Below, in pieces: positions 1-43,888 of a stretch of DNA of 43,888 nucleotides (its first letter is position 1; each line of letters begins with the position of its first letter). The stretch is from positions 1 to 43,888 of the forward strand of contig CAMNGB010000003.1 in the NCBI GenBank assembly GCA_946537835.1. The letters are read 5' to 3'. The stretch is from an uncultured Erysipelotrichaceae bacterium. GTDB taxonomy: Bacteria > Bacillota_I > Bacilli_A > Erysipelotrichales > Erysipelotrichaceae. The position numbers and the translations under genes are program-made. The notes under the pieces are model-generated. The model saw only the letters and a program-made list of their open reading frames with translations. It had not been told where the DNA came from and did not search any database.

Positions 1-48
1 TTTGTTAATATTTCACATTTTGTGGAATAATCATTTTTCCACATTTAT

Positions 49-69
49 GATAAATAACCTTTATTTATC
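49..69. repeat. perfect AT-rich dyad GATAAATAA-CCT-TTATTTATC downstream of mnmG
   Basis: 9-bp arms with 3-nt loop read directly from sequence; function unknown (weak terminator or operator). Confidence 0.5.
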
Positions 70-100
70 AATGTTTTCCGGACTTCTTGTCCTTCCGCAG

Positions 101-1981
101 CTATGATTGTTTCGAACTTCCCTTTCCCTGTCTGATGGCAATGGCAAGCACAGCAATGTCGGCAGGATTGACGCCGGAAATCCGTGATGCCTGTCCGATC
201 GTTGCCGGCCGGTACTGCATCAGCTTCTGTCTTCCTTCCAGGGAAAGATTGTCAACTTCATCATAGTTGAATTCCATGCCCAGCGGAATATTTTCCATGC
301 CTTTCAGACGGGCAGCTTCCCGTCTTGCCTTATCGATATAGCCTTCATACTTGATGTCGATATCGCACTTTTCCGCCAGTTCCGGATCAGCTTCAATGCC
401 GCTGATCTTCAGCAGTTCTTCTGATGTGATCTTCGGTCTTCTGACCAGTTCGGCTCCGTTGATTCCCTTATGTTCACCGGTGCTGTATCCCAGCGGATCC
501 AGATATTCAACGACCGCCGGATCATCCAGTTCATACACGGTGCTGCGCAGCAAGTCTTTCATCTCCTGCAGTTTCTCCGTTTTCTTAAGATACTTTTCCC
601 GTCTCTCTTCAGAAATCAGTCCGACCTGATATCCGGTTTCCAGCAGACGTTCTTCGGCATTGTCATGCCTTAACAGCAGGCGGAATTCTGCCCGTGATGT
701 CAGAAGACGGTACGGTTCGAGCGTTCCCTTGGTCGTCAGATCATCCACAAGAACACCGATATACGCTTCATCCCTGCCGAAGACAATCGGCTTTTTCCCG
801 TCCAGTTTCAGACAGGCATTGATGCCGGCCATGATACCCTGTCCGGCTGCTTCTTCATATCCCGAGGTTCCGTTGACCTGACCGGCCGTAAACAGATTGT
901 CAATGATCTTCGACTCGAACGTCGGCTTCATCTGAATCGGATCCACCGCATCATATTCGATTGCATAGGCATACTTTTTAATGATGCAGTTTTCAAATCC
1001 CGGCAGACTGTGCGTCATCCTTTCCTGTACATCACGCGGAAGCGATGTCGAAAATCCCTGTACATAGGTTGTATCCATGGAAAGGGATTCCGGTTCCAGA
1101 AACAGCAGATGACGCGGCTTATCCTTAAAGCGGACGAGCTTGTCTTCAATGGAAGGACAGTAGCGCGGTCCGACGCCTTTTACCACACCGGAATACATCG
1201 ATGACTTTGTCAGATTTGACAGGATGATCTCATGTGTTTCCGGCGTCGTATATGTCATATAGCAGGGAACCTGCTGATCAAACGGAAGTATTGTTTCTGT
1301 TTCTGATGAAAAATGCAGAAACGCATCCGTGCCGAGCTCGAGGCTTGTCTTTGAAAAATCGATCGACTTTGTCAGAACCCGGGGCGGTGTTCCCGTCTTC
1401 AGACGGAAGGTTCTTAAACCGTTCCGGCGCAGGGATGCGGAAAGATCTTCGGTCGTTTCCTCAAGATCGGGTCCGCCTTTCTTCACCTCATCAGAGATCA
1501 TGTTCACACCGGCCATATAGGTGCCGGTTGTCAGAATGATTATTTCCGAGGAAATAAAGGATCCGTCCTTCAGCCTGACACCTTTCACTTTCTGATTTTC
1601 ACAGACAAGCTCCGTTGCCATGGCTTCCATAACCGTCAGATTTTCCTGATGCAGGCATACATTCTGCATATCCTTTGCATAGGCAATCTTGTCCGACTGG
1701 ACACGTAGTGCTCTGACTCCGGGTCCCTTGGCACTGTTCAGCATCTTGAACTGCAGGGCAGTGCGGTCGGCAGTTATCGGCATCTGACCTCCCAGGGCAT
1801 CGATCTCCCGGACAACAATGCCTTTCGCAGGTCCTCCTACCGACGGATTGCAGGGCATCTTGCCGATATTGCCGATACTCAGAGTCATCAGACAGGTTTT
1901 TTTACGCAAACGGGCAGCAGCCAGTGCAGCTTCAATTCCTGCATGACCGCCGCCGATGACGATAATATCAAAATCACTCAT
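101..1981 (-). CDS. mnmG: tRNA uridine-5-carboxymethylaminomethyl modification enzyme MnmG (GidA)
   Basis: 626 aa ORF; N-terminal FAD-binding MSDFDIIVIGGGHAGIEAALAAAR and characteristic NIGKMPCNPSVGGPAKGIVVREIDALGG. Confidence 0.97.
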   Translation of the reverse strand: MSDFDIIVIGGGHAGIEAALAAARLRKKTCLMTLSIGNIGKMPCNPSVGGPAKGIVVREIDALGGQMPITADRTALQFKMLNSAKGPGVRALRVQSDKIAYAKDMQNVCLHQENLTVMEAMATELVCENQKVKGVRLKDGSFISSEIIILTTGTYMAGVNMISDEVKKGGPDLEETTEDLSASLRRNGLRTFRLKTGTPPRVLTKSIDFSKTSLELGTDAFLHFSSETETILPFDQQVPCYMTYTTPETHEIILSNLTKSSMYSGVVKGVGPRYCPSIEDKLVRFKDKPRHLLFLEPESLSMDTTYVQGFSTSLPRDVQERMTHSLPGFENCIIKKYAYAIEYDAVDPIQMKPTFESKIIDNLFTAGQVNGTSGYEEAAGQGIMAGINACLKLDGKKPIVFGRDEAYIGVLVDDLTTKGTLEPYRLLTSRAEFRLLLRHDNAEERLLETGYQVGLISEERREKYLKKTEKLQEMKDLLRSTVYELDDPAVVEYLDPLGYSTGEHKGINGAELVRRPKITSEELLKISGIEADPELAEKCDIDIKYEGYIDKARREAARLKGMENIPLGMEFNYDEVDNLSLEGRQKLMQYRPATIGQASRISGVNPADIAVLAIAIRQGKGSSKQS

Positions 1982-2873
1982 GATTCAGCTGTTCCACCAT
2001 TTCTGTTATATATGCGGGAATATGATCCCCCAGAAGTTCAAACTGAACTTTTCTGCCGACCTGATATGTTTCCGAAAGCAGTCTGTACATGGTCATGCGC
2101 CCAAACAGTTCACGGATGCGCAGATCCCGGTCATTTGCCTGCACGGCATACGGGAGTGCAATCAGCACTTCATCATCATTGACCTTCAGGCAGTCGGTGC
2201 GGGAACCGCGCACCATTTCCCAGCCGTCTTCTTCCATTCTTTTCTTGGCCAGCCGGCTGCAGGTGTTCCGTTCCTTCTCGCTGCTGCTGTATTTGCCGAT
2301 TTCCTTGTGCATGACCGCAAATTTATGTCGGATTTCATCTCTTGCGAAAACCGCTTCCGGCTCGGTGTTTTCCGCCGCACTCCACAGATCAATGCCTCTC
2401 TGTTCGGCAATGTTCAGAATATCGACGGTGATCCGGGGATGATTGCGGTCAAGGTAACAGTAGCTTTCCAGATTTTTCGGAATTTCAATTCCTGCTTCTT
2501 CAGGATAGATCGGACTGACAAAGAATACGACATCCGTCAGACACAGACAGCTCATCTGCGGAGGTATTTTGCCTTTGGCAGCCTTGGAAATGGCTTCACT
2601 GAGCAGAAGCTGGGAATCATAGCCGGTCGCCGTACCGTACTGGTTCCACATCTGCCGCAGTGACAGCCTTTTTACCGAATCAAAATGAGCATAACCGATG
2701 AGTCCCTTGCGGCGGCTGTGAGCAGGACGCGCAAAAAAGAACAGCAGATCTCCCTTGCGGAAGTCTGTGAACTTTTTGCGGCTGGAAAGACGCCAGAACA
2801 GAATATCCTTGTTTCTGCACAGGCGGTGATATTCCAGCATTTTTTCATCTGTCACATAGGCAATCGAACTCAT
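1974..2873 (-). CDS. PUA-like/EVE-type domain protein with uncharacterised C-terminal domain
   Basis: 299 aa ORF; N-terminal half (FRKGDLLFFFARPAHSRRKGLIGYAHFD...) resembles EVE/PUA-like folds; overlaps the mnmG start by 8 nt (ATGAGTGA). Domain call is by pattern only. Confidence 0.5.
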   Translation of the reverse strand: MSSIAYVTDEKMLEYHRLCRNKDILFWRLSSRKKFTDFRKGDLLFFFARPAHSRRKGLIGYAHFDSVKRLSLRQMWNQYGTATGYDSQLLLSEAISKAAKGKIPPQMSCLCLTDVVFFVSPIYPEEAGIEIPKNLESYCYLDRNHPRITVDILNIAEQRGIDLWSAAENTEPEAVFARDEIRHKFAVMHKEIGKYSSSEKERNTCSRLAKKRMEEDGWEMVRGSRTDCLKVNDDEVLIALPYAVQANDRDLRIRELFGRMTMYRLLSETYQVGRKVQFELLGDHIPAYITEMVEQLNHE

Positions 2874-2893
2874 CGGTTTTTCCTTTCAGTGAA

Positions 2894-4561
2894 TCAGAAC
2901 AGTCCGTAGGTGTTTCCGTCTTCGTCAACACCCATGTTTACAGCTGCCGGAACTTTCGGCAGGCCCGGCATGGTCAGAATATTGCCGGTATAGGCAACAA
3001 CGAAACCGGCACCGGCAGAGATGCTCAGATCTCTGACATGAATCGTGAAGTTTCTCGGTCTGCCCTTCAGCTTGTCATTGTCGGTCAGGGACAGCGGTGT
3101 CTTGGCCATGCATACCGGCAGCTTGTCCCAGCCGTTTTTAATGAATGTTTCGATCTTTTCTTTTGCCAGATCCGTGTATTCGACACCATCGGCACCGTAT
3201 ACCGTCTTCGAGATCTTTTCAATCTTGCTTTCGATGCTTTCATCCGTGTCATAGATGAAGGAGAAATTGTTGTCATCATCGGTCAGACGCACAACTTCGG
3301 CTGCCAGTTCCTGCATGCCGTCGCCGCCTCTTGCCCAGCCGTCGGCTTCCGCTACCGGATGGCCGTTCTCATGACACCAGTCGAGCAGAGCCTTGACTTC
3401 TGCCGGGGTGTCCTTGGAGAACTTGTTGACAGCGACTACATACGGCAGATTGAAAGCCTTGATGCTTTCGATATGCTTGGCAAGGTTTTCCGTACCGCTC
3501 AGCAGTGCCTCGATATTTTCTTCATCGAGATTTTCCTGTTCAACACCGCCGTGCATCTTCAGGGCTCTGACGGTCGCAACAAGTACAACGGCGCTCGGCT
3601 TCAGGTTTGCACTGCGGCACTTGATGTCGAGGAACTTTTCAGCACCGAGATCGGCACCGAATCCGGCTTCGGTAACAACATAGTCTGCCAGTTTCAGGGC
3701 AAGTGTTGTTGCCGCAACAGAGTTGCAGCCGTGAGCGATATTGGCGAAAGGTCCGCCGTGTACAAGAACCGGTGTATGTTCCAGTGTCTGTACAAGATTC
3801 GGCTTCAGAGCTTCCTTCATGACAACTGTAGCGGCACCGGCAGCACCGATATCCTTTACGGTTACCGGCTGATCATCATATGTATAGGCAACAACGCATC
3901 TGGAGATTCTTTCTTCAAAGTCCTTCAGATCTTTGGAGAGGCAGAGGATCGCCATGACTTCGGTCGCAACCGTAATGACAAAATGATCTTCTCTTTCCAC
4001 ACCGTTGGACTTCTTCTTCTGACCGATCGTAATATCACGCAGTGTACGGTCATTCATATCCAGGCATCTCTTCCAGGCAACCTTTGCAGGATCGATATTC
4101 AGCGGATTTCCCTGGAAGATGGAGTTGTCCAGCATAGCCGCAATCAGATTGTTGGCAGTTGTAATGGCATGCATATCTCCGGTGAAATGCAGATTGATGG
4201 CTTCCATCGGCACTACCTGGGCATATCCGCCGCCGGTTGCGCCGCCCTTTAAGCCGAATACGGGACCGAGAGACGGCTCACGCAGACAGGCCATGACGTT
4301 CTTTCCGGCCTTTGCCAGACCGTCGGCAAGACCGATCGTTGTGGTGGATTTGCCTTCGCCGGCCTTGGTCGGGTTGATTGCTGTAACAAGAATCAGTTTT
4401 CCGTCCGGATTGTTCTTTACGGTTTCCTTCAGTCCGTCGGACAGTTTTGCTTTGTCGTTTCCGTAGGGTTCCAGGAATTTTTCGTCAATTCCTGCTTTTC
4501 TGGCAATTACCTTGATGTCTTCCAATGTAGCTGCCTGGGCAATTCTCAAATCGTTGTTCAT
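2894..4561 (-). CDS. fhs: formate--tetrahydrofolate ligase
   Basis: 555 aa; TAINPTKAGEGKSTTTIGLADGL, CLREPSLGPVFGLKGGATGGGYAQVVPMEAINLHFTGD motifs. Confidence 0.98.
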   Translation of the reverse strand: MNNDLRIAQAATLEDIKVIARKAGIDEKFLEPYGNDKAKLSDGLKETVKNNPDGKLILVTAINPTKAGEGKSTTTIGLADGLAKAGKNVMACLREPSLGPVFGLKGGATGGGYAQVVPMEAINLHFTGDMHAITTANNLIAAMLDNSIFQGNPLNIDPAKVAWKRCLDMNDRTLRDITIGQKKKSNGVEREDHFVITVATEVMAILCLSKDLKDFEERISRCVVAYTYDDQPVTVKDIGAAGAATVVMKEALKPNLVQTLEHTPVLVHGGPFANIAHGCNSVAATTLALKLADYVVTEAGFGADLGAEKFLDIKCRSANLKPSAVVLVATVRALKMHGGVEQENLDEENIEALLSGTENLAKHIESIKAFNLPYVVAVNKFSKDTPAEVKALLDWCHENGHPVAEADGWARGGDGMQELAAEVVRLTDDDNNFSFIYDTDESIESKIEKISKTVYGADGVEYTDLAKEKIETFIKNGWDKLPVCMAKTPLSLTDNDKLKGRPRNFTIHVRDLSISAGAGFVVAYTGNILTMPGLPKVPAAVNMGVDEDGNTYGLF

Positions 4562-4580
4562 GTAGGCCTCCTCCTGTTAT

Positions 4581-5177
4581 TCATCCCATGCGCCGGCGGT
4601 CAGCCAGGGCATGTGCCAAAGTAATTTCATCCGCGTAATCAAGCATGCCGCCGGAAGGCAGTCCGTGGGCAATCCTCGTAACAAGAACATTCGGACACTG
4701 TTCCTTCAGCAGCTTGCTTAAATACATGGCAGTGGTTTCACCATCCATTGTGGTGCTTGTGGCAAGAATCACTTCATCGGCATTTTCTGCCCGTTTCAGC
4801 AATTCATCAATATTCAGATCTTCCGGCATCATTCCCTTAGAAGAAGAAATCAGTCCGTTCAGCACATGGTAAACACCGCGGTATTCATTGGTCTTTTCCA
4901 TGGCCAGTACATCCTTGGCGGATTGTACAACAAATATCAGTTTCTTATTTCTACTATTGTCGGAACAGATCGCACATTCACTGTCTTCTGACAGGTTGCC
5001 GCAGATGCGGCAACGTGTCAGCTTTTCCTTGACATTCACCAGAGCCTGGGCAAATTCCCTGACATCCAGATCCTCCATGTCGGTAACTGACAGTGCATAC
5101 CTTTCCGCTGTCTTTTCACCGACACCCGGCAGCCGCCGGAAGCGTTCGATCAGTTCCTGCAGACTTCTCGGATACAT
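4581..5177 (-). CDS. recR: recombination mediator RecR
   Basis: 198 aa; LIERFRRLPGVGEKTAERYAL, C4 zinc-finger CRICGNLSEDSECAIC, Toprim. Confidence 0.97.
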   Translation of the reverse strand: MYPRSLQELIERFRRLPGVGEKTAERYALSVTDMEDLDVREFAQALVNVKEKLTRCRICGNLSEDSECAICSDNSRNKKLIFVVQSAKDVLAMEKTNEYRGVYHVLNGLISSSKGMMPEDLNIDELLKRAENADEVILATSTTMDGETTAMYLSKLLKEQCPNVLVTRIAHGLPSGGMLDYADEITLAHALADRRRMG

Positions 5178-5180
5178 GAA

Positions 5181-5480
5181 TTACATCCCCGGAAGTTTCA
5201 GCCCGGATGTCGCAGCTCCGAGTTTCTCTTCCCGGTCTGCCGCAGCCTTGCCTACGGCATCATTCTGGGCAATCAGGATCAGATCCTGCAGCATTTCCCT
5301 GTCATCGGCATTCATCAGCTCTTCGGGAATGACAATTTCCTGCATCTCGTGGCGTCCGTTGATTTTGACCGTTACACCCTGAGATGTACCTTCATAGACT
5401 GTTTCATTCAGTTCTTCTTCAATATTGCTCAGATTCTGCTGCATTTTCTGAGCCTGTTCCATAAGTTTCTGCAGATCCAT
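5181..5480 (-). CDS. YbaB/EbfC family nucleoid-associated protein
   Basis: 99 aa; MDLQKLMEQAQKMQQNL..., located between dnaX and recR as in B. subtilis (yaaK). Confidence 0.92.
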   Translation of the reverse strand: MDLQKLMEQAQKMQQNLSNIEEELNETVYEGTSQGVTVKINGRHEMQEIVIPEELMNADDREMLQDLILIAQNDAVGKAAADREEKLGAATSGLKLPGM

Positions 5481-5491
5481 CGTTCTCTCTC

Positions 5492-7258
5492 CTATATAAT
5501 TTCAACATTCTCAGCTCCGAACAGAGCCTTGATTCTGTCTTCTGCCGTTTCTTCTTTCTTTTTCTCTTCCGGATACCGTTCAATATGGCAGGCTTCCGGC
5601 AGACTGTTGCTGTGCATCAGTGTACGGAATGTACGCGATGCCTCCTTAAACTGGCTTTCCGTTACCGCAAAGATCATCTTGTCGATATCCAGCCGTTTTT
5701 TAATAAAACGATACAGTTCTTCGTTCATTGCCCGGTCATTGATTCTGTCTGCCGCCGCATTGTTGCTGCAGATCAGGATCAGACAGTCCTTTCCGGACGC
5801 ACCGATCTTTGTATCATGCAGAAGTGCCGTATATCTGCGGCTGGTCAGATCCATCATTGCATAGACATGATCGAACAGTTCTTCATCTGTTTTCTTTTCA
5901 TCCTTGCGGCACTGTACCAGCAGTTCCATCAGATCAAACGTGATTTTTCCGCCTTCTGCACCGGCAGATGCCGGAATCATATCAGAAACAGGCGCACTCA
6001 TCACCGGTTCTGCCTCTTCTTCCGGTTCATCGGCAGCCTCAACGGTCTTTTCCGCTGCCGGCATAAATACCGGTTCTTCCTTTACTGATGGTTCCGGTAC
6101 GGCAGGTTCTGCCGGTTTTGCTTTGACAACCGGCTGTTCCGGCCTGATTTTTTCAGCCGGCGCTGCATATGAAACCTGATTTCTTTCTTCGGTTGCCAGT
6201 TTCAGGCATACAACCTCAAAAACTGTCACTGCCGACTGGGCAAAACGGAATCTGTCACGGGCCGCAATCAGTTCTTCAGCTATATGCATGCATGATAAAG
6301 GCGATGCCATATTCCCGATTTCTTCCGCTTCTTCCCGCGTCAGAACCTTCAGAAGTGCTGTTTTATGCGTATTGGCATAAACAGCCGTATCTTTCATGAC
6401 ATCCAGCAGACCGTCGGTAAATCTCTGCAGGTCAATACCCCGCTGCTCATAGTTCCGGATTCTTTCCAGGATTCCTTCCAGATTGCAGTTCAGTATATCT
6501 TTTACAAGTTCAACCTTTTCGGCTGTCGTTGTCAGACCGTATATTCTGTCGATTGCTTCAACCGTGATTTCATCACCGGTATAGGAAGCACACTGATCCA
6601 TAATGCTCAGCGCATCACGCATTCCGCCTTCTGCCAGAACCGCAATCAGCTCAGCAGCCTCGGATTCCAGCAGAATCTTCTCTTTTTCGGCAATTCCCAG
6701 CAGATGATCGCGTATCTGGTCCTTTCTGACCTTTGTAAAGTCATATCTCTGGCAGCGGGAAATGATTGTCGGCAGAAGTTTCTGCGGATCCGTCGTTGCC
6801 AGGACAAAAATAACATTTTCCGGCGGCTCTTCCAGTGTTTTCAGAAGTGCTGAAGAAGCAGCACTGGAAAGCTGATGAACTTCGTCAATAATATATATTT
6901 TATATTTTCCCTGCATCGGAGCCAGACGGGAACGGTCGATCAGATCTCTGATATCTTCCACGTGTGTCTCGTTTGCGGCATTGATTTCAATAATATCCGG
7001 ATGGGTACCGTTATTTGCGGCAATACAGTTTTCACATTCACCGCACGGTGCCTTTTCAGGATGGTCACAGTTCACTGCCTTCGCAAGAAGTCTTGCCATT
7101 GTCGTCTTGCCGGTGCCTCTCGGACCGCAAAACAGGTATGCATGGCCTGTTTTATTGTTTCTTACGGCATTTTTGATTGACCTGACAATATATTCCTGCC
7201 CGACAACTTCCTCAAATGTGGCAGATCTGTATTTCTGATAAAGAGCTGTTTTTGCCAT
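5492..7258 (-). CDS. dnaX: DNA polymerase III subunit gamma/tau
   Basis: 588 aa; ALYQKYRSATFEEVVGQEYIVRSIKNAV, GPRGTGKTTMARLLAKAVNC, zinc motif. Confidence 0.97.
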   Translation of the reverse strand: MAKTALYQKYRSATFEEVVGQEYIVRSIKNAVRNNKTGHAYLFCGPRGTGKTTMARLLAKAVNCDHPEKAPCGECENCIAANNGTHPDIIEINAANETHVEDIRDLIDRSRLAPMQGKYKIYIIDEVHQLSSAASSALLKTLEEPPENVIFVLATTDPQKLLPTIISRCQRYDFTKVRKDQIRDHLLGIAEKEKILLESEAAELIAVLAEGGMRDALSIMDQCASYTGDEITVEAIDRIYGLTTTAEKVELVKDILNCNLEGILERIRNYEQRGIDLQRFTDGLLDVMKDTAVYANTHKTALLKVLTREEAEEIGNMASPLSCMHIAEELIAARDRFRFAQSAVTVFEVVCLKLATEERNQVSYAAPAEKIRPEQPVVKAKPAEPAVPEPSVKEEPVFMPAAEKTVEAADEPEEEAEPVMSAPVSDMIPASAGAEGGKITFDLMELLVQCRKDEKKTDEELFDHVYAMMDLTSRRYTALLHDTKIGASGKDCLILICSNNAAADRINDRAMNEELYRFIKKRLDIDKMIFAVTESQFKEASRTFRTLMHSNSLPEACHIERYPEEKKKEETAEDRIKALFGAENVEII

Positions 7259-7289
7259 CCTTTTTCTCCTGATTTAAACATTATAACAA

Positions 7290-7317
7290 AAATACCTGCA
7301 TACTATAGCAGGTATTT
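7290..7317 (-). terminator. intrinsic terminator after tadA
   Basis: Minus strand AAATACCTGCTATAGTATGCAGGTATTTTTGTT hairpin plus T-run. Confidence 0.7.
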
Positions 7318-7324
7318 GCCGTCT

Positions 7325-7810
7325 TTAAAGACTTTTCGGACCGATCTTCTTAATCTTTCTTTTGTTTCTGAAAAATTCTGACAGAATCGCTGCACATTCT
7401 TCTTTCAGAATACCGCTGTGTACTTCTTTCGGATATGCTCTGAGATGAGGAAGCGTCCTGATCTGGATCAGGGAATCAACTGTTCCTGCCTTTTCATCTG
7501 CAGTTCCGTAGTACAGGGCATGAAGACGGGCATTTTCAATTGCACCGGTGCACATCATGCAAGGTTCCAGTGTTACATACAGATCACAGTCCTGAAGACA
7601 CCATGTATTCAGCTTTTTATTGGCTTTCTGAATTGCCAGCAGCTCCGCATGTGCAGTCGCAGCCTGGTTTTTTTCACGCAGATTATGTGCTCTGGCTATG
7701 ATCCTTCCATCTTTTACAATGACACAGCCGACAGGCACTTCATCCATATTTCTTGCTTTTTCAGCCTCTTTCAAGGCTTTTCTCATGTAATATTCTGCAT
7801 TCTTTTCCAT
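7325..7810 (-). CDS. tadA: tRNA-adenosine deaminase TadA
   Basis: Cytidine/deoxycytidylate deaminase motifs TAHAELLAI and TLEPCMMCTGAI. The 201 aa track ORF is over-extended; start reassigned to MEKNAEYYM at 7810 because upstream sequence is SRP RNA. Confidence 0.92.
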   Translation of the reverse strand: MEKNAEYYMRKALKEAEKARNMDEVPVGCVIVKDGRIIARAHNLREKNQAATAHAELLAIQKANKKLNTWCLQDCDLYVTLEPCMMCTGAIENARLHALYYGTADEKAGTVDSLIQIRTLPHLRAYPKEVHSGILKEECAAILSEFFRNKRKIKKIGPKSL

Positions 7811-7820
7811 AAAAATAAAA

Positions 7821-7896
7821 TGGCACACGCAGACAGAGGGTTGTATGGCTGCTACCTTCCGGTCCTGACCAGGTTCTATCCATGAGTGCTGTGCCA
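7821..7896 (-). ncRNA. ffs: signal recognition particle RNA (small bacterial type)
   Basis: Minus strand contains the conserved SRP apical core ACCTGGTCAGGACCGGAAGGTAGCAGCCA, closed by terminal complementarity TGGCACA/TGTGCCA. Confidence 0.93.
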
Positions 7897-7901
7897 CTGG
7901 T

Positions 7902-7930
7902 ATTATAACCGAATCTTTTTCATGAAACAA
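7902..7930 (-). promoter_or_regulatory. sigma-A-type promoter of SRP RNA
   Basis: Minus strand TTGTTT - 17 bp - TATAAT positioned just upstream of the RNA 5' end. Confidence 0.8.
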
Positions 7931-7939
7931 CTAAATAAA

Positions 7940-7975
7940 AAACAGATTATGTTTCACGTGAAACAAAATCTGTTT
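7940..7975 (-). terminator. serS terminator-like hairpin containing parS
   Basis: AAACAGATT-a-TGTTTCACGTGAAACA-a-AATCTGTTT dyad within 11 nt of the serS stop codon. Confidence 0.65.
7950..7965. promoter_or_regulatory. parS: parS (ParB/Spo0J binding site)
   Basis: TGTTTCACGTGAAACA, a perfect match to the consensus TGTTNCACGTGAAACA. Confidence 0.93.
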
Positions 7976-7985
7976 TACATGTTTC

Positions 7986-9287
7986 TCAGAAGGATTTCTT
8001 TGTTTCCGGAGCCTTAATCAGTTCCTGACCGCCCATATACGGACGCAGGGGTTCCGGAATACGGATCGTTCCGTCTTCATTCAGGTTATTTTCAAGGAAT
8101 GCAATCAGCATACGCGGCGGAGCAACTACGGTATTGTTCAGTGTATGTGCGAAATAATTGCCGTTTTCTCCCTTGATGCGGATACCGAGTCTTCTTGCCT
8201 GGGCATCACCCAGGTTGCTGCAGCTTCCGACCTCAAAGTATTTCTTCTGACGCGGAGACCAGGCCTCAACGTCACAGCTCTTGACCTTCAGGTCTGCCAG
8301 GTCACCTGAACAGCATTCCAGTGTTCTTACCGGAATATCCAGGGAACGGAAGAATTCGACACTGTTCTTCCAGAGCTGATCATACCAGTACGGAGAATCT
8401 TCCGGCTCGCACACAACAACCATTTCCTGCTTTTCAAACTGATGCACACGATACAGACCGCGCTCTTCAATGCCGTGCGCACCGACTTCCTTGCGGAAAC
8501 ACGGGCTGTAGCTGGTCAGTGTATAGGGAAGATCTTCCTTTTTCAGAATCTGACCCATGAAACGGCCAATCATGGAATGTTCCGATGTACCGATCAGATA
8601 CAGGTCTTCTCCTTCGATCTTGTACATCATATTCTGCATTTCCGCAAAGCTCATGACACCGTTGACTACACTGCCGTGAATCATGAACGGCGGAATGAAA
8701 TATTCAAAGCCGCGGTTGATCATGAAATCACGGGCATAGGACAGAATCGAAGAATGCAGTCTGGCAATATCACCTTTCAGATAATAGAAGCCGTTGCCGG
8801 ATGTTCTTCCGGCACTGTCAAGGTCAATGCCCGCGACTTTTTCGATAATATCGATATGATACGGAATTTCATAATCCGGAACGACCGGATCGCCGTATTT
8901 CTGAATTTCTACATTTTCAGAGTCATCTTTGCCAATCGGAACAGACGGATCGATGATATTCGGAATGACCATCATTCTTTCCCGGATATCCGCTTCCAGC
9001 TTCTGTTCAAGAACTTCCAGGTCTTCCAGTTCCTGACCGATATTCTTGACCTGCTGCTTGACCTGTTCGGCTTCTTCTTTCTTGCCTTCCTTCATCAGAC
9101 CGCCGATCTGTTTGGACAGGCGGTTGCGGTCGGCTCTCAGACCGTCGCCCTTTGTCTTTGCGGCACGATACTGAGTATCCATTTCTGCTACTTCATCAAC
9201 CAGTACAAGTTTTTCATCCTGAAACTTCTTTCTGATGTTTTCCTTTACGAGTTCGGGATTTTCACGAATCAGTTTAATGTCTATCAT
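7986..9287 (-). CDS. serS: seryl-tRNA synthetase
   Basis: 433 aa; MIDIKLIRENPELVKENI, class II motifs including TLNNTVVAPPRMLIAFLENN. Confidence 0.98.
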   Translation of the reverse strand: MIDIKLIRENPELVKENIRKKFQDEKLVLVDEVAEMDTQYRAAKTKGDGLRADRNRLSKQIGGLMKEGKKEEAEQVKQQVKNIGQELEDLEVLEQKLEADIRERMMVIPNIIDPSVPIGKDDSENVEIQKYGDPVVPDYEIPYHIDIIEKVAGIDLDSAGRTSGNGFYYLKGDIARLHSSILSYARDFMINRGFEYFIPPFMIHGSVVNGVMSFAEMQNMMYKIEGEDLYLIGTSEHSMIGRFMGQILKKEDLPYTLTSYSPCFRKEVGAHGIEERGLYRVHQFEKQEMVVVCEPEDSPYWYDQLWKNSVEFFRSLDIPVRTLECCSGDLADLKVKSCDVEAWSPRQKKYFEVGSCSNLGDAQARRLGIRIKGENGNYFAHTLNNTVVAPPRMLIAFLENNLNEDGTIRIPEPLRPYMGGQELIKAPETKKSF

Positions 9288-9301
9288 TTCTTACCTCCGA
9301 A

Positions 9302-9540
9302 TAAAAAAACGCCCCTGCATAAAGGGACGATAATCAGCCGCGGTGCCACCCTTCTTGTATAAATTGTTTCCCGTGAAACAATTTATACCTCTCATCATTG
9401 CGGATAACGGCCGCAGCCGGAAATGACTGGTTTCACTCCGAGGCGGATTCGGTCTTTTCTGTGCCGGTTTTCATCCTCCACCGGCTTTCTGTCTGCTACA
9501 GTCCAGACGTACTTTTCCTCATCATTGCGTTATAAAAATT
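9302..9540 (-). promoter_or_regulatory. T-box riboswitch leader of serS
   Basis: Minus strand AAGGGTGGCACCGCGG T-box sequence followed by terminator CGTCCCTTTATGCAGGGGCGTTTTTTT; 5' AATGATGAGGA typical of T-box leaders; directly upstream of serS. Confidence 0.93.
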
Positions 9541-9630
9541 AAAACATTGCAAAAATGAATTGTCAAGAATTGACAAAAGTGCTAGTATCTTTAGTGGAAT
9601 ATTACAATCATTTTAGAAACGGACTAAATC

Positions 9631-9840
9631 ATGCCAAAAAAATCACAGTATAAACGCAAACTTGAGTACAACAACACTTACAATCGCAATAACTACAGAT
9701 CCTTTTCTGTACGCTTCAACAACAAATCCGAAACAGACATCATTGAATGGCTGGAAAAGAAGGAATTTGTCAAAGCTTATCTGACCGGTCTGATCAAGGC
9801 CGATATGGAAGCCTCAAAAAATAACGGTGGAACTGACTGA
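9631..9840 (+). CDS. small protein, possible ribbon-helix-helix DNA-binding protein
   Basis: 69 aa; basic N-terminus, strand (YRSFSVRF) followed by two helices. Fold assignment is inference. Confidence 0.55.
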   Translation: MPKKSQYKRKLEYNNTYNRNNYRSFSVRFNNKSETDIIEWLEKKEFVKAYLTGLIKADMEASKNNGGTD

Positions 9841-9849
9841 TAAAGATTG

Positions 9850-9880
9850 AAAGCATTGTCAGTGACAATGCTTTTTTTAT
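9850..9880. terminator. bidirectional terminator between convergent genes
   Basis: AAAGCATTGTCAGTGACAATGCTTTTTTT hairpin. Confidence 0.9.
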
Positions 9881-11349
9881 GGTTTCATTTTTCCTGATCC
9901 GTCTTTGTTGATGATATAGAATGTATTGTCATCCTTATTCTGATAATAGATTCTGTCACCGCTCACACAGATATTTCTTGATTTTTCTTCATTGATCAAT
10001 CGGAATCCGAGACCGTCTGTCTGCAGATATGCCATATATGTATCGCGGGCACCGCTGTATCCGTATATTCCGTCTTCCGTAACATTAATATAGTAGATAT
10101 AGTCGCTGTACAGATCAGTGATTTCGCCGGTTGTCAGATCATAGGAGGTAAAATAGTTCGTTACAAGATCATTGAAATACAGACAGTTTCCGGCAATGGT
10201 CATCCCTTCGACTTTATGATCCAGCATGCACTGAAGATTGTTTCCGTCCATATCGGCCCGGTAAAGATTGCCGTTGTCATCCTGATTGGAAAAATACATA
10301 TAATTGCCGTCCAGACACAGTGAATATGTTTTTTCCAGCGTATTTTCCAGTTTCACATCACGGCCGTCTGTATTCATTGAATACAGATGCAGGGAATCCT
10401 GGCTGTCTTTGTAATAGATTTTGTCACCGATTATCATGACATCTTCCGTCATGCCGTAATGCAGTGTTTCCTCTGCAGTTCCGTCGGTTTTGATTCTTTT
10501 GATGGCCGGATTGACAGAACTGGTATTGAAATAAACATACCCTTCAGAAACGCTGATGCATGCGGCCGGTTCTTCGCTCAGAACCCTGACTCCGCTGCCG
10601 TCCGGATTCATGCGGCATAGTTTATATCCGTCATTGGAACGGTAATAATAGTACGTTCCGTCCGTTGTCATATAGCCGCCGCTCTGCAGATTTCCCTGAG
10701 AATTTCCGACGGTATATGTTTCGGTAATATCCTGACTGATATGATCGGATATGACAGCAGCCGGCTCTGCTGTTCCGGTATCAGCTGTTTCTTCTCCCCC
10801 TTTCGGTTTCATCAGGAAGATTCCGGCAATGACTGCCGCAATGACAGCGATACCGGCAATAATATACAGCATATAATTCTTTTTCTTTGCCGGAACTGCC
10901 GGCTGTTTCATTTCGCTGACAGGAATCTCTGTCTCTATGCCGTCCATCTGATCTTTCAGAGCCCGGCACAGACGATACAGATTATTGATTGACTGTTCCA
11001 TATCACCGTCAATTGCATCAAGCCAGTGCACCGTAGACAGATAATACTTCATTCCGGCAGCCGGTTCTTCCTTTGTCAGACGGAACGGAACGATCGTTAC
11101 TCCTTCACTGACCGCATTGTTGACTTCTCTCAATACCTGTTTCGATATGTTGGAATCCTTTGTAAAAATCAGAACCATGATCTTTGTTTCGGAAATCGCC
11201 CTGATGATGGATTCAGCCCAGTCGGCTCCGGGTGTAATATCGCGCGGTGCATACCAGCAGCGCAGTCCGTTGTTCTCAAAACAGGAACAGACCGCATCAG
11301 CTGTTGTTTTGTCTATGTGCGAATAACTGATAAACACATCGTGATTCAT
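9877..11349 (-). CDS. membrane-spanning TIR-domain receptor with extracellular DUF5050-like beta-propeller
   Basis: 490 aa; N-terminal TIR (MNHDVFISYSHIDKTTADAVCSCFENNGLRCWYAPRDITPGADWAESI...SNISKQVLREVNNAV), single TM (KKKNYMLYIIAGIAVIAAVIAGIFLM), C-terminal repeats of MNPDGSGVR/IKTDGTAEE/MNTDGRDVK/ADMDGNNLQ type. Confidence 0.85.
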   Translation of the reverse strand: MNHDVFISYSHIDKTTADAVCSCFENNGLRCWYAPRDITPGADWAESIIRAISETKIMVLIFTKDSNISKQVLREVNNAVSEGVTIVPFRLTKEEPAAGMKYYLSTVHWLDAIDGDMEQSINNLYRLCRALKDQMDGIETEIPVSEMKQPAVPAKKKNYMLYIIAGIAVIAAVIAGIFLMKPKGGEETADTGTAEPAAVISDHISQDITETYTVGNSQGNLQSGGYMTTDGTYYYYRSNDGYKLCRMNPDGSGVRVLSEEPAACISVSEGYVYFNTSSVNPAIKRIKTDGTAEETLHYGMTEDVMIIGDKIYYKDSQDSLHLYSMNTDGRDVKLENTLEKTYSLCLDGNYMYFSNQDDNGNLYRADMDGNNLQCMLDHKVEGMTIAGNCLYFNDLVTNYFTSYDLTTGEITDLYSDYIYYINVTEDGIYGYSGARDTYMAYLQTDGLGFRLINEEKSRNICVSGDRIYYQNKDDNTFYIINKDGSGKMKP

Positions 11350-11361
11350 AGTGACTCCCTG

Positions 11362-11886
11362 TCAGTCTGTAATTTTGCCTTCGTTCATATCATAGTGAAG
11401 TGTATAGTGTTCACCATTCCAGTTGAATTCCACAACGATAACGGTTCCTTCCTGATGTACTTTGATGTCTTCTGCCCCTCCGGAATATCCTTCCACATGA
11501 CTGAATGCCGCATTGATAGCCTGTTCCATCGGATCAGCTGCCTCTCTGGTTTTCTGAATCACTTCTTCCGGTATATTATGTTCTGTCATTTCGCCGGTAT
11601 ACTGATTGATTTTGCAGAAGTATTCAGTACCTTCAACAGTAAAGCTGATTTTGACATTATCTTCATTATCAGGAACTGAAATATGTACATTGTCTATTTT
11701 GGAAAGTGTCAGGCCCAGCTGATTCATTGACTGATCAAGCATTTCTTCGCTGCTCAGTGCTTTTTTGACTGTTTCCGAAACGGTTTCTTCTGCCGGTTTT
11801 TCGTTTCCTGTCTCCGGTTTCGGACTTCTGCAGGCACTGCACATCAAAACAGATGCCAGTAATAATAAAAGCTTTTTCATTTTCAC
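11362..11886 (-). CDS. probable lipoprotein with two PepSY-like repeats
   Basis: 174 aa; signal peptide MKMKKLLLLLASVLMCSAC; repeats ...VEGTEYFCKINQYTGEMTEH and ...WNGEHYTLHYDMNEGKITD. 12 nt upstream of the TIR gene. Confidence 0.65.
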   Translation of the reverse strand: MKMKKLLLLLASVLMCSACRSPKPETGNEKPAEETVSETVKKALSSEEMLDQSMNQLGLTLSKIDNVHISVPDNEDNVKISFTVEGTEYFCKINQYTGEMTEHNIPEEVIQKTREAADPMEQAINAAFSHVEGYSGGAEDIKVHQEGTVIVVEFNWNGEHYTLHYDMNEGKITD

Positions 11887-11963
11887 TCCCTTCTCTGATT
11901 ATCATTAACAGAGCATTGCTTAATTTCAGTATAGCAATATAAGTTAAAAAAACATGCAGACAT

Positions 11964-12014
11964 ATAAAAACAGATATGAAATACATATCAGAATGCTTTC
12001 ATATCTGTTTTCTG
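11964..12014 (-). terminator. gyrA terminator
   Basis: Long hairpin AAAACAGATATGAAA...TTTCATATCTGTTTTTATATG. Confidence 0.8.
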
Positions 12015-12016
12015 TT

Positions 12017-14506
12017 CTATTCTTCCGTTGTTTCTTCTTCCGTTTCCTCTGCTTCCGGTTCGAGAATGGCAACCGTGGATACCTTCTGATCATCCTTGAC
12101 ATTGATGACCTTGACACCCTGAGCCGAACGGCTGTAGACAGATACCTGCGTCAGCGTAATTCTGATGACAATGCCGGAATCGGTCATGATCATGCAGTCT
12201 TCATCGCCGCTGACTGCTTTCATACATACAAGCGGTCCTGTCTTGTCCGTGACATTGACGGTCTTGACACCCTTGGCACCTCTTGAAGTCATGCGGTAGT
12301 CATCCAGCGGAGACTTTTTGCCGTAGCCTTTTTCGGTAATCGTAAGAATATATCTTCCTTCCGAATCGGTAGCCATGCCGATGACGGTTCCGCCGTCGGT
12401 ATTGAATCCCTTGACGCCTCTGGCAGTACGGCCGAGCGGACGGATATAGTCTTCCTTAAACCTGACAGCCTTGCCGTTGGATCCGGCAATGATAATTTCA
12501 TTGCTGCCGGTCGTTCCTTTGACAAATGCCAGTTCATCATCTTCGGAAAGCCTGATGGCAATCTTGCCATTGCGGTTGATGTTGTAGAATTCGGAGATTT
12601 CCGTTCTCTTTACAATACCGTTCTTTGTCGCAAAGAATAGATATTTTACATTCTCGTCTTCGGTATACGGAACCAGAGCACGGATTTTCTCGTTTCTGTT
12701 CATCTGCAGCAGGTTGATGACCGGAATGCCCTTGCTGGTACGGCTGAATTCAGGCACATTGTATCCCTTCATGCGGAATACCCGGCCGGTGTCGGTAAAT
12801 ACCAGCAGGAAGTCATGTGTCGACATGGAAATGACCTGATCAGTCACATCATCCTTGTTCAGTTCCATTCCCTTGATGCCCTTGCCGCCGCGGTTCTGCA
12901 CACGGTAGGAATCTGTTGTCATGCGCTTGATATAGCCGTTGGCAGAAAGGCTGATCATGATATTCTCAACCGGAATCAGATCTTCGTCTTCCATATCTGC
13001 CGGTGCATCGATGATTTCGGAGCGGCGCGGATTGCTGTATTTATCCTTGATGGCAAGCAGTTCTTCCTTAATGATTTCAAGAACTCTGTGATGATTTGCC
13101 AGAATATCCTTGTAATCGGCAATCTTTACCAGCAGATCCTGATATTCATTTTCGATTTTCTGCCGTTCCAGACCGGTCAGACGGCGGAACTGCATATCAA
13201 GAATTGCCTTGGCCTGGATTTCATCAAGTCCGAAACCTTCCATCAGACGCGGCATTGCCTCATTGGCATCACGGGAATCACGGATCGTATGAATGATGGC
13301 ATCCAGATTGTCTACGGCAATGCGCAGACCTTCCAGGATATGTGCCCTGTCTTCTGCCTTTTTCAGATCATATCTGGTTCTTCTGACAATGACATCTTCC
13401 TGATGGGCAAGATATCCCTTGATCATATCGATCATGCTTGCCTGGCGGGGAATGCCGTTGAACAGAACAACGTTGTTGACGCCGAAGTTCGACTGCAGCG
13501 GCGTCAGCTTGTACAGCTGATTGAGCAGCACTTCCGGCTGAACGTCCTTGCGCAGTTCCATGACAACACGGACACCGTTCATATTGCTGGATTCATCACG
13601 GAGATCGGTAATTCCTTCAATGACCTTGTCCCTGGCAAGAGAGGCAATGCGTTCTATCATGCTGGCCTTGTTGACCATATAGGGAATCTCATAGACAACG
13701 ATTCTCTTCTTGCCGTTCGGCATATCTTCGATATTTGTCTTGGCCCGCATGATGACACTGCCGCGGCCGGTTTCAAATGCCTGACGGATACCGCTTCTTC
13801 CGAGAATATATCCGCCGGTCGGGAAGTCCGGACCTTTGATATATTCCATCAGTTCGGTTGTTGTCATTTCCGGATTGTTCATGACGGCAATGACACCGTC
13901 GATTGTTTCACCGAGGTTATGCGGTGCAACATTGGTAGCCATGCCGACAGCGATACCGGTGGAGCCGTTGACAATCAGATTCGGAAAACGGGCCGGCAGA
14001 ACAGTCGGTTCTGTTTCCTCATTGTCATAGTTCGGTTCCATATCCACGGTTTCCTTGTCCAGATCTCTCAGCATTTCCACTGCAATCTTGGACATTCTGG
14101 CTTCCGTGTAACGCATGGCTGCAGCACCGTCGCCGTCCATGGAACCGAAGTTTCCGTGACCGTCAACAAGTGTTTCGCGCATATTCCAGTTCTGTGCCAT
14201 ATATACCAGGGCACCGTAGATGGAACTGTCACCGTGCGGATGATATTTACCCATCGTGTCACCGACAATACGTGCACACTTGCGGTGCGGCTTGTCAGGA
14301 CCGTTGTTCATTTCATGCATGGCATAGAGAATTCTTCTCTGTACCGGTTTCAGGCCGTCTCTTACATCAGGAAGAGCTCTGGCTACGATTACTGACATGG
14401 AATAGTCAATGAAGTCTCTCTTCATTTCCTCTGTCAGATTTGTTTCGGAAATATGACCCGGATCAAATTTTGTTTCGTCAAATTCCATAAAATCATCAAG
14501 ACCCAT
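12017..14506 (-). CDS. gyrA: DNA gyrase subunit A
   Basis: 829 aa; MSVIVARALPDVRDGLKPVQRRILYAM, MGKYHPHGDSSIYGALVYMAQ, C-terminal GyrA boxes (NRGGKGIKGM, GRTARGVKGF). Confidence 0.98.
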   Translation of the reverse strand: MGLDDFMEFDETKFDPGHISETNLTEEMKRDFIDYSMSVIVARALPDVRDGLKPVQRRILYAMHEMNNGPDKPHRKCARIVGDTMGKYHPHGDSSIYGALVYMAQNWNMRETLVDGHGNFGSMDGDGAAAMRYTEARMSKIAVEMLRDLDKETVDMEPNYDNEETEPTVLPARFPNLIVNGSTGIAVGMATNVAPHNLGETIDGVIAVMNNPEMTTTELMEYIKGPDFPTGGYILGRSGIRQAFETGRGSVIMRAKTNIEDMPNGKKRIVVYEIPYMVNKASMIERIASLARDKVIEGITDLRDESSNMNGVRVVMELRKDVQPEVLLNQLYKLTPLQSNFGVNNVVLFNGIPRQASMIDMIKGYLAHQEDVIVRRTRYDLKKAEDRAHILEGLRIAVDNLDAIIHTIRDSRDANEAMPRLMEGFGLDEIQAKAILDMQFRRLTGLERQKIENEYQDLLVKIADYKDILANHHRVLEIIKEELLAIKDKYSNPRRSEIIDAPADMEDEDLIPVENIMISLSANGYIKRMTTDSYRVQNRGGKGIKGMELNKDDVTDQVISMSTHDFLLVFTDTGRVFRMKGYNVPEFSRTSKGIPVINLLQMNRNEKIRALVPYTEDENVKYLFFATKNGIVKRTEISEFYNINRNGKIAIRLSEDDELAFVKGTTGSNEIIIAGSNGKAVRFKEDYIRPLGRTARGVKGFNTDGGTVIGMATDSEGRYILTITEKGYGKKSPLDDYRMTSRGAKGVKTVNVTDKTGPLVCMKAVSGDEDCMIMTDSGIVIRITLTQVSVYSRSAQGVKVINVKDDQKVSTVAILEPEAEETEEETTEE

Positions 14507-14523
14507 TGTGCGCTCCTCCTTTC

Positions 14524-16509
<1,986 letters not shown>

Positions 16510-16512
16510 TCG

Positions 16513-17601
16513 TTACCTCCGGGCAGTTTCCAGTCTGCCTTGATGGATATAAAACTCTTTATAATGAACATTTTTCATATGTTCCGGTATTTCCGTTGCC
16601 GTAATGACACACTGATAGGTATCATTGACCATTTCCAGAAGCTTCTTCTGACGGCTCATATCCAGTTCCGAAAGCACATCATCCAGCAGAAGCACCGGAC
16701 TCTTTCCTGTTTCGGAGCGGATATATTTCAGCAGGGCCATTTTAAATGCCAGCATGACCATGCGCTTCTGACCCTGGCTGGCTGTCTGGGTCAGATCCTT
16801 TTCATCAATGCGGAAGATCATGTCCTCACGATGGATGCCTGATGTTGAGACGTGATTTTCAAGATCGCGGCTGCGGCATGTACGGTACATGTTCTGCAGT
16901 GTTTCCAGTGTGCATTCTTCCTCATCGATGCAGCATTTATAGCGGATATTGACATTGATGTCATCTTCCGACAGTTCGTGATACAGATCCGTGATCTGAT
17001 GATTGATCCTCTGAATAAAGCTTCTTCTCATTTCGATGATCAGCAGCTGTTCCTTTGCCATCTGTTCATCCAGAATATCCAGATAGGTCTCATCCACGGA
17101 ATGATTCTTCAGAAGACTGTTTCTTTCCCGCAGAAAATTCTGATAGCGGTTCAGTGCCAGAAGATATTTCGAAGAAATCTTCGTAATCTCCTGGTTCATG
17201 ACCTTTCTTCTTTCCTTCGGCATGTCATTGAACAGATACAGATCATCCGGTGAAAAGATGACAACATTGAGAAGACCGATAAAATCCGAAGATTTCTTTA
17301 CCGGATATCTGTTGACAAGCAGTGTCTTTCCGTGCGGATGAATCACCGCTCCGAGTTCCCTGCTTTCTTCACCGTTCCGGAATGTGCATCTGATCTCCGC
17401 AAACGGCATATCTTCCCTGATCAGTTTCTTTTCATTGAGAATCCGGTGTGATCTCGTCAGTGACAGATAGACAATGCTCTCAAGAAGATTTGTCTTTCCC
17501 TGGGCATTCCTGCCGCTGATGACATTCAGTTTCGGATCAAATGCAATTTCAAGATTTTCATAATTCCTGAAATTGCGCAGCTTCAGCGTTTCGATAATCA
17601 T
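16513..17601 (-). CDS. recF: DNA replication/repair protein RecF
   Basis: 362 aa; LKLRNFRNYENL, GRNAQGKTNLLESI, LLLDDVLSELD. Confidence 0.97.
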   Translation of the reverse strand: MIIETLKLRNFRNYENLEIAFDPKLNVISGRNAQGKTNLLESIVYLSLTRSHRILNEKKLIREDMPFAEIRCTFRNGEESRELGAVIHPHGKTLLVNRYPVKKSSDFIGLLNVVIFSPDDLYLFNDMPKERRKVMNQEITKISSKYLLALNRYQNFLRERNSLLKNHSVDETYLDILDEQMAKEQLLIIEMRRSFIQRINHQITDLYHELSEDDINVNIRYKCCIDEEECTLETLQNMYRTCRSRDLENHVSTSGIHREDMIFRIDEKDLTQTASQGQKRMVMLAFKMALLKYIRSETGKSPVLLLDDVLSELDMSRQKKLLEMVNDTYQCVITATEIPEHMKNVHYKEFYIHQGRLETARR

Positions 17602-17801
17602 TCAGATATCTCATACTTTCTGCCGCCGACTGTCACAACATCACCGGGATACAGCTTCCTGCCCCGCCTTTTTTCCGTTTCTCCGTTGACGAGAATTTCA
17701 TTATCGGCAATAAAATATTTTGCCTCCCCGCCGGAAGACACAATATCCTTCATTTTCAGAAACTGCTGCAAGGTTATATAGTTTTTCTGTTCATTGCTCA
17801 T
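17598..17801 (-). CDS. yaaA: S4-domain protein YaaA-type
   Basis: 67 aa S4 domain between dnaN and recF; 4-nt ATGA overlap with recF. Confidence 0.9.
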   Translation of the reverse strand: MSNEQKNYITLQQFLKMKDIVSSGGEAKYFIADNEILVNGETEKRRGRKLYPGDVVTVGGRKYEISE

Positions 17802-17885
17802 TAAAAAAAACTCCCTTTTTCATAACGGTAAAACGTCTTCCTTATTATATTATAAAAGAGCCTTTTTCTCAACTTTTCAGACAAT

Positions 17886-17916
17886 CAAAAAATGGCTGTT
17901 TCAAGCCATTTTTTTA
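17886..17916 (-). terminator. dnaN terminator
   Basis: AAAAAAATGGCTTGAAACAGCCATTTTTTG hairpin on minus strand. Confidence 0.85.
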
Positions 17917-17975
17917 ACTTTTTCATTGTTTTTTTTCAGGCCGGGTTTTCCCATCCGGAAATCGTTGTTTTTTCC

Positions 17976-19094
17976 TCAGTTATAGGTTCTGACCGGCAGT
18001 ACCAGCTGCATGACACTGTCATCTTCCGGACTGGTCAGAATGAACGGTTTCATGTCACCCGTAAAACTGATTCTGATGTTTTCACCCTTGAGTGCCTTGG
18101 CCGCATCCATGACATAATTTCCGGAGAAACTGATATCCAGCGGTTCACCTTCAAAGACAGCTGCCAGATTTTCATGGGATTCGCCGATTTCCTGGCTCTT
18201 GTTGGTAAGAATGACTTCCTCCTGCGTCATCTGCAGGCGGTTGATCGTCATGTTTTCATTCTTGATGAAGGTTGTACGGTCAATGGCACGGATCAGATCG
18301 TAGCGGTTGATATCCAGCGTATAGGAGAATTCCTTCGGAATCAGACGGTCTGTCTCCGGATAGCCGCCGTCCAGCAGTCTTGTCTGCAGGATCATGCACT
18401 CAGAGATGAACTGGGCCTTCTTGTCACTGACGGCAATTTCAATTTCTTCTTCCCTGTTCAGCATGGTTGCCTTGACTTCATTCAGGCTCTTGGCCGGAAT
18501 TGTCACGTTGAATTCCGCATCGGTATCCAGCGGAATGTTCTTCTTGGCAAGACGGTAGGAATCCGTAGCTGTTACATACAGCATATGATCGGCTGTCTTG
18601 AAGTTGACACCGGTCAGAACCGGACGTGTTTCCTTGGCGGATGCCGCAAAGGCTGTCTGTTCGATGATCAGATTCAGATCGGATGAATTCATGGTTACGG
18701 AAGAAGCCGGTCTGGAAAAATCAATTGCCGGATAATCATCCGGTCTCATGCCGTTGATCTTGAACTGTGCGGAGTTTCCGGAAAAACGGGTCAGAGCTCC
18801 GTCAATGATCTCTGCCGTAATTTCATCTGAATCGATTTTCTTGACGATTTCATTAAGATATCTTGATTCAACCAGAATCGCACCTTCTTCGATTACATTC
18901 AGATGATTGTTTTCATCTTTCTTCATTGTATAGAAAATGGACACATCCGCATCGCTGCCTGTAATCAGCAGACTGTCATTGACTGCTTCAAGTCTGATTC
19001 CTCTTAATGCCGGCTGCGGCGAATTCGGAGAAATCGCATGACTGACATTCTGCAGTGCTGTATTCAGTTCGTTTTTGGATACCGTGAATTTCAT
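17976..19094 (-). CDS. dnaN: DNA polymerase III beta clamp
   Basis: 372 aa; MKFTVSKNELNTALQNVSHAIS...; C-terminal VMQLVLPVRTYN. Confidence 0.97.
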   Translation of the reverse strand: MKFTVSKNELNTALQNVSHAISPNSPQPALRGIRLEAVNDSLLITGSDADVSIFYTMKKDENNHLNVIEEGAILVESRYLNEIVKKIDSDEITAEIIDGALTRFSGNSAQFKINGMRPDDYPAIDFSRPASSVTMNSSDLNLIIEQTAFAASAKETRPVLTGVNFKTADHMLYVTATDSYRLAKKNIPLDTDAEFNVTIPAKSLNEVKATMLNREEEIEIAVSDKKAQFISECMILQTRLLDGGYPETDRLIPKEFSYTLDINRYDLIRAIDRTTFIKNENMTINRLQMTQEEVILTNKSQEIGESHENLAAVFEGEPLDISFSGNYVMDAAKALKGENIRISFTGDMKPFILTSPEDDSVMQLVLPVRTYN

Positions 19095-19151
19095 AGCTGT
19101 GAGCCTCCCAGATATATATTAAGTATTTCTAAGTATTATTCTTATTAAGAC

Positions 19152-19246
19152 TGTGGAAACTGTGGAAAACCTGAATATTTCCTTTATTTCCCTGCCTATT
19201 TTAGCATTTCGGACTGTGAATCTGAAGTGGATAAAAATGTGGATTA
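19152..19246. promoter_or_regulatory. DnaA-box cluster between dnaA and dnaN
   Basis: TGTGGAAAC (19152), TGTGGAAAA (19161), AGTGGATAA (19226), TGTGGATTA (19238): reverse complements of TTWTCCACA-like boxes. Confidence 0.8.
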
Positions 19247-20620
19247 AGATACACCGATCTGCTTTTCAATGTCTTCGACAGCTGCCGCAAAGACCTTGTC
19301 CTTATGAATCTGTGTCTCTACTTTCGTACAGGCACTGATAATTGTAGAATGATCCCTGCCGCCGAATTCATCACCGATCTTGATATACGGAAGATCGAGA
19401 AGCTTGCGGCACAGGTAGATGGAAATATGCCGGGCATTGGCAATATTCTTGGTCCTGGTCTTGGAAGTGATCTGCTGGCGTGTCAGACCGTAGTAATCGG
19501 CAACGGTCTTGATGATCTTTTTCGGTGACAGGCCGGTCTTGTCGGATACGACAGCCTGATTTTTCAGGGCATTCATGACCGTTTCAAACTTGATGACACC
19601 GCCGTCCTGCTGGAACTGAATGGCATAGAAAAGAACGCGGTTCCATGCCCCTTCCAGGTCTCTGACATTGCCTGAGAAGTTGCTGGCAATATATGCAAGA
19701 GCTTCCTGTTCGACATCATCCATGCCGTAGCTGTTCTGCTTGATCTTCATTTTCAGAATTGCCATGGATGTTTCGAACTCCGGTGAATCGATTCCCACCG
19801 AAAGACCGCTGGAAAAACGGCTGATCAGACGGTCTTCCAGACCTTTGATTTCCTTCGGCTGTCTGTCGGACGCAATGCAGATCTGTTTGCGGTTGTTGAC
19901 CAGTTCGTTATAGATGGTAAAGAAGATCTCATGGGATTTCTCCTTGCCGGCAAGGAACTGGATATCATCGACCAGGAACAGATCGATCGAATACAGATAC
20001 TGCTTGAAGGCATCGATTTTCCCTTCATGGATCGCATTGACGACATTTTCTACAAACTTCAGTGATTCCGTATAGTAAATCTTTTTGGTCGGATCGGCTT
20101 TTCTGACATAATTGGCAATTGCCATCAGCAGATGAGTCTTTCCCAGACCGGAATTGCCGTAAATAAAGAGAGGATTGAAAAATTTGCCGGGATTGATGGC
20201 ACATGCCAGAGCTGCAGCCTGGCTTTCGCGGTTGCAGTCACCAACGACAAAATTATCAAAAGTCCTCTCCTTCTGGATCGGCATTGACTGAAATTCATTC
20301 TCGTCAAACTGAGGCACCGGATCGATAACCTTCGGAATATTGTTTTCCTGATAGATTTCAACGATCATCGGTACATCGGTATGCAGAACATCGATAAAGG
20401 CAGTGCTGATGATATCAGACTGACTCTGGATGATCTGTTTTGATACAATATTCGGGACCAGCAGGATCGCCTTCTCATCCGTCAGTTCATACAGTGAACA
20501 CGGCGAATAGAAGTTATCGAGGATCTCCGGTTCTATATTCCGGTTGCTGTAGAGGTACTGCAGTACTTTATTCCACACTTCAACCAGATACTGTTCTCTT
20601 CCCTGAGACATGGTACACAA
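19244..20620 (-). CDS. dnaA: chromosomal replication initiator DnaA
   Basis: 458 aa; NPLFIYGNSGLGKTHLLMAI, LFLVDDIQFLAGKEKSHEIFFTIYNEL, C-terminal FGGRDHSTIISACTKVE. Confidence 0.98.
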   Translation of the reverse strand: MCTMSQGREQYLVEVWNKVLQYLYSNRNIEPEILDNFYSPCSLYELTDEKAILLVPNIVSKQIIQSQSDIISTAFIDVLHTDVPMIVEIYQENNIPKVIDPVPQFDENEFQSMPIQKERTFDNFVVGDCNRESQAAALACAINPGKFFNPLFIYGNSGLGKTHLLMAIANYVRKADPTKKIYYTESLKFVENVVNAIHEGKIDAFKQYLYSIDLFLVDDIQFLAGKEKSHEIFFTIYNELVNNRKQICIASDRQPKEIKGLEDRLISRFSSGLSVGIDSPEFETSMAILKMKIKQNSYGMDDVEQEALAYIASNFSGNVRDLEGAWNRVLFYAIQFQQDGGVIKFETVMNALKNQAVVSDKTGLSPKKIIKTVADYYGLTRQQITSKTRTKNIANARHISIYLCRKLLDLPYIKIGDEFGGRDHSTIISACTKVETQIHKDKVFAAAVEDIEKQIGVS

Positions 20621-21070
20621 AACTCCTAACTAATACAGATTGATGCAAATCTAATTTTAAAGGTGAGAGAGTGGAAAATCCATAGTTAAAATGTTGATAA
20701 CTTTTTTATCCACATAGGCATAAATATGCAGAAAGCGCGAAAAATAAAGGCATATCTGACTTTTCCACAATTATCAACAACTTTTCAAAGTGGAAAAAAT
20801 GTGGATTGTTTATCCACTTGTTGAAAAGTCGGAAAATTGTTGAAAACATGAAAATGAAAAGATGTAACAAACAGTTTATAAACAGTCGGAAAAGCTGTAA
20901 ATTAAAGGATATTTTCACTTTTCAACAGTTTTCAACAATTGTGGAAAACACATATTTATTCATTGTGAATAAAGAGTGGAAAAAGGTATTCTGCATGTGA
21001 AAAATTAACATGTGAAAAAGGGCAGTTTTTCAACAAAAACAGATACTGTTATTTTTTTCCACAATCATAT
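20621..21070. other. oriC: oriC (upstream DnaA-box cluster and AT-rich region)
   Basis: TTATCCACA (20706-20714), TTTTCCACA (20761-20769), TTATCAACA (20771-20779), TGTGGATTG (20800-20808), TTATCCACT (20810-20818), TGTGGAAAA (20940-20948), TGTGAATAA (20964-20972), TTTTCCACA (about 21055-21063), adjacent to dnaA. Confidence 0.93.
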
Positions 21071-21142
21071 TATCCGATACTGTATTTCCGGCTTCCGGAT
21101 CCGGAGATGATTCCGCATTTTCAGATGTCTCACCAACAGAAA

Positions 21143-21173
21143 AAAAACTGCATACTTTCATATGCAGTTCAGG
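21143..21173 (-). terminator. jag operon terminator facing oriC
   Basis: Minus strand AACTGCATATGAAAGTATGCAGTTTTTTTT. Confidence 0.85.
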
Positions 21174-21179
21174 AAATGA

Positions 21180-21806
21180 TTATTCAGCTTCTGCCGGGCT
21201 GTCACTGACATAGCGGATGCATACGTGACGGGCTGCAGCTTCACCTTCGGATTCGGTCCGGATGTTGTGCCATTCATTCAGAGTCTTGTGAATGATCTTT
21301 CTTTCATCATTCGGCATCGGATCGAGTTCGACATCGATCTTTGATCTCTGAACCTGCTTGGCAATTCTCTTAGCCATTGCCCGCAGCTTGGCATAACGGT
21401 CTTCCTTATAATGGTTGATGTCAATGAGGACATCGATTCTCTTCTTGAATTCGGAATTGACGGCAGCTCTGACAACCGTATTGAATGCGGCCAGAGTCTT
21501 GCCCATCTTGCCGATCAGAACGGCATTGTTGTCGGCATTGAGGTTGACAATGAAACTGTCTCTTTTTTCTTCAATGGCAACTTCGATATCCTGGTCAATG
21601 CTGGTAAAGAAGTTTCCGAGATAATCAAACAGGAATTCCTTGACATCATCCATGCAGAAGACATCGGCGCTTACGGATTTGCCGATACCGAGCAGTCCTT
21701 CTTTTTCTTCCGTGACAGTATACTGAAGATCTTCAACGGCAACGCCCTTGTCGGCAGCGGCGATTTCCAGCAGTTCTTCCAGTGTTTTTGCTGTATAGTT
21801 TTTCAT
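21180..21806 (-). CDS. jag: RNA-binding protein Jag/KhpB (Jag_N, KH, R3H)
   Basis: 208 aa; MKNYTAKTLEELLEIAA...GLLGIG, KH-like and R3H (RKIIHKTLNEWHNIRTESEGEAAARHVCI). Confidence 0.93.
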   Translation of the reverse strand: MKNYTAKTLEELLEIAAADKGVAVEDLQYTVTEEKEGLLGIGKSVSADVFCMDDVKEFLFDYLGNFFTSIDQDIEVAIEEKRDSFIVNLNADNNAVLIGKMGKTLAAFNTVVRAAVNSEFKKRIDVLIDINHYKEDRYAKLRAMAKRIAKQVQRSKIDVELDPMPNDERKIIHKTLNEWHNIRTESEGEAAARHVCIRYVSDSPAEAE

Positions 21807-21812
21807 CTGTAA

Positions 21813-22757
21813 TTACCTTCTTCCTTTACTGTTAGCAGCCTGTTTTTTGTCGATAATATTCTGAACGATCAGAGTTTTGGCAATTGTGACAAGAGAGTTG
21901 ATAGCCCAGTAAAGGGACATGGCAGACGGCCACATCAGACCGAAGATCAGGATCATGCCTACCATGTAATACTGCATCATCTGATTCTGAGTGCTTGGCT
22001 CAGCCGGCTTGCGGTGATGTTTTGCGGCTTCTTCTTCAGCTTTCTTCCTCTGGATCATCTGCGGCAGTTTCATTGACAGGAACTGGCATGCGCCCATGAA
22101 CAGGAACAGAAGCAGGTATGAGAGACCGGACATATCACCGTTGAGAAGCACTTTCATGCCGTTCAGCGGTGTTGTCTGCAGGTTCATGCCCAGGAATGTA
22201 CCGGACTGTACAGCCCAGGAACGATGAACGGACATATACATTGCCATGATGACAGGGAACTGCAGGAATGTTACAAGAATCGTACTGAGCGGATTGATGT
22301 CGTATTTCTTATAGAGTGCCTGGGTTTCCTGTGCCATGCGCATCTTGGATGCTTCATCATCACGGCCTTCGTATTTTCTCTGAATACGCTCCATTTCCGG
22401 CTGGATCAGCTGCATCTGCTGGGTGGCAATCGAAGATTTCAGAGTCAGGGCAGCAAGAATACCGTTGACGGTAATGGTTACGACTGCGATAGCGCCGCCG
22501 ACGGAAATCGTCGGAGCCAGATGATTGATCAGCCATGACAGCGGATATACAAACAGTGCCATAAACCAGTTTTCATTTGCGAATACTTCAGCAAAACTGG
22601 TGCGGAAGGTAAATTCAGAACCGGGGACCGCTTCATTTGCAATGTAGATGACATGGTTGTTTTCATCCATCGGGACACGGCAGCCTGTCAGAAATACCGC
22701 AACGAGAACAAGAGCTGACAAAGTCAGCAGTTTCTTTGTGCGTGGGGTAAGCTTCAT
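21813..22757 (-). CDS. yidC: membrane protein insertase YidC/OxaA
   Basis: 314 aa; lipoprotein-type signal LVAVFLTGC, IQRKYEGRDDEASKMRMAQETQALYKKYDINPLSTILVTFLQFPVIMAMY. Confidence 0.95.
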   Translation of the reverse strand: MKLTPRTKKLLTLSALVLVAVFLTGCRVPMDENNHVIYIANEAVPGSEFTFRTSFAEVFANENWFMALFVYPLSWLINHLAPTISVGGAIAVVTITVNGILAALTLKSSIATQQMQLIQPEMERIQRKYEGRDDEASKMRMAQETQALYKKYDINPLSTILVTFLQFPVIMAMYMSVHRSWAVQSGTFLGMNLQTTPLNGMKVLLNGDMSGLSYLLLFLFMGACQFLSMKLPQMIQRKKAEEEAAKHHRKPAEPSTQNQMMQYYMVGMILIFGLMWPSAMSLYWAINSLVTIAKTLIVQNIIDKKQAANSKGRR

Positions 22758-22782
22758 AAAGTCTCCTTATTTTATATAACTA

Positions 22783-23112
22783 TTACATTGTAGCTTTACG
22801 GAGCAGTTTTTCCAAGTTATTTTTATTGGATTCAAAATCGTGCTCCTTAAAGCCGAATCGGACGATCAGAATGCAGTCATACGGGAAATTATCAAAACCG
22901 ATCAGGTCCTGACACATCATGCGGACCTGACGCTTGATCAGATTTCTCTGAACGGCATTGCCGATCTTCCGGGAAAGGGTAATTCCGACTCTGGCCTGAT
23001 CTTCCGACTTCGGCAGAAGATACATCACAAAGGAATGATTTGCCGACTTTTTCCCGGTATTGATCAGTTTCTGGAATTCCTGTTTCTTTTTTACTCGGTT
23101 TATCTTTTTCAT
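22783..23112 (-). CDS. rnpA: ribonuclease P protein component
   Basis: MKKINRVKKKQEFQKLINTGKK...RVGITLSRKIGNAVQRNLIKRQVR. The 173 aa track ORF is over-extended through antisense-frame rpmH; start set at 23112. Confidence 0.95.
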   Translation of the reverse strand: MKKINRVKKKQEFQKLINTGKKSANHSFVMYLLPKSEDQARVGITLSRKIGNAVQRNLIKRQVRMMCQDLIGFDNFPYDCILIVRFGFKEHDFESNKNNLEKLLRKATM

Positions 23113-23114
23113 AA

Positions 23115-23144
23115 GCCTTAAAAAAAACCACCTGTCGGTGGCTC
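23115..23144 (-). terminator. intrinsic terminator between rpmH and rnpA
   Basis: Minus strand GCCACCGACAGGTGGTTTTTTTT. Confidence 0.85.
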
Positions 23145-23279
23145 TTAAGCAGATAATACCTTTCTGCCCTTGGCACGGCGTCTGGCCAGGACCTTGCGTC
23201 CGCCCACAGTAGCCATACGGGCTCTGAAGCCATGAGTAGACTTGGTCTTTTTCTTGCTTGGCTGGTATGTTCTCTTCAT
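23145..23279 (-). CDS. rpmH: 50S ribosomal protein L34
   Basis: Manual translation [44 protein letters not shown] (44 aa; below the ORF-track length cutoff); SD GGAGGT. Confidence 0.97.
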
Positions 23280-23424
23280 TACTACCACCTCCACATTTAT
23301 ACATTAAGAAAACAACGCGTGTTAATAGTAAAGGGAATCAATAAAAAAGTCAATAAATAACGTAAAAAAGGCATTATTAAATACTTTATGTGCTACATTA
23401 TTTGTTGTTACGGAAGGATAAACC

Positions 23425-24651
23425 ATGAATAAAAAACTACGGTATATCATGACGATGATTGCAGTATGCGGACTGGTAGGGTGTTCCATCGGTGTATGCC
23501 TGGGAACATCGGGACTGTTCTATAATGCCGTCAGCGCCGATCTCGGCATTTCCAAAGGATCGATTTCTTCAACATATACAATTACAGCCATGGCATCCGC
23601 ATTCTCCGGCCTGTTCATCAGCCGGATACTGCGAAACGAAAAAAATCTGAAGCCGCTGATCATTGCCGGTGTATTCCTGGCAGTCGGCGGCACGGTACTG
23701 ATGGCATTCTCAAATCATCTGTTCATGCTGTATGCATGCAGCGTGATCAGAGGGGCAGGGGCAGGACTTCTCAGCTTTGTTCTGGCAACAGCCGTCATCA
23801 ACCAGTGGTTTCTTGAAAAGAACGGCGTCATGGTCAGCGTTGCCATGTCCTTCAGCGGCCTGCCCGGTGTCCTTCTTTCGGGAATGTTTACCGGTATCAT
23901 CGACAGCAGGGGATGGCGGACAGGATATCTGGCCGTCGCTGCCGTCATGATTGTCTTCTGTCTTCCGGCTCTGCTGTATCCGATCAGACTGAAACCGTCC
24001 ATGGTCAACATGGAGCCGTACGGATATGAAGCATATATTAAATATAAGGAAGAACATCCCGACAAGGCAGTAGTCATTCAGAGCAGTGAACACATTGATC
24101 ATCACAGTGCAGAAATCGTTCTGACACTATTGATGACAATCATGGTCTATATCATTGCCGGTCTGATGCAGCATCTGCCGTCCCTGGCCGCATCGATCGG
24201 ACTTTCTGCCGCTTCCGGGGCCCTGATGGTATCCTTTGCCAGCGCCGCAAATATCGTATCAAAGCTTCTGTACGGTGCTGTCAATGAAAAGGCCGGACCG
24301 TTTAAGACATCCGGCGCCTACGCGCTGATCAGTGCTGCAGCCATGGCGGTCATGCTGACGGTACATCAGCCGCTGGTCATGGCCGTATCATCGTTTGTCT
24401 TCGGATTTACCTTTGCCAACAGTTCTACGGCAATCTCAATCATTGTCAGAAAAGTATTCGGCATGGAACAGTATACCCGGATCTATCCGCTGATGTCCTT
24501 TGCCGGATCCAGTGCCAATGCCTTCAGTGTCGGTCTGCTCGGCTTTATGTATGACCTGACCGGAACCTATGCGACGGTACTGCTGATGTGCATCGGCATG
24601 CAGGCAATTGTCCTGCTGTGTACAGCCCGGCTTTCAAAATATGCAAAATAA
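23425..24651 (+). CDS. MFS transporter
   Basis: 408 aa, 12 predicted hydrophobic segments, MFS-like pattern. Confidence 0.85.
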   Translation: MNKKLRYIMTMIAVCGLVGCSIGVCLGTSGLFYNAVSADLGISKGSISSTYTITAMASAFSGLFISRILRNEKNLKPLIIAGVFLAVGGTVLMAFSNHLFMLYACSVIRGAGAGLLSFVLATAVINQWFLEKNGVMVSVAMSFSGLPGVLLSGMFTGIIDSRGWRTGYLAVAAVMIVFCLPALLYPIRLKPSMVNMEPYGYEAYIKYKEEHPDKAVVIQSSEHIDHHSAEIVLTLLMTIMVYIIAGLMQHLPSLAASIGLSAASGALMVSFASAANIVSKLLYGAVNEKAGPFKTSGAYALISAAAMAVMLTVHQPLVMAVSSFVFGFTFANSSTAISIIVRKVFGMEQYTRIYPLMSFAGSSANAFSVGLLGFMYDLTGTYATVLLMCIGMQAIVLLCTARLSKYAK

Positions 24652-24684
24652 AAAAAATAATCAGGCGGTCTGCCTGATTATTTC
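24651..24684. terminator. bidirectional terminator between MFS and vanY-like genes
   Basis: AAAAAAATAATCAGGCGGTCTGCCTGATTATTTC hairpin. Confidence 0.85.
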
Positions 24685-25538
24685 ATTGTCTTGAAATATT
24701 CTTCAAAGGTGAGATTCGGATCGATTTCATACATGGCATTGGCAACGTCTCTTCCGACATAGCGGTAATGCCAGGGCTGATAGCTGTAGGAAGTGATTTC
24801 TTCCTTTCCTTCCGGATATCTCATAATGAAGCCGTATTCATGGGCGTGCTGTTTCAGCCACTGTCCGGCCGGTGATTCCGCAAATGCCGTTGTTGTGGCA
24901 GTGCCGTCGTCCTTGTCGCTGAAATCTACCGCAAGACCTGTCTGATGTTCACTGAATCCCGGTTTCGGTGTTATCTTCAGTGCTTCTGCCTCGCCGACCA
25001 TGGCAACACGGTCGGAGAAGTAATCGCCCTGGGTATCGAAGGAAATATAACCTGCTGTCAGAATCAGCTGGGCACCGTCTTCATTGGCGGCGTTGATCAT
25101 TTCCTTCAGATCGCCGGCTGCGGCTGCTCTGACCTGAATCACTTCACCGGTACTGCTGACATAAGGTGATTCGAGATCTGTCGGCACATAATCAGCCGGA
25201 ACGGAATGGGTCGGATCGACGAAGAATGTAATGCTGTTGATATCAGTCAGTTCTGCCGGCAGCGGATTGGATGTTTCGGTGACGGTTGTCTCCGGAGCAG
25301 GTGCAGCTGCGGCTGCCCACTGCGGATTGGCATGAACCAGCAGGGCAAATACAAGAAGCACACAGTTAAAAGCCAGCAGCGCCAGCAGAATGCTGTTCAG
25401 GGAGAATTTCCCGGAAGGCTGCAGCTTTCTCTGAGCGGCCGTATTCAGCAGATTGACATCGATTCTTTCGCCCGTTGCCGTCAAGTCAAGCATCGGATCG
25501 TAATCGGCAGTTGTATTTCTGGTCTTGTCGTTTGTCAT
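24678..25538 (-). CDS. membrane-anchored D-alanyl-D-alanine carboxypeptidase, VanY family (M15B)
   Basis: SEHQTGLAVDFSDKDDG and YQPWHYRYVG zinc/catalytic motifs; N-terminal TM. Likely start MTNDKTRNTT at 25538 rather than 25601. Confidence 0.9.
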   Translation of the reverse strand: MTNDKTRNTTADYDPMLDLTATGERIDVNLLNTAAQRKLQPSGKFSLNSILLALLAFNCVLLVFALLVHANPQWAAAAAPAPETTVTETSNPLPAELTDINSITFFVDPTHSVPADYVPTDLESPYVSSTGEVIQVRAAAAGDLKEMINAANEDGAQLILTAGYISFDTQGDYFSDRVAMVGEAEALKITPKPGFSEHQTGLAVDFSDKDDGTATTTAFAESPAGQWLKQHAHEYGFIMRYPEGKEEITSYSYQPWHYRYVGRDVANAMYEIDPNLTFEEYFKTMK

Positions 25539-25647
25539 AATGATTACCTGATACAGGAAACATTCTATCACAAACATGCAAATTATGAACAATGATAACA
25601 ACTGAAGTAATGTATAATACCATTGCCATGAAAAGGAGAATCAGAAT

Positions 25648-26484
25648 ATGAATATCCTGAATTTTGTACTTTATATTATTATGTTCTACAGCATTTACAG
25701 ACTGTTTACTGCCAGCCGGCAGAACGGAAAGGGCAGACAGCTCGTCAATATTGTGGGAAATATCAATCACAGAGATGAATTCTTTGAACAGATCAATGAT
25801 ATGATTTCCACCTGCAATGATCCGGTCTATGAAAACAAGGCAAGGGTCATCAAACTGTGGGGACAGTCCTATCATCATGAATATGAAGATTTTGCCAGAA
25901 CGGCAGAAGAGCTGAATATTGACAACCTGATCAGAACCAATAAGAACGGCGCTGTCAATATCAGTGAAAATGAAGATTCCTTCTTCTATATTTATATGGG
26001 CATTCCGAATCTGCTCTATGGCAATGATGCCCTGGACTGTGTAAATGTTCTGAAGGAAAAGATCACACCGTACAATGACAGGCTGTCAGATCAGATCGTC
26101 TGCCGGCTCGGTCAGGCATGCAGTGATTTCTGCGAGAAGAAAAACGACAGGGGCACAGGATTCTTCCGGAAGCTCCTGGATGGTGACTACGGTGAATTCA
26201 GATATTCCAAGAGCCTGATCGGACTGTACAAGATGATTTCCAATGCCATGCTGGCAAAATACTATGAGGAAGAAGGCACACTGGCGGAACATGAAGAACT
26301 GAATGATCTTCTGAAGCAGTTTGCCGATACCGGACTCGGCAAGAGATGGCTGAAGGCCATTGATCTCAAGGTGGAAACAGAAGAAGAATCTGAAGATGCC
26401 GAAGTCATCGATATGAACGAAGAACCGGAAAAACCGGAAGAAACGGAAACTCCGGCAGAAGAAACAAAGGAAGAACAGGAATGA
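25648..26484 (+). CDS. hypothetical membrane-anchored protein with acidic C-terminal tail
   Basis: 278 aa; N-terminal TM, soluble alpha-helical body, EEPEKPEETETPAEETKEEQE tail; overlaps pth start. Confidence 0.75.
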   Translation: MNILNFVLYIIMFYSIYRLFTASRQNGKGRQLVNIVGNINHRDEFFEQINDMISTCNDPVYENKARVIKLWGQSYHHEYEDFARTAEELNIDNLIRTNKNGAVNISENEDSFFYIYMGIPNLLYGNDALDCVNVLKEKITPYNDRLSDQIVCRLGQACSDFCEKKNDRGTGFFRKLLDGDYGEFRYSKSLIGLYKMISNAMLAKYYEEEGTLAEHEELNDLLKQFADTGLGKRWLKAIDLKVETEEESEDAEVIDMNEEPEKPEETETPAEETKEEQE

Positions 26485-27080
26485 AGCTGATTGCAGGACT
26501 CGGAAACCCCGGAAAGGAATATGCCGAAACCAGACATAACAGCGGCTATATGGCCATTGACCGTCTGGCCCAAAAAGCCGGAGTTTCCATCACAACCGAA
26601 AAATGGAATGCCCTGACGGCTGTCTGCCGGATCGAAGGGCAGGCAGTGCTGCTGATGAAGCCGCTGACCTATATGAACAATTCCGGCAGTGCCGTATCCC
26701 AGGCTGTCAGTTTCTACAAGATCGAACCGGAAGATATTCTGATCCTGCATGATGACATGGATCTGCCGACCGGTTCCGTACGGATCCGCAAAAAGGGCAG
26801 CAGCGGCGGCCAGAAGGGGATGAAATCCATTCTTCAGTGCCTCGGCACCGACGATATTGCCAGAATACGGATCGGTGTCGGTCACTCCCGGCACGGCGAG
26901 CATGATCTGGTGCCGGACTGGGTGCTTTCGCCGATACCGAAGGCGGAACGGCAGGTATTCGAAGAAGCCATTGTCGATGCGGCAGAAGCGGCATATGCAT
27001 GGGTATATGATGACATGAACAACGTCATGTCAAAATACAATATCAAGATCAAGGAAAGCGGGGAGAAACCATCACTCTGA
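26481..27080 (+). CDS. pth: peptidyl-tRNA hydrolase
   Basis: 199 aa; MKLIAGLGNPGKEYAETRHNSGYMAID, LLMKPLTYMNNSG, HDDMDLPTG. Confidence 0.97.
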   Translation: MKLIAGLGNPGKEYAETRHNSGYMAIDRLAQKAGVSITTEKWNALTAVCRIEGQAVLLMKPLTYMNNSGSAVSQAVSFYKIEPEDILILHDDMDLPTGSVRIRKKGSSGGQKGMKSILQCLGTDDIARIRIGVGHSRHGEHDLVPDWVLSPIPKAERQVFEEAIVDAAEAAYAWVYDDMNNVMSKYNIKIKESGEKPSL

Positions 27081-27142
27081 GCAGTACGGGAATCCCGGCA
27101 TGGCTGCACGGTGAACTGGCAGACAATCCGGCCGTCAGAGCG

Positions 27143-30100
27143 ATGACAGGCAGCAGAAACATCGGACTGTCTTCACTGATATCGGAAGCTCTGATCATCG
27201 CCGAATCCTACCGCCGGAAACCGCGGTCCATGCTGGTTATCAAACAGAACCTTTATAACGCACAGCGCCTTTACGACAGGCTTTCAACCCTCCTGCCGGA
27301 AAGTGAATGTGCGCTTTTCGGCGCGGATGAGTCACTGCGCGTAGAGGCAATAGCCTCCTCGCCGCAGATGACGGCAGTCAAGGTAGAGACAATGTCATCC
27401 CTGCTCAGAAATCCGCACCAGGTCATTGTGACCTGTCCTTCGGCTCTGCTGCGGTTTCTGCCGTTCCCGGATGATTTCCGAAAGGGCTGCATTTCCCTGC
27501 AGACCGGTGCGGAAATGGATATGTATGAACTGCGCAGAAAGCTGCAGGCAGGAGGATATCAGGAAACGGCTCATATCGATCAGCCGCTGTGCTATGCCAG
27601 CCGCGGCGGCATTGTCGATGTCTTTTCCATCAATTATCCGCATCCTCTCCGTGTTGAATTCTTCGATACCGAGATCGAATCGATCCGTTTCTTTGATGTC
27701 GCTACCCAGAAAACAATTGAAACCATTGATGCGGCAGAAATCGTTCCCGCCAGCGATGTGCTTTTCAGTGATGAACAGATTGCAGAAATCAGAGAAAAGG
27801 CGGAAACCATCCTGACGAAGGAAAACAATTCCATCCTTTCCGAGAACACGGAGAGTGATCTGGTACTGATGGAAAGCCATATCTTTGAAAAGCGCATGTA
27901 TCCGTATATGGCTCTGACGGAAAGCAGTGCCGGCATCTGGGATTACATGGATCAGCCGCAGATCATCTATTCCGATGAACAGCTGATCAGAGAAGCCATC
28001 AAAACATTCACCGAAGAAACCATCTCCTATGTGCAGGAAATGGTACAGGAAGGAAAAATGCTGCCGAGATATACACTCTGGCATGATTTTGAGAGAGTCC
28101 TGCAGCCATATAAAAAAGTGAAGGAAGATCCGTTTGCCGACAATACTTCCGGCATCGAGGAAGTGCATCTGCCGTCCGATACCCTGGATATGAGGCTGAA
28201 GCTGATCGACAGAAGCGAACGCAATGTACTGGTTCTGCCGGAAAAGGAAATGATGCGGACCATCGATGCCTGCATTGAAAACAGGATCGAATATACGATT
28301 CTTTCCGAAGATGATGAAGTGAAGGAAGGAATCAGCCTGTATTACGGCGAACTGATGCAGGGCTTTCATATTCCGGCCCGGAATTTCCATGTCTATACTG
28401 CTTCCGAACTGTTTGAAATCAGAAGACACAGCGGCCGCTATGAAAACAAGTTCCGCAGTGCCGAGATCATTCACAGCTTCAATGAACTGGAACCGGGAGA
28501 CTATATCGTTCATGCCCAGTACGGTGTCGGTCAGTATGTCGGCATTGAAACCAGAACGATCAATCAGATCAAAAGGGATTTTCTGAAGATCGTATACCGC
28601 GGCAATGCCGAACTGCTCGTTCCCCTGGAACAGTTCCGTCTGGTACGTAAATTCGTATCCCGGGAAGGGGTTGTTCCGCGGCTCAACAAGCTCGGCTCCG
28701 GTGACTGGGAGAAGACAAGAAAGAAACTGCAGGACAATGTCGCCGACATTGCCGACAGACTGCTTTCCCTGTATGCAAACCGTGAACAGCATATCGGCTT
28801 TGCCTTTTCTCCGGATACGGAAATGAACCGGAAGTTTGAAGCAGCGTTCCCGCATGAACTGACGGAAGATCAGAAAAAGGCTGTCGAAGATATCAAGAAG
28901 GATATGGAGAGCGACAAGCCGATGGACCGCCTGGTCTGCGGCGATGTCGGCTTCGGCAAGACGGAAGTTTCGGTCATTGCCTCCTTCAAGGCCGTCAGTG
29001 ACGGCAAGCAGGTTGCCGTTCTCTGTCCGACGACGATTCTTTCTTCCCAGCATTACAAGACATTCTGTGACCGCTATAAAGGCTATGCTGTCAATATTAA
29101 GGTGCTGAACCGCTTTGTGCCGCCGGCTGAACAGAAACAGATTCTGAAACAGGTGAAGGAAGGAAAGGTGGATATCCTGATCGGAACCCACCGTCTGCTT
29201 TCAAAAGATGTGAAATTCAGCGATCTCGGACTGCTGATTGTCGATGAGGAACAGCGGTTCGGGGTTGAACATAAGGAAAGAATCAAGGAACTGAAGAACG
29301 GCATTGACGTTCTGTCCCTCAGTGCCACGCCGATTCCCCGCACCCTGCAGATGAGCCTGGTCGGCATCCGTTCCCTGTCCCAGCTGGAAACACCGCCGAT
29401 GAACCGCTACAGTGTCCAGACATATGTTGTGGAAAAGAAACCGGGACTGGTGATCGATGCCATTCAGAAGGAACTGGCAAGAGACGGACAGGTGTTCTAT
29501 GTCTACAACAATATTGAAAGGATCTACAATGTTGCCCGCACCCTGCAGACAGAACTGCCGGAGGCAAGGATCGGCATTGTGCACGGCAAAATGGACCGCA
29601 GCGACATCGAAGATACGATGCTGAAGGTGACAGCCCATGAACTGGATGTGCTGGTCTGTACAACGATCGTGGAAAACGGCATCGACATACCCAATGTCAA
29701 TACAATTCTGATCGACAATGCCCAGGATTTCGGTCTGGCCCAGATTTATCAGATCAAGGGAAGAGTCGGCCGCAGCGACCGTATCGCCTATGCCTATCTT
29801 CTGGTTCCGCCGCGCCGGCAGCTGAGTGAAGTTGCCCAGAAGCGTCTGCAGGCGGTCAAGGAATTTGCCAGACTCGGCAGCGGCTATAAGATTGCCATGC
29901 GGGATCTGACGATCCGCGGTGCCGGAGATCTGCTGGGACCGGATCAGTCGGGCTTCATTGATACCGTCGGCATTGACATGTATATCGAAATGCTGGAGGA
30001 AGCAATCGAATCAAAGAGAACCGGCAGGCCGCTGGTCATGGATCTGCCCGAACCGAAGGTCAATGTCCAGAAGACCAGCTATATTCCGGCCGGCTTTACC

Positions 30101-30505
30101 AGCAACGACTATGACAAGCTGGAAATGTATCAGAAGATCGATGCGGCTGAAACCGAGGACGAGCTGGAACAGTATCAGAATGATGTCATTGACCAGTACG
30201 GCAAGCTGCCGCCGGAAGTCAGTGCGCTCTTCCTGAAGAAAAAACTGGATCTGAAACTGAACGATCCCAACGTGCAGAGCTGCCGGGAAGTGAAAGGGGG
30301 ATTTGAAATTACCTTTTCACCGCTGTATTCCCAGCATGTGGACGGTGTCCGGCTGTTTGAAAGCTTTACGAAGCTGTCCCGGGATATCACAATACGCTAT
30401 AAAAACGGAACGATTATTGCCGAACTGCCGGCAATGAAGGATAATATAAGCCTGGCGATCAAAGTGATCGACACCGCAAGAAAGGCAAAGAAAAGTGAGA
30501 ATTGA
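27143..30505 (+). CDS. mfd: transcription-repair coupling factor Mfd
   Basis: 1120 aa; RID, helicase motifs VCGDVGFGKTEV, VDEEQRFGV; true start probably upstream (see finding). Confidence 0.97.
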   Translation: MTGSRNIGLSSLISEALIIAESYRRKPRSMLVIKQNLYNAQRLYDRLSTLLPESECALFGADESLRVEAIASSPQMTAVKVETMSSLLRNPHQVIVTCPSALLRFLPFPDDFRKGCISLQTGAEMDMYELRRKLQAGGYQETAHIDQPLCYASRGGIVDVFSINYPHPLRVEFFDTEIESIRFFDVATQKTIETIDAAEIVPASDVLFSDEQIAEIREKAETILTKENNSILSENTESDLVLMESHIFEKRMYPYMALTESSAGIWDYMDQPQIIYSDEQLIREAIKTFTEETISYVQEMVQEGKMLPRYTLWHDFERVLQPYKKVKEDPFADNTSGIEEVHLPSDTLDMRLKLIDRSERNVLVLPEKEMMRTIDACIENRIEYTILSEDDEVKEGISLYYGELMQGFHIPARNFHVYTASELFEIRRHSGRYENKFRSAEIIHSFNELEPGDYIVHAQYGVGQYVGIETRTINQIKRDFLKIVYRGNAELLVPLEQFRLVRKFVSREGVVPRLNKLGSGDWEKTRKKLQDNVADIADRLLSLYANREQHIGFAFSPDTEMNRKFEAAFPHELTEDQKKAVEDIKKDMESDKPMDRLVCGDVGFGKTEVSVIASFKAVSDGKQVAVLCPTTILSSQHYKTFCDRYKGYAVNIKVLNRFVPPAEQKQILKQVKEGKVDILIGTHRLLSKDVKFSDLGLLIVDEEQRFGVEHKERIKELKNGIDVLSLSATPIPRTLQMSLVGIRSLSQLETPPMNRYSVQTYVVEKKPGLVIDAIQKELARDGQVFYVYNNIERIYNVARTLQTELPEARIGIVHGKMDRSDIEDTMLKVTAHELDVLVCTTIVENGIDIPNVNTILIDNAQDFGLAQIYQIKGRVGRSDRIAYAYLLVPPRRQLSEVAQKRLQAVKEFARLGSGYKIAMRDLTIRGAGDLLGPDQSGFIDTVGIDMYIEMLEEAIESKRTGRPLVMDLPEPKVNVQKTSYIPAGFTSNDYDKLEMYQKIDAAETEDELEQYQNDVIDQYGKLPPEVSALFLKKKLDLKLNDPNVQSCREVKGGFEITFSPLYSQHVDGVRLFESFTKLSRDITIRYKNGTIIAELPAMKDNISLAIKVIDTARKAKKSEN

Positions 30506-30776
30506 CAAATACCTGAAGGCATCCCGGATCCTGAAGAGAAGAACGGTATCCAAGGAGCTTGCCCAGAATGAAAGAGTTGAAATCAACGGCCGCATCGTCA
30601 AGCCTTCCCATGAGGTGAATGCCGGTGACATTGTTGCCATTACCTTTGGCACCAGAAGGCTGGAAATCCGGGTCCTCTCAACTGCCGAAGTAAAGAAAAA
30701 ACAGGATGCGGCGGATATGTATGAAATCATTTCGGAAAGCAGAATTGAACCGAAGCCGCTTGCTGAAGAAGAATAA
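30495..30776 (+). CDS. rqcP: S4-domain RNA-binding protein RqcP/YabO type
   Basis: 93 aa; MRIDKYLKASRILKRRTVSKELAQNERVEINGR; mfd-rqcP-divIC gene order as in Bacillus. Confidence 0.88.
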   Translation: MRIDKYLKASRILKRRTVSKELAQNERVEINGRIVKPSHEVNAGDIVAITFGTRRLEIRVLSTAEVKKKQDAADMYEIISESRIEPKPLAEEE

Positions 30777-30813
30777 CCGTGATATATGATATGAGAAGAA
30801 AGAAGGGATATGC

Positions 30814-31122
30814 ATGACAGTCAGAAAGAAAAAAAGAAAACTTGCACCGATCACCAAATTTCTCTGTCTGATTCTGGTGCTGATGTCCGGCTTCATGCTG
30901 TATTCCGTAGGCATGGAAATCTATACGACCTTCCGTCTTCACAAGGAACTGGCGGAAGTCGAGGTAAAACTGCAGGAAGTGCAGGATGAAAATATTTATC
31001 TGACCAACGAAAAGACAAAACTGCAGGATCCGGATTATGTACAGAGCTATGCCCGCGGCAACTACATGCTTACAAAAGACGGGGAACAGATTTTCTATCT
31101 GCCTGAGAATACCGACAAATAA
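30814..31122 (+). CDS. divIC: septum formation initiator DivIC/FtsL-type
   Basis: 102 aa; single TM then coiled coil, YVQSYARGNYMLTKDGEQIFYLP. Confidence 0.88.
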   Translation: MTVRKKKRKLAPITKFLCLILVLMSGFMLYSVGMEIYTTFRLHKELAEVEVKLQEVQDENIYLTNEKTKLQDPDYVQSYARGNYMLTKDGEQIFYLPENTDK

Positions 31123-31144
31123 GCAGGGGAACCTGCTTTTTTTC
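31122..31144 (+). terminator. terminator after divIC
   Basis: AGCAGGGGAACCTGCTTTTTTT. Confidence 0.8.
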
Positions 31145-31158
31145 AACAGAGGAGTGTG

Positions 31159-32301
31159 ATGAACAAGATGTTTGATATCAGTGATCTGAGAAGAAATGAA
31201 TTCATGCTGAAGGGATCATTCGCCAAAAAAGGATATGACTGGTGGTGGCATTCCTTTACCGGCATCGATGCCGAAAACGGCGAAGAGAAATCATTCTTTA
31301 TTGAATTTTATACGTGCAATCCGGCGCTGGGCGGTGACAGGCCTGTCTTCGGACAGCTGCCGGAAAACAAGGAACAGCATATCCGGCCGTCCTATCTGAT
31401 GGTCAAGGCCGGCTGCTGGGGTGAGGATGCCTGCCAGCTGCACCGGTTCTTCGGCTGGAATGATGTCACCATGCATGAAAAAGCTCCCTACAGCATTACG
31501 GCCGGGGACTGCTATGCTTCGGACAATCTGCTGAAGGGACATGTCTGCGTCAGTGAAGAAGAGGTGAAGGAACATCCCGAATATATGAGCGATGCCGGTG
31601 AGATGGAATGGGAGCTGCAGGTCGACAAGCAGATTGCCTTCAATGTCGGCTACGGTGCTTCATCCTTCTTCCGTCTGATCAAGGCTTTTGAAATGTACTG
31701 GCATGCGGAAGGAATGAAGACTTTGTACAGAGGCGAAGTGCGTTTCAACGGCCGCAAGTATATTGTCATTCCCGAAAAGTCATACGGCTATGCCGACAAG
31801 AACTGGGGCAGGGGCTTTACCAGTCCCTGGGTATGGCTGTCTTCCAATGCCCTGTTTTCGGCAAAGGAAAACCGTTTCCTGGAAAACAGTGTCTTTGATA
31901 TCGGCGGCGGATGCCCGAAGGTATATTTCATACCGCTGAAAAGAAAGCTGCTCGGTGCCCTGTATTATGAAGGCCGGGAATTTGAATTTAATTTTTCAAA
32001 ATTCTGGACACTTCCGAAGACGGCCTTTGATTTCCGGGAAGATGATGAGAAGGTTTACTGGCATGTCGTACAGGAAAACAGCGGCTATATCATGGAAACG
32101 GATATTTCATGCCTGAAAAGGGAAATGCTGAAGATCAATTACGAAGCACCGGACGGAACCAAGAGGCACAACAATCTCTACAACGGCGGCACCGGCATCG
32201 GCACCGTCAGGATCTATGCCAAGACGGCAGAAGGAAAAGTGCTGATCGACGGGATCTCGGTGACCCACTGCGGCTGTGAATACGGAGAATACGACCGCTG
32301 A
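31159..32301 (+). CDS. tocopherol cyclase-like domain protein
   Basis: 381 aa ORF from 31156 (start likely GTG/ATG at 31156-31159); KNWGRGFTSPWVWLSSN and overall lipocalin-like pattern of the tocopherol cyclase family. Confidence 0.6.
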   Translation: MNKMFDISDLRRNEFMLKGSFAKKGYDWWWHSFTGIDAENGEEKSFFIEFYTCNPALGGDRPVFGQLPENKEQHIRPSYLMVKAGCWGEDACQLHRFFGWNDVTMHEKAPYSITAGDCYASDNLLKGHVCVSEEEVKEHPEYMSDAGEMEWELQVDKQIAFNVGYGASSFFRLIKAFEMYWHAEGMKTLYRGEVRFNGRKYIVIPEKSYGYADKNWGRGFTSPWVWLSSNALFSAKENRFLENSVFDIGGGCPKVYFIPLKRKLLGALYYEGREFEFNFSKFWTLPKTAFDFREDDEKVYWHVVQENSGYIMETDISCLKREMLKINYEAPDGTKRHNNLYNGGTGIGTVRIYAKTAEGKVLIDGISVTHCGCEYGEYDR

Positions 32302-32312
32302 AAAAGAAAAGA

Positions 32313-32345
32313 ATATCTGTCTCTGCAGAGGAGACAGATTTTTTG
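32313..32345 (+). terminator. terminator after tocopherol-cyclase-like gene
   Basis: ATCTGTCTCTGCAGAGGAGACAGATTTTTT. Confidence 0.85.
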
Positions 32346-32426
32346 TCGGGAAAACAAAACTCATTCAATGACAGTTCTTTTAACTATGATATATTAATAG
32401 AAGAGAATAAAGGAGAAAAAATTATC

Positions 32427-34007
32427 ATGGCAAAACCGGTAGTACTGGTGGTTATGGACGGTGTCGGATGGACAGATAAAGACATGGGCAACGCTGTTCT
32501 TCACGCCTACAAACCACAGATCGAAGAATTAATGACTGAATGGCCGCATACCACAATCAAGGCACACGGCACGGCAGTAGGTCTGCCCGATGATACCGAC
32601 ATGGGCAACTCTGAGGTCGGTCACAACGCGCTCGGCTGCGGACAGATTTATTCCCAGGGCGCAAAGCTTGTCAATGAGTCCATTGACAGCGGCAGCATCT
32701 ATGAATCCAATGCCTGGAAGGGTGCAGCTGAATTTGTAAAATCCCATAACGGCAAAATGCATTTCCTCGGCCTGCTTTCCGACGGAAACGTACATTCCAA
32801 TATTTCCCATCTTCTGGCAATGGTCAGGGAATGCAAGAAGGAAGGCATCAACGAAGTCAGAGTTCATATCCTGCTCGACGGACGTGATGTTCCGGAAACA
32901 TCCGCTCTCCAGTATGTTGATCAGCTGGAAGAAACACTGGCAGAACTGAATGACGGCACATTCAACGGCAGAATCGCTTCCGGCGGCGGCCGTATGGTCA
33001 TCACGATGGACCGTTATGAAGCTGACTGGTCAATGGTTGAAAAGGGCTGGCATATCCATGTCATGGGCGACGGCAGAAAGTTCGCTTCCGCAAAAGAAGC
33101 AATCGAAACGCTGCGTGAAGAAGGCGGATACACAGACCAGTTCCTGCCGGGCTTCGTCATTGCCGACGGTGAGACACCGGTCGGAACGATCGATGACGGC
33201 GACTCTGTCATCCTCTATAACTTCAGAGGCGACCGTGCCGTTGAAATTTCCAAGGCATTTGACTACATGAACAAGGGCTTTGATGCATTTGATCAGGTCA
33301 AGAAGCCGGATGTATTCTATGCCGGCATGCTGCAGTATGACGGAGACCTCAAGCTCCCGGACAACTTCCTGGTTGAACCGCCGCATATCGAGCACACTCT
33401 CAGCGAATTCCTTCTGAACAAGGGTGTTGAATGCTATGCATGTTCCGAAACCCAGAAGTTCGGTCATGTCACATATTTCTGGAACGGCAACAGATCCGAA
33501 AAGTTCGCCAACGAAACATGGGTTGAAATTCCGTCCGATATCATTCCGTTCGAACTGAAGCCGTGGATGAAGGCTACGGAAATCACCGACAAGATGGTTG
33601 AAGCCATCGAATCCGGCAAATACCAGTTCCTGAGATGCAACTATCCGAACGGCGACATGGTCGGCCATACCGGCAACTATGAAGCTACCCTGATCGGCGT
33701 TGAGTCTGTTGACCTGATGCTGAAGAGAGTCATGGATGCCTGCAAAAAGATGGACTACACACTGATCGTTACTGCCGACCACGGCAACTCCGACCAGATG
33801 TATGACAAGGGCTTCAATGAAGACGGCACACCGAAGGCAAAGACCAGCCACACACTGGCAGTCGTACCGTTTGCTATCTATAACGGACCGGAAGGAACGG
33901 AAGTCAAGGAAGAAGGCGACTTCGGCCTGGCCAACGTTGCCGCAACAGTTGCCAAGCTGCTCGGCTATGAACCGGATCCGAACTGGCTCGAATCAATCAT
34001 CAAGTAA
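32427..34007 (+). CDS. gpmI: 2,3-bisphosphoglycerate-independent phosphoglycerate mutase
   Basis: MAKPVVLVVMDGVGW..., DTDMGNSEVGHNALGCG, TADHGNSDQM; start moved to 32427 behind SD AAAGGAGAAA. Confidence 0.97.
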   Translation: MAKPVVLVVMDGVGWTDKDMGNAVLHAYKPQIEELMTEWPHTTIKAHGTAVGLPDDTDMGNSEVGHNALGCGQIYSQGAKLVNESIDSGSIYESNAWKGAAEFVKSHNGKMHFLGLLSDGNVHSNISHLLAMVRECKKEGINEVRVHILLDGRDVPETSALQYVDQLEETLAELNDGTFNGRIASGGGRMVITMDRYEADWSMVEKGWHIHVMGDGRKFASAKEAIETLREEGGYTDQFLPGFVIADGETPVGTIDDGDSVILYNFRGDRAVEISKAFDYMNKGFDAFDQVKKPDVFYAGMLQYDGDLKLPDNFLVEPPHIEHTLSEFLLNKGVECYACSETQKFGHVTYFWNGNRSEKFANETWVEIPSDIIPFELKPWMKATEITDKMVEAIESGKYQFLRCNYPNGDMVGHTGNYEATLIGVESVDLMLKRVMDACKKMDYTLIVTADHGNSDQMYDKGFNEDGTPKAKTSHTLAVVPFAIYNGPEGTEVKEEGDFGLANVAATVAKLLGYEPDPNWLESIIK

Positions 34008-34017
34008 TGAATGATGG

Positions 34018-34050
34018 AAAGAACTCTGTATGCACAGGGTTCTTTTTTTT
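34018..34050 (+). terminator. gpmI terminator
   Basis: AAGAACTCTGTATGCACAGGGTTCTTTTTTTT. Confidence 0.9.
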
Positions 34051-34079
34051 GCCGGAGGATATGTAAAAAGGCAAAAAGC

Positions 34080-34114
34080 GTGACAAGCGGTCATTTTGTG
34101 TGACAAGCGGTCAT
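34080..34114. promoter_or_regulatory. tandem operator-like repeat GTGACAAGCGGTCAT x2
   Basis: 15-bp perfect direct repeats at 34080-34094 and 34100-34114; each contains TGAC-N5-GTCA dyad. Confidence 0.8.
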
Positions 34115-34146
34115 GCATGAAAGAAAATCGGAACTATGATAGAAGT

Positions 34147-34836
34147 ATGAATGTGGCAATTGTTGCCGGAAGGCCTGCATTTCACAGGTATCTGCAGTCG
34201 GAACTGCAGCAGCACCGCTTCCGTGCCGACTTCTGTTCGTTCTATACCGCTGAAATGTTTTTCCGCATCATCAAGTACAGAAAATTTGAACTCGTCTTCC
34301 TGGATGAGGACATTCCCGATCAGGACGGTCTTGCCGTTTCCGAAAAGCTGCGGGAAAGAAATGAAGACAGTCTTGTCATCTTTGTGACAGACCGGACGGA
34401 TATCATTCAGAAAGCATTCGGAACGAATGTTGTGGCATTCATTCCGAGACGGCAGTTCGGCGTGCAGGTTCCGGATCTGATAAAAAGGATAAGAGCAGAG
34501 CTGGGAAGAAGGAGAACGGTTGTCCTGCAGACGGTCCGCAGCAGAACGATCCGGCTTTCCGCTTCCGAGATTCTCTATGCCGATCTGTATGACCGTCACG
34601 TGATCGTTCATACTGCCGGATGTGCATATGAATTAAAAAGAACATCGATGAGAGAAGTATTTGAACAGCTGCCGGAAAACAGCTTTGCCTACATCAGCCG
34701 TTCCTGTTTTGTCAATCTTGCAAGAATCAGAACCATCAGAAGCCGGAAACTGTATCTGGACGGTATCCGGGATCCGTTTATGATCAGCCGCGGACGCTGT
34801 TCCGGACTGAAAAAACAATTACTCTGCCGGGGATAG
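34147..34836 (+). CDS. LytTR-family response regulator (atypical receiver)
   Basis: MNVAIVAGRPAF...FELVFLDEDIPDQDGL...; C-terminal LytTR domain (RTIRLSASEILYADLYDRHVIVHT...FAYISRSCFVNLARI). Track start 34096 is likely over-extended. Confidence 0.85.
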   Translation: MNVAIVAGRPAFHRYLQSELQQHRFRADFCSFYTAEMFFRIIKYRKFELVFLDEDIPDQDGLAVSEKLRERNEDSLVIFVTDRTDIIQKAFGTNVVAFIPRRQFGVQVPDLIKRIRAELGRRRTVVLQTVRSRTIRLSASEILYADLYDRHVIVHTAGCAYELKRTSMREVFEQLPENSFAYISRSCFVNLARIRTIRSRKLYLDGIRDPFMISRGRCSGLKKQLLCRG

Positions 34837-34869
34837 TGCAACCGACAGTTGCGGAGGTATTTTAAGCAT

Positions 34870-34902
34870 TGTTCCTCAATTCAATATTATGAATAAGGAA
34901 CA
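34870..34902 (+). promoter_or_regulatory. dyad overlapping the XRE gene RBS
   Basis: TGTTCCTcaATTCAatattaTGAATaAGGAACA, immediately before ATG at 34905. Confidence 0.7.
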
Positions 34903-34904
34903 GT

Positions 34905-35243
34905 ATGGTAAAAAAGAACAGGAAAAACACAGAGCTGGAATCGGGGAACCGGATCCGGTTTGTCAGAACTGCACTCGACATGTCACAGGATGACCTGGCT
35001 GCGCTGCTGCATGTCAGCCGCCAGGAGATTTCCAATTACGAAAACGGAAACCGGCCGATTACGATCGACAAGGCATTGATTCTGGCAAATCATTTCAAGG
35101 TGAATCTGGATTATCTCTTCTGCAATGACAGCACGGAATATGCACAGCTGTTTCTGCCATGTCCGAAGGCCGACTCCCGGGCAGCACTGTATCAGGATGT
35201 GCTTTTGGATATTTACTACAGAGCTTATGGCAAAAAGGAATAA
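34905..35243 (+). CDS. XRE-family HTH transcriptional regulator
   Basis: 112 aa; IRFVRTALDMSQDDLAALLHVSRQEISNYENGNRPITIDKALILANHFKVNLDYLF. Confidence 0.93.
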   Translation: MVKKNRKNTELESGNRIRFVRTALDMSQDDLAALLHVSRQEISNYENGNRPITIDKALILANHFKVNLDYLFCNDSTEYAQLFLPCPKADSRAALYQDVLLDIYYRAYGKKE

Positions 35244-35913
35244 TACAACAATACTGATTTACGGAAAAACGGATTCTGCTGAACTTCAGCAGGGAATCCG
35301 GAAAACAGAAGAAGAACTGAAAATACAGATCGGCACGGAAACCGGCGGAGTGAAACATCTCATGTACCGGCAGTATGATCTGTATTTTATTGATATCGAC
35401 AGGAATGAAGACTGGCAGGAAAAGACCTGCTTCATTCCCGATCCGCATCATCGTCTGGTGCTGATCGGAAACAGCATGAAAGAATACCGTGAAGCCTTCC
35501 GGTACCACTGCTATGATTTTCTTTACCGCCGGGAAACGGATGCCGAGCTGAAACGGATCCTGCAGAGATATTTCCGGGAAATAAGGGAAGTCATCCCGGT
35601 CCGCATCAACGGCCGGAAAACAGAGATTCCCGTAACCTGTATTAAAGCAGTCGAGGCTGAAAGGAACAGGATCTGCCTGATTACCGGCAGAGGCTGTCTG
35701 TACAGAAGGGGAACCCTGAAAAAACTTGCGGCCGACTACGGTCTGATGCGGCGTTTTGTGCGCATCAACCGTTCACAGCTGATTGCCGTATCCGAAGTTG
35801 AAACAGTAAAAGGCAGTACGGTATGGATGAAAGACGGCAGCCGGTATTATATTTCGCGGCGTTTTCTGAGTGCCGCAAAAAGCAGACTGATGAATGGACA
35901 GGATGTGTTGTAA
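35227..35913 (+). CDS. LytTR-family regulator (degenerate receiver)
   Basis: MAKRNNTTILIYGKTD...; C-terminal LytTR (RKTEIPVTCIKAVEAERNRICLITGRGCLYRRGTLKKLAADY...FVRINRSQLIAVSEV). Start 35227 overlaps the XRE stop. Confidence 0.85.
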   Translation: MAKRNNTTILIYGKTDSAELQQGIRKTEEELKIQIGTETGGVKHLMYRQYDLYFIDIDRNEDWQEKTCFIPDPHHRLVLIGNSMKEYREAFRYHCYDFLYRRETDAELKRILQRYFREIREVIPVRINGRKTEIPVTCIKAVEAERNRICLITGRGCLYRRGTLKKLAADYGLMRRFVRINRSQLIAVSEVETVKGSTVWMKDGSRYYISRRFLSAAKSRLMNGQDVL

Positions 35914-35960
35914 GCTTCCTTTTTTTCCATTACAATGAGCAGGTAATCAGGAGGCAGACA

Positions 35961-36731
35961 ATGGATGATATCGTACTTTATACCAAAAATCTGAAGTAAG
36001 TCTACAATGCCGATTCCCTGAATGCCGTCACTGCTCTGCACGACATCAACATCGAAGTGCACAAGGGAGATTTTCTCGGTGTCATGGGCCCTTCGGGATC
36101 CGGCAAATCCACATTTATCAACATGATTTCAACAATGGACTATCCGACCGACGGACAGGTCTATATCCAGGGCCGGAATGTCATGAACATGAGTGCCAAT
36201 GAAATCGGTCATTTCCGGTATGAGAACCTGGGATTTATCTTCCAGAATTTCAATCTTCTGGATACCCATACAATTTATGAAAATATCGCTCTGCCGCTGA
36301 CGCTTGCCAAGGCCGATCCGAAGCTGATCGAAGACAAGGTAACGGATATTGCCAAAAAGCTGAATATCGATATGCTGCTGAACAAGCTGCCGCTGGAATG
36401 CTCGGGCGGACAGAGACAGAGAACAGCCATTGCCAGAGCGCTGATCAATGATCCCGGCATCATCGTTGCCGACGAGCCGACCGGCAATCTGGACTCCGAG
36501 AATTCGGAAGAACTGATGGAACTGTTTGAAAAAATGAACAGGGAAAGCGGCGCAACCATTGTCATGGTAACGCATGATTCCTATGTTGCCTCCTTTACTT
36601 CAAGACTGATCTTTATCCGTGACGGTGCCATCAGCACCGAAATCACAAGAGAAGGCATGGATCAGGACGAATACTTCCAGAAGATCGTATCCATCAGCTC
36701 TGCCGGCAGAAGCAGGAGAAAACGGGCATGA
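35961..36731 (+). pseudogene. ABC transporter ATP-binding protein with in-frame TAA at codon 13
   Basis: MDDIVLYTKNLK*VYNADSLNAVTALHDINIEVHKGDFLGVMGPSGSGKSTFINMISTMDYPTDG...; Walker A, LSGGQ-like ECSGGQRQR, Walker B IIVADEPTGNLD. Track ORF starts at GTG 36057, after the stop. Confidence 0.8.
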
Positions 36732-38041
36732 TCTTCAAAGAAGCGATCCGGTCGCTGAAGAACAGCAGATCCAAGGCCCTGTTCTTTGCCCTGACGTTTT
36801 ATATCACGACAGCTCTGCTGTTTGTCTATTTCAATATGGCAAATGCCGCAACCGGCGGAGAAATCGAAGTCTATGTCTCCAGCAGCAATCTGGCCGATCT
36901 GATCCAGATGATGGAGAAGGGCAATGCCGGCAACCTGATGATGGTCTTCATCGTCATCATGTGCTTTATCGATCTGCTTTTCTGCAATGACTTCTTTGTC
37001 AAGAACAAGGCAAAGGAACTGGCTGTCCGCATGATCTGCGGCGCCACCTATATTCATCTGGCAATGTATCTGCTGATCCAGACGGTGCTGCTGATGGTAA
37101 TATCGATTCCTCTCGGCATTGCCACCGGCTACGGGCTGATCGGGCTGATGAATGCACTGCTTGCAGCCCAGGGAGAAACCCTGGTCGTTACCGTATCGTC
37201 ATATGCCCTGGTAGAGTTCTTTGCCGTGATTCTGTTTGTTGTCTTCTGGACGGTGCTGCTGAACTGCAGCTTTGCCTACAAGAGCGGTGCCGTACTGCTT
37301 GCCGGCGGCAATATGGGGGCAATGAAGGACAGGAATTCCTACGGCCTGGCTTCGAAGCCGGCAGTGCAGATGATTCTGAATGTGATCGGAGTCATTGCCG
37401 CAGTGCTGCCGCTGTATAACTTCTTCAACGGTTCCGGTGCCCTGGCTGTCAGTATGGTGATCGGCTGTGTCGGTCTCAGCCGTGTCATGGACTATCTGTT
37501 CCTGCCGCTGCTGACAAGAAATAACCGTCACAGCGGTACAAGGAACAACATAGGCATGATTTCCAACGGCTTTCTGCGCCGGGATCTGCAGTTTTCGAAG
37601 ATTACGATCTTCCTGCTGATCTGCGATCTGATGATTGTCATGACAATGCTGTTTGCCAGAAAGAATACACCGCTGGAGTATCTGCTTGTCGTTGTTTCCT
37701 ATATCAGCATCTCGGTGCTGCAGTCGCTGACGATCATGTTCAGACTGGAAACCGATCTTTCCGGACGTTTTCAGGAATATCATATTCTTTCCCAGGTCGG
37801 TGTATCCGAAGCGGATAAGAAAAAAATCATGCACAGCGAGGTATCCAAATTCTATCTGATCGTTCTGCTGATCATTGCCGTCTATGCCGGAACGGCATTC
37901 CTGTCACTCTACAGGAGTCAGCAGGCAACGGGAGGACAGATCATGCTGCTGGCACTCAGTGCCGTTCTGCCGGTGCTTGCGGTAGATCTTCTGACCCGCA
38001 TCTATTACGGACAGGTCATCCGCGAACCTGTCAGAGACTGA
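36728..38041 (+). CDS. FtsX/BceB-like ABC transporter permease
   Basis: 437 aa polytopic protein; ATGA overlap with the ATPase. Confidence 0.8.
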   Translation: MIFKEAIRSLKNSRSKALFFALTFYITTALLFVYFNMANAATGGEIEVYVSSSNLADLIQMMEKGNAGNLMMVFIVIMCFIDLLFCNDFFVKNKAKELAVRMICGATYIHLAMYLLIQTVLLMVISIPLGIATGYGLIGLMNALLAAQGETLVVTVSSYALVEFFAVILFVVFWTVLLNCSFAYKSGAVLLAGGNMGAMKDRNSYGLASKPAVQMILNVIGVIAAVLPLYNFFNGSGALAVSMVIGCVGLSRVMDYLFLPLLTRNNRHSGTRNNIGMISNGFLRRDLQFSKITIFLLICDLMIVMTMLFARKNTPLEYLLVVVSYISISVLQSLTIMFRLETDLSGRFQEYHILSQVGVSEADKKKIMHSEVSKFYLIVLLIIAVYAGTAFLSLYRSQQATGGQIMLLALSAVLPVLAVDLLTRIYYGQVIREPVRD

Positions 38042-38052
38042 AAAAAAGAACT

Positions 38053-38460
38053 TCATTGCCTGATCTCATCGATCATGGCAAGAAGTTCTTCTTTTGTTTC
38101 GTAGGGATGAATGTGAAAGTACGGATCCCCCTTTAACATGGCAGAAAGATTTGTTTTCGAAGGGCGGTAGAAGATATGCACCGGCTTGTTCAGCTTTTCG
38201 GCATAGGCCAGTTCATAGCCGACACCGAGCGAAGGCACCGTGCATTCGGCAATGACCATATCGCATTCCCTGAGCCAGGCGGTATCCTTGTCATAGATTT
38301 TCGCATCGTCACGGAAACTGCCTTCCTTTGCGGAATGGGACAGATCTCCGACCTGTTCGGTCAGGACAGTATCCGTTTCATTGATGTGCATGATCGCTTC
38401 ATGATAGAGAGCGGTATCGGACTGACCGCCGCGGATGGATCCGGCAAAGTAGATTTTCAT
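38053..38460 (-). CDS. DNPH1/Rcl-like 2'-deoxynucleoside 5'-phosphate N-hydrolase or nucleoside deoxyribosyltransferase
   Basis: 135 aa; YFAGSIRGGQSD, TVLTEQVGD, DMVIAECTVPSLGVGYELAYAEKLNKPV closely match remembered DNPH1 motifs. Confidence 0.85.
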   Translation of the reverse strand: MKIYFAGSIRGGQSDTALYHEAIMHINETDTVLTEQVGDLSHSAKEGSFRDDAKIYDKDTAWLRECDMVIAECTVPSLGVGYELAYAEKLNKPVHIFYRPSKTNLSAMLKGDPYFHIHPYETKEELLAMIDEIRQ

Positions 38461-38515
38461 AAACGTACTCCTTAAACCTATTATATAATATTGAAAAAAT
38501 ACAGGAGATCATCGT

Positions 38516-39061
38516 ATGGATCTGAAAGAAAAAACAATCAAAAAGGAGTATGTCTATCAGGGACTGATCCTCAATGTCCGCAAGGATGAAGCGGAAACGG
38601 CAGACGGCCAGAGAGTGCCGCGGGAAGTTGTCGAACATCCCGGCGGCGTCGGCATTGCCATGGAAGACGATGAAGGAAAGTTCTTCATGGTAACCCAGTA
38701 CCGCTATGCCCAGGAGAAGGTCATGACAGAATATCCGGCCGGCAAGCGGGAAGCAGGGGAAGAACCGCTGCTGACGGCGCAGCGTGAGATCATCGAAGAA
38801 ACCGGCTATGAAGGAACGGATTTTTTCTATCTCGGACAGATGGCGCCGACACCGGCATACGACAGCGAGATTATTCATCTGTTTTATGCAAGGCAGGGAG
38901 AATTCAGGGGCCAGCACCTGGATGCGGATGAAGATCTGAATGTATCAAAGATGACATTGGACGAAATCACTGCGAAAATTGTCAGTGGAGAAATCACCGA
39001 TGCCAAGACCATTGGCATGACATTCTTAGTCAGAGCATATAAGGAGGGGAAATATGACTAA
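38516..39061 (+). CDS. Nudix hydrolase, ADP-ribose pyrophosphatase-like
   Basis: 181 aa; Nudix box GKREAGEEPLLTAQREIIEETGY fits GX5EX7REUXEEXGU. Confidence 0.93.
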   Translation: MDLKEKTIKKEYVYQGLILNVRKDEAETADGQRVPREVVEHPGGVGIAMEDDEGKFFMVTQYRYAQEKVMTEYPAGKREAGEEPLLTAQREIIEETGYEGTDFFYLGQMAPTPAYDSEIIHLFYARQGEFRGQHLDADEDLNVSKMTLDEITAKIVSGEITDAKTIGMTFLVRAYKEGKYD

Positions 39062-41030
39062 AGAACCAGTAGTAATCAGAGATCTGCTGAATTTCAGATT
39101 TCCGGAAAACCTGCAGTACAGCCCGAAGGGAACCTACCTTGCTTTCCAGGTTGCGAAGGCAAACGAAAAGAAGAACAGCTATGACCGTGATGTATGGCTC
39201 GTAAAGGACGGCAAGGCAAAACAGCTGACCGCCACACTGAATACATCCATCATCGGCTGGGAAGATGATACGACACTGGTTGTCACCAGACCGACGGAAG
39301 ATGATGTCCCGGGAATGACAAATCTGTTCAGAATCGATGTGACCGGCGGCGAAGCACAGAAATGGATCACTCTGCCGTTTGCTGTCAGAGAATTCAAGAA
39401 GGTATCCAGCGGAGTCTATGCGGCACTCGGCCTGATCGATGCCAATGACCCGGATGCATATAAGGACAACGAAGAAACCAGAAAGAAGAAGCTGGAAGAA
39501 AAGAAAGCCGAAGAAGACTACCATGTCGTGGACGAAGTTCCGTACTGGTTCAACAATGTCGGCTATATCAACAAGCGCAGAACGGCTCTGTTTATCGTAA
39601 AGACAGGTGCCGGCGTTGAAAGCAGAAGAGTGACTGCACCGAAGTTTGATGTTGCTGAAATCCTGGTGGAAGGAAACAAGGTCTACTATGCCGGCAATAC
39701 GAAAGACAGAAGACAGCAGATGACAGACAAGGTATATGCCTATGATACCGAAAGCGGCAAAACCGAGACGGTCTACGGCAAGAATACCCATTCCATCCAC
39801 AGCCTGATGTTCCTGAAGGGCGAACTGTATGCCCAGGCTTCCGATATGAAGGAATTCGGCATCAATGAGACCGGTGCCTTCACAAAGATTGCCGATCAGA
39901 AGCTGGAAACCATTCTCAAGCCGGAACGGCAGCTTCATGATACGGTCGGCGGCGATATCAGCCTCGGCGGCGGCCGTCAGAGCAAGGTCTTCAGGGATGC
40001 CTTCTATACCCTGGCAACGGAAGAAGATCATACCGAACTGTGGAAGTATGACAGCAGCTTCAACAAGACTGTCCTGCTTGCGGAAACAGGCAATACATAT
40101 TTCTTTGATGTTGCCGGCAAAAAGATTGCCTTTGCCAGAGCATCGGAAACAAGCCTCATGGAAATCTATGAGATGGATCTGAACGGCAAAAATGTTGTCA
40201 AGTTAACAAATCTGAACGGCGATGCCCTCAAGGGCAAATACATTGCCAGGCCGAATCTGATCAACTACACCTCCGGTGAGGATCAGCTGCACGGCTGGGT
40301 GCTGCTGCCGCAGAACTTTGACAAAAAGAAGAAGTATCCGGCAATTCTGGATATCCACGGCGGTCCGCGTACGGTCTACGGCACCAACTTCTTCCATGAA
40401 ATGCAGGTCTGGGCTTCCAAAGGCTATGTTGTCTTCTTTACCAACATCAGAGGCTCTGACGGACGCGGCGATGAATTTGCCGATATCAGGGATCAGTACG
40501 GTTCTGTCGACTTCGACAACCTGATGGACTTTGTCGATGCCGTACTGAAGAAGTATCCGAACATCGATGAAAAGAGAATCTGCGAAACCGGCGGATCCTA
40601 CGGCGGCTTCATGACCAACTGGATCATTACCCATACCGACAGATTCTGCTGTGCTGCTTCCCAGCGTTCCATTGCCAACTGGGTCAGCTTCTCGTTCATC
40701 AGCGACATCGGTCTCTATTTCGGACCGGATCAGTGCGGTGCCAGGGGACTCTTCGGCGAAGCCAACACGGAATATCTGTGGAATCATTCGCCGCTGAAGT
40801 ATGCCGAAAACTGCAAGACACCGACGCTGTTCATCCACAGTGACGAAGACTTCAGATGCCCGCTGCCGGAAGGCATGCAGATGATGCAGGCACTGGCTGT
40901 GCGCAATGTTGAAACACGTCTTGTTGTCTTCAAGGGTGAGAACCATGAACTGAGCCGCAGCGGCAAGCCTCTGCACAGAATCAGACGTCTGGAAGAAATC
41001 ACCGGCTGGTTTGAAAAGCACGCAAAGTAA
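39054..41030 (+). CDS. S9-family (acylaminoacyl-peptidase/prolyl oligopeptidase-like) serine peptidase
   Basis: 658 aa; N-terminal beta-propeller, GGSYGGFMTNW nucleophile motif, catalytic Asp/His region DEDFRCPLPEGMQMM and GENHELSRSGKP. Confidence 0.93.
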   Translation: MTKEPVVIRDLLNFRFPENLQYSPKGTYLAFQVAKANEKKNSYDRDVWLVKDGKAKQLTATLNTSIIGWEDDTTLVVTRPTEDDVPGMTNLFRIDVTGGEAQKWITLPFAVREFKKVSSGVYAALGLIDANDPDAYKDNEETRKKKLEEKKAEEDYHVVDEVPYWFNNVGYINKRRTALFIVKTGAGVESRRVTAPKFDVAEILVEGNKVYYAGNTKDRRQQMTDKVYAYDTESGKTETVYGKNTHSIHSLMFLKGELYAQASDMKEFGINETGAFTKIADQKLETILKPERQLHDTVGGDISLGGGRQSKVFRDAFYTLATEEDHTELWKYDSSFNKTVLLAETGNTYFFDVAGKKIAFARASETSLMEIYEMDLNGKNVVKLTNLNGDALKGKYIARPNLINYTSGEDQLHGWVLLPQNFDKKKKYPAILDIHGGPRTVYGTNFFHEMQVWASKGYVVFFTNIRGSDGRGDEFADIRDQYGSVDFDNLMDFVDAVLKKYPNIDEKRICETGGSYGGFMTNWIITHTDRFCCAASQRSIANWVSFSFISDIGLYFGPDQCGARGLFGEANTEYLWNHSPLKYAENCKTPTLFIHSDEDFRCPLPEGMQMMQALAVRNVETRLVVFKGENHELSRSGKPLHRIRRLEEITGWFEKHAK

Positions 41031-41032
41031 TT

Positions 41033-42994
41033 ATGAAAAAAGAACAGATCAAAATCGAAGATATTCTGAACTACAGATACCCGTCCGGACTGCGTTTCAG
41101 TCCGGATGGGAAAGTTCTGGTCTTTGAGGTGGCCGGCACAAAGAAAGACAGGAGCGGCTATTACCGTGATGTCTGGATGGTCAGGGACGGCAGGGTTTCC
41201 CAGCTGACGGCTTCCCTGAATGCCGGCATTCTGGACTTTGAGGACAGCAGTCATCTGCTTCTGAGAAGAACCGGAAACGATCATGAGGACGGAACGTCGG
41301 AAGTATTCCGCATCGATGTCAGCGGCGGTGAAGCACTGCCGTACATGACACTGCCTCTGGCACTTTCTTCCCTGAAGGCAGTCGGAAAGAACCGCTATGT
41401 TCTGACCGCTTCGATTGAGCGGGATGATCCCGATGCCTATCAGGACAGCGCCGAAGTCAGAAAAGAAAAGCTGGAAAAGAAAAAGCAGGACAGGGACTAT
41501 CATGTTGTCGATGAAATTCCCTACTGGATCAACAATGTCGGATTCATCAACGGCAAAAGAACGGCACTGTTCCTGCTGGAAGACGGAAAGCTGAAGCGGC
41601 TGACCGGACCGAACACCAATGTTGATGAATTTGTCGTTGACGGCGACACGGTCTATTACACAGCTGAAACCTGGACGGGAAAGATGAAGATGCGTGACTG
41701 CATCTATGCATATTCCCTGAAGACAGGAAAGAGGGAAACCCTCTGGGGCAGAAAAAACATGGCAATTTCAAACCTGTTTGTTCTGGATCATCAGCTGTAC
41801 TGTCAGGCAACCGACAAGAAGGCATACGGCTCCAATGAGACAGGCATGATCGTAAAGGTCCTGAAGAATGAACTTGCCTTTGTCAAGGATCCGGTGCTGG
41901 CTCTGCACAGCAGTGTCGGCTCCGATGTGACCATGGGCGGCGGAAAGCAGAATACCGTGGACGGAAACGCCCTGTATTCGCTGGTGACGGACGATGATCA
42001 TACGGCCGTATGGAAGTTTGACAGGAATTTCAGACAGACAGCCGTTCTGGATCGGAATCTTGCCATCAAATGCCTGGATGTGAAAAAAGGCAGGATCGCA
42101 GTCATCGCATCTGATGAAACCCATCTGTTTGAAGTCTATGAACTGGAAAACGGGGAACTGAAGAAGCTGACATCCTTCAATGATGAAGCACTGAAGGGCC
42201 GCTATATTGCCAGGCCGAAGCGGGTGGACTTTACATCCGGTGACACCCAGCTGCACGGCTGGGTGCTGCTGCCGCAGAATTATAACAGAAAGAAAAAATA
42301 TCCGGCGATCCTGGATATTCACGGCGGACCGAGAGTTGTCTACGGAACCAATTTCTTCCATGAGATGCAGCTGTGGGCATCCCGCGGCTTTGCGGTGATG
42401 TTCTGCAATATCAGAGGTTCGGACGGAAGAGGCGATGAATTCGCCGATATCCGTGATCAGTACGGATATGTCGATTATGACAACCTGATGGATTTCACCG
42501 ATGCGGTTCTGAAACAGTATCCGAATATTGATGACAAGAAGGTGTGTGTGACCGGCGGATCCTACGGCGGCTTCATGACCAACTGGATCATCGGCCATAC
42601 CGACAGATTCTGCTGTGCCGTATCGCAGCGTTCGATTTCCAACTGGATCTCAAAAGCGCTGATTTCCGATATCGGCTATTATCACAATGCCGATCAGCAC
42701 GGTGCACCGCATATCTTTGACGGCTTTGATCATCTGTGGGATCATTCACCGCTGCACTATGCACAGGGCTGCAAGACGCCGACGCTGTTCATTCACAGTG
42801 AAGAGGACTACCGCTGTCCGCTGCCGGAAGGCATGCAGATGATGCAGGCCCTGGCCGTGCAGAATGTTGAGACGCGGATGGTAATCTTCAAGGGTGAGAA
42901 CCATGAACTGAGCCGCAGCGGCAAGCCTCTGCACAGAATCAGAAGACTGAAGGAAATGACAGACTGGTTTGAGAAACACACCGGCCTGCGCTAA
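41033..42994 (+). CDS. S9-family serine peptidase, tandem paralogue
   Basis: 653 aa; same motifs as the preceding gene. Confidence 0.93.
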   Translation: MKKEQIKIEDILNYRYPSGLRFSPDGKVLVFEVAGTKKDRSGYYRDVWMVRDGRVSQLTASLNAGILDFEDSSHLLLRRTGNDHEDGTSEVFRIDVSGGEALPYMTLPLALSSLKAVGKNRYVLTASIERDDPDAYQDSAEVRKEKLEKKKQDRDYHVVDEIPYWINNVGFINGKRTALFLLEDGKLKRLTGPNTNVDEFVVDGDTVYYTAETWTGKMKMRDCIYAYSLKTGKRETLWGRKNMAISNLFVLDHQLYCQATDKKAYGSNETGMIVKVLKNELAFVKDPVLALHSSVGSDVTMGGGKQNTVDGNALYSLVTDDDHTAVWKFDRNFRQTAVLDRNLAIKCLDVKKGRIAVIASDETHLFEVYELENGELKKLTSFNDEALKGRYIARPKRVDFTSGDTQLHGWVLLPQNYNRKKKYPAILDIHGGPRVVYGTNFFHEMQLWASRGFAVMFCNIRGSDGRGDEFADIRDQYGYVDYDNLMDFTDAVLKQYPNIDDKKVCVTGGSYGGFMTNWIIGHTDRFCCAVSQRSISNWISKALISDIGYYHNADQHGAPHIFDGFDHLWDHSPLHYAQGCKTPTLFIHSEEDYRCPLPEGMQMMQALAVQNVETRMVIFKGENHELSRSGKPLHRIRRLKEMTDWFEKHTGLR

Positions 42995-43012
42995 CGGTTT
43001 TCAGATATCCCT

Positions 43013-43042
43013 TGACAGGGTATTTGAAAGATCATTATCATA
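43013..43042 (+). promoter_or_regulatory. sigma-A-type promoter for degV
   Basis: TTGACA - 18 bp - TATCAT upstream of degV. Confidence 0.55.
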
Positions 43043-43061
43043 AGTGAAAGAGGTGACGCAT

Positions 43062-43888
43062 ATGAGTTATCGGATCGTATCGGATTCGTCTTCCAATCTG
43101 CTGGAATACAAGGGAAACGAGCATTACACAACGGTTCCTCTGAAGATCATGGTTGACGGAGTTGAATTTGTCGATGAAAAGGGACTGGATACCAGTGCGC
43201 TGGTCAATGCTTTTGAACACAGCACAAAAGACAGCACATCCTGTCCGAATGCCGGAGAATGGATGGAAGCCTTTGCCGGCTCGGAAGAAGTCTATGCAGT
43301 AACGATCAGTTCCAATCTGTCCGGAAGCTATGCATCATGCGTCATGGCCAAAGAACAGTATGAAGCCGAATATCCGAACGCCAGAGTTCATGTATTTGAC
43401 TCCAAGGCAACCGGCGGCAGCATGCAGCTGATCATCGAAAAGATCGAAGAATGCAAGGAAGCCGGCATGGGCTTTGAAGAAACGGTCAATGCCGTCAATG
43501 AATACTATGCTCATACCAGAATCCTCTTCCTGCTGGAGTCGCTCGGCAATCTGTCCAAGAACGGCCGCGTCAATCCGGCGGTGGCGAAGGTCGCATCGCT
43601 GCTGGGCATCCGTTTCCTCGGAAAGGCTTCCGAAGAAGGCACGATCCAGCAGGCATCCATTGCCAGGGGCGCCAGAAAGGCATTTTCTTCACTGTATAAC
43701 GAGATCCTGAAGATGGGATACAGCGGCGGCAAGCTGAGACTGTCGCACTGTCTGAATCCCGATCAGGCACATAAGATGAAGGACGAACTTCTTGCAAAGT
43801 TCCCGGGTGCGGATATTGTTGTCGATAACTGCACCGGACTCTGCAGCTATTACGCCGAACGCGGCGGAATGATCGTCTGCTTCGAAGT
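43062..43888 (+). CDS. DegV family fatty-acid-binding protein (truncated by window end)
   Basis: Manual translation MSYRIVSDSSSNLLEYKGNEHYTTVPLKIMVDGVEFVD...VTISSNLSGSYASC; open to window edge, so absent from the ORF track. Confidence 0.9.
   Translation, partial: MSYRIVSDSSSNLLEYKGNEHYTTVPLKIMVDGVEFVDEKGLDTSALVNAFEHSTKDSTSCPNAGEWMEAFAGSEEVYAVTISSNLSGSYASCVMAKEQYEAEYPNARVHVFDSKATGGSMQLIIEKIEECKEAGMGFEETVNAVNEYYAHTRILFLLESLGNLSKNGRVNPAVAKVASLLGIRFLGKASEEGTIQQASIARGARKAFSSLYNEILKMGYSGGKLRLSHCLNPDQAHKMKDELLAKFPGADIVVDNCTGLCSYYAERGGMIVCFE

Follow-up and report, generated by a model that had tools for sequence, protein, structure and literature searches.

TIR domains form the core of several described systems with which the present locus can be compared. 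The Thoeris protein ThsB is cytosolic and senses the phage capsid inside the cell, and the staphylococcal ThsB2 depends on a Phe/Glu pair (F6/E81; both PMC12578639). TIR-STING of CBASS and the CRISPR-associated Cat1 have a TIR NADase output and are triggered by cyclic nucleotides. Characterised bacterial TIR immune proteins compared here sense invaders inside the cell. Animal Toll-like receptors are single-pass proteins of type I with an N-terminal LRR and a C-terminal, cytoplasmic TIR domain. The gut-type bacterium described here, an uncultured member of the Erysipelotrichaceae, carries a two-gene unit of a lipoprotein and a TIR membrane protein. What is new here is a TIR protein that spans the membrane according to its predicted topology, whose sensor is predicted to face outward and which comes with a putative lipoprotein partner. 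No description of a membrane-spanning bacterial TIR receptor with an external propeller or LRR was found in the literature searched, the coverage of which was incomplete.

The source genome is a draft of 1.92 Mb in 178 contigs (82% complete), and the genomes compared with it are draft MAGs. The window, i.e. the whole stretch of 43,888 nucleotides that was analysed, lies on contig 3. Its minus strand carries dnaA, dnaN, recF, gyrB and gyrA, directly followed by the lipoprotein gene (11362-11886, 174 aa) and then by the TIR gene (9877-11349, 490 aa), so that both ORFs and the position next to gyrA near oriC agree with the initial annotation. A small convergent gene (9631-9840, plus strand, 69 aa) and serS follow beyond the TIR gene; most congeners have a conserved counterpart of this small gene, 62-92 aa long, at the gyrA-serS junction. 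The two minus-strand genes are separated by 12 nt (11350-11361), which contain a Shine-Dalgarno motif (GGGAG) as read from the sequence, and form one transcription unit. An AT-rich hairpin with a U-run (11957-12020, minus strand, z = -5.3) upstream of the pair terminates gyrA, and a bidirectional intrinsic terminator (9850-9874, z = -5.2) is shared by the end of the pair and the convergent gene. Terminators thus flank the pair on either side, which makes it a two-gene operon of its own. A candidate extended -10 element (TGCTATACT) was spotted by eye between the gyrA hairpin and the lipoprotein gene. The lipoprotein possibly starts at the ATG at 11880 (172 aa) and not at the GTG at 11886, as a GGGAG is located just before this ATG. 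Elsewhere in the window, a protein with a tocopherol-cyclase-like domain (31156-32301, plus strand; PF14249, 6e-8) is unexpected in such a genome, and two genes of the S9 prolyl-oligopeptidase family are arranged in tandem with 2 nt between them (39054-42994, plus strand).

The N-terminal part of the 490-aa protein (residues 1-126; 10972-11349) is a TIR domain. Pfam TIR_2 matches residues 5-120 far above its cut-off (E = 2.8e-20), profiles of PDB TIR structures match as well, and in the AF2 model residues 1-135 adopt the alternating beta-alpha fold with a pLDDT of about 90. Among PDB sequences, the TIR profile matches metazoan TIR-STING and Cat1 best. F6 and E75 are invariant in an alignment of 17-18 diverse TIR domains, and in the PDB profile comparison the Glu of Roq1, metazoan TIR-STING and Cat1 falls at the position of E75; the catalytic Glu noticed earlier is therefore retained. 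NAD+ cleavage by this domain is plausible from its sequence, since the Phe/Glu pair is the one needed in ThsB2.

By the features tested, the pair is neither Thoeris nor CBASS. With ThsB the window protein shares the TIR fold, the Phe/Glu active-site pair and a presumed conversion of NAD+ into a signal, but ThsB is cytosolic, whereas the window protein is predicted to span the membrane, and no ThsA is located beside the pair. Models of the ThsB family are not reached (Pfam ThsB_TIR 13.7 against a cut-off of 21.2, NCBIfam ThcB4 13.5 against 220), and the PADLOC ThsB model scores just 18 bits, over the TIR fold. A search of the four genomes with the pair for the Thoeris effector domain STALD (PF18185) was empty, its control being equally silent. 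TIR-STING and Cat1 resemble the window protein in their TIR NADase output, which is predicted for the latter, and differ in their trigger, cyclic nucleotides instead of an external ectodomain. TIR effectors of CBASS or Pycsar would stand next to a CD-NTase or cyclase and carry a sensor domain for cyclic nucleotides; the neighbours of the pair are gyrA and serS, with no adjacent CD-NTase or other cyclase and no CRISPR genes, and CAP12-PCTIR remains below its cut-off (17.3 against 24.7). Assignment to a known defence system was rejected: PADLOC and NCBIfam gave weak matches to the TIR fold only, the other PADLOC matches across the window come from mfd and are helicase cross-hits, and PADLOC found no defence gene near the pair in the window.

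TIR adaptors are known in animals, and bacterial TIR domains can likewise act as protein-protein adaptors. The domain might accordingly be a catalytically silent scaffold, a homotypic adaptor for another cytoplasmic TIR protein, a role for which many congeners would offer partners, as they encode several other TIR proteins, and with which the Val in place of the Trp found in WxxE motifs would agree. We regard this as very doubtful, because F6 and E75 are invariant and the source genome, at 82% completeness, contains no second relative of the TIR protein at E<=0.001.

The 490-aa protein possesses one hydrophobic segment (residues 161-179; 10813-10869). Its N-terminal flank is rich in lysine (+4/-1) compared with the C-terminal flank (+2/-3). 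The AF2 model, built from 17 sequences (mean pLDDT 75.6, pTM 0.45), resolves the TIR domain, a helix at 159-179, a disordered linker and an all-beta region at 225-490. A single strong transmembrane segment follows the TIR domain in each of the 21 TIR-TM proteins examined, and in nearly all of them the TIR side is the more basic one. A signal-anchored, single-pass type II protein (N-in/C-out) is thus predicted, with the TIR domain inside and the C-terminal domain outside, as the initial annotation had proposed. This C-terminal domain (residues 216-490; 9880-10704) is a predicted extracytoplasmic seven-bladed beta-propeller, and its earlier reading as DUF5050-like is borne out: Pfam DUF5050 covers residues 216-480 with 138 bits against a cut-off of 27 (E = 3.7e-40), and the seven-bladed propeller 3s25 is the best PDB match both by Foldseek (E = 2.5e-15, TMt 0.70) and by sequence (4.8e-12).

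This architecture recalls animal Toll-like receptors, which are likewise single-pass proteins with a cytoplasmic TIR and an external ligand-type domain, and some relatives from Clostridia also share the LRR ectodomain. The order is reversed in the window protein, however, with the TIR domain N-terminal in a type II protein, a propeller takes the place of the LRR, and the catalytic Glu is kept. The Toll-like layout suggested for this protein therefore holds as an analogy, and membership of the Toll-like receptor family does not; the two fusions of TIR and ectodomain are compared by layout, not by descent.

The lipoprotein carries a lipobox with Cys19, which is kept in four orthologues, and a PepSY-like fold with two degenerate repeats is supported for it by profile and structure comparison. 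The Pfam PepSY match stays below threshold (16.8 against 24 bits). Profile comparison with hhalign, by contrast, relates the lipoprotein to canonical two-PepSY lipoproteins from its own genus (94.7%) and its first half to its second (90%). The repeats cover about residues 45-105 and 112-174. A single-sequence model (pLDDT 64, pTM 0.42) displays two units of a helix and four strands, and in Foldseek this low-confidence model has a single match under 0.001, lipoprotein 4exr of C. difficile. Weaker matches comprise DUF2874 (entry 4k61), a BLIP-like protein (4fr9) and YpeB (5boi). The PepSY-repeat lipoprotein of the initial annotation is thereby recovered. As a rule, PepSY domains inhibit secreted enzymes or serve them as chaperone-like modules.

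Full-length orthologues of the TIR protein are present in 3 of 69 congeners (G011, G063 and G044), which are the three nearest relatives by GyrA (93-94%; next relative 83%). In all three the lipoprotein gene is located directly upstream of the TIR gene, so that a survey of co-occurrence finds the pair in four of four genomes of the clade; it is absent from about 65 other congeners surveyed. G011 has the pair between gyrA and serS, as in the window. In G063 and G044 this site lacks the pair, which is located instead between a locus of NADPH-glutamate-synthase type and a nucleoside phosphorylase (names from sequence inspection); the latter site is occupied by a HAD hydrolase gene in the source genome and in G011. 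The earlier step from the position next to gyrA near oriC to a housekeeping role was rejected: in the sister genomes the gyrA-serS site is empty and the pair has another location, and the remaining congeners do not have it. The pair is a clade-restricted accessory unit that moves as one. In other congeners the gyrA-serS junction contains variable cargo (L124, L128, L129, L133 and L135), e.g. a probable permease and HSP20-like genes, which suggests a permissive insertion spot. In locus L080 of G063, two large proteins (1-2991 and 7239-10913), apparently DUF4062/STAND-NTPase-like in sequence, flank a canonical PepSY lipoprotein.

Between the source genome and G063, identity is 77% for the TIR domain, 61% for the propeller and 40% for the lipoprotein, with 76-95% for 13 housekeeping neighbours; the exposed parts of the pair thus change fastest. 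The dN/dS ratios are 0.03 (TIR), 0.10 (propeller) and 0.16 (lipoprotein), with 0.02-0.11 in flanking controls. All parts are under purifying selection, which is strong for the TIR domain and graded from inside to outside.

These data also bear on the question of whether the lipoprotein is merely a chance or transcriptional neighbour of a TIR protein that acts alone. G044 possesses an extra, solo lipoprotein paralogue without a TIR gene, which shows that the lipoprotein can occur apart from the TIR protein, and no lipoprotein gene neighbours the TIR-TM relatives that carry other ectodomains. We nevertheless consider functional independence rather unlikely, given that all four genomes keep the two genes together, across two chromosomal locations, and that a homologue from Clostridiaceae is also preceded by a lipoprotein, albeit a different one.

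This homologue (L031), from a Clostridiaceae MAG, is a TIR-TM-DUF5050 protein cut by the contig end and located 24 nt after its lipoprotein. A deeper survey on the Bacilli side yielded no additional TIR-TM-DUF5050. A wider scan covered 391 genomes of the class of the Clostridiaceae relative and 188 of its order. In Clostridia, the TIR-TM unit occurs with other ectodomains, namely DUF6273, LRR_4, an LVIVD propeller, Sel1 and a trypsin-like domain. The TIR domains of 19 TIR-TM proteins form one supported clade (99/96) and cluster by ectodomain. Judged by sequence, this is a modular family in which a constant signalling half of TIR, basic linker and transmembrane segment is joined to exchangeable, presumably external halves. 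TIR-TM-LRR proteins (L089, 1501-3657; L091, 487-2163; L092, 1-2031; LRR_4 up to 8.8e-35) combine a Toll-like composition with the catalytic Glu in bacteria. The Clostridia proteins with DUF6273, LRR, LVIVD and Sel1 share the TIR half and its clade with the window protein, but their ectodomain differs and their partner gene is absent or encodes an RyR/TrkA-N protein instead of a lipoprotein. RyR-domain genes are located directly upstream of two TIR-TM-LRR genes (L089, 1200-1511; L092, 2041-3428) and one TIR-TM-LVIVD gene (L152, 2035-3513), and one RyR gene beside TIR-TM loci is fused to TrkA_N. The RyR-domain gene is possibly a partner or signal receiver of these proteins. As a partner of the window-type pair it was rejected, for none was found in the four genomes that carry this pair; the Clostridiaceae genome does have RyR genes, yet none on the contig of its TIR gene. 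In the order of the window, zinc ribbon-TM-DUF5050 proteins (L013, L016 and L017; zinc ribbon from the cysteine pattern) possess the same back half of transmembrane segment and propeller, with a zinc ribbon replacing the TIR domain inside the cell. Six congener loci (L007, L008, L009, L010, L011 and L012) encode a further TIR-TM family, whose ectodomain of ~330 aa is unrelated and has no Pfam match.

We give slightly better than an even chance to a two-component transmembrane alarm, in which an outside cue would lead to TIR clustering and NAD+ cleavage. Of this reading, we infer that a ligand is bound, that the lipoprotein makes contact, that clustering occurs and that NAD+ is cleaved, as well as the physiological role. 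The TIR protein would sit in the membrane as a type II sensor, propeller out and TIR in, and the lipoprotein, located on that membrane's outer side, may be a ligand-binder, a co-receptor or a brake; co-conservation and the inhibitor-like nature of PepSY and BLIP folds point to an inhibitor or co-receptor. A cue from the envelope or cell surface would bind the propeller and/or displace the lipoprotein, the propellers would cluster or re-orient, and the TIR domains would be brought together. Their assembly would switch on NAD+ cleavage, as NADase or by cyclic-ADPR synthesis, with dormancy, death or a second-messenger signal as the possible outcome. Domains and topology, the invariant F6 and E75, the pair kept in all four genomes at two sites with reciprocal vacancy, the independent Clostridiaceae protein behind a different lipoprotein, the inside-to-outside selection gradient and the exchange of ectodomains within one TIR clade argue for this alarm. 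The lack of defence genes nearby and of an RyR partner in the four genomes, the solo paralogue in G044, the moderate confidence of the propeller and lipoprotein models, the draft state of the MAGs and the adaptor roles open to bacterial TIRs weigh against it.

The cue might also come from the cell itself. Propeller and PepSY lipoprotein would then watch the wall or protein folding, and the TIR domain would signal without killing and outside immunity. Strong purifying selection on all parts, presence throughout a small clade, the typical role of PepSY as inhibitor or chaperone-like module and the lack of a defence-island context fit such an envelope-homeostasis sensor. The bacterial TIR enzymes known so far function in conflict, however, and the pair is missing from about 65 other congeners, occupies two chromosomal sites and diverges more than its neighbour genes; a purely homeostatic role appears unlikely to us. 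For the alarm, surveillance against phages or competitors is slightly favoured over envelope-stress sensing because of the patchy distribution, relocation and divergence. Against an immune role stand the lack of defence genes nearby and the empty search for a known effector, the control of which was silent.

A possibility that we advance tentatively, and hold short of even, is that these proteins represent a novel class of transmembrane TIR receptors, in which a constant catalytic TIR-TM module is combined with swappable ectodomains (propellers, LRRs, Sel1, DUF6273) and, in some cases, a dedicated lipoprotein co-receptor, and which would convert outside events into NAD+-based immune signalling. 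If so, bacteria would also carry surface-type TIR receptors with their predicted sensing half outside the membrane, a bacterial counterpart of the cell-surface Toll-like receptors. The immune signal would be raised at a stage when no phage genome or toxin has yet acted in the cell. Whether TIR signalling at the cell surface is an animal invention or has functional parallels in bacteria would then become a directly testable question.
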